DNA from: an uncultured Gammaproteobacteria bacterium
GTDB lineage: Bacteria > Pseudomonadota > Gammaproteobacteria > Pseudomonadales > Pseudohongiellaceae
Assembly (NCBI GenBank): GCA_913054495.1
Contig: CAJXIY010000008.1
Span: 1-58,936, forward strand
Length of the DNA: 58,936 bases
Reading direction: 5' to 3'
The position numbers and the translations under genes are program-made. Positions 1-58,936 of this stretch are shown here, piece by piece. Each line of letters opens with the position of its first letter. Within the stretch, counting starts at the first letter, position 1. Under the pieces are notes generated by a model. It worked only from the letters and a program-made list of their open reading frames with translations, ran no database searches and had not been told where the DNA came from.

Positions 1-5
1 CTGGA

Positions 6-380
6 TTAAAGAAAGTTGCTTAACTGGGTTGTAAAGAAAAGCTGGACCACGTCACTCTCTGTGGCTAGTAGCAAATAACTTTGATACGTAGATCCAGACA
101 AATTGGAGGGGAAAGTAAAAACCGGTCCGAGGATTCGATCAGCATCAAATGCGCTGATAGTGTGACCCGCAAGATTCAGCTGGCCATCGGAGATTGCAAA
201 CAATTCAATGTATTGAATGGAGCCGTCGCCGTTGGTGTATATCTCGCTAAAAATCCAATCATGAAAATCTGCGTAAATCGTTGGATTGAATAGAGTTATG
301 CTCTTAACTGTGATTAGGGCTTGCTGAATGTGGACGATCATTCCTGAATGGTTTCTCGAGATCTTCTGTGTGGAGTTCAT
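6..380 (-). CDS. hypothetical protein with lamin-tail-like segment
   Basis: Complete 124-residue ORF with a good ribosome site (AGGAGG, spaced 6 bases before the ATG at 380) and a TAA stop at 6-8. No recognised family can be assigned with confidence. The segment DGSIQYIELF followed by LAGHTI resembles the first strands of lamin-tail-like exported domains. The N-terminus has only a weak hydrophobic stretch (residues 15-31), not a clear signal peptide. The protein stops soon after the recognisable part, so it may be a shortened member of its family or be cut by a frameshift near the window edge, where it cannot be checked. It reads in the same direction as the cupin gene 100 bases upstream and could be the last gene of that transcript. 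Function unknown. Confidence 0.5.
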   Translation of the reverse strand: MNSTQKISRNHSGMIVHIQQALITVKSITLFNPTIYADFHDWIFSEIYTNGDGSIQYIELFAISDGQLNLAGHTISAFDADRILGPVFTFPSNLSGSTYQSYLLLATESDVVQLFFTTQLSNFL

Positions 381-480
381 GCTTTACCTCCTGAGTATTT
401 CACCGCTCATTGCTGTTTATACTCTATCTGTGTGCTTATGAATCGATAAAACGCAACATTGCGTAATCCACGGGGTCCCA

Positions 481-1191
481 TCAACGACCCTCGTTGATCA
501 CCACGGTAGACGCGATTCGCCCTACATTGCGAATCACATAAGCCTCGTTGGGATCGTGCCAGACCCAGTCGGCACGGGCGTCCAGCTCGGCGGTGATGCC
601 GTCACTGCGCTCCACATGAAACAAGCCGTCGGCGACCTGCACTACGAAGCTGGACAGGCTGTGAATCTGCACCGAAGTTTCTTCGCCAGGAGCCAACTCC
701 ACTCGATAAGAACGAAACCAGGCGTTCTCATGCTGCGGCTCACCAGAGAAACCGCTCGGTCTGTCCGCCATGAGGTCGGCGTTACCCGCGCCGGCGTTGA
801 CCAGTGCGATGATTCGAAACAGCCCGGGGCCTGCATTCGAAACTTTATGAGTATGTGGCTGCGAAGCATAGTCGGTGTTGCTGTTCACATCACCGTTGCG
901 GGGGCCGTCACTCATGTTGATATAAGTTAGCAAGATGGCCTGATCATGGATATGCGGCAAGGAGACATCGCCCGGGTTGACCTGCACATCCAACAGATAG
1001 AGGTCGCCGTCGTGATGGACGGTGCGGTGGCGCGGCTCCTGTAACAGATGAACGATGCGCTCTCCGGCAAACTCGTCTTCCTGAGCCAGGCTTGAAAGCG
1101 GCAGCACCGCAGCAAAAAGCAGTATGCCCGCAGCCGCTGACAACATGGATTTAGCCAGGCGGCGCCTGGATGGGGTGTGAATTATTCTCAT
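481..1191 (-). CDS. exported cupin-fold protein
   Basis: A 236-residue protein starting at an ATG preceded by GGGAG at 7 bases. Residues 1-36 form a Sec signal peptide ending in SSLAQ. The mature part has a cupin-like pattern: a histidine cluster around SLPHIHDQ, a second histidine patch (QPHTHKV), and glycine/proline turns (VNPGD, LAPGEE) typical of small beta barrels that bind a metal or a small ligand. Cupins of this kind act as dioxygenases, isomerases or binding proteins, and the substrate cannot be read here. It is the last clear member of a minus-strand run that begins with the cyclase gene at 6932, so a role in the same periplasmic pathway is likely but inferred. Confidence 0.65.
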   Translation of the reverse strand: MRIIHTPSRRRLAKSMLSAAAGILLFAAVLPLSSLAQEDEFAGERIVHLLQEPRHRTVHHDGDLYLLDVQVNPGDVSLPHIHDQAILLTYINMSDGPRNGDVNSNTDYASQPHTHKVSNAGPGLFRIIALVNAGAGNADLMADRPSGFSGEPQHENAWFRSYRVELAPGEETSVQIHSLSSFVVQVADGLFHVERSDGITAELDARADWVWHDPNEAYVIRNVGRIASTVVINEGR

Positions 1192-1264
1192 TAGTATCTC
1201 CCAAGTTTAACAGCCTGAATCAGTTCAAAACTACTCTCTCTACACCCTATCTACCAGCAGGAAC

Positions 1265-1744
1265 TCACTCTTCCGGCTCATTAAAGACTTCCACCATGTA
1301 GTTTTGATAGGGCCCTTCGGCCAGAAAGTTATTAAATATTTCGTGTAATAAATTGACTGCGGTTTTCGCCGCGTCACCGGCATCACCAGGGCTGAACCCA
1401 ATTATCACCGAGAGATTTTGTTGCCGGTTGCGACAATTAAACGCAAAGCGTTCAACATCCAAGCGCCGATGCGATGGAATCGAGGCATCACTGCGCTGGC
1501 TGAGAAAGGTCCTGAATGCCTTGTCCATATCGGAACGAAACGGCACCGCCGGCAGTACATCTTTCAACTCTAGTTCAGGCTTGCTCGAATTGAGTTTCAG
1601 ATGAAAAGGAGAATCCGCCAGCCAACTAAACCGAAAGTCCACAAAGCCGCTCTTGCTTGATGGCACCTGACTAAAATTTTGAAAAATTCCACGGTCGGCG
1701 TAGTTCTGCAACTCGCTGCTTACCGCCTTTACAATCTCCTGCAT
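1265..1744 (-). CDS. hypothetical protein
   Basis: A 159-residue protein with no signal peptide, membrane segment or motif that I recognise. It begins at an ATG with AGAGG upstream, only 14 bases after the stop of the TPP-enzyme gene, and is followed 73 bases later by the cupin gene. This spacing strongly suggests cotranscription. The sequence is of mixed charge with a C-terminal helix (AAKTAVNLLHEIFNNFL) and an acidic tail (FNEPEE). It contains one cysteine. It may be a small accessory protein or chaperone for the neighbouring enzyme, but nothing in it shows this directly. Confidence 0.55.
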   Translation of the reverse strand: MQEIVKAVSSELQNYADRGIFQNFSQVPSSKSGFVDFRFSWLADSPFHLKLNSSKPELELKDVLPAVPFRSDMDKAFRTFLSQRSDASIPSHRRLDVERFAFNCRNRQQNLSVIIGFSPGDAGDAAKTAVNLLHEIFNNFLAEGPYQNYMVEVFNEPEE

Positions 1745-1758
1745 AAGGGGCCTCTACC

Positions 1759-3726
1759 TTACTTGTAGTAAGCCAGGGCGCCCGGGGCAAAATGTCTCGG
1801 CATCGCAGGTGGGTAAGCGTTGGTCCAGAACTCCTTCTTGCCCTGGCAGTTAATCAATGTAGAAATCCCTTCCCGAGCGGCGAGTTCGTAACTGCGTTCG
1901 AGTGCTGGCATAAACTGTTCGGCACTGGTGACATATTCGCCATTGCAGCCCAGCGCCTCGGCAATTTTATCGTAGCGAAGATTTTCCTGAAACAGATACA
2001 TATGCTGGGCCCGCACCGCACCTCTGCCGGCACCGGAGGTCCACACGCCCCAGGCATTATTGTTATACACGATCATGACCGCGGGAATACGGTACTTACC
2101 CAGGGTGTCGAACTCCATGATGGAATAGGCGACACCGGCATCACCGGTAATGCCCACGACTGGCGAGCCCTTAAACGGGGCCTGGGGACCGACACCATTC
2201 TGTACCGCCGCACCGACACCGACCGTGTAACCAATATCGGGTCCAATGGCTCCATACTGATAGGCACCATTACAGATCTGCCCAGGGCGAAAGGCACGCA
2301 GATAACGCCGGGTATAGCGACCGATGCCGTAGCCCCCTGAGACTACCGTTGTCTGTTCCCGGTCCAAGTCATTGTTATAGAGAAAGTCTCCCAACTGCCT
2401 GCCGATGACGGCGGGATGAATAGAGTCGGTGTCGGCGCTGTACTTCAAACCCAGCTTGTAATATTCCTCGCTCTGCTCGTCGAAGGCATGTCTCGCCGCC
2501 GCTAATTCATCTCGCCAGCTACTGCGGCTGCGCGACGGCAGCGCGTCTTCCAATGCCTGCAGGGCCGCATTTTCCGAACTCACAATACCCAGGTCGATGG
2601 GGACATTACGGCCGATGTCGCTGGCATCCGGATCGATCCGGATCCACTTTGCCTCCGGTCCGAAGGCAAACTCACCGATCGATGGCATACAATACTGGCC
2701 CACCAGGATGACCAGATCCGCGCTGCGAATCGCATCAGGCGCGGTACTGGCAGACAGTGCATGACCGTCTGAAAAATGCCCCCGTTGCGGTGCCGACTCC
2801 ACCACCGCGATGTCGTTCTTCTCAGCCACACGCAACAACGCTTCCCAGGCTTTATCGTAGAACACACCGGTACTGGCAACGATCATGGGCCGCTGCGATC
2901 GTTGGATCATATCCACGGCGCGGCTGATGTCGGCCGGATTAGGGTGGGCCTTGGATTCGGTGCGATATCGAGTCTTGTCGTAGTAGTACTGCAACTCGCC
3001 GGGTTCTTCGAAGCGAGCGCGGGATATCTCGCCCGGAAAATCCAGGTGCACGGGCTTGGGCACACCGGTTTTCAGCTGCCTGAAGGCATAGGCTGCGTAC
3101 TCATAGATTCGGTTAGGTGTGATCAGCCGTTTGCCCCATTTCTTCAGGCCATCGGTCTGGGATTGTTGATAGGCGGTCTGAATTCCGTGTTCGCTGTCAT
3201 CTTCACCGATAGTCTTGTTACTAGCGATCACCAGCAGCGGAGAGCGCGCCGCATTGGCTGCGCCGATGTTCATAATCATATTAGTGAAACCTGGCCCCTC
3301 GGTACCAGATGTCGCCGCGATTTCTCCGGTTACCCGAATAAAACCATCTGCTGCGGAGACCATATTGCCCTCACAGCGTCCACCATAACTGGGAATACCC
3401 TCGGCGGCGATGGCATTGATCATGTTGTAGTTGCCGGGACAGCAGAAGAAACCGGCGACGCCTTCATCGTTACAGAATTTGGCAAATACCTCGGCACCGG
3501 TCATGGGAAAATTTGCCGGTTTTGCTGCCTCGGCGAGGGTCCTGGGAATCTCGTCCGGAATGCGAATCTTCGCCTCATTGGAATCCTGCGCCTCACTGTT
3601 TTCACTCTGCAGCATGGCCGCCGCGCCGGCTCCGGCAAGCGCCGTCCCCTTAATGAAATTCCGACGGGAGACTTTGGCCTCCTCCGCGGTGATGTCCGAC
3701 TTCCTCTTCTTATTTTCAGTGGCCAT
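1759..3726 (-). CDS. Tat-signal thiamine-diphosphate enzyme (acetolactate-synthase-like)
   Basis: A 655-residue protein of the TPP-dependent decarboxylase/acetolactate synthase superfamily. The three expected domains are present: an N-terminal pyrimidine-binding domain with the catalytic-type glutamate in GGRCEGNMV and the GTEGPGFTN loop, a central domain, and a C-terminal pyrophosphate domain with GDAG and, about 25 residues later, YNNNAWG (GDG-X-NN motif, second G replaced by A). The family is normally cytosolic, yet residues 20-26 read SRRNFIK followed by an alanine-rich hydrophobic stretch, a textbook Tat signal. The start ATG has GAGGAAA upstream. It follows a cytochrome c gene by 17 bases in an apparent operon with MBL-fold and cyclase hydrolases. 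The reaction could be decarboxylation or oxidation of a 2-oxo acid, carboligation, or C-C cleavage; the sequence does not decide. Periplasmic location with electrons passed to the cytochrome is an inference. Confidence 0.85.
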
Positions 3727-3743
3727 CAGGGTTTCCTCAAGAG

Positions 3744-4154
3744 TTATTTTTGTTGCGGTCGGCTTGCTTGTGGTCCGATATTCAAAACATGGGCAACAAT
3801 CTGCCAGATTACCTCATCACTGAGCTCGGCTTTAAAAGGTGGCATCTCCAGCCCGGCACCAAATTTGATGCTGCTAAAAATATGCAGCGCCGAGCTGCCA
3901 TAGTACCACGAGCCGGGGGCGGTCAAATCCGCCGCAATATAGTCGATATTGGCCAAGGCTCTACCATCGGCGTCGTGACACTGTTGGCAGTTAATTAGAT
4001 AATGACTCTTGCCGACGACCGCCGCGGCCTTGGAAAACGCCATTGGGTCTGCCTCCGACGGCATCTCGGCTCCGTGAAGCGACGACGAAAACAACAGCAG
4101 CGCAGTCCAGACACCGGTAAACCTGATGATTACTCCCCTGCTAATGCCAGGCAT
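3744..4154 (-). CDS. small c-type cytochrome
   Basis: A 136-residue exported monoheme cytochrome c. The N-terminus has a hydrophobic signal segment (residues 8-28, cleavage near HGA-EM). The heme site CQQCH is at residues 56-60, and GLEMPPF near residue 105 supplies the probable distal methionine ligand of a class I cytochrome. The ATG at 4154 lies two bases after the stop of the upstream MBL gene and the stop is 17 bases before the TPP-enzyme gene, so these are surely cotranscribed. It probably accepts electrons from an enzyme of this operon and passes them to the respiratory chain. The partner is inferred from position only. Confidence 0.85.
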
Positions 4155-4156
4155 CT

Positions 4157-5773
4157 CTATGGTCCGATCAGTCGGGAAAAATCATCCCAAGATACCGCTT
4201 GCCCATGAATGGGAACAATCGTGTCGACTTCGAGACCGAGTCGCTGCACATGGTCATACAGGCTTCGATTGGCCGCATTGGCGGTGGCGGGCAAGGGCTC
4301 TCCATTTAGAGGCGCATCGAACAGGTCCGCCTCGATGAGTATTTTCTCCCCAGGAAGATAGGCCACCAGCATGCCTTCGACATGGGCCAGGGGATGCACA
4401 TAGGATATTTCCATATTGCGCCGATTGTCGGTAAGTACATAGTTTTCTCGTACGGTCTCGTACTGATAGCCCTCGGCCAGTTCCGTAGGTGGCCACAGAC
4501 TTAACATGTCCGGCTCCAATGTCCTTGGTGCATAATTAAGCAAGTCGCGGGTGTAAAAGTCGTAATTCTTCCAGTGGGTAATGATGGTGGCGCCAATATG
4601 CATATAGGTGCGCAAACCACCGATATGATCATGGTGTTGATGGGTGTTGATCAGGAAACGAACCGGCTTGTCCGGAATCAATTTTACGATTTCATCGAGG
4701 ACTGCAAGATTGCGCCGCTCATTCAGGGGCGCTTCCACCACCGCAATATAGTTATCGAACTCCACGACGACGCTATTATGGGAGCCGCCGCCGAATAGCC
4801 ACACGCCCTCGGCCAGCTCTTCGATATTAATCTGCACGGGAAAACTGGCCCGTCTCACTATGGCTGGCACCGTAACCGGGTCCGAGCACACATTGGCCTG
4901 GATATTCCGCTGCTGCCCACCGTAGGCGTTATGCCCCGCATTGATACTCTGAGTCTGGTAGTTGTCGTCCCAGCCGGTATGGGAGTGCCACACAGTGGGA
5001 AAGCGAATACCATCGCCAAGATCGATATAGCTGTCGTTGCTGAATTCGTGTTCGTAATTGGTGTCACCCAGCACCGGATCAGGCACCCAGGTGTGGATTC
5101 GTTGCAGTAGATTCTGCGCATTGATGGTGGCGTCGACCCGGTATTTTCCCATCACGGTAATGGAAACCACGGCCATTTTTTCGGGATTAACGGTGGCGCC
5201 GTCGCGACCCATCTCCCCCAGTTCCCAACGCCAGCTCGCCCTGGGATTGGCGCCCGGCAACATCGCCGCCTTCAAAAAACCGTGGGGATTGATCCACATA
5301 TCGAGCTGCCAGCGCTGGGCATCATCGCTTGGTGCCGCGATAGCCTCACCATTGACCCCATCCTGGTGCCAGGCGTAATCGCCATTGACCATAAACGACT
5401 GCCGTACTTCTTTTTGAATAGCCGTTCCACCCTTCCAACCCAGGCCGTACTTCCAAGCAGCCGGATTATTACCCGGTTCCCGGTCGAAACGCTCCAGCAT
5501 GGTGCCGGCTCCCCAATTCATCACCCGGGTGTAATTTCGCAACGGTTCACCCCGTGGCCAATCTACCTCGTATCCGTTCAGGCGCTGTTGGCCCACCATG
5601 CCCGCATAAGCACTGCCAGAAATACTGACGCAATCCAGGCGATCGGTACCGATGGCGTCGGCGGCTGCCCGCAACACCGGATAGGGGTCGATAAATCCCG
5701 GCCCCAGCCCTTGCGCGCACAGCTCACTAATAAAAACTGCCAGCAGAGCTACCAGGTGAGATCGATTTGTCAT
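4157..5773 (-). CDS. exported metallo-beta-lactamase-fold hydrolase
   Basis: I place the start at the ATG at 5773, which gives a Sec signal peptide (MTNRSHLVALLAVFISELCA) and a 538-residue protein; a longer reading from 5887 would overlap the cyclase gene and bury the signal. The N-terminal 300 residues are of unknown fold. The C-terminal part has the metallo-beta-lactamase metal motif THQHHDHIGG near residue 375, a later histidine (VHPLAHVEG) and the aspartate strand ILIEADLFD, then a final histidine in VPIHGQ. This arrangement suits a dinuclear metal hydrolase acting on a lactone, thioester or ester. It lies between the cyclase and cytochrome genes in the catabolic run. The cyclase and MBL proteins together could open and cleave a cyclic substrate, which is inference. 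Confidence 0.8.
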   Translation of the reverse strand: MTNRSHLVALLAVFISELCAQGLGPGFIDPYPVLRAAADAIGTDRLDCVSISGSAYAGMVGQQRLNGYEVDWPRGEPLRNYTRVMNWGAGTMLERFDREPGNNPAAWKYGLGWKGGTAIQKEVRQSFMVNGDYAWHQDGVNGEAIAAPSDDAQRWQLDMWINPHGFLKAAMLPGANPRASWRWELGEMGRDGATVNPEKMAVVSITVMGKYRVDATINAQNLLQRIHTWVPDPVLGDTNYEHEFSNDSYIDLGDGIRFPTVWHSHTGWDDNYQTQSINAGHNAYGGQQRNIQANVCSDPVTVPAIVRRASFPVQINIEELAEGVWLFGGGSHNSVVVEFDNYIAVVEAPLNERRNLAVLDEIVKLIPDKPVRFLINTHQHHDHIGGLRTYMHIGATIITHWKNYDFYTRDLLNYAPRTLEPDMLSLWPPTELAEGYQYETVRENYVLTDNRRNMEISYVHPLAHVEGMLVAYLPGEKILIEADLFDAPLNGEPLPATANAANRSLYDHVQRLGLEVDTIVPIHGQAVSWDDFSRLIGP

Positions 5774-5867
5774 AATGCCCCCGAGAAAAGAAGTCTTGGC
5801 TCTTTTCGTCCTGGTGATTGGACTCAGATGCAACGGCTGCAAGAAAAGCGCTCTGACCCTGTGTGCT

Positions 5868-6932
5868 CTAAAACGCTGCCAGGGCATTGAACGGGCTAGC
5901 CGTTCCTCCCTTAATAGGATTGATCTGGATCGCCGTCAAAAATTCCCAGCGCTGCAGACGTGCCGCGGTAGCGGCCACGTCCTTAAGATAGCCGTTATCA
6001 ACGATGGGCAGGCCCAGATTGACTTGGGTGAGCTGATGAATGGGTCGATTAATACCGGCGACGCCAGATGGCTGTACATCATTGACCGCATCGCTGATTA
6101 GCATCGCTACATCTCTTTCGTGCAACCAGGGCAGTACCGAGGCGTGCAATCCAGCGCCTCCCTGCCCGTAGGCCCATGGGCCTTCTGCATCGCGCATCGC
6201 CCATCTGCCGGTGCGAATGAAAAGTGCATCGCCACTGCTGATTTTAACACCGGCAAATTCTTCCCATGCCTCCAGATCGGACACGTAGATGGGCGTGCTC
6301 GGATCCAGCCATTCCACGCCACGCAGCAGCGGCATATCCACCAGCACCCCCCGAGTGACATAGGAAGTGCCCATCTTATCGATGGCCAGATCTTCACATC
6401 CACTCGCGGTCAGATTTTGCGGGTATCCATTGAATATGATGTACTCTCCGTCAATTTCGGTGCGGTAATGGCACAGTGCATCCACATGTGAAAGCATGCC
6501 GTCGTGCAGGGAGAATTGAATCTCATCCAGGGCAAAAGTGGGCTCCCCGGTAACCGGATCGAGCCGGCTCATCCAATGCTTGCTGGGCCCGAAGGCCTGG
6601 CTATCCATGGTTTTCTCATCGGTGACGAAGTGCTGTAGGGTCACGGTCTCACCGACCTGAACCAGGGCTGCTGCCTGGCGGGTTTTTTCCGCTGTAATAA
6701 GATTCAGGGTGCCACGCTGGTCATCTGGTCCCCAGCGGCCCCAGTTGGATAGCTCTTTCTCCCATTGGCTCAGGGTCTCGAGCGTAACCATGACTGAAGG
6801 ATCCTGGGTCGAAGGATGTACCTGAAACTGTTGCGCGGAACTGCTGTTGATTACCAGTACAGCGAGTGCCAGGCCGACTAGTTTAAGGACAAATCGAAGT
6901 TGGGAATTTATTGCTTTAGAGATTACAGTCAT
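5868..6932 (-). CDS. exported cyclase-family (kynurenine formamidase-like) hydrolase
   Basis: A 354-residue member of the cyclase family, metal-dependent amidohydrolases related to kynurenine formamidase. The start ATG has GGAGG nine bases upstream and residues 1-33 form a Sec signal peptide ending SSSAQ. The family motif appears as HDGMLSHVDALCH, keeping the H-X5-H-X-D-X3-H metal-site spacing. The sequence LSNWGRWGPDDQRGTLNL near the N-terminus is nearly the same as in the lipoprotein homologue at 22744-23835. As the first gene of the minus-strand run ending at 481, its promoter should lie in the 6933-7180 region. The substrate is unknown; the family opens amide or lactone-like rings, and the gene context suggests a periplasmic catabolic step. 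Confidence 0.85.
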   Translation of the reverse strand: MTVISKAINSQLRFVLKLVGLALAVLVINSSSAQQFQVHPSTQDPSVMVTLETLSQWEKELSNWGRWGPDDQRGTLNLITAEKTRQAAALVQVGETVTLQHFVTDEKTMDSQAFGPSKHWMSRLDPVTGEPTFALDEIQFSLHDGMLSHVDALCHYRTEIDGEYIIFNGYPQNLTASGCEDLAIDKMGTSYVTRGVLVDMPLLRGVEWLDPSTPIYVSDLEAWEEFAGVKISSGDALFIRTGRWAMRDAEGPWAYGQGGAGLHASVLPWLHERDVAMLISDAVNDVQPSGVAGINRPIHQLTQVNLGLPIVDNGYLKDVAATAARLQRWEFLTAIQINPIKGGTASPFNALAAF

Positions 6933-7184
6933 GGCTCGAGCCTCCAGGGAAATGGAAGGAAGCGCCAGAATAGACCAACCGGGAAGGAACAGATAGTGTT
7001 AACGGGTTGGTTGAAACGAAAACACGTCGGTTGCGGCTGCCGTAGTAGATGAAGAACTATACAAAATCCCTTGGCCTCTCTGGTAAGTTCACAATATATT
7101 AAGTTAAATCAGATAGTTAAACTCAATTAAAATGCGTTAGAACCCCTTCTAGATGATTGTGTCATACGTCTGGGACGCAAACTC

Positions 7185-7283
7185 GGAGCAGGGGGGTTAT
7201 TTTGCCGTTCCGGTGGGCCATCCCTGGCCCGTCCCGCGCTCCGTCCCTGGGCGCTAGTCACGGCAAAACAACCCCCCTACTCC
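7185..7283 (+). repeat. palindromic repeat element, copy 1
   Basis: Two 24-base arms (7185-7208 and 7260-7283) are inverted repeats with two mismatches, and enclose a GC-rich core of about 50 bases. The core, which contains GGTGGGCCATCCCTGGCCC and GGGCGCTAGTCAC, recurs in reverse orientation in the second element. The arms differ from those of copy 2, but each element stays self-complementary. This looks like a non-autonomous or REP/MITE-type intergenic repeat. Confidence 0.75.
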
Positions 7284-7452
7284 AAGCTTGCTCGTGTTCT
7301 TATCTATATCCGAGGCACAAGCCACAGACAAGCAATTGCTCTTACTTTTTGTTTTTCCAAAAATAGCTACAGAGTCAATGACTAACCACTGCTGCGACTT
7401 TACTTCCAAAAGCAATGGGATTTGCGGTTTGAAAAGAACGCTGAATTCGATA

Positions 7453-7562
7453 GGGGATTGGCAAGGGGTGCTGTTTTGTAGTGACTAGCGCCAGGGATGG
7501 ACGCGGGACCGGGCCAGGGATGGCCCACCGGAACGGAAAAACAGTACCCCTTGCTAAGCCCC
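7453..7562 (-). repeat. palindromic repeat element, copy 2 (inverted)
   Basis: The arms 7453-7477 and 7536-7562 are imperfect inverted repeats (GCAAGGGGT on the left, ACCCCTTGC on the right), extended outward by GGGG and CCCC. The core between them is the reverse complement of the core of copy 1 with a few changes. The two copies are separated by about 170 bases and face each other. Confidence 0.75.
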
Positions 7563-7674
7563 GTTATACGCATCAACCACCGACAATTTTCTCTGTATTT
7601 TTGTGGGGATACATCACGGGCGGAGGGATATTGTTTCGTCCCTAAGTCTACATTCAACTCGGGTTACTCGATCA

Positions 7675-9849
7675 TCAAAAGGTGGCATTGATCTTCAGCG
7701 ACATGACGACGCCACGACTGCTGCAGCGGTCCTCGATTTCCTCGATAATGCCGGCAGACAAGCGACCCAAATAACGGATACGTTCGCGGCACTGCTCGTT
7801 GTTGGTGGCGTCTCGAACATCGAAGCGAAACGAAGTGCCACCGAAGGCGATCAGTTCGGCGAAGACTGACACGTTGGGCTCCCCGAGGGAGCTGACTACA
7901 TCATCGATGTCAAAGAATTTTTGGTTGCCGTCGAAGCGGTTACTCCAGCTGGCACCGTAGTTGAGATTCCACTGTGGCAGGTCATGGCGAAAACTCAATG
8001 ACCAGCGACCGCGACTAAAGAACGCAAAGCGTCTATCGATGCCGGTGAAGGGATCCTCGATCTTCGAGTCAGCAACACTAAAGCGCGAAGATACCAACAG
8101 ATTGGGCATATTAATCATCTTCATCCTGATACTGGCATTAAGCCGCAGCCCGTACATGTCACCGTCGCCTATATTGCCATTGGCCGATTGCAGATCGTCC
8201 TCCGAAGGCGACACGTCGATACGCTCGATCACATCGTGGTGCTGGTGATACCAGATATTGCCGTCAACCACACCCACATCATCTGGCAGGCGGTATTCAG
8301 CATTCAACTCGTACTTCCAGAACCACTCCTGGGTTAGATTGGCATTACCCGCAATGGTATTGCTGTCTTCATCCTGATTGTCCGTGGCGGCGACAAAATC
8401 GCTGAAGCTCAATTGCCTGACCTGTTTTTCTATTAAGGCTCGGAGTTGAAGCGTCGATGTCAGATCATAGCGAAAATCCAATTTCGGTTTGATGAAATCG
8501 AAATCGCGTTTATTAGAAACATCGCCACTTTGCGTAATCTCAGAAAACTCATATAGCAGGGTGCTTTCCAGCGACATCCTGGGATTAAATATCCAGTTAT
8601 GAATAATAAATGGCTCGTAACGAATTTCCTCAACCGTAGAATTGGCATTGGAAACGTCAACGGGTACCAGGCCACCGAAATCCGCTGACGGCGTCCCTGT
8701 GCCGTCTGTTCCCAGTGCCAAATTTGAAGCCAGCGTAGTCTGGGCACGCTCTGCGCCAAACTCGATGTCCTGGCTTTCGAAAATATCCATGGTATAGGAC
8801 CCGCGTACAATACGCTCCTCAGTCACACTACCTGAATCCAGGAACAGGTTTTTTGTCAGGCTACCGTCGTCGGCAACATCGAAACGTTCGCGCACCGTGT
8901 CACGATTATCCTGATTGGCAATAAACAGGATCTTGAAGCGGTCCCCATTGCTGAAAAACGTTTCATAGTCACCGCCAATTTCCCAATTGTTCTGTTCTCC
9001 GGGAATAACTTCGAACTGGCGCTCGAGGGTATTGGGGATGACCGTTAAATCAGTGGTACGACGAGTCACCCTGGTAGGGTCGTCATTCTGTGAGTAGAGC
9101 GCGTTAAAGCGGGCGCTGCTACGGTCACTTATCTCATAGTCAAAATTTGCGCTCAGATCGTAGCTGGTTTGCTTGCGTATGCGATCTTCGTGCACATTAT
9201 CATTAGGCGAAAAATCCCCGAGGATACTGTCCTCATTACTCTCACTATGATCGTAGCGTGGCTCTGCAATCGCACTGAGGACGAATCCGAGGTCGCCGAG
9301 TTTATTACTATAGGAAATTGACCCTCCGGGCTGGGTCTTGGAATCCCTGTACCTATCCATATTCACTTCGATTCGAGTGCTGGCACTGGATAGCTCTTCG
9401 AACAGCACAACATTAATTACCTGGCCGCTGCCCCTAACATCCAGTTCACCGGATGTACCGCGAATAATTTGAATATAGTCGACCTGATTGGCGTTTATGC
9501 GACCCAGCACACTACTGGTTTGATTATTCTTGCCGGCCGTGCGCTTGCCATTTATCAGTATCTCGCTGCCACCACTGCCACTGCCGAAACCACGACCGCC
9601 CCGACCACCGCCACCACCTCTGAAGCCCCCACCCCCAAAACTACCACCACCAGTGGTCGAGCCCACACCAGGAATCCGATCCAGCATATCTTTGGCGGTA
9701 ATAGGTGAAAATTCGGCAAAATAGGAAGACGGGTAGAGGATAGTAGTGCCATCATCGACTGTATCCTGAGCCAATAATTGAGGAGAGCTAATGCAGGTAA
9801 ACACTGCGATAGACGCGGCTAGCGTCAGGTTACGGAATTTCAACTTCAT
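7675..9849 (-). CDS. TonB-dependent receptor-like outer-membrane protein
   Basis: A 724-residue outer-membrane receptor. It has a Sec signal peptide (residues 1-27), then a plug domain with ILINGKR and an INANQVDYIQIIRG strand pair typical of TonB-dependent receptors, then a long beta-barrel of alternating strands ending in a terminal phenylalanine, as usual for outer-membrane barrels. Between the plug start (DMLDRIPG) and ILINGKR there is a glycine/arginine-rich insertion of about 40 residues (GGGGFRGGGGGRGG is part of it). No clear TonB box was found; the short region after the signal (ILYPSSYFAEF) may serve. The substrate is unknown. The gene stands alone, with the palindromic repeats just past its stop. 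Confidence 0.85.
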   Translation of the reverse strand: MKLKFRNLTLAASIAVFTCISSPQLLAQDTVDDGTTILYPSSYFAEFSPITAKDMLDRIPGVGSTTGGGSFGGGGFRGGGGGRGGRGFGSGSGGSEILINGKRTAGKNNQTSSVLGRINANQVDYIQIIRGTSGELDVRGSGQVINVVLFEELSSASTRIEVNMDRYRDSKTQPGGSISYSNKLGDLGFVLSAIAEPRYDHSESNEDSILGDFSPNDNVHEDRIRKQTSYDLSANFDYEISDRSSARFNALYSQNDDPTRVTRRTTDLTVIPNTLERQFEVIPGEQNNWEIGGDYETFFSNGDRFKILFIANQDNRDTVRERFDVADDGSLTKNLFLDSGSVTEERIVRGSYTMDIFESQDIEFGAERAQTTLASNLALGTDGTGTPSADFGGLVPVDVSNANSTVEEIRYEPFIIHNWIFNPRMSLESTLLYEFSEITQSGDVSNKRDFDFIKPKLDFRYDLTSTLQLRALIEKQVRQLSFSDFVAATDNQDEDSNTIAGNANLTQEWFWKYELNAEYRLPDDVGVVDGNIWYHQHHDVIERIDVSPSEDDLQSANGNIGDGDMYGLRLNASIRMKMINMPNLLVSSRFSVADSKIEDPFTGIDRRFAFFSRGRWSLSFRHDLPQWNLNYGASWSNRFDGNQKFFDIDDVVSSLGEPNVSVFAELIAFGGTSFRFDVRDATNNEQCRERIRYLGRLSAGIIEEIEDRCSSRGVVMSLKINATF

Positions 9850-10122
9850 TTGCAGGGATCCTGTGATTACTCACTTATAAACGCTAAAGACAGCACATAG
9901 GTGCACGGATTATCGGCACAAACTCCTTAAATTGACCATAACTTGTAAAACTTAATTACAACTCAGGAAAGAGTTTATTGCACGATAAATACTCCAAAAA
10001 TGTGTTGCCGCAGCAATACGCCCCACCCAATCGAAATTGGTGGATGCAGGGAGCATAAAAATTCAGACCGCTTAAACGGGTGATCGCCACGATTGCGTTT
10101 AGTCAATTATAGTGATACACCA

Positions 10123-10145
10123 TCGATTTGACGGGTCAAAATCGA
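10123..10145. promoter_or_regulatory. inverted repeat, possible operator
   Basis: TCGATTTGA at 10123 and TCAAAATCGA ending at 10145 form an inverted repeat around CGGG with one bulged base. It lies about 70 bases upstream of the ATG at 10212, a usual place for a regulator site. Regulator unknown. Confidence 0.3.
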
Positions 10146-10152
10146 CTTGGGT

Positions 10153-10172
10153 AATTTCCTTGCAAGGAAATT
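10153..10172. promoter_or_regulatory. perfect 20-base palindrome, possible operator
   Basis: The sequence AATTTCCTTGCAAGGAAATT is a perfect dyad with no loop. It lies about 40 bases before the ATG at 10212. Loopless palindromes of this length usually bind dimeric regulators. No poly-T follows, so a terminator is unlikely. Confidence 0.4.
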
Positions 10173-10211
10173 TGCAGAGTAATTGCCCGGTATCAAGTGG
10201 AGAACACCGGT

Positions 10212-11641
10212 ATGTCTAGTCTAACTGACGATCTCGATGCGAATATTGCAGACGAGGAAGGAACCAGGAAACCACTCTCACGGGTACGGTTGTCAAAAAA
10301 CCTGATTTGGCTCGTCGCGCTTCCTGGATCGATAGGTGGCTTACTCACCTGGGTCCTGGGCAATGGTGTCTCTGCCGATCTGGATTCTCTTTAATTCTTA
10401 AATCCAGTCATTGCGATGCTGCTGGGTGCGATCGCCGGCTTTGTGCTGGTCGTTGTCTTGAGCAATACCAACAGAGAAGACACAGCTCGCCTCGTTACTC
10501 TAGCCTTTCTGGCTGGAGTGGCCTATGAACCCATCGTTATCAATGGTCTCGAGGCGATCGGATTGTCCCGATCCGATGGCCAGGCGCTACTCAGCGCCGA
10601 AGCTAGCACCCGCGTTAGCGCTGATGCTGTGGATTTTGAAGAGTTGTTCACCGAACTGAATGAAAAACTGGAACAAGAAGACACTAATCGAGTAGCCGGT
10701 GAATTGGCCGCGATAGCTGCAAGCATTCAAACTAACCTGCAGACTTTAAGTCAGGAGGAAAGAGACAGGATTCTGGGTCCTCTCATCGAAGAACTACAAA
10801 ATCGCTTACCGCGCGATCAAGAAGAATTCGTGTTCAATATTTTGCGAAATGCGTCCATCCAAATCGATTCTTACATCGTAATTGATGAAGCCGACTTTTT
10901 TTACAACCCGCTGGATCAAATAGTACCGGCGCGCCTGATGACGCCCCACCCTATAGCGATCCAGAGCCATTGTCATTGATGAATGCGGACTACACCCTAA
11001 CGACTCGAGAATTAAACGTACATTGGATTCCAATTGAGATAACGGCGCTGGATGACTATGTGATAACGGTGATCAATCAGGATATTGACTTGGTTGCAGG
11101 TTTATATGGTGCAGTCAGTTTGCTATTGATTCTATCCGATGACGATTCCGCGGGAAATTTGAACCCGGAAATTTCTGTAAGGCTGATACCTGGCATCTAT
11201 TACCTGCGTATTACCAGCTACTCCGGTAGTTTGTTCAGTAGCGCCGAGTTAAAGATTCGCGGCACTGCCATTGCCGCGGCAATTGAATTACCCGAAACCG
11301 TTGCTGAGTTGCAATTAGATTCACCATTTTCATATGCTGTACCAGAGAACCCGTCGCTCGAGATTTGGCTCGCATTTACTATCGAGAATCCGGCCTCATA
11401 TGCTATTCGACCAACCGGAGATTTAGATTTGAATGACTTGGTGGCCGAACTTTATCAGCTGTCCGATGACGAGTTGCAACTGATTGCTGAAGATGATGAT
11501 TCTGCGACAGACTATAATCCGGAAATTCTAATCGACCTCGAAAGCCAGACCTATTACTTGAAGATAAAGGACTTCTGGGGCGAAGCAGTGAACAACTTTT
11601 CCGTACTCGTCGAGGCCGATCCAGGGATGAAATTGAACTAG
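10212..11641 (+). pseudogene. interrupted membrane protein with two PPC-like repeats
   Basis: One gene broken twice. The ATG at 10212 has GGAG nine bases upstream. Frame 1 is read to an in-frame TAA at 10392-10394, then continues in the same frame through a second hydrophobic helix (MLLGAIAGFVLVVVL) and an acidic helical linker. At a run of seven T (10896-10902) the frame must change by one base to continue; the new frame gives a coherent proline-rich linker and two similar C-terminal modules, each with DDDSA..(N/Y)NPEI then YYL(R/K)I, resembling pre-peptidase C-terminal (PPC) domains. The whole would be about 475 residues: two N-terminal membrane helices and a probable extracytoplasmic sensing or binding tail. 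The stop plus frameshift suggest decay or consensus error. Function unknown. Confidence 0.6.
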
Positions 11642-11690
11642 GGGATCTGTTCTGTCTATGGCTCGACCGCGGGGCGTCGCGCAACTCGAA

Positions 11691-12841
11691 TTAGCTGGTT
11701 AAAACCAGATTTGCCAGCGCATATGCCACCGCACTTGCCAGGGCCGCTACCGGTAGAGTAATTAGCCAGGACAACAGGATGCTTCTGACCACCTTGCCAT
11801 TCTGTTTCTTGCCTAGCACGCCGATGCCGAAGATAGCCCCGAGCGAGACGTGGGTGGTGGAAACAGGTACACCAAACTTGCTGGCAATGATCACCAGGAA
11901 GCTGGTGACCAGGTTAGCCGAGAATCCCTGTCCATGATTGATCGTAGAAATCTTCTTGCTCATGGTTGTGGCCACACGATAAGCGGAGAGCAGACCACCG
12001 ACAGCCATCGCCGCTGCGATCAAAATCATGCTGATTCGAATTTCCAGTGTTGCCGCCGCCACCAGCAAACCTGCTATCTTTGGAGTGTCATTGAGGCCAC
12101 GGGCGAAAGATACGGCTGCGGCGCTGAGCACATGACCGGCATCGAGTATTTTTTGCAGTGCAATCCCCCAGACTCGATCTGTGTAGAGGTCTACACATTC
12201 GCTGCTGTCAGCGATCGTGAGCTGAGGGCTGAATTGACGATATTCCCCCACAGTGGCATCGACGCGTCCCATCTCCGCGGTTACCAGGCTGCGAATCGGC
12301 ACGAATTCCTTCTTCTCGCCGACACAGATACAGCTTTCCTTGGTCAGGCCCAGTGCCTTACGGCATCGATTAAACAGGTAATAAACACTCATGCTCAAGG
12401 CGAAGGCGATAAACGGATTCAGCAGCAACGGTATCAGGAAGGTACCCGAAAGATTATAAAAATTGACTTCCCCGGCAGCCGCGATGATGCCGGCCCCCAG
12501 CAGACCACCAATCAGGCTATGAGTAGTGGAGATGGGAAGCCCCAGACGAGTGGCGACCAGCACCGTTGCGCCGGCGCCAACCCCACCGCAATGAGGAAAT
12601 GAACGGTACCGGCTATATCATCGGGCACCAGCCCCTTGCCGGAAAAACTGCTCACCAGAGACTGGGCTAAAAAAATTGCAGAGATGGAGCCAATGAATGT
12701 CGCGATGGTGACGATGGTAATCGCTGATTTATAGCTTAAGACCCCACTACCATACAGTGTGGCAACACCTTTGAAGTTGTCGTTAGCACCGTTGTTATAG
12801 GCGAGAAAAAGCGTGGATAAAACTAGGGCAATGATTAGCAT
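11691..12841 (-). pseudogene. PiT-family inorganic phosphate transporter, frameshifted
   Basis: Two reading frames together make one PiT (PHO4) phosphate permease of about 383 residues. The N-terminal part (12841 down to about 12581) has the family motif AYNNGANDNFKG and two membrane helices; the rest from about 12580 gives LGLPISTTHSLIGG and later the second repeat, with GLNDTPKIAG and FGVPVSTTHV. The frame changes at a run of four C on the plus strand (12581-12584): a fifth base would restore IAVGVGAGATVLVATRLG. The transporter normally imports phosphate or metal-phosphate with protons or sodium at the inner membrane. The lesion is a one-base homopolymer contraction, so either recent inactivation or a consensus error is possible. 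No phoU-like partner is adjacent. Confidence 0.75.
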
Positions 12842-12950
12842 CGATTATGTTTTTACAATTGAAACAGAGTTAAAACCACAGGACGCAATCCGCGACTGAG
12901 CTTATCTAGGGAGTAGACCGAGAAGAGGCTGCTTATATTGCACAAATCGG

Positions 12951-12970
12951 GGACAGACTTTAGTCTGTCC
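12951..12970. terminator. perfect hairpin after serine hydrolase gene
   Basis: GGACAGACT and AGTCTGTCC form a perfect 9-base stem with a TT loop, 10 bases beyond the stop of the minus-strand gene at 12980. There is no T tract on either side, so it may be a weak terminator. It also resembles the GGGGACAGAC end of the palindromic repeat at 19818 and could be a remnant of that family. Confidence 0.4.
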
Positions 12971-12979
12971 TCAACGCAT

Positions 12980-14230
12980 TTATAGAGGATTGTAAATCAG
13001 CTCCCGCATGGCCGCATGTACCTCCAGCGAGTAGAGAATATCGTCGTTCTGAATCATGCCCACAAAGACAATATTTTCCACAGGGTCGATCCAGAACCAG
13101 GTTCCTGCTATGCCCCACCACCAATGTGTGCCGACTGGCGCCCCATTGTATTTTTCTGAATCATTGACGATGGCAAAGTCAACACCAAACACATTACCCG
13201 GATACAATTGACCGATGTTTTCCACCGCGTCCGGCAATTGATTCGAGCGCATGATCTGAACAGCTTCTTCGGAAAGAATGCGCTTGCCATTGAGGCTGCC
13301 ACCATTTAATTGCATCTGCGCAAATTTCATATAGTCGCTGGCCGTGGAAGTAAGACCACCACCACCGGAGAAGAATTTGGGCTCGTTTAAAAACGCACCT
13401 CTATCGGTGCGGGTGAGCTTGCCATCAGCGCCCGGCCGGTATTGCCGTGCCAATCGTTCCGCTTTATCTGCCATCACATAGAAGCCGGTATCTACCATGC
13501 CCAGTGGGCCAAAGATGCGCTCCTGCAGAAACACGTCGAAGCTCTGGCCTGAGAGTACTTCCACCAGGTAGCCCTGCACGTCCACGGAAATACTGTAAAC
13601 CCACTGGGTTCCAGGCTGGTGGCCTAAGGGAATATGTCCCAGCGCCGGAATACTCTCGGCCAGGGTATAGTTAGGCAGATTGTTGATGCCTACCTTGGAG
13701 TAGGCTTCGGCGACTGGCCCCCGGGACAACGGCGGGGTATACAGCAAGCCACCGGTGTGGCTCATCAGTTCACGAATCGTCATGGCGTGATTGGCAGGCT
13801 CGGTTTCGAAAGAGCCATCTTCGTTTTGCGACTTGAAGACTGTCATGCCGGCGAGCTGAGGCAGGTGTTTTTCCACCGGATCACTTAGCTGAAACTTGCC
13901 TTCGTCGTACAGGATCATCAGGGCGGTGCCCGTCACCGGTTTGGTCATGGAAAAAATACGGAAGATAGAGTCGGTGCTCATGGGCACCTTGTCTTCCACA
14001 TTCTGATAGCCAAAGGCCTGATTCATCTGAATCTCGCCATCCTTGGTTACCATGGCAACCACACCGGATAACTTGCCTGCGTCTACCCGTGCCAGAAGAT
14101 CGGCGGCGATCGCATCGAGCCGGCTCTGTTCTATGTCGGCGCTGGCGACACTGACCAGGAACATGGCGATAACCATGCAGATGATCCTTGCCCGCGAGCG
14201 CAAGACTGGAGCGGTAATAATATGGAACAT
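12980..14230 (-). CDS. exported serine hydrolase (class C beta-lactamase-like)
   Basis: A 416-residue member of the beta-lactamase/EstB/DD-peptidase family. The ATG is preceded by AGAGGA and a hydrophobic N-terminal segment (residues 16-31) acts as signal peptide. The catalytic motif SMTK is at residues 94-97 (SxxK), followed by a tyrosine motif in QWVYSIS and a tryptophan-rich GTHWWWGIAG near the C-terminus in place of the KTG box. This pattern fits esterases and transesterases rather than true beta-lactamases. It is a single gene between the phosphate transporter and the next operon. Substrate unknown. Confidence 0.85.
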   Translation of the reverse strand: MFHIITAPVLRSRARIICMVIAMFLVSVASADIEQSRLDAIAADLLARVDAGKLSGVVAMVTKDGEIQMNQAFGYQNVEDKVPMSTDSIFRIFSMTKPVTGTALMILYDEGKFQLSDPVEKHLPQLAGMTVFKSQNEDGSFETEPANHAMTIRELMSHTGGLLYTPPLSRGPVAEAYSKVGINNLPNYTLAESIPALGHIPLGHQPGTQWVYSISVDVQGYLVEVLSGQSFDVFLQERIFGPLGMVDTGFYVMADKAERLARQYRPGADGKLTRTDRGAFLNEPKFFSGGGGLTSTASDYMKFAQMQLNGGSLNGKRILSEEAVQIMRSNQLPDAVENIGQLYPGNVFGVDFAIVNDSEKYNGAPVGTHWWWGIAGTWFWIDPVENIVFVGMIQNDDILYSLEVHAAMRELIYNPL

Positions 14231-14343
14231 AATGCTGTCCTCTCGCTAATTTAGGGCAAGGTAGCTGTAGAATTACCGCGGGTCAAGTCTCCACTCGCGA
14301 TGCCGGGGCCAGAGCATACCTGCCTATGCAGATGGCTAACTTC

Positions 14344-15210
14344 CTACTCGACCACATCGACTCTGACATAGCCGTTGGTCCAACAGCAGTAAAACTCAAA
14401 CCCGTAGGTCGGATTCCCTTGCTGCTCGGTGTCATTGATTGCCTGCACACGAAGCACGTAAGAGCCTGCCTGGTCAAAAGTCGCAGTGGTAGTCGCTGTC
14501 CCATTCGCTACATCCAGTCGTAACTCGGCTGGGCTGAATTCCACCTGTCCCGGACCCTGGTGCAGGCTCCAGCCCAACCAGGTACCGGTTTCGGGGTGCA
14601 TGATACGAGCAATCAAAGGTAGCGGTTCTCCCACCTTGGCGATGCGGGGGCCTTCCCATAAGCCCTTGCGTCCTCTGAAATTCGGTGGATCATCGTTCAG
14701 GCTCAAATATGGCGCCACCGTGTCACGGCCTGTTGTGAATTCTTCGTCGAGGACATAAGCAGGCAATAGCCAGCCTGGCACTTCCAACCTGTCACCCTGG
14801 GTTTCAAGCGTCCAGAGAATTTTTGAATCTCCGAAATCTTCAGGGACGATTACGGAGAAAACACACCAGTGGTGGCGGAAGGCGCGGGTAAGAGTTGGAT
14901 TCGGCACCGGGTCGAAATGGGTGGGCTGCACGCCATCATACAGGGCCGGTTCAAGCTTGTTAGCCTCGCCAAGAGGAACATCCAGGGACTGTTCGGTGTT
15001 CATATTGAAATAGCCGAAACAGAGCGTATAAGTACCATCGGCATTGGGAAACCAGCCATCGAACAGCGGAATAACGTTCTGGCCACTGGCTTGCAGAGGG
15101 GCTGAATTGAAAAGATCGAGGCTCGTCGAAGTCTGCGCCGCCAATGAGCTGGCAGCGCTCACCCCAAGGGTGAGCAGCAGCAATGCTGCGCTTTTACGAT
15201 TCATTCCCAT
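14344..15210 (-). CDS. exported protein of unknown function
   Basis: A 288-residue protein with a Sec signal peptide (residues 1-25, ending SSLAAQT). The mature part is rich in beta structure: a segment with FDGWFPNADGTYTLCFGYFNM and, near the C-terminus, an immunoglobulin-like pattern (ATTTATFDQAGSYVLRVQAIND). A late YCCW pair could form a disulfide or bind metal. It starts six bases after the stop of the heme protein at 15217-16572, so they form a pair. It may be a partner subunit or cell-surface companion of that protein; no known family is recognised. Confidence 0.65.
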   Translation of the reverse strand: MGMNRKSAALLLLTLGVSAASSLAAQTSTSLDLFNSAPLQASGQNVIPLFDGWFPNADGTYTLCFGYFNMNTEQSLDVPLGEANKLEPALYDGVQPTHFDPVPNPTLTRAFRHHWCVFSVIVPEDFGDSKILWTLETQGDRLEVPGWLLPAYVLDEEFTTGRDTVAPYLSLNDDPPNFRGRKGLWEGPRIAKVGEPLPLIARIMHPETGTWLGWSLHQGPGQVEFSPAELRLDVANGTATTTATFDQAGSYVLRVQAINDTEQQGNPTYGFEFYCCWTNGYVRVDVVE

Positions 15211-15216
15211 TACTGA

Positions 15217-16572
15217 CTAGGGTCCGTTTTGTGCAGTCAATCTGCCTCGTCGCTCGGCGCTTAGGCGCTCAAACTGATCGTCTGTTAGATAGGTAATGCC
15301 TAACCACAAATGAGACATCTCATCCACACCCCGCTGGCCGAACACCACCCATTGTCGAGGATCCGGATTGTTGGGATTGGCGCCGGTGTTGTCCCAGGTG
15401 GACGTAATTATCAACCGGGTACCCTTGGGTAATAAGGGCGCCGCGTCGTCGTCAAATTTATAGGAGATCTGCCAGTTATGATTATACTTATCCACGCGCG
15501 CCAGCATTTCACTGCGGCCATCGGGGTATATCGCTTCCAGTGACTGGGCTCTGCCACGCATGTGCATATGCGGCCGGAAGCTGGTTATGAGTGCCGGTCG
15601 ATCCAGGACCCGGACACCCTGTTGGGATTTAATGGAATGAGGTGGCAATAATAGATCGCCTGCCCACAAACCACCGGGCCCGGTATCGGCGGCGAAAAAT
15701 TGCTCGCCCCTGGTCTCAAATTCTGGTTTATAGCCTTTGGGGTAGAGCCAGACTGCCGCTTCAGCCTGTTCGTTTCGCACTTCCTGGGCGATGGGGAAAT
15801 AGTGAAGATTCCAGGTAATCTGTCCGCTTGGATAGATTAGCATGCCGGTGCCTTCGGGAAACAGATCACCACTCTTGCCAACGCCCTGTCTGCCAACCGG
15901 GCCCGAGGCTCGACCACCGTGTCCATCTTCCGATGTGAGCGTCGCGTGGCCGTGATGAAGTACCTTAACCCCAAGAGGATAGCTACCCTTTAATTCCGTG
16001 GCCCGCACATAACGCGGCCCATCGATCAAGCCTTCAAAGGGGGTGTTGCGCACCCACCATTGATCCTGGGCATTGGGGGCAATCGTATAGGGAGGCGCCT
16101 TGACGACGAAATCCGGTGGACCGAGCAATTCGGCCATCTGCCATTGGGCGCCGTTAGGCAAAGCCGGCATAGGTGGCAACGCGGATGGGTCGCCCTCCGG
16201 AGAACCGGACTCTACCCAGGCCACGATAGTGGCAATCTGCTCATCCGAGAGCGAGATGTCATTCTTGTAGTTCTGGATGCCGGTGGTCTTGTCCAGGTGC
16301 CAGGGCGGCATTTCTCTAGCCTGTACCTTGTAACTTATCAGGCCTGCCCAGGGCTTTACGTCGGCATAGTCAAGCAGCGGCATCGGCCCGATGCCTTCAG
16401 GGTTATGGCAACTGGCACACTTTTCAAACAGTATCGGCGCAACATCCACGGTGAAGGTGGGAGCGAATTTTGCCGCCTGTGTATTCCACGGAAGCAGCAG
16501 GCAGGCGAGCAGCAAGGCTGGGCGAGTGGCACCAAAAATTCCTACTCGAAATCTAAAATTGCTTTTCATCAA
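15217..16572 (-). CDS. c-type cytochrome fused to copper monooxygenase-like domain
   Basis: A 451-residue exported protein. After a signal peptide (residues 1-33) comes a cytochrome c domain with CASCH at 52-56 and MPLLDYADVKPW/MPPW motifs, then SDEQIATIVAWVESG, which ends the heme domain near residue 125. The C-terminal 300 residues resemble the copper type II ascorbate-dependent monooxygenase fold, with HHGHAT and HMHMRG histidine motifs that could bind copper. Such fusions are known in proteobacteria but their substrates are largely unknown. It is followed by the exported partner at 15210 and lies downstream of the Mo hydroxylase genes (116 bases), so it could be that enzyme's electron acceptor. 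That link is inferred. Confidence 0.8.
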   Translation of the reverse strand: MMKSNFRFRVGIFGATRPALLLACLLLPWNTQAAKFAPTFTVDVAPILFEKCASCHNPEGIGPMPLLDYADVKPWAGLISYKVQAREMPPWHLDKTTGIQNYKNDISLSDEQIATIVAWVESGSPEGDPSALPPMPALPNGAQWQMAELLGPPDFVVKAPPYTIAPNAQDQWWVRNTPFEGLIDGPRYVRATELKGSYPLGVKVLHHGHATLTSEDGHGGRASGPVGRQGVGKSGDLFPEGTGMLIYPSGQITWNLHYFPIAQEVRNEQAEAAVWLYPKGYKPEFETRGEQFFAADTGPGGLWAGDLLLPPHSIKSQQGVRVLDRPALITSFRPHMHMRGRAQSLEAIYPDGRSEMLARVDKYNHNWQISYKFDDDAAPLLPKGTRLIITSTWDNTGANPNNPDPRQWVVFGQRGVDEMSHLWLGITYLTDDQFERLSAERRGRLTAQNGP

Positions 16573-16688
16573 CGGATTCTCCCAAATTCTGGAACGGACA
16601 GCATAAGATCTAGGTAACTAATTATATATTACAGCCCGAACTGTCAGCAGCCAAGTGCTGCTTGTTAAGCCCACTATCAAATCCAGCA

Positions 16689-19127
16689 CTAGAATGTATT
16701 TAACTTAAGCGACTCAGGTCCAAATCCGTTCTGCGCCAGATGATTAACGATCATATCTGCAGTCACCGGAACCCGATTAAACAGATGACCGTCCAGGGCA
16801 TCGGCCAGAGCGCTGGTGATGGCGGCTACCGCACAACCCTGAGATGGCTCACCGATGCCTCTGCCGCCCATCGGATTGAACGGATCGGCAATATCCACCG
16901 CCGCGTTCACCATATTGGCAGGCACATCCATCATCGTCGGTAGCCTGGCTTGATAGAATCCGGCGTTGGCCGGCAGACCATTCTGTGGATCATAAACATG
17001 GCGTTCGTAACCCGCCATGCCGATGCCCCAGACACCGCCACCGTTCATCTGCTGAGAAAAACCCTGGGGGTGCATGACCGTGCCACAATCCGCCACCGCC
17101 ACATATTCCAAAATCTCAAACTTACCGGTGTCGACATCGATTTCTAACTCGACATAGCCAACAATCATGCCCGGGGGTGTCCCCTTTCTCGGTAGATTGT
17201 CTTTGGCGACGCCAATCAGGCCGGAGCCGGCAACACCCTGCACCGCGCGCTGGGTGATGGGATGAATATCTTCGGGATATTCGGCGCCGCTGTAATGGCC
17301 ACCCATAGCGATCGCCCTCTGCGCGGCTTCGCCGTAACTCAATCCCAGGGAGGGATCGGCCACCTTGAAGACGCGTTCATCGGCGATGTCATATTCTTCC
17401 ACGCTACCGCCAAATTCGGCGGCGGCGATTTCCTTCAATTTCTTCAGCGCATCCATGGCGGCTACATAGTTGGCACGACTGTGGGTAAAGATCGTATTGC
17501 TGCCACCCTGGGTGGAACTCCATGGCAGATGGCGGTCAGTTCTGGCGCGCACGATCTCACAGTTTTCCCAGTTCACCTGTAACACTTCCGCTGCTGCCCT
17601 GACTGTGGCGGCGTACGAATAGGTACCCAAATTTCCCACGCCGCAGTGTAGCTGAATCTTCCCTGTCGGCAGGATGCGCACCAGGCCGTCGTAACCATAG
17701 CCGCCGGCACCGTGGTAGCCCTGGCCTACGCCGATACCCCGGAGCTTGTTGCCCCGACGCTTGGGCTGATTGCGTTTGCCTTCCCAGTCGAATAGTTCGG
17801 CACCCTTGCTGATGGTATCTGCCATGAAGGCGCTGGTCACCGGACCCTGGGCCTGGTAGATCCCGGAATCGCTATTGGGTGCGTTGAGCTTGCGGAACTC
17901 CACTCGATCCATGCCCAGCGCATTCGCCGCCTTGTCCATAATCGGCGACAACGCTGCCGCCATCTCGTTCTGGCCTGGGCCGCGTTGGGCGCCACGGGGT
18001 GCGGTGTTGGTGAAGATGGGGATATTTCTCAGGCGCATGGCATCGGGCTGAAACAACACGGATATATGTCCAGCCGACGAGGAGGCACTGTCACGCCCAC
18101 CGGGTCCGCCATCGCTGACGATGATCAGGTCTACCGCCGCCACGGTACCATCGGCCCGCAGGCCGACCTTGATCCAGCCCTGCATGCCGGGTCGGCCAAC
18201 ACCGATGTAATACTCTTCTTCTCGGGTTATGCGCAGTTGTACGGGACGATTGAGTAATCGGGACAGATTGCCCGTCACGCCCATCGTGGGGTAGTTCCGA
18301 CCCTTGGAGCCAAAACCACCGCCGGTGTTCTCATTGATGATGCACAGATCTGCCGGGTCTATTCCCAGTTGCGCCGCCAGGGGTTCATCGACAGCGCTCT
18401 GGCTTTGGGTTGAGGCGTGGAAATAGCACTTGCCATTCTCCCAATACACCATGCTGGTGCGGGGCTCCATACAATGGTGGGGCGTGCCCGCCGTTACGAA
18501 CGACTCCTCAATAACAACTTCGCACTCGGCAAAGCGTGCATCCAGCTCGCCATATTCCCAACCGTCCGTGAAGGAGACGCCCATGGGTTCCTTGCCGGCG
18601 CGAAATCTCTCAATTTCCGCGACGGGCCACTTTACTGGTCGAATAGCCCCCACAACCTCGGCATTTTCATCCTCGGTTTCGGGAATCTCCCGCACCATGG
18701 CATTGCCTTCCGGGTAGGCATCGGGGCCACCCTCAACCAGGCTGGTCAAGGGGTCCACCACGAAATCTCTGCGTTCAAACTCCACTTTAATATTGGCCAG
18801 GGCGTTTTCGGCGATCTGTTCCGTTAAAGCAGCGACGGCTAAAATCGGCTGCCCCACGTAGGTCACGTAGTCTCTCGCCAGCATTGGATTTTCAGGCGGC
18901 GTGGAAGGCGGCAAATCATCTGCCGTGATGATGCCCAGCACCCCGTCCATTCTCAGCGCTGCCGAGGCATCGATACTCAATATTCTGCCACTGGGCATGG
19001 GGCTGGTCAGTAATCTGGCGAATACCATGCCTTCACGGCGGAAATCCTCCACATATTTGGCCGCACCAGTCACCTTGCCTTCGACATCGGGTGGTACGAA
19101 ATCTTTTCCTATATGCATATAAGTCAT
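16689..19127 (-). CDS. molybdenum hydroxylase large subunit (xanthine dehydrogenase family)
   Basis: An 812-residue molybdopterin-binding subunit of the xanthine dehydrogenase/aldehyde oxidase family. The N-terminal a/b hammerhead domain (VPPDVEGKVTGAAKYVED) is followed by the Mo-cofactor domains with GGGFGSKG, RGAQRGPGQ and the late GGRGIGEPS containing the likely catalytic glutamate. It has no signal of its own. Its ATG overlaps the stop of the upstream 2Fe-2S subunit gene by four bases (ATGA), and no FAD-subunit gene is present, as in isoquinoline-1-oxidoreductase-like two-subunit enzymes. It probably reaches the periplasm together with the Tat-bearing small subunit. It hydroxylates an aldehyde or N-heterocycle; which one cannot be read. 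Confidence 0.92.
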   Translation of the reverse strand: MTYMHIGKDFVPPDVEGKVTGAAKYVEDFRREGMVFARLLTSPMPSGRILSIDASAALRMDGVLGIITADDLPPSTPPENPMLARDYVTYVGQPILAVAALTEQIAENALANIKVEFERRDFVVDPLTSLVEGGPDAYPEGNAMVREIPETEDENAEVVGAIRPVKWPVAEIERFRAGKEPMGVSFTDGWEYGELDARFAECEVVIEESFVTAGTPHHCMEPRTSMVYWENGKCYFHASTQSQSAVDEPLAAQLGIDPADLCIINENTGGGFGSKGRNYPTMGVTGNLSRLLNRPVQLRITREEEYYIGVGRPGMQGWIKVGLRADGTVAAVDLIIVSDGGPGGRDSASSSAGHISVLFQPDAMRLRNIPIFTNTAPRGAQRGPGQNEMAAALSPIMDKAANALGMDRVEFRKLNAPNSDSGIYQAQGPVTSAFMADTISKGAELFDWEGKRNQPKRRGNKLRGIGVGQGYHGAGGYGYDGLVRILPTGKIQLHCGVGNLGTYSYAATVRAAAEVLQVNWENCEIVRARTDRHLPWSSTQGGSNTIFTHSRANYVAAMDALKKLKEIAAAEFGGSVEEYDIADERVFKVADPSLGLSYGEAAQRAIAMGGHYSGAEYPEDIHPITQRAVQGVAGSGLIGVAKDNLPRKGTPPGMIVGYVELEIDVDTGKFEILEYVAVADCGTVMHPQGFSQQMNGGGVWGIGMAGYERHVYDPQNGLPANAGFYQARLPTMMDVPANMVNAAVDIADPFNPMGGRGIGEPSQGCAVAAITSALADALDGHLFNRVPVTADMIVNHLAQNGFGPESLKLNTF

Positions 19128-19714
19128 GAGATAAGCTCCGCAGCGCGCATCACGCCATTGAGATAATGATCATAGGCGCCACAACGGCATAGATTGCCGG
19201 ATAATCCCAGGCGGGCCTGTTCCCGAGTCGGGTTGGGATTGGCTCGCAACAGAGCAACTGCCGACATCACCTGGCCCGGTGTGCAAAAACCACACTGGGG
19301 GCTCAGTTCCTCGATAAAAGCCTGTTGCACCGGATGCAAGCTGCCATCTGCCGCTCTCAATCCTTCCACTGTAGTTATCTCCTTGCCCTTGACCTGGTGG
19401 GTCAGGATCGAGCAGGAGTAAATCGCCGTGTCGTCGATCAATACCGTGCAGGACCCACATTCACCCCGATTGCAGCTGACTTTGGTACCGGTCAGGTTCA
19501 GGCGGTAGCGAATAGTGTGGGCGAGGGTTTCCTGGGGTTGTACATCGACTCTTCGAGTACGACCGTTGACATTGATAGAAATCAGTCGCTCGACAGCGCC
19601 GGGCTGCCGATTTGATGCGGCATTGGCGAGATAAAAGCCGGCGCCTGAGGTGGCAGCGGCGCTGCTGTAAATCACCCCTTTGATGAAATGTCTGCGGGTA
19701 AGTCTTGAATTCAC
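19124..19714 (-). CDS. Tat-signal [2Fe-2S] subunit of molybdenum hydroxylase
   Basis: A 196-residue iron-sulfur subunit. The N-terminus has TRRHFIKG followed by an alanine-rich hydrophobic stretch, a Tat signal. The first cluster site, CNRGECGSC with a later C, is plant-ferredoxin-like; the second, CGFCTPGQ with CRCG, is the usual second cluster of the family. It is the first gene of the pair and couples directly to the large subunit at 19127. With no FAD subunit, electrons must leave through an external acceptor, probably a cytochrome c. The upstream 200 bases contain a palindromic repeat. Confidence 0.93.
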   Translation of the reverse strand: MNSRLTRRHFIKGVIYSSAAATSGAGFYLANAASNRQPGAVERLISINVNGRTRRVDVQPQETLAHTIRYRLNLTGTKVSCNRGECGSCTVLIDDTAIYSCSILTHQVKGKEITTVEGLRAADGSLHPVQQAFIEELSPQCGFCTPGQVMSAVALLRANPNPTREQARLGLSGNLCRCGAYDHYLNGVMRAAELIS

Positions 19715-19817
19715 TGGTTTTCACCCCTTTGTTATCGATTGTGGGGAAGCAGGTTCCTGATTATACAAGTACAGGTACCGTGGAGGATAAAAGCTATCCC
19801 GAGCGAAGTCCAAGGGT

Positions 19818-19903
19818 AAAAGGGGGACAGACCACGTTTTCTTGATAGCTTACCTGAACAGTCGAACCTATTTTAACGAGAAACCGTGGTCTATCCTCCT
19901 TTT
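19818..19903. repeat. palindromic repeat, GGGGGACAGACCACG family
   Basis: The arms 19818-19844 and 19877-19903 are inverted repeats of 27 bases with about five mismatches, around a 32-base loop. The outer ends read AAAAGGGGGACAGACCACG and its near reverse complement. In architecture (long arms, 30-36 base loop) it matches the two elements near 31.8 and 33.2 kb, though the sequence differs. It lies between the Mo-hydroxylase pair and the end of the NHL gene and could also end transcription. Confidence 0.65.
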
Positions 19904-19916
19904 CCGACCTTTTAGA

Positions 19917-20969
19917 TTACTTCAGCAACAGCTTCTGCACCCGCCAGTTGTTCATATCGGCGACATAGAGCACATCTTCCTGGGAGCAATCCAGCCCGTG
20001 AACCCAGTTAAATTGTCCGTCCCGTCGACCCGACTTACCCAACCAGCCGAGTATGGTGCCGTCAGTACTGATCTTGTAGATACGGCCAGGCTCGTTGTCT
20101 GCCACGAACAGATACTGCGGTGTGGTATTGGTAATACACATGGCCCAGGGCTGCGTCTCCCTGATGGCTCGATCGGGATTCTTCGCGCTAAAGGGCGGTT
20201 GGTAATCTGGCGGATAGGGAACGTCCAGTACGATCATGCGCTGATAATTTCCGTCGGTATCGAACACCTGGATTCTTCTGTTATCACGATCCGCTACATA
20301 AATATTATCGTTGCGGTCTATTTGCAGCGCGTGGGGAAGATTGAATTGACCGATATCGGTACCGAATGAACCCCAGTCCATTAGAAAATTTCCGTCAGGA
20401 TCGAATTTGGTCATGCGGGAATTGACATAACCATCGCTGACGTAGATGTTGTTGTCACTGTCCCAGGCCACATCGGTGGGTCCGCCAAAATAACCGCCGA
20501 AGGCTCTAGCCTCAGTCTGGGACGCCAGTTCCACATCACCGTGATAGCCTTCCTCGCGCCGACCGATATTCATCAGCACATAACCCTGGGGGTCAAACTG
20601 CATGACCGAATTGGCACCCTTGTCGACGACCCAGAGATTGTCATACTGATCGAATCGCACCTGGTGCGAGTAGGCGATGCCATAGACACCCTTGCCGATT
20701 TCCCGCAGGAAACGCCCTGCTTTATCGAACTCCAAAAGCTGCGTGGTTGAATTGGACCAGATCGGCCCATAATTTGCGCTGCCCGGATGATTAAGCACCA
20801 CGATATTGCCCTGGGAGTTTACTGCCACTCCCAAAATTTCACCGAGGTTCATATCCGGTGAGTATTTGAGAAAGTTGGGAACGGTTTCGAATGGTATCTC
20901 CGGCACCGATTGCTGCGCCCAAACCGGGGTGGAAATACAGACTATAAAAATTAATCTAATAACAAACAT
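19917..20969 (-). CDS. exported NHL-repeat beta-propeller protein
   Basis: A 350-residue protein. I choose the ATG at 20969, which has AGGTAA six bases upstream and gives a clean Sec signal peptide (MFVIRLIFIVCISTPVWAQ); a longer reading from 21002 adds eleven residues with no support. The mature part consists of repeated NHL motifs such as DNNIYVSDGYVNSRM, DNIYVADRDNRRIQVF and the final LYVADMNNWRVQKL, which build a six-bladed propeller. The family includes peptidyl-hydroxyglycine amidating-lyase-like and SMP-30-like proteins as well as non-catalytic binding proteins. It shares direction with the TPR gene upstream (56 bases), so the two may be cotranscribed. Confidence 0.8.
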   Translation of the reverse strand: MFVIRLIFIVCISTPVWAQQSVPEIPFETVPNFLKYSPDMNLGEILGVAVNSQGNIVVLNHPGSANYGPIWSNSTTQLLEFDKAGRFLREIGKGVYGIAYSHQVRFDQYDNLWVVDKGANSVMQFDPQGYVLMNIGRREEGYHGDVELASQTEARAFGGYFGGPTDVAWDSDNNIYVSDGYVNSRMTKFDPDGNFLMDWGSFGTDIGQFNLPHALQIDRNDNIYVADRDNRRIQVFDTDGNYQRMIVLDVPYPPDYQPPFSAKNPDRAIRETQPWAMCITNTTPQYLFVADNEPGRIYKISTDGTILGWLGKSGRRDGQFNWVHGLDCSQEDVLYVADMNNWRVQKLLLK

Positions 20970-21025
20970 TGAGCTTACCTCTGCATTGGCAATGTGAAAC
21001 AAACCAGGTTTGCGGCTTCCAGCTT

Positions 21026-22609
21026 TTACCTGGAAGTTTTAGTGCGGACTTCATTTATAAAGGGATGACTGCTATCGGCGCGCTGCCAGATTTCCGCCAA
21101 TTGTGAATAATAGCGTTTAACGAGGTCGCCTCGGCCCAGCACCTCGGCGGCTCGGGCTGCGCCGAGCAATAAATTGCTGCGGCCGCGATAGCGAGTTAGA
21201 CCCTGCTGAAATTGAACCAGCGCGGCGCCGGCGTCGCCGGTTTCCAGCAAGGCCTCACCATAGGTCTCCATAGCAGGTTTTAAGGGGCGCGGCGGTACGC
21301 CTAACAGGGTGACTGGTTGCGCCCAGTTTAACTGTGCCGCCTCGCTGAGAATTCCCAGGGCGATATCATCGTGTCCCTGGGCAAGATGGATCAGGCCCTC
21401 CACCTGCCGAGAAGAATTGACAGCCTGGCTGGCAGGATTATCGCTGAGATTGGCAAGTAATTTCACCGCTTCGTTTGCGAGTACCAGATTGCCAGAGCGG
21501 GCCGCGGCGATGCCGATCGCCTGCCAGAGTCCCGGACTGCGGATCGAGTATTCACTGGCCAACTCCGCCAATAGCTCCGCATCCTGCCACCTCTCCAGAT
21601 CCAGGATCCAGCGCGCGTACACGTCGGCCAATGGTGTTTCAATTTCTGCTGCCAATCCACTGGCGATATAGTCGCTGCGGACACGCTCACGAATCTTCGC
21701 TGCCTGGTTTAAATTACCAGCCTGCAGGTATCCATAGTTAGCAAACTGCACCAGGTGACCGTAGTTATGGGCATTCAAATCCTGCAACGAGAAATCATTT
21801 TCCTCCACCCAGGCCATGGATGACTCAAACGCCCGCATATTGGAGTCGGCCACGGCTTCCCACATGCCGTGCTGCAAGTAGTAATGAGATGGGATGTGCA
21901 ATGCTTCTGCGGCATCCGTATCTATGAGGCGCAGGTTATTCACCGCCAACAATCCAATGTCGGTGTTTTCCGGATCGTCCGTGCTTTGGATCAGATAGCG
22001 ATTGGCGCCGGGGTGGCGGGGATTTTGCGCCAACACCTGCATGGAAATTGTGGCCATTAATGAACGGGTCTGCTGCCGTGTCATATCGATGGGCGTTTCC
22101 CGCATTAATGACAGGGCATATAGCGCGGATGCCTCGATGTCATCCGGATAGGCTTGCCTCAGTTCCCCCATGGCATTTGAATAAGCGCTCTGTCGAAGCC
22201 GAAACTCGCCGGCGCCGAACAGTGTCTCGACCGCTGCCAGGTAAGCTTTCTCTCTTGCACTCGGTGCCTTGGCCGCGCGCTCCGCAGGCGTAGCGCCCAA
22301 TCGCGCCAGTACCTCGCGAGCTACATCCAGACGGTGGATATTCCAGATGGTGCGATGCTGGGTGAGGGCTTCACCCCAATAGGCCATGACAAAATCCGGT
22401 GCCAGGGTCTGTGCCTCGCGAAATTGTTCTTCGGCATCCTCGAACATATGCAGGTGCATGTAAGTGACGGCGTCGAGGAAATGCTCCTGTGCCGCGCCAG
22501 ATTGCGAGGTGGGGAAGACCAGGTTCCAGTTCTGGTAAACCTGGGCGGCAACGGGAATACTGAAGACGAGCAGAAACACGGACAGAAAAGATTTCGCGTA
22601 CTTTGGCAT
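21026..22609 (-). CDS. exported tetratricopeptide-repeat protein
   Basis: A 527-residue protein when started at the ATG at 22609, which follows GGAG and gives a Sec signal peptide (residues 1-22, ending PVAAQ). The rest is helical with TPR-like pairs, for example FEDAEEQFREAQTLAPDFVMAYWGEAL and DAGAALVQFQQGLTRYRGRSNLLLG near the ends. Such proteins often scaffold other exported enzymes. It precedes the NHL propeller gene and is divergent from the lipoprotein cyclase at 22744, so the 134-base gap holds two opposed promoters. Confidence 0.8.
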   Translation of the reverse strand: MPKYAKSFLSVFLLVFSIPVAAQVYQNWNLVFPTSQSGAAQEHFLDAVTYMHLHMFEDAEEQFREAQTLAPDFVMAYWGEALTQHRTIWNIHRLDVAREVLARLGATPAERAAKAPSAREKAYLAAVETLFGAGEFRLRQSAYSNAMGELRQAYPDDIEASALYALSLMRETPIDMTRQQTRSLMATISMQVLAQNPRHPGANRYLIQSTDDPENTDIGLLAVNNLRLIDTDAAEALHIPSHYYLQHGMWEAVADSNMRAFESSMAWVEENDFSLQDLNAHNYGHLVQFANYGYLQAGNLNQAAKIRERVRSDYIASGLAAEIETPLADVYARWILDLERWQDAELLAELASEYSIRSPGLWQAIGIAAARSGNLVLANEAVKLLANLSDNPASQAVNSSRQVEGLIHLAQGHDDIALGILSEAAQLNWAQPVTLLGVPPRPLKPAMETYGEALLETGDAGAALVQFQQGLTRYRGRSNLLLGAARAAEVLGRGDLVKRYYSQLAEIWQRADSSHPFINEVRTKTSR

Positions 22610-22743
22610 AATCAGCTCCGGACGCTTGATATTATTAATTGCGGCTGCAACATAATAGATCAAATTCATGGCTAGCGTCTTGTTTTCCAATGGAAACATC
22701 GGTCAAAATGGCTTGCCAACAGCAACGCAGCGGGGAGCACGCC

Positions 22744-23835
22744 ATGAGAGTAAAAATCAGCCAGTTAGCACAGCCCGTACTGCTCATCCTACTACTTGTT
22801 GGACTGGCAAACTGTGGCAGCGAAGAACCTGCCCAGTCCGCTGCGACGCAGTCTACGGCCGTCCCGGCAGGCAGCGCCGACGCCGATATCAGCGCTGTGG
22901 TAACCAATACGAATGGTCCCGAAGTCGGCGCTTTCATCTCCGATGCACTGTTCCTGCAGTGGCAGGAGGATCTCTCAAACTGGGGACGCTGGGGTCCGGA
23001 TGACGAACTCGGCGCACTGAACTTGATCACGCCGCAAAAGAGAAGGGAAGCGGCGGCCCTGGTGCAGGCCGGCGTTACGGTTTCGCTGGCCAGGAACGCT
23101 GACACCGTAGCAAGTGTGGACAATCCCTGTCCGATACGCTGGGAGATGATCAATGCCACTGCCGGTGGTGCCAGCGACAGAATAAACTACGAATGCATCC
23201 ATGGCGCCGGTACCACACACATCGACGGCTTCGCACATCGCTTCTTCGGCGGCAAGATGTGGAACGGCTACCCTGTTGCAGACCTGGTTACCCTAGATGA
23301 CGGCGCACTAAAAAATGCTGTGCTGACGATGAAGGACGGCATCGTAACCCGCGGCGTGTTATACGATATTCCTAAACTCAAGGGCGTCCCCTATCTGGAA
23401 CCCGGCACCCGTATCACCATAGCAGATCTGGAGTCCTGGGAAGAAAAGACCGGCGTGAAAGCAGGTGCGGGTGATGCCATGCTCCTGCGCTGGGGCAGAT
23501 GGGCACGACGAGATGCGGTCGGTGCGTTCGATACCTGGGCCGAAGCCGCCGGTTTCGACAATGAGGTGATTCCCTGGCTAAAGCAGCGAGATATCGCCAT
23601 TCTAGGCTGGGAGACCCCCGGTTATACGCCACGCCCTGAAGGCGATCTCCCTACTCTTGCATTGCACGACTTTGCCTTGACCATGCTGGGCATTCATCTG
23701 ATCGACCGTGCCGATCTGGAAGCGCTAAGTGAAATGGCCGAGACACTGGGAAGATGGGAATTTATGTTAACGATCGCACCCCTGCCGATTCCCAATGGCA
23801 CCGGCTCACCGGTAAATCCCATCGCCATGTTTTGA
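22744..23835 (+). CDS. cyclase-family hydrolase, lipoprotein
   Basis: A 363-residue member of the cyclase (kynurenine formamidase-like) family. The start at 22744 has GGGGAG upstream and gives a lipoprotein signal with the lipobox LANC at residue 24. The metal motif is HGAGTTHIDGFAH, the same H-X5-H-X-D-X3-H spacing as in the homologue at 5868-6932, and LSNWGRWGPDDELGALNL is shared with it. It is probably anchored to the outer membrane facing the periplasm. It stands alone, divergent from the TPR gene. Substrate unknown; the paralogue lies in the Tat-TPP operon. Confidence 0.85.
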   Translation: MRVKISQLAQPVLLILLLVGLANCGSEEPAQSAATQSTAVPAGSADADISAVVTNTNGPEVGAFISDALFLQWQEDLSNWGRWGPDDELGALNLITPQKRREAAALVQAGVTVSLARNADTVASVDNPCPIRWEMINATAGGASDRINYECIHGAGTTHIDGFAHRFFGGKMWNGYPVADLVTLDDGALKNAVLTMKDGIVTRGVLYDIPKLKGVPYLEPGTRITIADLESWEEKTGVKAGAGDAMLLRWGRWARRDAVGAFDTWAEAAGFDNEVIPWLKQRDIAILGWETPGYTPRPEGDLPTLALHDFALTMLGIHLIDRADLEALSEMAETLGRWEFMLTIAPLPIPNGTGSPVNPIAMF

Positions 23836-23954
23836 ACGAATCGAGATAGGAATTAAAAAGACTTTGCCCTAGCCCGCCGTCGAGCCAAGCTCATTTGTAG
23901 AGTTTTTTGCCTCAGAACCGTTTATGCTTTCTTCGCTTAAGCGGGAGAGAAAAA

Positions 23955-24695
23955 ATGAATCTTTACAAAACCAGCGCGAGAAGTCTGGGGATCGTGATGT
24001 CTTCAAGCCTCATCGTCCTTGTCTGCAGTCAGCTTTGGGCTGCCGAGACCACGGCGGACAATCCACTCTCCACGAGCACGGAAGATGTTCCCGAAGAGCT
24101 GGCCATGGGCGGAGCCAAGTCGGTGACGAGCTTCTTTATTACCAGCCGTGGGCTGGGCAGCGGTGGCAATCTTGGCGGCCTCAGCGGCGCAGATGCGCAC
24201 TGCCAGGCGCTGGCTGCGGCCGAGTATGCGGGAGATCATACGTGGCGCGCCTATCTCAGCACCGCGGCAGCCGGCAATCAAGGCGCTATAAATGCCCGCG
24301 ACCGTATCGGCGATGGCCCCTGGTACAACGCCGAAGGATTACTCATCGCGGCAAACATCGAGCAACTTCATGGGCCTGGCAACCGCATCAGCAAGGAAAA
24401 GGCGGCAACGGAATCGCTCAATCCTGTTAACGGCGTCGGCGATACACCCAATAGGCACGACATACTCACCGGCTCGCAGGCCGACGGCACCGCATTCGGG
24501 GGGGATGATGGGCGCAGCTGTGACAACTGGACTTCGAGCGCTGAAGGTCGCGCCCAGGTCGGCCACCATGACAGGATGGGGCGTGGAGAATCCAGCAGTT
24601 CATGGAATTCTGCGCACCCCTCTAGTGGTTGCAGCCAACAGAATCTCGAGAGCACGGGTGGCGCCGGGCTGTTTTACTGCTTCGCCATAGATTGA
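23955..24695 (+). CDS. exported lectin-like protein
   Basis: A 246-residue protein started at the ATG at 23955 after GGGAGAGA, with a signal peptide ending QLWAAE. The mature part begins FFITSRGLGSGGNLGGLSGADAHCQALA in pieces typical of a bacterial family related to the endostatin/C-type-lectin-like fold, with conserved GADAHC, TWRAYLS and the tryptophan-rich CDNWTSS and late SCFAID-like end (FYCFAID). Four mature cysteines probably form two disulfides. Its stop is seven bases before the first molybdenum-storage-like gene, so the two may share a transcript, although a functional link is not evident. Confidence 0.65.
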   Translation: MNLYKTSARSLGIVMSSSLIVLVCSQLWAAETTADNPLSTSTEDVPEELAMGGAKSVTSFFITSRGLGSGGNLGGLSGADAHCQALAAAEYAGDHTWRAYLSTAAAGNQGAINARDRIGDGPWYNAEGLLIAANIEQLHGPGNRISKEKAATESLNPVNGVGDTPNRHDILTGSQADGTAFGGDDGRSCDNWTSSAEGRAQVGHHDRMGRGESSSSWNSAHPSSGCSQQNLESTGGAGLFYCFAID

Positions 24696-24702
24696 AATAA
24701 AG

Positions 24703-25518
24703 ATGAAAGACACATTACTTAACGAGCTTGGCTCGGCACTGGTCGATGGCAGCCTCACAGACAAGTCGCTGCTGGCCTGGACCGACCGTCCGCACACGAT
24801 GCAAATTTTGCCCGAGGCCAATGTGTTGAAGATCGGTGGTCAGAGTTTCATCGATAGGGGCCGCAAGGCAGTATTCCCCCTCATTGAAGAAATTAAAACA
24901 AATTTACCGTATCACCAGATGATCATTGGTACCGGCGCCGGCACCAGGGCTCGTCATGCCTATAGTGTCGGCATCGACCTGGGGATGCCCACCGGCGTAT
25001 TAAGTGTACTTGGCACCTTTGTTAGCATGCAGAATGCCAGAATGTTGCATTATCTGTTGGCCGATCAGGGCATCCCCTTTATCGAGCCTGTCCAATTCCC
25101 GCAGCTCCCCTTGTATCTGGCAGAGAGGCAGGCTGTAATTTTCTTCGGCATGCCGCCTTATACATTCTGGCAACCTAACCCAAAAGTGGGCCGCATCCCT
25201 CCCAATCGCACCGATACCGGCACCTATCTGGTTAGTGAAACCTTCGGCACCCGATCGATGATCTATATTAAGGATGAAAATGGCCTGTACACCGCCGATC
25301 CAAAGAAGGACCGAAATGCAAAATTCATTCCCAGGATTACGGTGCAGGAGCTGAAGGCTATGGATTTACAAGACTTAGTTATCGAACACAGCGTGCTGGA
25401 GATGATGGAGAACGCGAAGAACACCCGATCAATACGCATTATCAACGGCCTGGTAGCAGGAAATTTGACCAGGGCTCTAAATGACGAAGACGTGGGAACG
25501 ATCATCACCGCAGACTGA
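24703..25518 (+). CDS. mosB: molybdenum storage protein beta-like subunit (amino acid kinase fold)
   Basis: A 271-residue protein closely resembling subunit beta of the Azotobacter molybdenum storage protein. Recognised signatures are KIGGQSFIDRGR near the N-terminus, the nucleotide-site GTGAGTRARHAYS, GMPPYTFW, IPPNRTDTG, and the C-terminal NGLVAGNLTRAL followed by VGTIIT. The family shares the fold of UMP kinase, binds ATP and, as a hetero-hexamer, packs many molybdate or tungstate ions as polyoxometalate clusters in the cytoplasm. The length is typical (about 270). A second such gene follows after 41 bases. The call rests on remembered family sequence, and the gene symbol is by homology only. 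Confidence 0.82.
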   Translation: MKDTLLNELGSALVDGSLTDKSLLAWTDRPHTMQILPEANVLKIGGQSFIDRGRKAVFPLIEEIKTNLPYHQMIIGTGAGTRARHAYSVGIDLGMPTGVLSVLGTFVSMQNARMLHYLLADQGIPFIEPVQFPQLPLYLAERQAVIFFGMPPYTFWQPNPKVGRIPPNRTDTGTYLVSETFGTRSMIYIKDENGLYTADPKKDRNAKFIPRITVQELKAMDLQDLVIEHSVLEMMENAKNTRSIRIINGLVAGNLTRALNDEDVGTIITAD

Positions 25519-25559
25519 ACTCAGACGATTATCGTTGATGAGACCTGGAACAAGCAATT

Positions 25560-26381
25560 ATGGCGAAGTATTTTGACTATCGACATCATATGAATTCTCT
25601 GCTGGCAAGAGAGAGTCTGCTCGATAAAGATGTCATGGCCGCCACGGACACCCCAGTCGTGCGCATGTTGCCCGATGTCCATGTGGTAAAAATTGGCAGT
25701 CGGTCGATTCTGGAAGCCGGGCGCGATATCGTTCTACCCGTAGTTGAAATGCTCGGAAAAATACTGAAGAAAGAGAAACTCATCCTCGGTGTCGGTGGCG
25801 GCGCTCGTTCCCGCCATGTATTTTCAGTGGGCCTGGATCTGGAACTGCCCACCGGCGTGTTGGCCCAGCTTTCCATGGCAGATGCCCTGGGCAACGCCCA
25901 TATTCTCGGCACCCTGCTGGCACCTCACGGTGTCGTCGCCATTCCACCGGAAATATTCGGCCACCTGCTGCCCCTGTTTATTCATTCCGCCCCCGGCGTC
26001 ATCTTCAACGGAGTCCCCCCCTATTCGCTGTGGGAGCATCCGCCGGCGCTGGGGAAAATCCCTCCCCATCGAACCGATACTGGCTGTTTGATTCTGGCGG
26101 AATGTTTTGGCTGCAAGTCCACCATCTTAGTCAAAGACGTGCAGGGACTGTACACGGAAGATCCGAAAGTGAATCCGGCGGCTCAGTTTATCGATCGGAT
26201 AAGTGTGGCCGAGCTCAAACAGGAAGATCTGCCCACCCTGCCCTTCGATGAGGTCCTACTCGAGGTACTCGAAACTGCCCAACTGGCCCACGAATTTCAG
26301 CTGGTTGACGGTCGCAAGCCGGAGAATATTGCCCGCGCGGTCAACGGCGAGCATGTGGGTACTATCGTATATGCCAGATAA
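25560..26381 (+). CDS. mosA: molybdenum storage protein alpha-like subunit (amino acid kinase fold)
   Basis: A 273-residue paralogue of the preceding gene with KIGSRSILEAGR, GVGGGARSRHVFSVGLDLELPTG, GVPPYSLW, IPPHRTDTG and a VGTIVYAR end. In Azotobacter the two subunits alternate in the cage, so the pair should form the mixed complex here. ADP/ATP-site glycines are present (GVGGGARSR instead of GTGAGTRAR), a difference that may mark the two roles. The pair lies about 5 kb from the molybdenum hydroxylase genes, and no nif gene is in the window. It converges on the multicopper oxidase gene. Confidence 0.8.
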   Translation: MAKYFDYRHHMNSLLARESLLDKDVMAATDTPVVRMLPDVHVVKIGSRSILEAGRDIVLPVVEMLGKILKKEKLILGVGGGARSRHVFSVGLDLELPTGVLAQLSMADALGNAHILGTLLAPHGVVAIPPEIFGHLLPLFIHSAPGVIFNGVPPYSLWEHPPALGKIPPHRTDTGCLILAECFGCKSTILVKDVQGLYTEDPKVNPAAQFIDRISVAELKQEDLPTLPFDEVLLEVLETAQLAHEFQLVDGRKPENIARAVNGEHVGTIVYAR

Positions 26382-26398
26382 TAAAAAAGTGGACAGAT

Positions 26399-27940
26399 TT
26401 ATTCTACAATCAGGAATTGTCCCATCATGCCACGGTCTTCGTGTTCCAGCACGTGACAGTGATACATATACGGATTTTTTTCGTCAACGAAGTCGGTAAA
26501 ACGCATGATGATGCGCACCAGTTCACCCGACCCGACCCTGACCGTATCTTTCCAGCCCATTTCGTTTGCCGGTGGCTGTTGACCGTTACGGTCGAGCACT
26601 TGAAATTGTCCGTTGTGTACATGAAAGGGGTGCATCATAGGAGAGTTGTTAGTCAGCTCCCATATTTCAGTGGTATTGAATTGAATCCTCTCGTTGATGT
26701 AATTCATATCCATGCGCCGACCATTAATAGAAAAATTGCCGCCGCCGTGGCCGCCGCCGTTACCATTACGACTCCCAGTGCCGGGGCCGCGGTCGTCGCC
26801 GCTGCGCATGCCTGCACCCATGGATAGCCGGAATGTTCGGGTGTTGGTGGCGGCTGCCTCTGGCAGGCGATAGATAGAAGCGAGTCGATCCGGTACTGGC
26901 GCACTATCTTGTAGTCGTCCCTGTCCACGAATGTCGAGGATGTCGAAATTCTGTGTATTCAGCGAGCGCATCATGACGCTCATGGCTCCGGGAAATTCAG
27001 GAAAGTTGGACACCTTGCCAACGCTGATCAACCGAACATCCTGACCATCGCTAAAATCTACCACGATCTCTGCCCGCTCTGCCGGGGACAACTCCAGCTG
27101 ATTCATGGTCACGGCTGTTTCCAGGCAGCCACCATCACTGGCGATCTGTTGAAATTCGCGGCCATCGCTAAAGGCGAAAACGAAGGTGCGGGCGTTCGCC
27201 GCATTAAGCAGGCGAAACCGAACCAGCTTCGTCGTAGGCACAAAATAGGGCTGCCTGGTGCCGTTGACCAGGATAACGTCGCCACGCATCCCTACCACCG
27301 TATCTTCATACGTAGACATGTACTGAAATGAACCGTCGTCGTTAAAGCGGCGGTCCTGGATCAGCAGCGGTATGTCATCGACACCATAGGCAGACGGTAG
27401 CTCGATCTGTTGCTCATCATCTTCCACGATGATCATGCCCGCCAGACCCTTGTATACCTGCTCTCCGGCGGTGTTTAACATATGTGAGTGATACCAGAAG
27501 GTGCCGGCAAACTGCACCACAGTAAATTGCGGGTTCCAGGTGTCCCCGATTGCGATAACGTCGTGGGGTCCACCGTCTGCGCTGGTGGGCAAATGAAATC
27601 CATGCCAGTGCAAGGTAGTTGGTTCACCCAAGCCGTTCTGGATATGTAGAGAGACTGCCTCATTACGGCGAAATCGCAGGGTGGGCCCTAGATAATCCCC
27701 ATTGATGCCAAAGGTGGCAGTTGCGGTGTCGGCAAAAAAATTACGGCTTCCCCGTTGCAGACGCAGCTGAAATTGTCGAGAGTTGTTTGTAAGCTCACCT
27801 TCAGCCAGCTGAGGAATCCTGAGCGGATTGCCCTGGTCTGATACCGCTTGCGCAGTAGCAAGCGAAGGCATAACCAGCCCGGTGCTGGCGCCCAGCGAGC
27901 TGATGCCTAGGGCTTTCAGCGCCTTGCGTCGTGTAATCAT
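26399..27940 (-). CDS. Tat-signal multicopper oxidase
   Basis: A 513-residue three-domain multicopper oxidase. The Tat signal TRRKALKALG leads a hydrophobic stretch ending ATAQA. All four copper-ligand motifs are present: LHWHGFH, WYHSHM, HPFHVHNG and YHCHVLEHEDRGMMG with an axial methionine, so type 1 and the trinuclear centre should be intact. Between domains 2 and 3 is a glycine/histidine/methionine-bearing insertion (residues about 385-415, MGAGMRSGDDRG then GGGHGGG), similar in position to the methionine-rich loops of CueO-like copper oxidases. It acts in the periplasm, probably on Cu(I) or phenols. It converges with the mosA-like gene, 17 bases apart. Confidence 0.9.
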   Translation of the reverse strand: MITRRKALKALGISSLGASTGLVMPSLATAQAVSDQGNPLRIPQLAEGELTNNSRQFQLRLQRGSRNFFADTATATFGINGDYLGPTLRFRRNEAVSLHIQNGLGEPTTLHWHGFHLPTSADGGPHDVIAIGDTWNPQFTVVQFAGTFWYHSHMLNTAGEQVYKGLAGMIIVEDDEQQIELPSAYGVDDIPLLIQDRRFNDDGSFQYMSTYEDTVVGMRGDVILVNGTRQPYFVPTTKLVRFRLLNAANARTFVFAFSDGREFQQIASDGGCLETAVTMNQLELSPAERAEIVVDFSDGQDVRLISVGKVSNFPEFPGAMSVMMRSLNTQNFDILDIRGQGRLQDSAPVPDRLASIYRLPEAAATNTRTFRLSMGAGMRSGDDRGPGTGSRNGNGGGHGGGNFSINGRRMDMNYINERIQFNTTEIWELTNNSPMMHPFHVHNGQFQVLDRNGQQPPANEMGWKDTVRVGSGELVRIIMRFTDFVDEKNPYMYHCHVLEHEDRGMMGQFLIVE

Positions 27941-28128
27941 TCCCTGCGCGCCAGTTTTAAATGGTGAGAAGGACTATTATGCAGAAAAACCAAATTGGCG
28001 TCGATGAGTAATCAAGGGGCAAACTTCCCCGCCATGACGGTAATCCAATTAGTTTTTACACAACACTCGAAATTCATTATTCTTCATTACAATAAGTAGT
28101 CCAGTCCTACTACGAGCACTTCTGCAAC

Positions 28129-28681
28129 ATGAGCCCATTCGAATTTACCATAACCCTCATCTCGATCGTTATCGCATTGGGTATAGCTAGAATACTCGGT
28201 GGTTACGCCGACCTGATCCAGCATCGCAAAGAAACAGAACACTCGTGGTTATTCTTGATCTGGTTTTCCTTTCTTCTGCTGACGCATGTCGGCTGGTGGT
28301 TCAGTCTATGGGGCAGCAGTAGAGACGAGGTTTTTAGCCTCTCGCAATTTATTATCTTGCTAAGTGTTCCTTGTTTCCTTTTTATTGCTACCAGGCTACT
28401 CATCCCGAGTGAGGGTGAATTCCACAAAAATCGCGAAACGTTACCAGACTCTCCGGGTGCCCTTTCTTCTGGTGTTTTCAGTCGCTTTTCTGCCTGGTCC
28501 AATGCTGCGGGCATTCAGTACAGGTGACTGGTCGATAGCGCTGTATCTGACGACTGTAGGGTTGTTGATACTGGCAGGCATTTTATCTCCGAACATGCGA
28601 CTTCAGTACGGCGTAGCTTCAATTGCAGGCTTGATCTACCTGAGCTTCGTACTGCAATTTAGATCGGCAGTTGGCAGCTAA
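28129..28681 (+). pseudogene. small integral membrane protein, frameshifted
   Basis: The ATG at 28129 starts a hydrophobic protein with three or more membrane helices (ISIVIALGIARILGG, FLIWFSFLLLTHVGWWF, LSQFIILLSVPCFLFIATRLL). The frame then becomes implausible at a run of five A (28426-28430); removing one A continues in the next frame through KRYQTLRVPFLLVFSVAFL and two further helices to a stop at 28681, about 183 residues in all. Both halves look like one family of uncharacterised bacterial membrane proteins. Either a recent one-base slip or a consensus error explains it. Function unknown. Confidence 0.6.
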
Positions 28682-28814
28682 TAAATCCTGGGTCTGCTTC
28701 AGAATAGGCTGACCAGGCATAATCTATGCCTGCCGGCGTATCAGTTTACAAACCAAGTGTCTACACTGCACAGCGGGATGGATACAATCGGACCATACGA
28801 CTAGAGAGCGACTA

Positions 28815-31718
28815 ATGGTCAACGGCAGCAAAAGTGCGTTAGCGACTCGGCTACGGCGAGAGCTTCAGGGTGATGTGTACTTCGATGATTTCAGTCGCGG
28901 TCGCTACAGCACCGACGCCTCTATCTATCAGATACAGCCCATCGGCGTTACCGTGCCGAGAAACGCAGAGGACGTGCAGACCGCGCTGCAGATAGCGGTT
29001 GACGAGGGCATTCCGGTATTACCCCGCGGAGCCGGCACTTCGCAGACTGGTCAGGCCATCGGTGAGGCCCTGATCATGGACACCACGCGATACCTCAACC
29101 AAGTGCTGGAATTCGACGCCGAAAACCGCACCGTATGTGTACAACCGGGCATGGTGCTGGATCAACTCAACAATTATCTAAAACCCCACGGCTTGTTTTT
29201 CCCCGTGGATGTATCCACCGCCAATCGCGCTACCCTCGGTGGCATGGCCGGCAATAACAGTTGCGGCTCACGCTCTATCCGCTATGGCAACATGGTACAC
29301 AACGTGCGCGCCATCGATGCCCTGATGGCGGATGGCAGCGAGGTCCAATTCAATTCCCTGGCTTCGAGACAAGTCAATGGGGAAAACGCCAGTCATGCCG
29401 AGTTATTCAACAAATTGCTTGATCTCGGAGCAAGAGAGGCCGCGGAGATAGCGCAACGCTTTCCAAATCTGTTGCGCAGAGTGGGTGGTTACAACATCGA
29501 CGTACTCACCAAAGATAAACCTAACATGTCTCACTTGCTGGTAGGATCGGAAGGCACCCTTGCCTTCTTCCAGCGCATACACCTGAACCTGCAAGTCATA
29601 CCAGAACATAAGGTGTTGGGCGTGTGTCACTTTCCCAGTTTTTACAAGGCGATGGATGCCACTCAGCACATCGTCGAACTCAATCCCTCGGCAGTTGAGC
29701 TGGTGGATCGCACCATGATTAACCTGGCCCGGGATATTCCCATGTATGCGGCCATAGTCGATCGCTTCGTGCAGGGCGAGCCCGAAGCCTTGCTGCTGGT
29801 TGAGTTTGCCGGTGAGGAACAGGCCCAGCAACTACAGAGCATGAAGCAGCTGGTTGATCTCATGGCTGAGCTGGGCTTCCCCGACGCAGTGGTGGAGGCA
29901 ACTGACACTGAATTTCAGCAATCGATCTGGGAGGTACGAAAATCCGGTCTCAATATCATGATGTCGATGAAAGGTGACGGCAAGCCCGTCTCATTCATCG
30001 AAGACTGTGCCGTCGATCTCAAGGATCTCGCCGAATACACAAGGCGGCTGACGGACATCTTTCACAAACACGGGACAACCGGCACCTTTTATGCCCATGC
30101 CTCTGTTGGCTGCCTGCATGTGCGCCCCATACTTAATATGAAGGAAGCATCCGGCGCCACCAAGATGCGTGCCATTGTCGAAGAAACCCTGGAAATGGTA
30201 CGAGAATACAAAGGATCTCACTCTGGTGAACACGGCGATGGCCTCGCCAGATCGGAATTTCATGAATCCATGTTCGGACGCCGGATGGTGGCATCGTTCG
30301 AAGAAATCAAGGACAGCTTCGACCCGGCAGGCACCTTCAATCCAGGCAAGATTGTGCGTGCCTCGAAGATGGACGATCGCGATCTGTTCCGTTTCGCACC
30401 GGGTTATGCCGCCCAGCCCATAGCGACAACCATGGACTGGTCGGCCTGGGGTGGTTTCAACCGGGCCATCGAAATGTGTAACAACAACGGCGCCTGCCGT
30501 AAGGCCGATGTTGCGGTTATGTGTCCCTCATATCGGGTCACCGGTGAAGAGCAGCACCTGACACGGGGTCGTGCTAACAGCCTGAGACTCGCTATCAGCG
30601 GGCAGCTTGGCGCCGATGCGCTGGTGTCAGATGCCATGTTCGAGACCATGGAGCTGTGCGTTAGCTGCAAGGGGTGTAAACGGGAATGTCCAACCGGCGT
30701 GGACATGGCCAAGATGAAGATCGAGTTCCTGCACCAGTACTACGGAAAACACAGATTGCCGATAAAAGATTACCTGGTGGCCTTCCTGCCTCGCTACGCC
30801 TATTGGTCAGGAAATTTTTCTGTCCTGCTGAACCTGCGGGATCAGATTCCCGGACTGGCTAAATTGTCTGAATTGTTACTGGGTTTCAGCAGTCGGCGCC
30901 GACTACCGCGATGGCGACGAGATCAATTCAATGCCGAGAAAGAGATTTCACAACAAGCCCCAGTCGAGGAAAATGCAAGGGAAGTCGTGCTGTTAGTGGA
31001 CACCTTCAACGGCTGTTTCGAACCGGAAAACGCGCGAGCTGCGTTGGCGGTGCTGACTGCCGCCGGCTACAAGGTTCGATGTCCGAGGCCACTCGATAAG
31101 GGTCGACCCCTGTGTTGTGGACGCACCTTCCTCAGCGGCGGACTGGTCAACGAGGCACGGGTTGAGGCCGAAAGAATGATCGATACGCTGATGCCGTTTG
31201 TCGAGCGTGGAGTGCCGATCATCGGATTGGAACCCTCATGCCTGTTGACGTTACGTGATGAATTTCCATCCCTGCTGCCGGGGGCCGACACTGACGAACT
31301 GGCCGAAAATGCCTTTCTGCTGGAAGAATTCCTCGCCGCCGAACATGGGAAAGGTCGATTACATCTAAAGCTTAAGCCCCTGCCCATAAAGCAAGCCCTG
31401 TTACACGGCCATTGCCACCAGAAAGCCTTCGATGTCATGTCTTCGGTACAACAGGTGTTGGCGCTGATACCCGATCTCGAGCTTGAAACTATTAAATCTG
31501 GTTGCTGCGGTATGGCCGGCGCGTTTGGTTACGACGCCAAACACTACGAGATATCCATGAAGATGGGAGAACTGAATCTCCTGCCGGCGGTGAGGGCGGC
31601 GGATGCAGATACTCTCATAATAGCCGACGGCACCAGCTGCAGGAATCAAATACGCGACGGCACCGGCCGAGAAGCCATGCACGTAGCAAGAGTACTAGAA
31701 ATGGCCCTTTCTGGATAA
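28815..31718 (+). CDS. FAD-linked oxidase with Fe-S and CCG domains (D-2-hydroxyacid dehydrogenase-like)
   Basis: A 967-residue fusion. Residues about 30-240 form a PCMH-type FAD-binding domain (PRGAGTSQTGQ, GGMAGNNSCGSRS), then the FAD-oxidase C domain to about 530 with SGEHGDGLARSEF. Two 4Fe-4S sites follow: CNNNGACRKADVAVMCPSYR near 554 and CVSCKGCKRECPTG near 614. The C-terminal third holds CCG motifs (CCGRTF, SGCCGMAGAFGY near 895) that bind further clusters. The layout matches the long D-lactate/D-2-hydroxyglutarate dehydrogenase (YdiJ-like) type. It probably feeds electrons from a D-2-hydroxy acid to the quinone pool at the inner face of the membrane. The next genes are a PLP enzyme, a GntP permease and a glyoxylate aminotransferase. 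Confidence 0.88.
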   Translation: MVNGSKSALATRLRRELQGDVYFDDFSRGRYSTDASIYQIQPIGVTVPRNAEDVQTALQIAVDEGIPVLPRGAGTSQTGQAIGEALIMDTTRYLNQVLEFDAENRTVCVQPGMVLDQLNNYLKPHGLFFPVDVSTANRATLGGMAGNNSCGSRSIRYGNMVHNVRAIDALMADGSEVQFNSLASRQVNGENASHAELFNKLLDLGAREAAEIAQRFPNLLRRVGGYNIDVLTKDKPNMSHLLVGSEGTLAFFQRIHLNLQVIPEHKVLGVCHFPSFYKAMDATQHIVELNPSAVELVDRTMINLARDIPMYAAIVDRFVQGEPEALLLVEFAGEEQAQQLQSMKQLVDLMAELGFPDAVVEATDTEFQQSIWEVRKSGLNIMMSMKGDGKPVSFIEDCAVDLKDLAEYTRRLTDIFHKHGTTGTFYAHASVGCLHVRPILNMKEASGATKMRAIVEETLEMVREYKGSHSGEHGDGLARSEFHESMFGRRMVASFEEIKDSFDPAGTFNPGKIVRASKMDDRDLFRFAPGYAAQPIATTMDWSAWGGFNRAIEMCNNNGACRKADVAVMCPSYRVTGEEQHLTRGRANSLRLAISGQLGADALVSDAMFETMELCVSCKGCKRECPTGVDMAKMKIEFLHQYYGKHRLPIKDYLVAFLPRYAYWSGNFSVLLNLRDQIPGLAKLSELLLGFSSRRRLPRWRRDQFNAEKEISQQAPVEENAREVVLLVDTFNGCFEPENARAALAVLTAAGYKVRCPRPLDKGRPLCCGRTFLSGGLVNEARVEAERMIDTLMPFVERGVPIIGLEPSCLLTLRDEFPSLLPGADTDELAENAFLLEEFLAAEHGKGRLHLKLKPLPIKQALLHGHCHQKAFDVMSSVQQVLALIPDLELETIKSGCCGMAGAFGYDAKHYEISMKMGELNLLPAVRAADADTLIIADGTSCRNQIRDGTGREAMHVARVLEMALSG

Positions 31719-31725
31719 AGGGGGG

Positions 31726-31825
31726 TAAATGGGGTCAGAGTAAAAATACAGTAGTTTCGATCACCTTGGTTTGATTCGTCAAAGATCATAGCAAAACTAC
31801 TGTATTTTTACTCTGACCCCATTTA
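31726..31825. repeat. 100-base palindromic element, copy A (GGGGTCAGAGTAAAAAT type)
   Basis: Arms of 32 bases (31726-31757 and 31794-31825) are perfectly complementary, around a 36-base loop. Each arm contains TGGGGTCAGAGTAAAAAT. Elements starting with this kind of sequence are common in gammaproteobacteria and are thought to be spread by REP-associated Y1 transposases. It lies just upstream of the DSD1-family gene. Confidence 0.85.
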
Positions 31826-31867
31826 TCCTCCTGCCATGTCCCGCCGCCGATTAATACGAGGTGCACC

Positions 31868-33109
31868 GTGAATTCAAACTCCCTCTCCCGCCGTCATTTC
31901 CTGCAAGCCAGTGGCACCGCTGCCATCTGGGCTCCATCTTCAGTCATGGCTTACACTTCTGCAGAGATGCAGGCGTTCTACGCCAGTGGAGAGATGTCTG
32001 TCAACGTTTCCAAGTGGGAGCTGGACACGCCGGCGCTGTGTGTCGATCTGGATCTGTTGGAGGCCAACCTGGACAAAATGGCCCAGACCATGTCCAGCAA
32101 TGGCATCGCCAGCCGACCCCATGCGAAGACTCACAAAACTCCAATCATTGCGCAGATGCAAATGGACCGAGGCTCGGTTGGTATTTGTACCGCCAAGGTA
32201 AGCGAAGCGGAAGCCATGTTCCAAAATGGCATCGATCGAATACTCAATACCACCGGCAATGTAACGCCGACAAAGATCAACCGCGCCATGGACCTGCGGG
32301 CGCTGTGCCCGGGTTTTATTCAGGCCACGGATGCGCCCGAGAACGCACGGCTGTTATCCGCAGCTGCCGTGGCCAAGGGACTCGTTGCCGATGTGGTGGT
32401 GGATGTCGATCCGGGGATTCGGCGTACCGGAATTCCCTTCGGTCAGCCTGCCCTGCAACTGGCACAACTGGTCGATCAACTGCCGGGTTTACGACTAATG
32501 GGCATGCTGTGTTATGACGCTGCGGCGCAACATGTGGTCGGCTTCGAGACCCGCAAGGCGCAGACACTCGAGCGGATGACTGCTGCCACTGACACCTTCG
32601 AGTTGATGCAGGCCTCGGGTTTAAACACCGAAATATTCAGTGGCGGCGGCACCGGCACTTACAATATAGACCATGGCACCAGGGGCATGACTGATGTACA
32701 GGTGGGCAGTTATGTTTTCATGGACGCCCAGTATATTGGTATCGGCGGTGAGACAGACCGCGAGGTTTATTCCGACTTTCACACCTCATTGACAATCATG
32801 GCCACCGTACTCAACGCCCAACACGCCGGCCGTGCCACCTCCGATGCCGGAGCCAAAGCCTGCACCATCAATCAGCCCTGGCCAATAATCAAGGGCGAGA
32901 GCGGCATGCATTATCGCTCCGGATCCGACGAATTCGGCACCATCATCTATGAAGATGATCCGTCCCGTAATTACAAGGTGGGCGACAAACTGGAACTCAT
33001 CGTTTCTCACTGCGATCCGGTGGTTAATCTCTACGATCAGATGTACGCGATTCGTAATGACCGGGTAGAAGCGGTATGGCCTATATCTGCCCGCGGCATG
33101 TCCGCTTAG
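31868..33109 (+). CDS. Tat-signal DSD1-family PLP enzyme (D-threonine aldolase / D-serine dehydratase-like)
   Basis: A 413-residue fold-III PLP enzyme with a GTG start after GAGGTG. Residues 8-14 read SRRHFLQ followed by a hydrophobic alanine stretch, a Tat signal unusual for this family. The PLP lysine is in RPHAKTHKT, with further family motifs FSGGGTGTYN and the zinc-binding histidine-cysteine pair VSHCDPVVNLYDQ near the C-terminus. Members cleave D-3-hydroxy amino acids such as D-threonine to glycine and an aldehyde, or dehydrate D-serine, D-threonine or D-3-hydroxyaspartate. Periplasmic action would let the cell use D-amino acids outside. The gene is exactly bracketed by two copies of one palindromic element. 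Confidence 0.87.
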   Translation: MNSNSLSRRHFLQASGTAAIWAPSSVMAYTSAEMQAFYASGEMSVNVSKWELDTPALCVDLDLLEANLDKMAQTMSSNGIASRPHAKTHKTPIIAQMQMDRGSVGICTAKVSEAEAMFQNGIDRILNTTGNVTPTKINRAMDLRALCPGFIQATDAPENARLLSAAAVAKGLVADVVVDVDPGIRRTGIPFGQPALQLAQLVDQLPGLRLMGMLCYDAAAQHVVGFETRKAQTLERMTAATDTFELMQASGLNTEIFSGGGTGTYNIDHGTRGMTDVQVGSYVFMDAQYIGIGGETDREVYSDFHTSLTIMATVLNAQHAGRATSDAGAKACTINQPWPIIKGESGMHYRSGSDEFGTIIYEDDPSRNYKVGDKLELIVSHCDPVVNLYDQMYAIRNDRVEAVWPISARGMSA

Positions 33110-33114
33110 AGCTG

Positions 33115-33218
33115 GATAAATGGGGTCAGAGTAAAAATACAGTAGTTTCGAGCACTACGATTTGGTTTGTCATATATCATGGCAAAACTACTGTATTTTT
33201 ACTCTGACCCCATTTATC
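33115..33218. repeat. 104-base palindromic element, copy B
   Basis: Arms of 34 bases (33115-33148 and 33185-33218) are perfectly complementary around a 36-base loop. The arms are the same sequence as in copy A, and the loop has the same length but differs at about a third of positions. It begins five bases after the stop of the DSD1-family gene. A further partial GACCCCATTTAT follows at 33219-33230. Confidence 0.85.
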
Positions 33219-33230
33219 GACCCCATTTAT

Positions 33231-34592
33231 CTAAATCAATCCCACAACCCACATGACACAGACCACGGCGAATGACGTTAAACCACCCACCAGGGTCGCA
33301 CCGCCATAGCTGAACACAGCGTCGGAGACACTCAACTTGGTGAGCGAAGTACAAACCCAGAAGTAACTGCTGTTCACGTACTTGATAATGACCGAACCAC
33401 TGGCACCCGCCAGCATCGCCGCTTCCGGTGATAAGCCAAGACCTCCCAACATCGGCGCCACCAGTGAGGCCGCGGTGATGACACCGACAGTTGTGGAACC
33501 CGTGATCAGGTTACCAATGATACCTATTAGAAAAGGCAGCATGATCGTTGGCAGGCCATATTCGGTGAACAACATGGCGATGTAATCTACTGCTGGCGTG
33601 CCGCGCAAGATGGCACTCAGCGAACCGCCGAGGCCGGTCACAACCAGGATCATGGCCGAAGTTCTTAACGCCGCTTCCACCCATTCGTCCTTGGCTTTGT
33701 CCTTCGCATCCTCACTCTTGATGTTGCGATAGGCCAACCACACGCCGATGGATAGGGCGATAACCGGCCAGCCCAGATAGGAGAAAATTGTTCGCAGAAT
33801 ATGTCCCTCATCGAACAACAGACTGACGACACTCTGGGTACCGATTAGTACGATTGGGATAAGAATAGGTGTGTAGGAGCTTAACGTACTGGGTAGGTCC
33901 TCCTCGGCATTGTCAAAATTGCGACCATCGAATTCATCCGAGGCCTGGGTCTTGATTCTTGGACCGGCAACGTAGACTCCCCACGCCCAACAACTCATGG
34001 ATCCGAACAGGCAGGCTATGCTGCCGAAAATAATAGTCTTGCCGATATCCGCACCCAGCAGCGCCGCTGCTGCCAGTGGCCCTGGCGTGGGCGGTACGAT
34101 GGCATGGGTTAGTTGCAGTGCACCGACCAGGCCGGTGGACATCACGGCGATGCCCACACCCATAGACTTGGCGGCGGAATGTACCAGGGGATTCAAGATG
34201 ACATAAGCCACGTCCGAAAAAATCGCGACGCCAATGACGAACCCGGTCATGGTCAATGCCAGCGGCATTCGATTCGAACCAATCAACTTCACCATAGATC
34301 GAGTGATGACCTGTATGGCGCCAGTGTGCTTTAGCGCTTCGGCAATAATGGAACCAAGCACTATCACTACGCCGATCGATCCTAAGGTATTACCGAAGCC
34401 GGTTTCGAAGGCGTCGATGAAATTATTGCGTTGAATTCCAGGTAAGACACCGAACAGAAGAATGGGGATTAGCAGCGCGAAAAATACGTGCCACTTCCAT
34501 TTGGCAATCAGGAAAAGCAAGAGAAAAATGACGACTGCGAAACCAATCAGAGATAAAGCCGGGCTTGTAGTAACCGCTGTTGCTGGATCCAT
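33231..34592 (-). CDS. GntP-family organic acid permease
   Basis: A 453-residue membrane transporter with 12 or so hydrophobic segments and the GntP-family signatures HAIVPPTPGP, ITGSTTVGVITAAS and a C-terminal YFWVCTSL. The ATG follows GGAG. The family imports gluconate and related hydroxy acids with protons. It is the second gene of a minus-strand pair with the aminotransferase at 34644, 51 bases apart. Together with the FAD-oxidase this suggests uptake and oxidation of a hydroxy acid. The exact substrate is not readable. Confidence 0.9.
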   Translation of the reverse strand: MDPATAVTTSPALSLIGFAVVIFLLLFLIAKWKWHVFFALLIPILLFGVLPGIQRNNFIDAFETGFGNTLGSIGVVIVLGSIIAEALKHTGAIQVITRSMVKLIGSNRMPLALTMTGFVIGVAIFSDVAYVILNPLVHSAAKSMGVGIAVMSTGLVGALQLTHAIVPPTPGPLAAAALLGADIGKTIIFGSIACLFGSMSCWAWGVYVAGPRIKTQASDEFDGRNFDNAEEDLPSTLSSYTPILIPIVLIGTQSVVSLLFDEGHILRTIFSYLGWPVIALSIGVWLAYRNIKSEDAKDKAKDEWVEAALRTSAMILVVTGLGGSLSAILRGTPAVDYIAMLFTEYGLPTIMLPFLIGIIGNLITGSTTVGVITAASLVAPMLGGLGLSPEAAMLAGASGSVIIKYVNSSYFWVCTSLTKLSVSDAVFSYGGATLVGGLTSFAVVCVMWVVGLI

Positions 34593-34643
34593 GGAATCTC
34601 CGTTAGTTGTTCTTATTAGTTGTTCTTGTAACTCGTTCTTCCA

Positions 34644-35822
34644 CTATTGGGACGCAAGATAATCCATAGCTGCGATCACGCCACCCTTGTTATGGGGGAT
34701 CGCAGCCAGACCCAGACCCATCTCAACACCAGCCAGGGTACCTGCCAGCATCAAATCATTAAAGTCGCCGAGGTGCCCGATGCGAAATACCTTGCCTTTT
34801 ACCTTGCCCAGGCCCATACCCAACGACATATTGAAACGCTCCAGAATAATGGCGCGCAAGCTATCGGCATCGTGTCCTTCGGGCAAAACTACCGCCGTGG
34901 TGGAATTAGAATATTCGTCGGCGTTGAGACAGAGATTCTCCAGACCCCAGGCCTCAACGGCTAATCGAGTAGCATGGGCCAGGCGCCCATGGCGTTGGAT
35001 TACAGCGTCCATGCCTTCTGCATGCAACATGTCCAAAGCTTCATCCAAACCATACAACAGGTTGGTACTCGGCGTGTAGGGGAAATAACCCTGTTGATTA
35101 GGCTCGAGCATCGCCTGCCAACTCCAGTAGGAATGCTGGAATCTCGATGCCTTACTCGCTTCCAGTGCCTTTTCGCTGACAGCGTTAAAACACAGTCCCG
35201 GCGGCAACATCAGTCCTTTCTGCGAACCGCTGATGGTTACATCCACGCCCCAGTCATCGTGGCGCAGCTCAGCGCAGGCTAATGAGGAGACCGCATCCAC
35301 TATAAACAGTGCCGGGTGATTGGCGGCATCCATCGCTGCTCGAATTTGCTTTATCCGACTGGTAGCTCCAGTGGACGTTTCGTTGTGCAGCGCCAGCACT
35401 GCCTTGATTTCATTTCCATTGTCGGCCCGCAATCGTTCTTCGACCACTGCTGGATCGATTCCATGGCGCCAGTCACCAGTAACCCACTCCACTTCCAAAC
35501 CCAGCTTCTCGGCAACATCTTTCCAGAGGATGGCGAAATGCCCGGTCTCGAAAGCTAACACCTTGTCCCTCGGTGACAGAGTATTCAGCAGTGCAGACTC
35601 CCAGCCGCCGGTGCCGGATGCTGGGAAGATGAATACAGGAGAGCTGGTTTTGAACACCAGAGCCAGTTTGTCCAGAATCCGCAGTGTCAGCTCGGCGAAC
35701 TCCGAACCACGATGATCGATAGTTGGCTGGGCCATGGCTCGAAGGACTCGATCCGGCACATTAGACGGCCCCGGAATTTGCAGAAAATGTTTACCGGCCC
35801 GGTAAGAGTTTGATTTGGACAT
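34644..35822 (-). CDS. alanine/serine-glyoxylate aminotransferase family protein
   Basis: A 392-residue class V aminotransferase. Motifs include PGPSNVPDRVL at the start, FPASGTGGWESAL, the PLP aspartate strand VDAVSSLAC and the lysine in ISGSQKGLMLPPGL, and IGHLGDFND near the end, all typical of alanine- or serine-glyoxylate aminotransferases. It transfers an amino group to glyoxylate, giving glycine in the cytoplasm. It lies just upstream of GntP in the same direction. With the DSD1 enzyme and FAD oxidase it could process glyoxylate or glycine from D-amino acids. Confidence 0.92.
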   Translation of the reverse strand: MSKSNSYRAGKHFLQIPGPSNVPDRVLRAMAQPTIDHRGSEFAELTLRILDKLALVFKTSSPVFIFPASGTGGWESALLNTLSPRDKVLAFETGHFAILWKDVAEKLGLEVEWVTGDWRHGIDPAVVEERLRADNGNEIKAVLALHNETSTGATSRIKQIRAAMDAANHPALFIVDAVSSLACAELRHDDWGVDVTISGSQKGLMLPPGLCFNAVSEKALEASKASRFQHSYWSWQAMLEPNQQGYFPYTPSTNLLYGLDEALDMLHAEGMDAVIQRHGRLAHATRLAVEAWGLENLCLNADEYSNSTTAVVLPEGHDADSLRAIILERFNMSLGMGLGKVKGKVFRIGHLGDFNDLMLAGTLAGVEMGLGLAAIPHNKGGVIAAMDYLASQ

Positions 35823-36218
35823 ATGCTTCAGTCATTCCTTGAATTCAGATACAGGCAGTTCGCGATATAGTGCCGACTCGTTTGGCCAGCTAAGTACAGA
35901 TCGATTAGCACGGCTGTGTGGCGTAAGAATAAAGGCTATCCAGCTTGAATTCCATCGCCCAGCTTAACAATTCTTCGTTGGCATCTACATGGGCCACTAC
36001 ACGCTACAGTAAACAGTCGTTAACTAGCGCCATAAGTCCAGGAATTCCAGCCAGCGGCGAGCCGGTCTGAACCCCGTCATTTGGTATGTTGTCGCGATAT
36101 TTATCGTAATTGCTATCAAATTTTCAACTAGCAATATCGGTTGAGAAATACATCCCCAATATTGATGGGATCGAATTTAACCCTCTCGCCAAAGATCGTG
36201 CCTTTGATGCAGAGCCTA
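35823..36218. other. non-coding interval
   Basis: About 400 bases between the aminotransferase promoter region and the end of the START-domain gene. I see no gene, repeat or strong hairpin. It must hold the promoter for the minus-strand aminotransferase-GntP pair. Confidence 0.4.
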
Positions 36219-36884
36219 TTACCGCGCCTGTGGCTCGGTGACAAAACTAATTACCGCGTCTTGGTATTTGGCTTTGGTCACTTCAAGCACAAACCCATGC
36301 ATCGTTTCATAGGGGATGCTTACCAATAACAAATTGGTAATCCACCCGGGCAGGCTCGAGCCCGGATCGATATGGGCTTCATTGCTAATTTCAACGGCGC
36401 CTGACTCCAGCGGTTTGAAAATCCAACCCAATCTTAGCTGGGTTAAACGCAGCCTACCGGCGATATTATCCAGAATGCCGGTGGTCGCCTCACTATCGAC
36501 CCTGACTGTTAAGCTGGTCGCATCCTGACTCCAGACCGCGTGGGTCAGTACATCCCGGTTCTTGATCGGAAACGGCATATTGCTGTGGGTATAGACATAG
36601 GCATCTGATTCGCTCAGGCGCTGGTAAACATAAGATTCCACACAACGGCTGGCCCAATTCGTACAGGCTTCTGCGTCGATGATTAGTGCAGTCAATGCCG
36701 ACAACCTGACATCCTGCATGACGGTAACTGTTCTCACGGCATCGAAGGGTGAGCCATCCACCTTCCTGGTGTACACCTGAATATTGTCCTCGTCTTTTCG
36801 AAGTCGCCACACATTATCGGCATAGACAGTACTCGAAGCGCACAACAAGAGTGAGGCCACAAACAGTACAGTTATGTTCCACAT
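36219..36884 (-). CDS. exported START-domain protein
   Basis: A 221-residue protein started at the ATG at 36884, seven bases after AGGTG; a GTG three codons upstream is possible. Residues 1-22 form a signal peptide ending STVYA. The rest matches START lipid-binding domains, with WRLRKDEDNIQVYTRKVDG, MPFPIKNRDVL and the C-terminal helix (PYETMHGFVLEVTKAKYQD). Such proteins bind lipids or sterols in a deep pocket. The gene is divergent from the MscS channel, 126 bases apart. Ligand unknown. Confidence 0.85.
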   Translation of the reverse strand: MWNITVLFVASLLLCASSTVYADNVWRLRKDEDNIQVYTRKVDGSPFDAVRTVTVMQDVRLSALTALIIDAEACTNWASRCVESYVYQRLSESDAYVYTHSNMPFPIKNRDVLTHAVWSQDATSLTVRVDSEATTGILDNIAGRLRLTQLRLGWIFKPLESGAVEISNEAHIDPGSSLPGWITNLLLVSIPYETMHGFVLEVTKAKYQDAVISFVTEPQAR

Positions 36885-36942
36885 GGCAATCACCTTAAGT
36901 TGAATCTCTTTATACCTTCAAACCCGCTCAACCCCCATTAAC

Positions 36943-36970
36943 TTTCAAAAAAGTCGTATTCAAGTACACT
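36943..36970 (+). promoter_or_regulatory. possible sigma-70 promoter of mscS-like gene
   Basis: TTTCAA at 36943 and TACACT at 36965, 16 bases apart, resemble -35 and -10 boxes about 40 bases before the ATG at 37011. The match is modest. Confidence 0.25.
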
Positions 36971-37010
36971 AAGTCATTGAAATTCGGGAAATCAGTAATG
37001 AGCATGCATC

Positions 37011-38090
37011 ATGTTTGAACAATTTCAGTCCTTCATTTCTCCGGCTTTGACTGTTTTCGGTGACAACCCTTATATCCAGGCTATGTTGGCTGTAATACTG
37101 TCTTTCATGGCAGCCTGGATATTCAACCGAGTCATTATCACCGGTTTGAAGAAACTGGCGTCAAAGACACATTTCGAGTTCGATGACCATTTATTCGCCT
37201 TATTACACTCACCCATCTATAACAGCATCCTATTATTGGGCCTGGCCAGCGCAAGCCTGATCCTGGCACCGCCCCAGCTGACTCTCAACATTATCTTCTC
37301 GGTGATCCAAACTCTTGCATTAGTGGTTTGGGCCACCTTCTTCCTTCGCGCCAACCGCATGTTGCTGACACGCATTTCCAGGATTGAAGACAAAATAAAA
37401 ATAGTGCACTCGCAAACGCTTCCCCTGTTTCTTAACCTGATCAATATCATCATTGTCGTCATGGCGGTTTACTTCCTGTTCTCGGCCTGGCATATCGACA
37501 TGACCGCCTGGCTGGCATCTGCCGGTATCGTGGGTATCGCGGTGGGTTTTGCGGCCAAGGATACCCTGGCGAATCTGTTTTCTGGTGTGTTTATCATGGC
37601 CGACGCACCTTACAAAATTGGTGATTTTATCGTGCTGGATACGGGCGAGCGCGGCGAAGTAACACACATTGGCATTCGCAGTACCCGCATACTGACCCGC
37701 GCCGACGTCGAGGTAACCATTCCCAACTCGGTCATGGGTAATACCAAGATCATCAACGAATCCGGTGGACCCCATGAAAAATATCGTTGCCGGATTTCTG
37801 TGGGTGTTGCCTACGGCACCGATATCGACAAAGTCCGTGAAATCTTATTGGACATTGCTCATGCCGAGGAGATTGTTTGCTCCAACCCCGAACCCAAGGT
37901 GAGATTTCGTCTGTTCGGTGCATCCAGCCTGGATTTTGATTTGCTGGTGTGGATAAGCAGGCCGGTTTTACGCGGCAGTGTGGTGGATAAATTGAACTGT
38001 GAGATTTACCATAAGTTTATCGAGCACAACATAGAAATCCCCTATTCGAAGCAGGATTTGTATATCAAGGAACTTCCAAGTCAGGACTGA
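37011..38090 (+). CDS. small-conductance mechanosensitive channel (MscS family)
   Basis: A 359-residue inner-membrane channel. Four or five hydrophobic segments precede the pore helix with AWLASAGIVGIAVGFAAKDTLANLFSG in pieces, the best-kept MscS region, then the cytoplasmic beta domain (YKIGDFIVLDTGERGEV, IPNSVMGNTKI). It opens on membrane tension to release solutes during osmotic downshock. The length is between MscS and the larger paralogues, with one extra N-terminal helix pair. It converges with the pilU-like gene 35 bases away, with a GC-rich palindrome between. Confidence 0.93.
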   Translation: MFEQFQSFISPALTVFGDNPYIQAMLAVILSFMAAWIFNRVIITGLKKLASKTHFEFDDHLFALLHSPIYNSILLLGLASASLILAPPQLTLNIIFSVIQTLALVVWATFFLRANRMLLTRISRIEDKIKIVHSQTLPLFLNLINIIIVVMAVYFLFSAWHIDMTAWLASAGIVGIAVGFAAKDTLANLFSGVFIMADAPYKIGDFIVLDTGERGEVTHIGIRSTRILTRADVEVTIPNSVMGNTKIINESGGPHEKYRCRISVGVAYGTDIDKVREILLDIAHAEEIVCSNPEPKVRFRLFGASSLDFDLLVWISRPVLRGSVVDKLNCEIYHKFIEHNIEIPYSKQDLYIKELPSQD

Positions 38091-38104
38091 GCAAGATCTT
38101 AATG

Positions 38105-38118
38105 CCAGGGCGCCCTGG
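38105..38118. terminator. GC-rich palindrome between convergent genes
   Basis: CCAGGGCGCCCTGG is a perfect 14-base dyad between the ends of the mscS-like and pilU-like genes. No good T tract follows, and a hairpin would need a GC loop, so terminator activity is plausible but weak. Confidence 0.3.
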
Positions 38119-38125
38119 GCTTTGA

Positions 38126-39229
38126 CTAACTACCGATCGTAAAACCTTCGTAACTGGCATCATCCCTGGCACCGCTGGCATGGCGAAATTTTTTAGCCAA
38201 CTCCTCAGGGAAGACGGCGTTTTCCAATGCCTCGTGCTCGCTAATCTTGCCGCTCTCATAGAGTGCGAACAAGGATTGGTCGAGGGTCTGCATTCCTGGC
38301 TCCGAACTCTTTGCAATGGCTTGAGTAAGCGAACCCACGTCTCCCTTCGCAATCAAACCAGCTATTTCGGGCGATTTGAGCAAGATCTCCACAGCGGGCA
38401 CGCGCTTACCGCCAATACCCGGGATCAATCGCTGCGAGACGATCGCCCGCAGGTTTGCAGAAAGATCCTGCAATAGTTGAGGACGCGCGGAGTCTGGAAA
38501 GAATTGGATAATGCGATCCAGAGTCTGATTGGCGTTATTGGCATGCACCGTCGCCAGGCACAAATGACCGGTATCTGCATACGCGAGAAGTTGTTGCATG
38601 GCCTCCCGATCGCGGATTTCACCAACTAGGATGACATCTGGCGCCTCGCGCTTGGCATTTATCAAGGCATTGGCAAAGCTGAGAGTGTCCAGACCTACTT
38701 CGCGCTGATTTACGACGGATTTCTTCTGTGGGTGGAGATACTCTATCGGCTCTTCTATGGTCAGGATATGACCGGTCATAGTGGTATTCCGATGGTCTAT
38801 CATCGACGCCAATGTAGTGGATTTTCCCGCACCGGTGGCGCCGACCAACAACACTAATCCTTGCGCTTATACAACCAACTGTTTCAGTATCGTCGGCAAG
38901 TTCAGATCTTCGATCGATGGAATGCGGGACTTAATGTAGCGAATCACCATGGCGGTGTCACCACGCTGACGGTAAAGATGGACACGAAATCGCCCTATAT
39001 ACTCTACCGAGAAAGCGAAATTCAGCTCCATGCCTTCTTCGAAAGATTTTTTCTGCTCATCATTGATAATTCTGTAGGCAAGTTGCTTTACCATCCCCGG
39101 AGGCAGAGGTTTGTCAATTACGGGCGAAGTTTTGCCTTCGATCTTGATATTGACCGGTGCTCCGGTACTAAAGAAAAGATCGGAGGCCTGTTTATCGGCC
39201 ATCAGTTTTAGATAGGGGTTTATTTGCAT
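38126..39229 (-). pseudogene. pilU: PilU-type twitching motility ATPase interrupted by a stop
   Basis: Read through one TAA at 38867-38869 the frame gives a complete PilT/PilU ATPase of about 366 residues. The N-terminal domain has ASDLFFSTGAPV and YIGRFRVHLYRQRGD; after the stop come Walker A GATGAGKST, the Asp box ILTIEEPIEYLH, Walker B ILVGEIRD and the His box HLCLATVHANN, all intact. The match is better to PilU than PilT. PilU helps PilT retract type IV pili at the inner membrane. The stop falls between the two domains, right before AQGLVLLVG. A GTG four codons later with AAGGA three bases before it might restart translation, but spacing is poor. No other pilus gene is in the window. Confidence 0.8.
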
Positions 39230-39270
39230 CAGCTATCCAGGCACATTTCTAGTCATAAGTTTGTCGTGAC

Positions 39271-39426
39271 CTACTCCGGACTATCAGGATTGAAGTTATC
39301 CAGCTTGGCAACAGACCCACGCAATAGCCCATAAGACCGGTAAGCGAGGGCGAAAGCAACGGCGATGGCTGCAATCCCTGCGGCGATGCCTTAGCGCACT
39401 GCCTCGTGGTTCCCTGGCCAGTCCAT
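39271..39426 (-). pseudogene. small membrane protein ORF with in-frame stop
   Basis: Not called by length, but coherent: an ATG at 39426 with AGGA seven bases upstream encodes MDWPGNHEAVR, then a TAA (39391-39393), then in the same frame GIAAGIAAIAVAFALAYRSY, a membrane helix, and a charged tail ending NFNPDSPE. It lies 41 bases upstream of the pilU-like gene, in the same direction, which also has an in-frame TAA. It could be a 51-residue membrane peptide cotranscribed with pilU. Evidence is limited to one helix and a start site. Confidence 0.35.
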
Positions 39427-39685
39427 GTCCAAATCCTATGTTGTTTGTAGGATGGTGCAGAATATAGAGCATATGGGCCGGTGCCGTAAACAGATGCCTG
39501 CGAAGTCCTGCTGCAGTCCTGAATACTCGGCATACCAGTCTCCTCCCGATCCGCTATCAAGGTCCTCACCAGCGCGAGCGAACTCTTCTCCAACCATGTT
39601 ATTCTAGCAGGCTGTTGAATCGCAATAATTGGAAGCTGGCGTCGGGGTATTAGGCCGACACCTTTGCCCGGACCAACTATACAGA

Positions 39686-40765
39686 ATGGAAAATAACGCG
39701 CTGTCCTATTTCCTGCTCGCCCAGGGCTTTATCGTCCTCATCATCCTGATAGCGATCGCGGGACTTTGGCTTAACTATCGAAACTCGAGAAAACTCTATC
39801 TCGCCATAGCCTGTGGAGCAGGTTTAATCGAGGCCTCAAGACAACTACCCGATTTGATGCTGAATGTCTTCCCTGAATCTCCGCAGTGGAATTTCCTTTC
39901 CGTATTGCTGCAGTTTTCCGCATCTTTGATATTCGTCTTGGCACTTATTCGAATAAAGGGAGAAGTTGGTAGAAATAGTCTCGCGCTCATGTGGATATCG
40001 GCGTTAGGTTTTGTTGTTAGCGTTGGCATTCAATTTACAATTTATTTTCCTGAGAGCAGTCAAAACCAGTACCTCTACTCTCTACCTATACTTTTTCTTA
40101 CCGCCCTGATCGTTTGGCGCTCCTGGTTAACCAGCGATACGCTCTCGCCGAGTCGATTTTTCCTGTTGATGACCAGCATATTACTGCTGATTGTCCGTGC
40201 CGCGAGCCCAGCCATTGAATTCGGTGACACTTATCTGCTTGTTTATTATATGGAGTTATTGTTATTTCCGGTGATGATGGCGGCGCTGGTGTTAACCGAA
40301 GTGGAATTTGCCCACCATCGTGTTGAAAAGCTACTGGCGGATGAAATGCAAAGAGAAAAAGACCTGCAATTTATTCTCGATCATTCGCTGGATGTCATTT
40401 TGACAACAGATGAAGTTGGCTTATTGCGAAGCTGGAATATGAGAGCAGAACAGCAATTTGGTTACTCCGGACAACAGACTGTTGGCAAGATTCCTATCGA
40501 CAAGCTTTTTCTCGATAACTACCGGCATGAAAATGTGAGTGACCCGACTGAATTTCAGTCCCAGATGAAACATACCAATGGCGATTCTTTCTGGGTAAAA
40601 GTGAGAATGCAGACCGTAGTGCGAGATGATCAGGCCTATAGTATTTATGTACTGCGCGACACTTCCGATCTCGATCGACTGGCGGAAAGCCAGGTCGAAC
40701 TGGATCGTGAACTTCAACGAGTACACAAGTTACGAGAGGCGGAAATAAAGCATGAAGACAACTGA
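39686..40765 (+). CDS. seven-helix membrane PAS sensor lacking an output domain
   Basis: A 359-residue protein started at the ATG at 39686 (an upstream reading from 39629 is less likely). Seven hydrophobic helices fill residues 1-215, then a PAS domain (FILDHSLDVILTTDEVGLL, WNMRAEQQFGYSG) and a short coiled coil (QVELDRELQRVHKLREAEIKHEDN in part). No HisKA, HATPase, GGDEF or HTH follows: the protein ends and the next gene begins 14 bases before its stop. It could be a sensor acting through a separate partner, or a truncated kinase. The overlap implies cotranslation with the PQQ dehydrogenase. Confidence 0.75.
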   Translation: MENNALSYFLLAQGFIVLIILIAIAGLWLNYRNSRKLYLAIACGAGLIEASRQLPDLMLNVFPESPQWNFLSVLLQFSASLIFVLALIRIKGEVGRNSLALMWISALGFVVSVGIQFTIYFPESSQNQYLYSLPILFLTALIVWRSWLTSDTLSPSRFFLLMTSILLLIVRAASPAIEFGDTYLLVYYMELLLFPVMMAALVLTEVEFAHHRVEKLLADEMQREKDLQFILDHSLDVILTTDEVGLLRSWNMRAEQQFGYSGQQTVGKIPIDKLFLDNYRHENVSDPTEFQSQMKHTNGDSFWVKVRMQTVVRDDQAYSIYVLRDTSDLDRLAESQVELDRELQRVHKLREAEIKHEDN

Positions 40766-42710
40766 GATGACCGTGAGATTATTATTGCTGTCGGCCTTGC
40801 TGCTCGCCTGCGCGCCTGAAGCCGAGAAGGAGAGTCCAGCTGCCTCATTGGGTGAATGGCGCCATCATGGCGCCGACCATGCTTCGACAAAGTACGCTCC
40901 CTACAGTCAAATTGACGCCGGCAACTTTGCCCAACTCGAAATCGCCTGGCGCTGGAAATCCGCCGATTATCGAATCGATGAAGAGCTTCTGTATTTCACC
41001 GGCGACTATCGCGCCACGCCGCTGATGATCGGCGGTCGTGTTTATACGGCAACGAATCATGGCCAAGTGGTAGCGCTGGATGCAGCTAGCGGTGAAGAAT
41101 TGTGGCTTTATGATCCAGAAAGTTATCGGGCAGGGCCACCTAATTTCTCTCCGGTACAAACTCGCGGTATCGAATATTGGACAGATGGCACCGAGCAGAG
41201 AATCTTTATCGCCACCTTGGGCAAACAACTTATCTCCATCGATATTGCCACGGGACGGCCCGATCCCAACTTTGGCGATAACGGCATCGTGGACCTGACG
41301 GCTGACCTGGGTCGTCTGGAATTCGAAGTTCGCAACATCACGCATGGCGCCCCGCCGATTGCCGTCGGCGACACCGTGATCGTCGGCTCTAAGATATTCG
41401 ACTACACCATGCAAAATCGAAGCCCACCGGGTCATGTCCGCGCCTACGATGTGCGTAGCGGTGAATTTAAGTGGCGTTTCAATACCATTCCCCAGGCGGG
41501 TGAGGAGTTTGTCGAAACCTGGGAGAACGATTCCTGGAGAACCGCAGGTAATACCAATGTTTGGTCATTCATGTCCGCCGACGATGAACTGGGACTGGTC
41601 TATCTTCCGGTCTCCACACCGACCAACGATTACTGGGGTGGCATGCGTCATGGCGAGAACGTATTCGCCGAAAGCCTGCTTGTGCTGAACGCAGAAAGCG
41701 GCGAACGGGTCTGGCATTTCCAGACCGTCCATCACGGCGTCTGGGATTACGATATCGCCTCCGCCCCGAACCTCATCGATATCGAAGTCGATGGTCGCCA
41801 AATCAAGGCCGTAGCCCAGGTCTCTAAAACCGGCTTTACCTATGTCTTCGATCGTGTCACTGGCGAGCCGGTTTGGCCAATCGAGGAGCGGGCGGTGCCG
41901 CAGAGCACGGTGCCCGGTGAGAGGACGAACCCGACCCAACCCCATCCCACCTGGCCCCTGCCCTTCGAGCAGATTGGCATTACCGAAGACGACCTGATCG
42001 ATTTCACCCCGGAGTTGAAAGCGGAAGCACTGGAAATATCCAAACAGTTCGTCCTGGGACCGATATTTACCCCGCCCATAGTCAAGGATCAGAACGGCAA
42101 GCGGGCAACTTATGTGGTCCCTGGTGCCGCCGGTGGCGCGAACTTCCCGGGCGCCTCTATGGACCCCACTACCGCTACGCTCTACATCCCGTCACAGACA
42201 CGGCCCATCGGCATGTCCCTGATCGAGCCGCCGGTAGGCACTTCGGCATGGCCTTATGTCATCCAATATGTCGGTACCGAAGGACCCCGGGGTCTGCCGC
42301 TGATCAAGCCACCCTATAGACGCATAACGGCGATCGACCTGAACACCGGCGCACATAGCTGGCAGATTCCTTTCGGCAAGGGCCCGAGCGAGCATCCGGC
42401 CATCGCCCACCTTAATCTGGGTGACCTGGGCACCAGGTTCAACGACGTTGTTGCCGAGGGCGGCATCCTGGTAACCGAGACCCTGGTGATTTCCTACCTG
42501 GCACAAAAAGATGAGATAGATGAAAACGCCCATGGCTCGATTCTGCGCGCACACGACAAGGACACTGGCGCATTGGTGGCAGAATTACTGGTGGAGCAAC
42601 GCCTGCACGGCGCGCCCATGAGCTATATGGTCGATGGTCGGCAGTACATCGGGGTCGCCGGTGGTGGGCGTGATGATGATGCGGAACTCATCGTATTTGC
42701 CCTACCTTGA
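40752..42710 (+). CDS. PQQ-dependent dehydrogenase, lipoprotein (tandem copy 1)
   Basis: A 652-residue quinoprotein dehydrogenase of the type related to the glucose dehydrogenase domain. The N-terminus has a lipobox (LLLAC), so it is an outer-membrane-anchored or inner-membrane lipoprotein in the periplasm. Repeated propeller motifs such as ALDAASGEELWLYDP, GERVWHFQTVHHGVWDYD and ITAIDLNTGAHSWQIPFG build an eight-bladed fold with PQQ in the centre. There is no adjacent CysCys pair, unlike methanol dehydrogenases. It starts inside the PAS sensor gene and is followed by a close paralogue 47 bases away. Substrate probably an alcohol, sugar or aldose. No pqq synthesis genes are in the window. Confidence 0.88.
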   Translation: MKTTEMTVRLLLLSALLLACAPEAEKESPAASLGEWRHHGADHASTKYAPYSQIDAGNFAQLEIAWRWKSADYRIDEELLYFTGDYRATPLMIGGRVYTATNHGQVVALDAASGEELWLYDPESYRAGPPNFSPVQTRGIEYWTDGTEQRIFIATLGKQLISIDIATGRPDPNFGDNGIVDLTADLGRLEFEVRNITHGAPPIAVGDTVIVGSKIFDYTMQNRSPPGHVRAYDVRSGEFKWRFNTIPQAGEEFVETWENDSWRTAGNTNVWSFMSADDELGLVYLPVSTPTNDYWGGMRHGENVFAESLLVLNAESGERVWHFQTVHHGVWDYDIASAPNLIDIEVDGRQIKAVAQVSKTGFTYVFDRVTGEPVWPIEERAVPQSTVPGERTNPTQPHPTWPLPFEQIGITEDDLIDFTPELKAEALEISKQFVLGPIFTPPIVKDQNGKRATYVVPGAAGGANFPGASMDPTTATLYIPSQTRPIGMSLIEPPVGTSAWPYVIQYVGTEGPRGLPLIKPPYRRITAIDLNTGAHSWQIPFGKGPSEHPAIAHLNLGDLGTRFNDVVAEGGILVTETLVISYLAQKDEIDENAHGSILRAHDKDTGALVAELLVEQRLHGAPMSYMVDGRQYIGVAGGGRDDDAELIVFALP

Positions 42711-42757
42711 GAAATAACGGGTTTCAGAAACGCAGCTCATTATGAGGTCAGAATAAG

Positions 42758-44719
42758 ATGACTCGATTAACTCGGATGCTTATAGCAAATTTCCTGGTAG
42801 TGGTTTTTTTTGTTGGCTGCGCGCCGCGCTCTGATGATGTGAGCCTGACGGGTACAGCCGGCGAATGGCACCATCATGGTGGCGATCATGCCTCGTCAAA
42901 ATATGCTGGTCTGGACCAGATCGATGCCAGCAATTTTGATCAACTCGAGGTGGCGTGGCGCTGGAAGTCTGCCGATTACCGTATCGATGAGGATCTGCTG
43001 TACTTCACTGGAGACTATCGGGCCACTCCCCTGATGGTTGCAGGGCGGATCTACACCGTCACCAATCACGGCCAGGTGGTAGCACTGGATGCCACCAGCG
43101 GTGAAGAATTCTGGCTTTTCGATCCCGAGAGTTACCGTCTGGGGCCTCCTAATTTTTCGCCGGTGCAGACTCGAGGCATCGAGTATTGGACCGATGGCGA
43201 AGTAGAGCGCATCTTTCTCGCTACCCTGGGCAAACAACTGGTCTCTATCGACGTGGCGACCGGGCGCGCAGATCCCGATTTCGGTGACAATGGCTTCATC
43301 GATTTGAAGGAGAATCTAGGCCGACTCGAATTTGAGATTCGTAACATCACCCATGGCGCACCGCCTATTGCCGTGGGAAATACAGTAATTATTGGCTCAA
43401 AAATATTCGACTACGCCATGCTGAACAGGAGCCCACCGGGGCATGTGCGGGGGTACGACGCCCGCAGCGGTGAATTCAAGTGGCGCTTTAATACCATTCC
43501 GCAGGGCGATGAAGAATTTGTGGAGACCTGGGAGAACGACTCCTGGAGAATCGCCGGCAACACCAATGTCTGGACGTTCATGGCCGCCGACGATGAACTT
43601 GGCCTCGTCTACCTGCCGGTTTCCACCCCGACCAACGATTACTGGGGCGGCATGCGACTCGGTGAAAATGTCTATGCCGAATCCCTGGTGGTCCTCAAGG
43701 CCGATACTGGAGAGCGGGTCTGGCACTTTCAAACCGTACATCACGGACTCTGGGACTATGATATCGCCTCGGCTCCCAACCTCATCGATATCACCGTCGA
43801 CGGCCGCGAAATCAAGGCTGTAGCCCAGGTCTCCAAGACCGGTTTTACCTACGTCTTCGATCGCGTTTCTGGCGAGCCAGTATGGCCAATCGAGGAACGG
43901 GCTGTGGCCCCGAGCACAGTACCCGGCGAGAGAGCCAGTCCGACCCAACCACACCCGACCTGGCCCCTACCCTTTGACCGCATCGGCGTCAGCGAAGACG
44001 ACCTCATAGATTTCACCCCGGAGATAAAGGCAGCGGCATTGGAACTCGCCTCCGAGTTCGTGCTGGGACCGATTTTTACCCCGCCCATCGTAAGAGGCGC
44101 AAACGGCAAGCGCGCCACTTTCGTGGTGCCAGGCGCCGGAGGCGGAGCTAATTTCCCAGGCGCTACCATGGATCCGGAGACCCAGATTCTCTACATTCCC
44201 TCCGCGACTCGACCCATGGGTATGTCGCTGATAGTCCCTCCGGAAGGCAGCTCAGATTGGCCCTATGTGATTCAGATGGACAGGCGGGTCGGTCCCCTCG
44301 GCTTGCCACTATTGAAACCACCCTACCGGCGCATAACGGCGATCGATTTGAATACCGGCGAACATATCTGGCAAATACCTTTCGGTAAGGGTCCTACGGA
44401 TCACCCGTTGATCGCAAATCTTGATCTCGGTCCACTGGGCAGTGTTTATGATGACGTGGTAGCGGAAGGTGGAATCCTGGTCACCAAAACCTTACTGATT
44501 TCTTACCTGGCGCAGAAAGACGAGATCGATGAAGATGCCCACGGCTCGATCCTGGTAGCCCACGACAAAGCCACCGGCGAGCTGGTGGCGACGGTCATGG
44601 TAGAACAGCGATTACACGGCGCACCCATGAGCTACATGCATGAAGGTCGGCAATACATCGCAGTAGCTGGCGGTGGCCGTGATGATGATGCCGAGTTGAT
44701 TGTGTTTGCACTGCCTTAA
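42758..44719 (+). CDS. PQQ-dependent dehydrogenase, lipoprotein (tandem copy 2)
   Basis: A 653-residue paralogue of the preceding protein, with the same length, the same motifs (VWHFQTVHHGLWDYD, PVWPIEERAV, ITAIDLNTGEHIWQIPFG) and a lipobox ending in VGC. The start follows GAGGTC. The two proteins look nearly colinear with most differences conservative, so they arose by tandem duplication and may serve different substrates. They probably share a transcript starting before the PAS sensor gene. It converges on the GH29 gene with only ten bases between. Confidence 0.88.
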   Translation: MTRLTRMLIANFLVVVFFVGCAPRSDDVSLTGTAGEWHHHGGDHASSKYAGLDQIDASNFDQLEVAWRWKSADYRIDEDLLYFTGDYRATPLMVAGRIYTVTNHGQVVALDATSGEEFWLFDPESYRLGPPNFSPVQTRGIEYWTDGEVERIFLATLGKQLVSIDVATGRADPDFGDNGFIDLKENLGRLEFEIRNITHGAPPIAVGNTVIIGSKIFDYAMLNRSPPGHVRGYDARSGEFKWRFNTIPQGDEEFVETWENDSWRIAGNTNVWTFMAADDELGLVYLPVSTPTNDYWGGMRLGENVYAESLVVLKADTGERVWHFQTVHHGLWDYDIASAPNLIDITVDGREIKAVAQVSKTGFTYVFDRVSGEPVWPIEERAVAPSTVPGERASPTQPHPTWPLPFDRIGVSEDDLIDFTPEIKAAALELASEFVLGPIFTPPIVRGANGKRATFVVPGAGGGANFPGATMDPETQILYIPSATRPMGMSLIVPPEGSSDWPYVIQMDRRVGPLGLPLLKPPYRRITAIDLNTGEHIWQIPFGKGPTDHPLIANLDLGPLGSVYDDVVAEGGILVTKTLLISYLAQKDEIDEDAHGSILVAHDKATGELVATVMVEQRLHGAPMSYMHEGRQYIAVAGGGRDDDAELIVFALP

Positions 44720-44729
44720 GTAATCCTGC

Positions 44730-46202
44730 TTAGCGCGCTGTCGCAATGGAGAACGAGTGGGCGGGCGCAGGTCGGAGTGGCTCGTCGAGCTGCAATGTCA
44801 ATACATCGCCCTGCCGTCGAACCCCGACTGGTTTTCCCCGATCCAGACGCGTCGCGACCAGTTCTTCAGGCAATCGACCGGGCACAGAAAATGAAATCTC
44901 GGGCCCGTCTGGTTGCCCGAGAATCGTGACGTATAGAACCTCGCCCCGGCGCGTCAAGTGGACCGGATCGCAGTCGGTAGTTTCGGACTCCGCCGCACTC
45001 CAGGGCGTGGGCCCGTAGATCGCATCACCATCGCGATCCAGCCAATCTCCCAGGAATTCGAGACGGGAGGATTGCATCTCTGGAATCGTCGCGTCGACTC
45101 CTCGAGGACCGACGTTGAGCAGCAGGTTGCCGTTCTTCGAAACCGAATCGACGAAGCTGTGCACGAGTTCGGTTCGATCTTCGTAGTCTTCTTCTTTGTC
45201 TTGTTGGTTGTATCCGAAAGAGGGGCTCATGCCCCGGGTGCACTCCCACTTTCGTTTCTGGATCTCTGGGTAGCTCGTGTACTCGGGGGTGCGAAAGTCA
45301 CAATGCGCTGGCATTGGCGGGATGATATCCGGGGAGTACTCGCCCTTGGCCGCATCCTTGCGGATTTTGCTTTCGAGCCAGAGGTCGGCGAGGCGCTTGA
45401 TCGGGGGTAGAGAGATCAATTTCACCTTCCAGTTTCGATGCATCCAGCGGTCGTTGATCACTCCCTCGGGCACTGCATCGTAGTAGTCGACAAAGAGCTT
45501 CAACATCGGTGCCAGGGGTGTGGGCCAAGAGATATCGTTCCAGAGAATGCTGGGTTCGTAGCGTTCGATCAGCTCGCGCACCTGGGCTTCGGCATAGGCG
45601 GGATAGTCTCCACCGGGCGTCGAACCGATGAATTGCACGATGGTACGGACGGGCTTGGTGTTGAACGACCAGTCGATGCCACCGGAGTAGTAGACCCCGA
45701 AGCGAAGCCCCTCCGCGCGAACCGCGCTCGCGAGTTCTCCGACGACGTCGCGTTTGGTCGTCCAGGCGTCCTGATTCGGATTCTTGACCTCGCTCGGCCA
45801 GAGGCAGAATCCGTCGTGGTGTTTGGTCACGAGGACGACATAGCGGGCACCCGCACGCTTGAAGAGTCGCGCCCACTCTGCTGGGTCCCAGTTCTCGAGC
45901 CCCGCTTCGAAGGTCTGCTTGAAGTCGGCGTAGGGACGGCCCTGCCAGACGTCGGCGTGGTGCTTTGCCGAGGGGCTCTCGGGGACACGGATCGCGTTCT
46001 GGTACCACTCGGTATAGGGAGTCATCGCCGCTGAGATGCGATAGTGATCGATGAAGGCTTCAGAGATGTGACGCAAGCGTGGCGCAAAGGCGGGGATGGA
46101 GAAGAGTCCCCAATGAATGAAGATGCCCAGTTTGGCGTCCTGGAACCACTGGGGTACCGGGTGTCGATGAAGTGATTCGAGGCTGCGCTCGTAGGAAGTC
46201 AA
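44730..46202 (-). CDS. GH29 alpha-L-fucosidase
   Basis: A glycoside hydrolase of family 29 of about 490 residues. I place the start at the TTG at 46202, 11 bases after AAGGAG, giving LTSYERSLESLHRHPVPQWF; the frame is open to 46343 with an ATG at 46274 as an alternative. Motifs are KLGIFIHWGLFSIPAF, RYVVLVTKHHDGFCLWPS and SILWNDISWP, whose aspartate is the likely nucleophile, then NGNLLLNVGPRGVDA. No signal peptide is seen, so it is probably cytoplasmic. It removes terminal fucose. The sequence looks richer in G and C than its neighbours and no sugar gene adjoins, so transfer is likely. Confidence 0.82.
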   Translation of the reverse strand: MTSYERSLESLHRHPVPQWFQDAKLGIFIHWGLFSIPAFAPRLRHISEAFIDHYRISAAMTPYTEWYQNAIRVPESPSAKHHADVWQGRPYADFKQTFEAGLENWDPAEWARLFKRAGARYVVLVTKHHDGFCLWPSEVKNPNQDAWTTKRDVVGELASAVRAEGLRFGVYYSGGIDWSFNTKPVRTIVQFIGSTPGGDYPAYAEAQVRELIERYEPSILWNDISWPTPLAPMLKLFVDYYDAVPEGVINDRWMHRNWKVKLISLPPIKRLADLWLESKIRKDAAKGEYSPDIIPPMPAHCDFRTPEYTSYPEIQKRKWECTRGMSPSFGYNQQDKEEDYEDRTELVHSFVDSVSKNGNLLLNVGPRGVDATIPEMQSSRLEFLGDWLDRDGDAIYGPTPWSAAESETTDCDPVHLTRRGEVLYVTILGQPDGPEISFSVPGRLPEELVATRLDRGKPVGVRRQGDVLTLQLDEPLRPAPAHSFSIATAR

Positions 46203-46545
46203 CGCTGTGATCGCTCCTTTTCTTCCCGTCGATCTGAGAAGCGGAATTGGATGGGCCCTCGATGCTGAATTCATTCTTGCGGATAGCCAATTCTTGCGTA
46301 GAAGCAGCATAAAAGCTATCTCTCTAAGTGTCCACACCGTCATTTGGCGAAAATTATCGTCCTGCTAACACTGAGGTCCTTCGGAAATCCGGAAATCTCC
46401 TTAAATCTCCACGACATTGACTAATCTAGCGGGCCATCTGTCCTCCAATTCAACCATTTTTGAATTGTTTGCAATTTCAGGCCGCAGCTCGCCCAGTCGC
46501 TTTCTGCTGTGCAGGGACGCACGAATGTCGCGAGCGCACTGCCTT
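46203..46545. other. non-coding stretch after fucosidase start
   Basis: This interval contains the fucosidase upstream region and an IR (CAATTCAA and TTGAATTG at 46446-46467). I see no gene. It ends at a transposase remnant. Confidence 0.4.
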
Positions 46546-46686
46546 TTAGCTCACCTCAATACCTAGTTCAGCCAGCAAATCTTCGATATCTCTATGGCTT
46601 AGGTTGAATCGATGGTAGAGCCAGACGGCATGTTGGATAATTTGAGGGGGAAATCTGTGTCTTTTGTATATTTTTGATCGATTCGT
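46546..46686 (-). pseudogene. IS6-family transposase N-terminal remnant
   Basis: Minus-strand reading gives KIYKRHRFPPQIIQHAVWLY then HRFNLSHRDIEDLLAELGIEVS and a stop, which matches the first 45 residues of IS6-family transposases (a start region followed by helix-turn-helix). The original ATG is now ACG at 46684-46686, as judged from the copy at 48480 (ATG AAC CAA TCG AAA). The rest of the transposase is missing. The terminal repeat of the element is at 46712-46727. Confidence 0.75.
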
Positions 46687-46711
46687 GCGCCAAATTGTCG
46701 CAGATCGGCGT

Positions 46712-46727
46712 TTAACTTGTCAGTACC
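46712..46727 (-). repeat. terminal repeat of IS6-like element
   Basis: TTAACTTGTCAGTACC on the plus strand is the reverse of GGTACTGACAAGTTAA, the left end of the element whose transposase remnant is at 46546-46686. It lies 67 bases before the acyl-CoA ligase start. Confidence 0.65.
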
Positions 46728-46793
46728 AGAAACTGGTATGTCTATGCGAATTGTACCCTGTTGAACCAATTTATTCGGTAGGATAGCCGCAGT

Positions 46794-48428
46794 ATGATAA
46801 CAACATACATCGACACAGTAACCGCTTTAATGGAGCGTAATGTTGCCCGTCACTGCGACGACACCGCGGTGATCTACGGTAAACAACAAATGACCTATGG
46901 TGCTTTAAACCAGCTGTCTTTAAAAGCAGCCCGAGGATTGAGCAACCTGGGAGTGAAATCCGGTGACCGCGTCGCCTTTTGGCTACCCAATACCATCGCC
47001 TATATTGCCCTCTATCTGGCCTGTACTCGTTTGGGTGCTATCGCCGTTGCCGTGAATACCCGCTATCGAAGCGTAGAGGTGAGCGACATCGTCCGGCGTT
47101 CCGGCGCCAAGCTGATGGTGCTGTGGCCGGGGTTTCGCAATATTGATTTCCTGGAAATCCTTTCGGAGATTCCCGAAGACGCGTTGGGTCAATTGGAAAC
47201 GGTCATCCTCTATGACGAGGGCCAAGTGGTGAACGATGTGCCGTCTGCGATTGCCGCGAAAAACCAGCTCGGCTACGAAGAGCTTGTTGCCGCAGATCCT
47301 TACGATCAGGATCACTCGGGTCCTGATGTCGGTTGCAATATTTTCACCACCTCGGGCACCACCAAGGCACCTAAATTTGTCCTGCATCGGCAGACAGGAA
47401 TCGCACAACATGCCCAGGATGTTTGGCGTAATTTGGAACCCTTGATCGTAGGTGAGTTTGAAGATGGCTGCTTCCTGCAGACCTTGCCCCTATGTGGAGT
47501 GTTTGGTTTCAACCATATCACTGCGGCGATAGCCGGCGGCCGACCGACGGTGCTGCAAAACTCTTTCGATGCAGCCGAGGCCGTTGCCTTAATCGATACT
47601 CATAAGGTGCGTTACTTCAGTGCCACCGACGACATGATCATCGCGATGCTGGCAGCCGACCCACGAGAGCAGGCGATGCCGGGGCTGGTGTGTTGTGCCT
47701 ACGGCGCGTTCAATATGTCAGCCGATGAAGTGGCACGCCGGGCCCACGCGCGTGGTGTCAAGTTGGTTGGCCTATATGGCATGAGTGAAGTGCAGGCCCT
47801 GTTTGCTCGCCGCGATCATACATTACCGTATGACGAACGATATGTGCCGGGCGGTAAATTGATTTCTGATCAGGCCAAAGTGCGGACACGCAATCCCGAG
47901 ACGGGCGAACTGATGGGCCATGGGGAAAGTGGAGAGTTGGAACTCAAGGGTCCAAGCCTGATGCTGGAATATTTCGAAGATCCCGACGCCACCTCGGAGG
48001 CAATGACCGCAGACGGCTATCTGCGCTCCGGCGACCTGGGCTATACCACATCAGAAGACAGCTTCGTATTTGAGGCGCGCATGGGAGATACCCTGCGGCT
48101 TGGCGGTTATCTGGTGAGCCCCGTTGAGATCGAAAGCCATCTGGCGGAACACCCGCAAGTAGAGGCTGCACAGGTGGTAGCTGTTAGAGTCGGGGAAGTG
48201 ATGCGGCCGTTTGCTTTCGTGATTCCAACAACGCTGGGTGAACTGGATCAGGAGGCACTAGGCCAATATTGTAAGCAAGGCTTGGCGCGCTTTAAAGTGC
48301 CGGTGGCTTTTCTTGAAATAAATACGTTTCCTACCACCGAGAGTCCAAACGGAACCAAGATCCAACGAGCCAAGCTGCGTCGATTAGCAGAGGTAGCCAT
48401 GGCCGAGCAAGCCGCCGAGGGGAGTTAG
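46794..48428 (+). CDS. AMP-dependent acyl-CoA synthetase/ligase
   Basis: A 544-residue adenylate-forming ligase. The core motifs TTSGTTKAPKFVLH (P-loop), YGMSE, SGDLGYTTSEDSFVFEARMGDTLRLGG and a C-terminal lysine region (ESPNGTKIQRAKLR) are present. It activates a carboxylic acid with ATP to an acyl-adenylate and then CoA ester in the cytoplasm. The start follows AGGAT. It is flanked by an IS6-like end on the left and another on the right, so it may have moved as a cargo. Substrate unknown; length suits medium- or aromatic-acid ligases. Confidence 0.9.
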   Translation: MITTYIDTVTALMERNVARHCDDTAVIYGKQQMTYGALNQLSLKAARGLSNLGVKSGDRVAFWLPNTIAYIALYLACTRLGAIAVAVNTRYRSVEVSDIVRRSGAKLMVLWPGFRNIDFLEILSEIPEDALGQLETVILYDEGQVVNDVPSAIAAKNQLGYEELVAADPYDQDHSGPDVGCNIFTTSGTTKAPKFVLHRQTGIAQHAQDVWRNLEPLIVGEFEDGCFLQTLPLCGVFGFNHITAAIAGGRPTVLQNSFDAAEAVALIDTHKVRYFSATDDMIIAMLAADPREQAMPGLVCCAYGAFNMSADEVARRAHARGVKLVGLYGMSEVQALFARRDHTLPYDERYVPGGKLISDQAKVRTRNPETGELMGHGESGELELKGPSLMLEYFEDPDATSEAMTADGYLRSGDLGYTTSEDSFVFEARMGDTLRLGGYLVSPVEIESHLAEHPQVEAAQVVAVRVGEVMRPFAFVIPTTLGELDQEALGQYCKQGLARFKVPVAFLEINTFPTTESPNGTKIQRAKLRRLAEVAMAEQAAEGS

Positions 48429-48438
48429 GAGCCAGGGG

Positions 48439-48583
48439 GATACTGACAAGTTAATCCCCCTTCTGTGACAATTTGCCGTATGAACCAATCGAAAGCTTAC
48501 AGACACCACCGATTTCCACCTCAAATTAATCAACATACCGTTTGGCTCTTTCATCGATTTCAGGGGTTAACTTGTCAATACCC
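48439..48583 (+). mobile_element. internally deleted IS6-like element (MITE-like)
   Basis: Starts with GATACTGACAAGTTAATCC at 48439 and ends with GGGGTTAACTTGTCAATACC at 48563-48582, inverted terminal repeats. Between them an ATG at 48480 begins MNQSKAYRHHRFPPQINQ followed by HTVWLFHRF, the same transposase start as in the copy at 46546-46686. The remainder of the transposase is deleted. The left 40 bases align well with the end region of the other remnant. Confidence 0.75.
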
Positions 48584-48744
48584 GTGAGAAGCCTCGTCGT
48601 TTGACCTGCACTCCAGGCTGATGCTTCGAAATCCCCGGTTTCACCTCCCTCCGCCACATTCGTACCATTCACCTAAGGCTTTTATAGGCATCCCTAAATC
48701 GTGTAGTATCCTCGGCTCACACTATTAATTAGCCCGGGGGCAGT

Positions 48745-50640
48745 ATGTCTTTAAGAAATCTCCTGAAATACCTAACCGCCAGCTTTCTCTCAATTTTCAT
48801 CCTCAATGGTACTGCCGCCGATTGGCCCAGTTACGGCGGAGACAACGGCTCCAGCAAGTACTCAACATTGGACCAGATTACAGCCCAGAACGTAGACGAC
48901 CTGGTCGTAGCCTGGAGCTGGGACAGTGTTGATAATGAGACAGTTGCCGCCAATATTGCCGGAACCAATTCCACCGCTGTCCCCGGTCCCTACAAGGCTA
49001 CGCCTATAGTCGTGGAAGGTATCATGTATATTCCAACTTCATTTGGTCGCGTGGTGGCCCTGGATGCACAAAGCGGTGAAGCACGTTGGGTGTTCGATAC
49101 GCGAGCCTGGGAGGCAGGACGCCCAGCGAACCTTGGTTATAACACTCGAGGTGTTGCTTACTGGGAAGGAAGCGGGAAGCGCAGGATCTTCTTCGCTACC
49201 AATGATTCTTATTTGTGGGCCCTGGACGCCGAGACCGGGCAGGTCGATTCGGCTTTCGGAGACGGTGGCAGGGTAGATCTTAGCCAGGGACTGGGCAGGG
49301 AGATAAATAAGCGAGATTACGGTGTCGTATCGCCAGTACTGGTTACCAATAACAAGGTAATCGTCAATTCAATTGTCAATGATGCTCCCGCTAGCTTAGA
49401 AACGCCACCGGGTCATGTGCGCGCATTTAATCCGGAAACAGGGGCGCTGGAGTGGATGTTCGAAACTATTCCCCAAGCCGGTGAATTTGGAAACGAAACC
49501 TGGGAAGACGGCTCCTGGGAATACACCGGGAGCACTAATGCATGGACCATCATGAGTGCTGATGATGAATTGGGGATCGCCTACATACCCATCGGTACGC
49601 CGACCAATGACTGGTATGGCGGCATGCGAAAAGGGGATAACCTGTTTGCGGAAAGCCTGGTTGCGGTAGACGTCAATACCGGAGAGCGAATCTGGCATTT
49701 TCAGATGATTCATCACGGTGTGTGGGACTATGATCTACCCGCAGCGCCTACTCTGGTGGACATTACCGTAGATGGTCGCCCGATCAAGGCTGTTGCGGCA
49801 ATTTCCAAGCAGGGTTTCACCTATGTATTTGATCGAGTCACCGGAGAACCTGTCTGGCCTATCGAGGAACGAGCGGTGCCGCAAAGCTCGGTCCCTAATG
49901 AACGTCTGTCACCTACCCAGCCCTTTCCAACCAAGCCGGCAGCATTTGAGCCCCAGGGTATATCAGATGAAACCTTGATAGATTTCTCACCGGCATTACG
50001 GAGCGAGGCCCTACAGAATATCGAGAAATTTGACTATGGGCGTCTGTTCATACCACCCACGTTGCGCGGAACAATACAATTTCCCGGTTGGGGAGGGGGA
50101 GGAGAGTGGCATGGCGCCGCTTTTGATCCTGAGACAGGGCTGTATTACATTCCTTCGGCTTCTGCACCGATTGTAGTGCAGCTGATAGAAGCCAGGCGAG
50201 GACGGGAAGAGATGGGCTACGTGCGTGGTGGCGCGAGATCAGTTTCAGGGCCCCAGAATCTACCGTTGATTAAACCCCCTTATGGGCGCATCACGGCTAT
50301 TGATCTCAACAGCGGGGACCACGTCTGGATGGTGCCACATGGTGAAGGTATACGGCAGCAGATTATTGACATGGGGATACTTGACCCCGGACCAGTAGGA
50401 AGCAGCGACAGGACCGGACCCCTACTGACCAAGACTCTGTTGTTTATGGCGCAGAGGGATGGTGATCGAAATCTGTTGAGGGCGTTTAATAAGGCTAGCG
50501 GTGAAATTATTCATGAGATTGAGTTGCCACTTCGGCCGACCGGTACGCCCATGACTTACTCGATCGATGGCAAGCAGTACGTGACTATTGCAGTCGGCGG
50601 TCGCGGGGATGCCAGGTTAGTGACCTTGAGCTTGCCCTAA
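48745..50640 (+). CDS. PQQ-dependent dehydrogenase (third copy)
   Basis: A 631-residue exported quinoprotein dehydrogenase with a Sec signal peptide (residues 1-25, NGTAADW). Motifs DWPSYGGDNGSSKYSTLDQI, VWDYDLPAAPTLVD, FTYVFDRVTGEPVWPIEERA and ITAIDLNSGDHVWMVPHGEG are typical of the family. It is more distant from the tandem pair than these are from each other. The start has GGGGG four bases upstream. It sits between the deleted IS6-like element and a lone terminal repeat at 50656 and is followed by a porin gene. Substrate unknown. Confidence 0.88.
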   Translation: MSLRNLLKYLTASFLSIFILNGTAADWPSYGGDNGSSKYSTLDQITAQNVDDLVVAWSWDSVDNETVAANIAGTNSTAVPGPYKATPIVVEGIMYIPTSFGRVVALDAQSGEARWVFDTRAWEAGRPANLGYNTRGVAYWEGSGKRRIFFATNDSYLWALDAETGQVDSAFGDGGRVDLSQGLGREINKRDYGVVSPVLVTNNKVIVNSIVNDAPASLETPPGHVRAFNPETGALEWMFETIPQAGEFGNETWEDGSWEYTGSTNAWTIMSADDELGIAYIPIGTPTNDWYGGMRKGDNLFAESLVAVDVNTGERIWHFQMIHHGVWDYDLPAAPTLVDITVDGRPIKAVAAISKQGFTYVFDRVTGEPVWPIEERAVPQSSVPNERLSPTQPFPTKPAAFEPQGISDETLIDFSPALRSEALQNIEKFDYGRLFIPPTLRGTIQFPGWGGGGEWHGAAFDPETGLYYIPSASAPIVVQLIEARRGREEMGYVRGGARSVSGPQNLPLIKPPYGRITAIDLNSGDHVWMVPHGEGIRQQIIDMGILDPGPVGSSDRTGPLLTKTLLFMAQRDGDRNLLRAFNKASGEIIHEIELPLRPTGTPMTYSIDGKQYVTIAVGGRGDARLVTLSLP

Positions 50641-50655
50641 AAAAGTAATGACAGT

Positions 50656-50670
50656 TTAACTTGTCAATAC
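50656..50670 (-). repeat. solo IS6-like terminal repeat
   Basis: TTAACTTGTCAATAC matches the inner terminal repeat of the element at 48439-48583. No transposase sequence is attached. It lies 15 bases after the PQQ gene stop. Confidence 0.5.
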
Positions 50671-50734
50671 TGTTCACAGGCATGGAGGAAGGCGTGGTCG
50701 ACATTGAAACTTGTAGTTAATTGGGATGTAAAAA

Positions 50735-51724
50735 GTGAAGAACCCTGCCCTGTCTCTATCGACAGTAAGTTTCGCCATGCTTATAGGCCTGGCGAGCGGA
50801 ATCAGCCGCGGACAATCTGAATTTGAATTCTATGGCAGAGCCGACATCACGGCGAATCAGATCAATCTAAACTCCCTGCTCCCACAACAGCAGGAATGGC
50901 AGCTCAACAGCAATGCCTCCCGCGTTGGCTTCAGGGGCAGCTATCAAATTTCTGACTCTCTCGAAGCCATTTATCAGCTCGAACTGGAAGTAAATTTCGA
51001 TGACGACGACAGCATTGCCGCCAGAGGCAAGGATCTGTTCGAGAACCGAAATACTTATATCGGCTTGCAAGGGAATTTCGGTCGAATCATTGCCGGCAGA
51101 TATGATACCCCTGCGAAAACTGCCGGCCGCGAAGTGGACCGCTTCAACGACCAGGCAGTGGCTGATATCAAGAACTTCATGGAGGGTGAAGACCGCATCA
51201 GCGATCTGCTCATGTACACGACACCAGACTGGATGGGATTTTCTGCTACGGCGGGAATCATTACCGCAGAAGACGCAAGCGCCGTCACCGGCAATAGCGA
51301 CCTCGCCCATGGCTCAACCCTGTCCCTCAATTTCTCCAACGATTTTGTCACCGCGGCGATTGCCACCAATAACGATATAGACAAGCAGGATCTCACGCGT
51401 TTGATGACAAATTTTTACATCGGCGCCACCGAAGTAGGTTTCATCTGGCAGCAAGCCGACCGCATCGATATAGATGCCGACGAGGAATCCTGGTTCATAA
51501 GTGCTGAACATAGAATCAATGAAGACTGGCGAATAAAGGGGCAGTACGGCATCACCGAGTACAGCGTGCTATCTAACAAAGATGAGCAATTTGTTCTTGG
51601 TGTGGACCGCATTCTCAACGGCAATGCATTCCTCTACGTCAACTACGTGCAACTCGACCGGGATCAGACGGTGGTTTCCTTTTCCGATAACAGCCTGGCC
51701 ATCGGTTTTCGGCTCAGCTTCTAA
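50735..51724 (+). CDS. Gram-negative porin
   Basis: A 329-residue outer-membrane protein with a GTG start, a signal peptide (residues 1-27) and alternating strands throughout: FEFYGRADITANQINL, SRVGFRGSYQISDSLEAIYQLELEV and NRNTYIGLQGNFGRIIAGRYDTP, the classic trimeric porin opening, and a terminal phenylalanine (IGFRLSF). It probably admits small solutes. It follows the third PQQ dehydrogenase in the same direction (94 bases), which suggests supply of that enzyme's substrate. Specificity cannot be read. Confidence 0.88.
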   Translation: MKNPALSLSTVSFAMLIGLASGISRGQSEFEFYGRADITANQINLNSLLPQQQEWQLNSNASRVGFRGSYQISDSLEAIYQLELEVNFDDDDSIAARGKDLFENRNTYIGLQGNFGRIIAGRYDTPAKTAGREVDRFNDQAVADIKNFMEGEDRISDLLMYTTPDWMGFSATAGIITAEDASAVTGNSDLAHGSTLSLNFSNDFVTAAIATNNDIDKQDLTRLMTNFYIGATEVGFIWQQADRIDIDADEESWFISAEHRINEDWRIKGQYGITEYSVLSNKDEQFVLGVDRILNGNAFLYVNYVQLDRDQTVVSFSDNSLAIGFRLSF

Positions 51725-51919
51725 GCTGTGGCGATCTGACAATCTTTACCTTTGCTTAAAACAGAGGAGCCGATAGGGGGCGGTGAGCTAAATTATCCCG
51801 GATTTCCCTGAAGTCCAGAATCCCAAACCCACTTGTTTCGATGTATTACCGTGGCGGAGCAATGTGGGAGTATACTCCGACACCAATCCCACACCTGCTT
51901 CGCTGCCGACCACTTTTAG

Positions 51920-53836
51920 ATGCCGCTGCTTCGCCTCGACAAAATCTCCATTCATTTCGGTAGCCATGTGCTGCTCGATGCGGTCGACCTGACCGTGCAT
52001 AAGGGCACCAAGATCGGGCTGCTGGGTCGAAATGGTGCCGGCAAGACGACGCTTATGAAAATTATTGCAGGGTCTATGATGCCTGATGCCGGTGAGCGTT
52101 GGTTGCGACCCGGGGTAAAAATAGCTTGGCTGGATCAATCATTGCCGGTAGCCACCGAGCAGTCGGTGTATGACATGGTGGCCGGCGCATTGCCTGAGCT
52201 GGGTGAATTGCTGACACAGTATCACCACCTGATCGCCGATTTTGATCACGCCGATATGAAAAAACTGGAGCAGGTGCAGGCTCAGCTCGAGGCCCGGGAC
52301 GGTTGGAATCTGAGTCAGAAGGTGGATACGGTAATCAGTCAGTTGCAGTTGCCGGCGGACAAGCTCATGTCGGAATTGTCTGGTGGCTGGCGCCGCCGCG
52401 TGGCACTGGCCTGTGCCCTGGTGCGGGAGCCAGAAGTCCTGTTCCTCGATGAACCGACCAACCATCTTGATATCCCGGCGATCGAATGGCTGGAAAAACA
52501 ATTACAGGCATACCGGGGTGCTCTGTTGCTGGTGACTCACGATCGCAATTTCCTGAAGCAGGTCGTTAACCACATCGTCGAACTCGATAGAGGGCAGCTC
52601 TATCAATTCGAGGGTGACTATCACAAATTCCTACGTTATCGGCAGCAGCAACTGGCGGTAGAAGCGCGAGCGAATGCCTTATTCGATAAAAAGCTCTCCC
52701 AGGAGGAAGTGTGGATACGCCAGGGAATAAAGGCACGACGAACCCGCAACGAGGGTCGGGTGCGGGCCCTGCAGGCACTGCGCAGTGAACGCAGTGCGCG
52801 ACGGGAGATACAGCGTAGCGCCAGTTTCAAGGTAGACGCAGCCGCGGCTTCCGGGAAGATTGTCGCCGAGCTTATCAAGGTATCCCATGGCTTCGATGGC
52901 GTTGCTGTTATTAAAGATTTCTCCACCACCATTCTGCGAGGCGACCGGATTGGAATCGTCGGCGCCAATGGTGCCGGCAAGTCCACGCTGTTAAAAATTC
53001 TGCTGGGAAAACTGACCCCGGAATCCGGTACGGTCAAACTGGGCAGCAAACTGGAGATCGCCTATTTCGATCAGCTGCGGGAGACCCTGGACCTGGAGAA
53101 AAATCTCATCGACAACGTCTGTGGTGGTCAGGAATTCATCGAAATTGATGGCAAGAGAAAGCATGCCATCAGTTACCTCGGCGATTTTCTATTTGCGCCG
53201 GATCGAATTCGTACGCCGGCGAAGGCCCTGTCCGGCGGCGAACAAAACCGGGCGATCCTGGCGAAACTCTTCACCCGGCCCGCTAATATCCTGGTCTTCG
53301 ACGAACCCACCAATGACCTGGATATAGAAACCCTGGAATTACTGGAAGATATCCTGCTGAAATTCAAGGGCACAGTCCTTTTAGTCAGTCACGATCGGGA
53401 ATTCATGGATAATGTCGTCACCAGCCTAATGGTGTTCGAAGGTGATGCGCGGGTTAAAGAATATGTGGGTGGGTACGCCGACTGGGTGGCCGGGGGTGGC
53501 CGCTTAAAAGGCTTGCAGGACAACGAGTTATTGACAGAAACCGGCGCAAAAAAGCGTAATTCATCCCAAGCTCGCAAGGTCTGTTCGGAGCCCGGAAGTG
53601 GCAAGGCGGGCACCCAAGCGAAGCAGCTATCCCGTAAGGATCAACAAGCCTTGAAGGCCCTGCCCGAGTTAATTGAACAATTGGAAACGCGGCAGAGGGA
53701 GTTCGAAACCCAAATCGCCAATTCGGATTTCTATCGCCAGGATCAGGAGAGAATCCAGCAGGCCCTGAAAGAAGTAGCGGACAATCAAGCAAACCTTGAG
53801 CGAGCTTACCAGCGCTGGGAGGAACTGGAAGGCTGA
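51920..53836 (+). CDS. uup: ABC-F ATPase Uup
   Basis: A 638-residue soluble protein with two ABC domains and no membrane segment. Domain 1 has GRNGAGKTT, LSGGWRRR and VLFLDEPTNHLD; domain 2 has GANGAGKST, LSGGEQNR and ILVFDEPTNDLD. Between them is a linker of about 85 residues rich in arginine; after them comes a C-terminal lysine-rich coiled coil (LIEQLETRQREFETQI) typical of Uup. It binds ribosomes or branched DNA and affects transposon excision and ribosome function. The start has a weak upstream site, and a GTG 5' extension is not supported. Single gene. Confidence 0.92.
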   Translation: MPLLRLDKISIHFGSHVLLDAVDLTVHKGTKIGLLGRNGAGKTTLMKIIAGSMMPDAGERWLRPGVKIAWLDQSLPVATEQSVYDMVAGALPELGELLTQYHHLIADFDHADMKKLEQVQAQLEARDGWNLSQKVDTVISQLQLPADKLMSELSGGWRRRVALACALVREPEVLFLDEPTNHLDIPAIEWLEKQLQAYRGALLLVTHDRNFLKQVVNHIVELDRGQLYQFEGDYHKFLRYRQQQLAVEARANALFDKKLSQEEVWIRQGIKARRTRNEGRVRALQALRSERSARREIQRSASFKVDAAAASGKIVAELIKVSHGFDGVAVIKDFSTTILRGDRIGIVGANGAGKSTLLKILLGKLTPESGTVKLGSKLEIAYFDQLRETLDLEKNLIDNVCGGQEFIEIDGKRKHAISYLGDFLFAPDRIRTPAKALSGGEQNRAILAKLFTRPANILVFDEPTNDLDIETLELLEDILLKFKGTVLLVSHDREFMDNVVTSLMVFEGDARVKEYVGGYADWVAGGGRLKGLQDNELLTETGAKKRNSSQARKVCSEPGSGKAGTQAKQLSRKDQQALKALPELIEQLETRQREFETQIANSDFYRQDQERIQQALKEVADNQANLERAYQRWEELEG

Positions 53837-53987
53837 GGACGGATTCAGCAACACCTCCGGGCAAGGAAATATTTGCTGCTAATGACATCATCGCTGGAAA
53901 ATAATTTTCCCGAAGGTACAATACGCTCGATACTCTAATTTTATAGCAGTGACTCCTTCTCCAAGCGATCGTAAAAGGCCTACCAGC

Positions 53988-55607
53988 ATGACAGAAAATC
54001 AAACCCCCGCGCCCGACCTGAGACAATACGGTATTAGTGACGTAGAGGAAATCTACTACAACCCCTCTTATGAATTTTTGTTCGAACAAGAGACCCGGGA
54101 TGATCTGGAAGGCTACGAGAAAGGCGCGATAACCCAGTGCGGCGCGGTCGCCGTAGATACCGGTATTTTTACCGGCAGGTCGCCGAAAGATAAGTACATC
54201 GTCCGCGATGACACATCCAGAGATACGGTGTGGTGGTCAGATCAAGGTAAGAATGACAACAAGCCCATCGATAAAGACACCTGGGATCACTTGAAGTCAA
54301 TTGTAGCCGAGCGCTTGAGCGGCAAGCGTCTGTATGTGATGGACACGATTTGCGGAGCCAATGAAAACAGCCACTTAAAGGTGCGGTTCATCATGGAAGT
54401 GGCCTGGCAGGCACATTTCGTCAAAAACATGTTTATTCGACCTAGCCCGGAGCAGATGGCAGATTTCGAACCTGATTTCATCGTCATGAACGGCGCCAAG
54501 AGCACCAATCCTGACTGGGAAAGCATGGGCCTCAATTCCGAGAACTTTATTGCCTTCAACCTCACCGAGAAGATGCAACTCATCGGTGGCACCTGGTATG
54601 GCGGAGAAATGAAGAAAGGCATGTTCTCCATGATGAATTATCTGTTGCCTCTGCGCGGCATGGCTTCCATGCACTGCTCCGCAAATATCGGCAAAGATGG
54701 CGATGCCGCCATCTTCTTTGGTCTGTCCGGTACCGGCAAGACCACGCTGTCCACCGATCCCGAGCGTGCGCTTATAGGTGACGATGAACATGGCTGGGAC
54801 GATGACGGCGTGTTCAATTTCGAAGGCGGTTGCTACGCCAAGACCATTAACCTCAGCGAGGAAAGCGAGCCCGACATTTACCGGGCTATTCGGCGTGATG
54901 CCCTGCTGGAAAATGTGTCGGTGGATGCAGCGGGTGTGATTGATTACGCCGATGGCTCCAAGACCGAAAATACCCGCGTCTCCTACCCTATCTATCACAT
55001 TGACAATATAGTGAAACCCATATCCAAGGGCGGCCATGCGGAAAAAGTGATCTTTCTCACCGCGGATGCCTTCGGTGTGTTACCGCCGGTATCCAAGCTC
55101 ACGCCCAACCAGACCAAATACCACTTCCTGTCTGGCTTCACCGCAAAATTAGCCGGCACCGAGCGCGGTATAACCGAACCTACGCCGACTTTTTCAAGCT
55201 GTTTCGGAGCGGCATTCCTGTCCTTGCACCCAACCAAGTATGCCCATGAACTGGTCAAGCGCATGGAAGCAGCGGGTTCTACGGCCTACCTGGTCAACAC
55301 CGGCTGGAATGGTACCGGCAAGCGCATCTCGATCAAGGCGACTCGGGCCATCATCCACGCGATTCTCGACGGCTCCATCGATAAAGCGGAAACCTTCAGC
55401 CTACCGTATTTTAATCTCGAGGTGCCCATCGCTATCGATTCTGTGGAGGGCGATATTCTGGATCCGCGCCACACCTATGCCGATGCCGATGAATGGGACG
55501 AGAAGGCGCACAGCCTGGCCGAACTGTTCATAGCCAACTTCGTGAAATTCACCGACACCAATGAAGGCAAAGGTCTGGTAGCTGCGGGACCGCAGCTGGC
55601 CTCTTAG
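53988..55607 (+). CDS. pckA: ATP-dependent phosphoenolpyruvate carboxykinase
   Basis: A 539-residue enzyme, matching the usual length of ATP-type PEPCK. The ATG at 53988 is preferred over a GTG at 53949. Motifs [23 protein letters not shown] (P-loop), [24 protein letters not shown] and [11 protein letters not shown] are intact, with the metal-binding residues. It converts oxaloacetate and ATP to PEP and CO2, the first step of gluconeogenesis, fitting growth on organic acids. It is convergent with the following PQQ dehydrogenase, with a terminator between. Confidence 0.96.
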
Positions 55608-55629
55608 CAAAAATAGGGACAGAAACGAA

Positions 55630-55661
55630 AAGGGCTGGAGAAAAGAATCTCTCCAGCCCTT
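55630..55661. terminator. bidirectional intrinsic terminator-like hairpin
   Basis: AAGGGCTGGAGA (55630-55641) and TCTCCAGCCCTT (55650-55661) make a perfect 12-base stem with an eight-base loop. It lies between the stops of convergent pckA and the fourth PQQ gene. A short T stretch is weak on either side, but position and stem quality support termination. The sequence before it (AGGGACAGAAACG) recalls the palindromic repeats. Confidence 0.75.
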
Positions 55662-55689
55662 GCGATCTTCGATCATTTTCTACTGGCAA

Positions 55690-57711
55690 TTAGTGGGCGG
55701 CGCCCGCCTCCACCATCGCACCGGGTAAAGCCATCGCTGTCAGCTTAGAACCGGTTTGCAGAATGATGTACTGATGACCATCGTGCACCCATGAACTCAT
55801 GCCATAACTGCTCCGTGCCGGGACTTCAATCTGCGCCATGGTTTCACCACTTGTCTTATCGATGGCGTACAGCATCGGCGTGCCGTCATGGGCGGAATCC
55901 GAATACACCAGCATATTGCCAGTGACTACCATCGGCACCAGTGCACCGGTGCCGGTGTTGCCGATATCGATGCCAGCGAGGGCTGGATTATTCAGGATTC
56001 GGTCCGAAGTTTCCCCAGTAGGAATCATCCAGGCATGTTCGCCGGTGTTCATATCGATAGCGGTAATGCGACTATAGGGTGGCTTCAAGATGGGGATGCC
56101 TGCCGGATGTCGCGGCGGCCTTGCAGTCGCACCGGGACCCGCATTCGCCCACTGCGAAAGTGTTGCACCGGTTGTATTTGGATACAGCAGGTCAGCTTCC
56201 TCACCGGGAATCAGACGCAAAGCGAAGCAGGAACTGTGGGAGGAAACATAGAGCATTCCAGTAGCAGGATCAGCCACCGCAGGCGCGGTGATGTTGGCGC
56301 CGCCACCACCACCGGGGCAGTTCATGGCGGCAAATTTTCCGGTTGAATTACCGGCATGAATGGGTGGGTTGAACAGTGGCCCCATCTGATAATCCGCCAG
56401 GGCTTCGATTGCCTGGCGCCGGATCTCCGGCGTGAAATCCGCCAGATCGTCGATAGTTATGCCCTGTATGTCGTAAGGGGCTGGTTTCGTAACATGGGGT
56501 TGCGTCGGAGACAGCACCTCGCCGGGGACGATGGACGCAGGCACGGGTCGCTCCACGATTGGCCACAGGGGCTCACCGGTAATTCGATCGAAGGCATAGA
56601 CCCAGGATTGCTTCGTCACTTGCATGACCGCAGGCACACTGCCTCGACCCGGCATGTTTAGGTCCAGCAACACTGGCGCCGTCGGATTGTCAAAATTCCA
56701 GACTTCATGATGGACCATCTGAAAATGCCAGGCCCGCTCTCCGGTACGGGTATCGAGCGCAATGATGCTCGCCCCATAGAGGTTATCCCCAGGTCGGAAA
56801 CCACCGTAGTAATCGATGGTGGCACTGTTGGTAGGAATAAAAACCAGGTTGTTTTCAGGATCGGCGGATAGAGGCGCCCAGGAAGACACATCACCCGTCC
56901 ATTCCCAGGCATCATTTTCCCAGGTCTCATGGCCGTACTCGCCGGGCTGTGGGATCACGTTGAATTTCCACTTCAGGGCACCGGTCCGAGCGTCATAGGC
57001 AAGGATGTCACCCGGCACATTTTCGATACGAGACTGGTGGTAGCCCTGCTCTGCAGAGTTGCCGACGATAACCACGTCATTAACCACCAGCGGTGGCGAG
57101 GAGGAAGTGATATAGCCGGTTTCCAGAGGCAGCCCTTCATAAGGGTCATAGGGATGTCCCAGATCGGCCAGCAGATCGACGACGCCAGTTTGCGGGAAGC
57201 CATCGATGGGAACGGGTCGACCGAAGCCTTCTATAGGTACACCGGTATCGGCATCCAGGGCGGTCAGGAAAAACCCTGGTGAAATGATATAAATCACACC
57301 CCTGCCATCAATTTTGGCGTAACCCACGCCCTTGCCGTAATCGGCACGCATAGAGTACTCGCCACGGGGCGTATCGGGTTCCCGATACGACCAGATGGTT
57401 TCACCGGTTTTAGGATCGAGCGCGATGACATGGCGCTTGTTACCCGCCACGGTATATAACTTGCCATCGATCAAGGAGGGTGTAGAGCGTCCGCTCACAG
57501 CGCCGAAGCTGGCACCATCCCATTCCCAGACGACCTCGAGCTCAGCAAAATTTTCTGCCGTAATCTCAGCGGCCAGTGTAGATCGGGTATGGGCATAATC
57601 GCCACCCAGAGTTAGCCATTCGGTGGTGTCTTGAGCGACCACAACACTCGAAGAAAACACCATCAAGACAGCTGCAAGCAGTGAAATTCTTTTTGTAATT
57701 AGAGTATGCAT
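55690..57711 (-). CDS. PQQ-dependent dehydrogenase (fourth copy)
   Basis: A 673-residue exported quinoprotein dehydrogenase with a Sec signal peptide ending VVVAQDTT. The start has GGAG five bases upstream. Motifs TGERAWHFQMVHHEVWNFD, WVYAFDRITGEPLWPIVERP and ITAIDMNTGEHAWMIPTGE place it in the family, and HEVWNFD differs from the HGVWDYD of the other copies, so substrate choice may differ. Two cysteines occur in the C-terminal half (MNCPGGGG and SHSSCF). It is convergent with pckA. The start region is followed by 400 bases of non-coding sequence. Confidence 0.88.
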   Translation of the reverse strand: MHTLITKRISLLAAVLMVFSSSVVVAQDTTEWLTLGGDYAHTRSTLAAEITAENFAELEVVWEWDGASFGAVSGRSTPSLIDGKLYTVAGNKRHVIALDPKTGETIWSYREPDTPRGEYSMRADYGKGVGYAKIDGRGVIYIISPGFFLTALDADTGVPIEGFGRPVPIDGFPQTGVVDLLADLGHPYDPYEGLPLETGYITSSSPPLVVNDVVIVGNSAEQGYHQSRIENVPGDILAYDARTGALKWKFNVIPQPGEYGHETWENDAWEWTGDVSSWAPLSADPENNLVFIPTNSATIDYYGGFRPGDNLYGASIIALDTRTGERAWHFQMVHHEVWNFDNPTAPVLLDLNMPGRGSVPAVMQVTKQSWVYAFDRITGEPLWPIVERPVPASIVPGEVLSPTQPHVTKPAPYDIQGITIDDLADFTPEIRRQAIEALADYQMGPLFNPPIHAGNSTGKFAAMNCPGGGGGANITAPAVADPATGMLYVSSHSSCFALRLIPGEEADLLYPNTTGATLSQWANAGPGATARPPRHPAGIPILKPPYSRITAIDMNTGEHAWMIPTGETSDRILNNPALAGIDIGNTGTGALVPMVVTGNMLVYSDSAHDGTPMLYAIDKTSGETMAQIEVPARSSYGMSSWVHDGHQYIILQTGSKLTAMALPGAMVEAGAAH

Positions 57712-58122
57712 AAACTCCTCCAGTATTAATTAACGAGGGAATTGCAGTGGCGAATCACGGGCGGGGGTGCGACTGAATATCCCAGTCCCGAAGAGTACCG
57801 AAATATAGGGACTCAGACCACGCTTTTCTGCTTGTTAAGACGCAGCCCACAGGGCCCAGGCCGGTTCCGTGAAGAAATGCGGAATTCATTGAAACCGGTC
57901 AGAGCCGCGCCCTATACTGTCGAGAGCGCAATTTTATGAAGTTAAAGTCGGAAAGGGACCATCAACATGCTCAAATTACTTTGTGCCTCGGCAGGGAATT
58001 GACCGATAACCGCCGCAGTATCCTGTGGGGTAGTCCACATTATCCCTGGCAGTGCGCTTCCAAATTTCACCGGGCAACCTGACCCTGCCTTTCATATTAA
58101 ATGGTTTAAAGGAGAATCGACA
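57712..58122. other. non-coding interval with repeat remnant
   Basis: No credible gene is seen in these 411 bases. At 57807-57835 GGGACTCAGACCACG resembles one arm of the palindrome at 19818 (GGGGGACAGACCACG), with no matching second arm. The promoters of the divergent PQQ and VOC genes should lie here. Confidence 0.4.
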
Positions 58123-58601
58123 ATGCTGTCTGAGATTCGTTTATCCACACTATTTCTATTCTGTGTTAGCGTTTCCTTATCCGGATTAGCCTACGGACAA
58201 AACAATTCTGACCAGAATGAAGAAACTGCAATGGAACGAGTAACGGGAATTGGTGGTTTATTTATCGTGCGAATGATCCGGGTAAGCTGGCCGAATGGTA
58301 TGAGGAGCATTTGGGTGTAACTCGCAGCCCAACAAGTTACGAAGACGAGCCATGACAACAAGAACAAGGTCCTACCATTTTCGCCCCTTTCGAAAATGAT
58401 ACAGAATTTTTTGGCAGGCCTTCGCAATCCTGGATGATCAATTTCCGTGTTAATGACCTCGATGCCATGGTGAAACAACTCGAGATGGCGGGGATCGAAG
58501 TTGAAGTAGATGAAGCAGAATATCCTAACGGGCGTTTCGCACGCTTGCTTGACCCGGAAGGTAATCCAATCCAGTTATGGCAGCCAAAGACGAGTGATTG
58601 A
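58123..58601 (+). pseudogene. exported VOC-family protein, frameshifted and with in-frame stop
   Basis: The ATG at 58123 follows GGAG and a signal peptide (residues 1-26, ending YGQ). The frame then runs into a glyoxalase-like domain with ERVTGIGGLF and is lost at the three T of 58261-58263; adding a T restores YRANDPGKLAEWYEEHLGV. This continuing frame reaches a TGA at 58353-58355 where tryptophan (TGG) is expected, then goes on as QQEQGPTIFAPFEND, SWMINFRVNDLDAMV and LLDPEGNPIQLWQP to the stop at 58601. The full protein would be about 160 residues. Two lesions in one gene suggest decay or poor consensus. Members act as dioxygenases or glyoxalases; activity here is unlikely if the lesions are real. 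Confidence 0.7.
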
Positions 58602-58641
58602 ACCAGTAGGGGCGCCTGCAACCTAGCAACCAGCCAAAGGC

Positions 58642-58862
58642 TTACTTCCTGGTATATTTTCGCAGGGCCATACCGCCGGTGAGGGAACCATAAACATGGC
58701 CAGCGGCGTCGGCAATCACACGTTCCTGGGTTCCGTTGGCATCGGGATCATCGATAGAAGTGACTACCACACCATCTGCAACACTGCCTTTTTTTGGTGA
58801 AACCTGAATATCTCACCGGGATCATGGTCACCTGTCTCGCAGTGCAAATGTTGACAGGGCAT
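58642..58862 (-). pseudogene. NHL/propeller-like C-terminal remnant
   Basis: Minus-strand reading gives CETGDHDPGEIFRF, then, after a one-base shift near a TTT/A7 region (58789-58805), KKGSVADGVVVTSIDDPDAN, QERVIADAAGHVYGSLTGG and MALRKYTRK with a stop at 58642. The ending resembles NHL-repeat proteins. No matching N-terminal part is visible, and it overlaps the end of the PQQ gene, so it is probably a leftover fragment. A short ATG at 58862 has no ribosome site. Confidence 0.35.
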
Positions 58863-58936
58863 GGCCGGAGATAACCGACAAGTACTGCACCCCATCCACC
58901 ATGTAGGTAACCGGTGCCATCACGATCTGCCCGCCG
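58828..58936 (-). CDS. PQQ-dependent dehydrogenase C-terminus (fifth copy, truncated at window edge)
   Basis: The last 35 codons of a minus-strand gene that enters from beyond the window. The sequence GGQIVMAPVTYMVDGVQYLS continues VISGHALSTFALRDR and stops at TGA. The APVTYMVDG and ending -TFALR match the closing blade of PQQ dehydrogenases such as the copies at 40752 and 42758 (GAPMSYMVDGRQYIGVAGGG). Only the C-terminus is seen, so nothing else can be said. Confidence 0.7.
   Translation of the reverse strand, partial: GGQIVMAPVTYMVDGVQYLSVISGHALSTFALRDR

Follow-up and report, generated by a model that had tools for sequence, protein, structure and literature searches.

Two perfect palindromes of a TIRtron-type family around a relocated DSD1-family gene

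In TIRtrons, as they are set out in the sections of Di Nocera et al. (2013, PMC3733652) drawn on here, RAYT-like Y1 genes (TIRYTs) lie between long TIRs, many of which carry the motif GGGGWSAS. The TIR families are moderately abundant, some are self-complementary, and many occur as dimers or in clusters. The C-terminal HTH of subclass 2.1 is present in 20 of the 26 published TIRYTs, and the other 6 belong to subclasses 2.2 and 2.5. REPINs, in the corresponding parts of Bertels and Rainey (2011, PMC3116915), are short extragenic inverted doublets that form hairpins, are linked to Y1 transposases (RAYTs), and are clustered or adjacent. For such a transposase class it has been stated that there is no evidence of mobility (PMC6006769). 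TIMEs are derived from the Tn3 family and have target duplications of 5-6 bp; in a TIME-COMP, two of these miniature inverted-repeat elements flank a DNA segment and mobilise it (Szuplewska et al. 2014, PMC4133298). By title and the start of the abstract, a full-text literature search with the motif TGGGGTCAGAGT returned no paper on the subject, and none of the matches listed reports genes carried by REPIN/RAYT elements; neither result proves absence from print.

The locus described here lies in a window of 58,936 nucleotides, which is the whole stretch of DNA that was analysed. An earlier note had reported a DSD1-family gene bracketed by two perfect palindromes with the same arms and diverged loops, and this description is confirmed (Table 1). 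The perfect arms of copy A, 32 nt each (31726-31757 and 31794-31825), enclose a loop at 31758-31793, and extension of this copy to the limits in the table gives 39-nt arms at 95%. Those of copy B, 34 nt each (33115-33148 and 33185-33218), enclose a loop at 33149-33184. Both loops are 36 nt long and differ from each other at 10 of 36 positions, while the arms are identical over 32 nt. The bracket is tight: the TAA stop of FADox is 7 bp upstream of the perfect arm of copy A, 42 bases separate copy A from the GTG start of DSD1 at 31868, and 5 bases lie between the DSD1 TAG stop (33107-33109) and copy B. Folded as RNA, A reaches -67 kcal/mol (z -13.3) and B -58.3 kcal/mol (z -12.1), and in each case 0 of 200 shuffles is as good. 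An Rfam scan of the window finds nothing at gathering scores, and no target-site duplication is seen by eye at the outer flanks in the window, ...GGATAAAGGGGGG and CGACCCCATTTATC... Partial tandem repeats of the arm's outermost 11-20 nt abut elements in the window (33219-33230) and at four other loci (L006, L064, L069, and L071), as if elements insert beside existing ends.

Table 1. Features of the window around the DSD1-family gene
Feature	Coordinates	Strand	Remarks
FADox, FAD/4Fe-4S oxidase (YdiJ/GlcD + GlpC-like halves)	28815..31718	+	left neighbour
Palindrome copy A	31719..31832	.	imperfect 39-nt arms; orthologue at sister-species locus L203
DSD1-family gene	31868..33109	+	413 aa, GTG start, Tat-type N-terminus
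Palindrome copy B	33115..33218	.	not found after DSD1 in L203
GACCCCATTTAT, 12-nt piece of a further arm end	33219..33230	.	abuts GntP stop
GntP-family permease	33231..34592	-	right neighbour, convergent
Class-V aminotransferase	34644..35822	-	third trio member; closest NCBIfam model BhcA

The DSD1 protein contains the Pfam domains Ala_racemase_N and D-ser_dehydrat, and is closest to D-3-hydroxyaspartate and D-threonine aldolases, its best PDB sequence match being the D-3-hydroxyaspartate aldolase 6qkb. Its nearest type is the BhcC-type D-3-hydroxyaspartate aldolase, at 293 bits against a cut-off of 690, and the aminotransferase scores 434.9 bits with BhcA, under the cut-off of 650. A glyoxylate-related cluster at 28815-35822, composed of DSD1, the BhcA-like aminotransferase, the glycolate-oxidase-like FAD enzyme, and the GntP permease, is a possible reading of these resemblances; a Tat-type signal on an aldolase sits oddly with it. 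This signal, noted earlier as rare in the family, is visible as the twin-arginine motif SRRHFLQAS. Since the twin-arginine pattern matches at 20 of the 30 DSD1 loci scanned, the window's own included and a miss not being an absence, the motif is common for DSD1 in the genus.

A count of the arm over the whole genome, proposed in the earlier note, reveals a dispersed family. With up to 2 mismatches, the arm AAATGGGGTCAGAGTAAAA has 58 matches in the window's own genome (31 forward and 27 reverse), against 0 for a control in which the arm is reversed. By hand count, these make up about 36 elements, which lie mostly between genes, many of them just 3' of stop codons; the assembly consists of 201 contigs, several of which end at an arm. 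A slightly shorter arm, with up to 1 mismatch, is found in 18 of 58 genomes (own included) and 2 of 22 genera. An exact scan of genome_contigs with a 23-nt arm gives 47 stretches, whose MAG labels read Gammaproteobacteria, Pseudomonadales, Pseudohongiella, OM182, or just Proteobacteria, with one Rhodospirillaceae; in viral_contigs there is no exact match to this 23-nt arm and, by pattern search, no DSD1 relative. The elements range in form from nearly loop-less palindromes to those with loops of more than 200 nt, and the 63 copies listed from fetched loci, a few rows of which overlap, fall into several length classes, 29 having 44 nt between the outer GGGG ends. A and B are ordinary members of this dispersed family of leftover transposon ends. 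Elsewhere, positions 1-8000 of L227 (PBYU01000013.1) contain seven elements, 5 complete and 2 single arms, that separate consecutive genes within 8 kb, among them glyoxalase-like, CoA-transferase, and HbpS-like genes; of the 55 arm matches in that genome, 12 fall within one 6.8-kb stretch.

The same arms also enclose transposase genes. Relatives and the own genome together provided 31 Y1 loci. At three of these, L178 (G035), L185 (G008), and L186 (G013), a Y1 gene lies between inverted copies of GGGGTCAGAGTAAATATCCAGTAGTTT, the reading frame of L186 ending after 195 residues; at a fourth, L171, the arm is a variant. Three of the 47 stretches (L215, L225, and L229) likewise contain a Y1 gene between two window-type arms. 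These six Y1 elements measure 809-812 bp overall and, counted from GGGG, their inverted ends are perfect over 23-27 nt; comparison of five of the proteins (all but that of L186) gives 59-95% identity among them. The same five proteins match the NCBIfam model REP_Tyr_transpos at 63-70 bits, below the cut-off of 80, and Y1_Tnp (PF01797) is the sole Pfam match of L178 and L229. HVH and a conserved Tyr, which we take to have their usual roles in Y1 transposases, are visible in the sequences. The subclass 2.1 C-terminal HTH is not seen in these five proteins, judged by the NCBIfam models they match (REP_Tyr_transpos, mostly IS200 models). A Y1/REP-associated transposase, which the earlier note had suggested looking for, is thus found between the same inverted arms at six loci elsewhere, and in the own genome none is found with an arm: PF01797 finds 3 places there, none with an arm within 1.5 kb, in an assembly of so many contigs that a copy may be missing. 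Because the arms bracket an ~810-bp Y1 (HUH) transposase gene at six loci, the palindromes are taken as non-autonomous TIRtron-type (TIRYT/RAYT) derivatives. A second Y1 family in the genus (L003, L182, L183, L190, L191, and L193-L196) lies beside another end motif, which reads AGGGTCAGCTCTAATTCTAT or nearly so, and has a DnaA-like C-terminal domain in L003, the one member checked.

Members of the arm family sit in characteristic places. Among 52 elements with both neighbours in view, 19 have a 3' gene end on either side, 29 have a 3' end on one side and a 5' end on the other, and 4 are flanked by 5' ends alone. Measured to neighbouring stop codons, 40 distances out of 67 fall at -3 to 20 bp; these counts cover fetched loci and ORFs of at least 100 aa, include a few overlapping rows, and, for the distances, stand without a shuffled control. 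Elements also cluster above chance. Six start-to-start distances among the roughly 36 hand-counted elements are below 2 kb (on contigs C8, C56, C86, C92, C146, and C152; one partner is degenerate on C146 and on C152). Simulated placements average 0.73 such distances, and 6 is reached in 2 of 20,000 runs.

Some of these elements entered without moving a gene. Of 16 other genomes, 7 (G003, G013, G017, G020, G024, G029, and G035) also have the SurE-like and esterase genes of C56 side by side, and no arm is present at the six of these loci that were checked; in G007, G008, and G025 the two matches are apart or on different contigs. Since these 7 genomes have, next to the SurE-like gene, the same gene that follows the C56 element, this gene is in its normal position and the element entered in place. 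Two elements of G003 flank prpB-prpC (genes named by eye), which presumably lie within an ordinary prp-type gene order, also judged by eye. Therefore, element insertion does occur without gene movement, and these two cases rule out the idea that all genes which adjoin an element or lie within a pair are carried by them. Other single genes of the own genome lie between two elements at C86, C92, and C146. The C86 gene is matched in 1 of 20 other genomes and the C92 gene in 4, and no empty site for either could be found among these relatives; at C107, neither the enclosed genes nor those on either side keep together in relatives, where they are scattered.

The position of DSD1, in turn, is derived. 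DSD1 matches occur in 34 of 58 genomes; with the own genome counted, 30 of the 37 that belong to the same genus have one. The trio of FADox, GntP, and the BhcA-like aminotransferase is uninterrupted in 7 of 14 relatives with full-length FADox (G008, G013, G020, G023, G014, G006, and G022), where 17 to 677 bp separate the FADox stop from the GntP stop and neither DSD1 nor an arm lies between the two genes. In the other seven (G001, G002, G003, G011, G012, G016, and G019), GntP is not seen within about 1.5 kb of FADox, in G002 because the contig ends, and these relatives are uninformative on the junction. Conversely, FADox or GntP lies within 1.5 kb of DSD1 at 0 of 29 other fetched DSD1 loci, some of them cut by contig ends. 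Instead, DSD1 adjoins another FAD oxidase in 7 of 8 relatives inspected (G020, G029, G013, G035, G007, G017, and G024, not G003), with a cytochrome-c-like gene, so named by eye, beyond it. A pair resembling that FAD oxidase/cytochrome-c-like pair at 64-71% lies in the own genome at C1:108026-109755, without DSD1. Since the trio is uninterrupted in seven relatives and DSD1 is placed elsewhere in relatives, the gene has moved here and is a derived arrival at the FADox-GntP junction. In the DSD1 tree, G000 and G003 form a group (99/92) that stands next to the clade of those seven relatives in which DSD1 adjoins the other FAD oxidase; the FADox tree is compatible with it, although the same fork is unresolved there. 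Horizontal import of DSD1 is not needed, given this compatibility, and DSD1 looks native. In a check for the donor site, the DSD1 neighbours of G003 had no match in G000.

A sister species carries the same locus. L203 (JADFIJ010000089.1, MAG B38T3L14), at about 90% nucleotide identity, shows, in this order, FADox (93% aa), an orthologue of palindrome A with its right half tandemly repeated (51 bp), and DSD1 (97% aa), but no palindrome B after DSD1. The right side is rearranged: GntP is absent, and the break falls directly after the DSD1 stop. There, a copper nitrite reductase-cytochrome c gene and then, at the contig end, an NnrS-like gene occupy 3282-5323; between the two, near 5003-5056, the 3' end of DSD1 recurs in degraded form, as seen by eye. 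The loop of A is closer to that of L203's A (5/36 differ) than to that of B (10/36). A and DSD1 are common to both species, B is confined to the window genome, and DSD1 entered the junction before the split. B may have been gained in the window genome, or lost in L203 with the rearrangement that replaced GntP; loss, which would be compatible with one-unit movement, is the reading with fewer events, and gain is the one that fits the habits of the family. Thus, the comparison with related genomes by which the earlier note proposed to judge the unit gives a divided answer, since of the two elements that bracket DSD1 at this site the sister species has one and lacks the other. Over 29880-33109, divergence between the two genomes is 15-25% at about 30780-31379, about 4-5% from 31380, and 2-7% through DSD1. 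Divergence is lower in the block that runs from about 31380 to 33109 than in the remaining FADox, which suggests a recombination block starting inside FADox. A drop in divergence exactly at palindrome A is ruled out, as it falls near 31380, inside FADox.

The earlier note had also proposed that the arms are under selection or conversion, and their slower change is borne out. Between G000 and L203, the arms of A differ at 1 of 66 sites, and both copies of the right arm in L203 match; its loop differs at 5 of 36 (Fisher P=0.02 for arms vs loop), and pooled third codon positions of the two flanking genes are 19% different. The probability of so little change in the arms is 1.3e-5 at this pooled rate, 0.008 at 10%, and 0.002 at the block's four-fold rate of 12%. 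The 44-nt class comprises 19 distinct rows; pairing holds in 91.9% of its cells, and 13 cells are changed on both sides, against a mean of 6.4 and above all 500 shuffles; pairs with both-side changes show no excess (5 against a mean of 3.7, a value reached in 105 of 500 shuffles). The arms may be kept alike through conversion among copies, hairpin-templated correction, of which quasipalindrome template switching is a form, or selection.

How the bracket arose was weighed by judgement, no test having been computed for the odds of the explanations. The account that is probably right as a whole is one of TIRtron-type non-autonomous palindromes, a relocated DSD1, and a later addition of B. In it, A and B are MITE-like TIR repeats of a family whose autonomous form is an ~810-bp element, a Y1 HUH transposase gene of RAYT/TIRYT type enclosed by inverted ends that begin GGGGTCAGAGTAAA and are perfect over 23-27 nt, and that transposase would move the hairpins in trans. 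DSD1 entered the FADox-GntP junction before the split of the window genome and the sister species, and B would be a later addition, placed 3' of both stop codons, that of DSD1 and that of GntP. Insertion step by step, 3' of stop codons around a relocated gene, is on balance the best reading of the bracket itself, although the own genome has no cognate transposase found in it and 3 of 31 Y1 loci bear the arm type. The exact bracket would then exist because the family places itself beside 3' ends and clusters, rather than because the gene was carried as a single unit. The suggestion in the earlier note that the gene was carried between elements therefore survives in part: the seven intact trios argue that DSD1 relocated, and movement of the bracket as one unit is unsupported, L203 having no B.

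Such composite transposition, to which we give perhaps a quarter of our confidence, would have A and B supply, with their outer ends, the two termini of an autonomous element; A-DSD1-B would then have been transferred by the Y1 transposase, in single-stranded form, to the junction of FADox and GntP, and the sister species would later have lost B. It needs the fewest events, the end geometry is that of the autonomous element with DSD1 in place of the transposase gene, both window junctions of the derived insertion coincide with arms, and the break in L203 falls right after the DSD1 stop; the single genes at C86, C92, and C146 and the excess of close pairs agree with it as well. Against it stand the lack of B in L203, the different loops of A and B, the in-place insertions at SurE-esterase and prpB-prpC, and the failure to find a cognate transposase in G000. 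Considerably less probable is recombination through the palindromes, whereby DSD1 with one palindrome, as a circle or fragment, joined a resident palindrome between FADox and GntP. Identical arms with different loops, the 51-bp tandem duplication in L203, and partial tandem arm ends at several copies would follow from it, yet none of the seven relatives with FADox-GntP has a lone palindrome at the junction, the point from which G000 and L203 are less diverged lies within FADox instead of at A, and the arms are short for homologous recombination. The view that the palindromes are functional hairpins, terminators or mRNA stabilisers selected on both sides of the gene and unrelated to transposition, is very improbable. 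The folds are very stable and often 3' of genes, and the arms change slowly, with both-side-changed cells in excess in the 44-nt class, but the arms around transposase genes and the copy number point to a mobile origin, with function as a later use, and B is missing in the sister species. More speculatively, and beyond the favored stepwise reading, TIRtron palindrome pairs might be the ends of single-gene cassettes, with a Y1 HUH transposase moving host metabolic genes between hairpins. Genes so moved would pile up in palindrome-punctuated arrays (the window; C86, C92, and C107 of G000; L227), as an HUH-based counterpart of integron cassette arrays.

A perfect-palindrome family of Pseudohongiella-like MAGs is now tied to a Y1/RAYT-type transposase of the little-studied TIRtron class, and a case is at hand of a metabolic gene moved into a conserved junction that palindromes now mark. 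If the elements carry genes, this would be gene mobilisation by a class said to have no evidence of mobility (PMC6006769); if they do not, a bracketed gene is easily mistaken for a cassette. Set against the described systems, the family resembles TIRtrons, in the sections of PMC3733652 compared, in that the window arms carry GGGGTCAG, which fits GGGGWSAS, a Y1 gene lies between inverted arms, and the TIR family is dispersed. The arm sequence and the Pseudohongiella-like MAG hosts are absent from those sections, and, unlike the TIRtrons described there, the arms here are perfect palindromes with loops from none to more than 200 nt, two copies of which flank a relocated metabolic gene. Like REPINs, as far as described in the parts of PMC3116915 cited above, the elements are inverted hairpin doublets, linked to a Y1 transposase and found in clusters; unlike REPINs, they have GTAG at or near the hairpin foot in 1 of 63 listed elements (L238), and, unlike REPINs/RAYTs, they include six examples of a transposase gene between two arms. 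As in a TIME-COMP, two inverted-repeat elements flank a DNA segment, but, in contrast to TIMEs as presented in PMC4133298, no target duplication is seen at the window palindromes, and movement as one unit is here a candidate reading. Together, these comparisons identify the element well as one of a known, TIRtron-type kind, around a gene whose relocation is real and whose bracket is more likely to have arisen stepwise than to have been carried.
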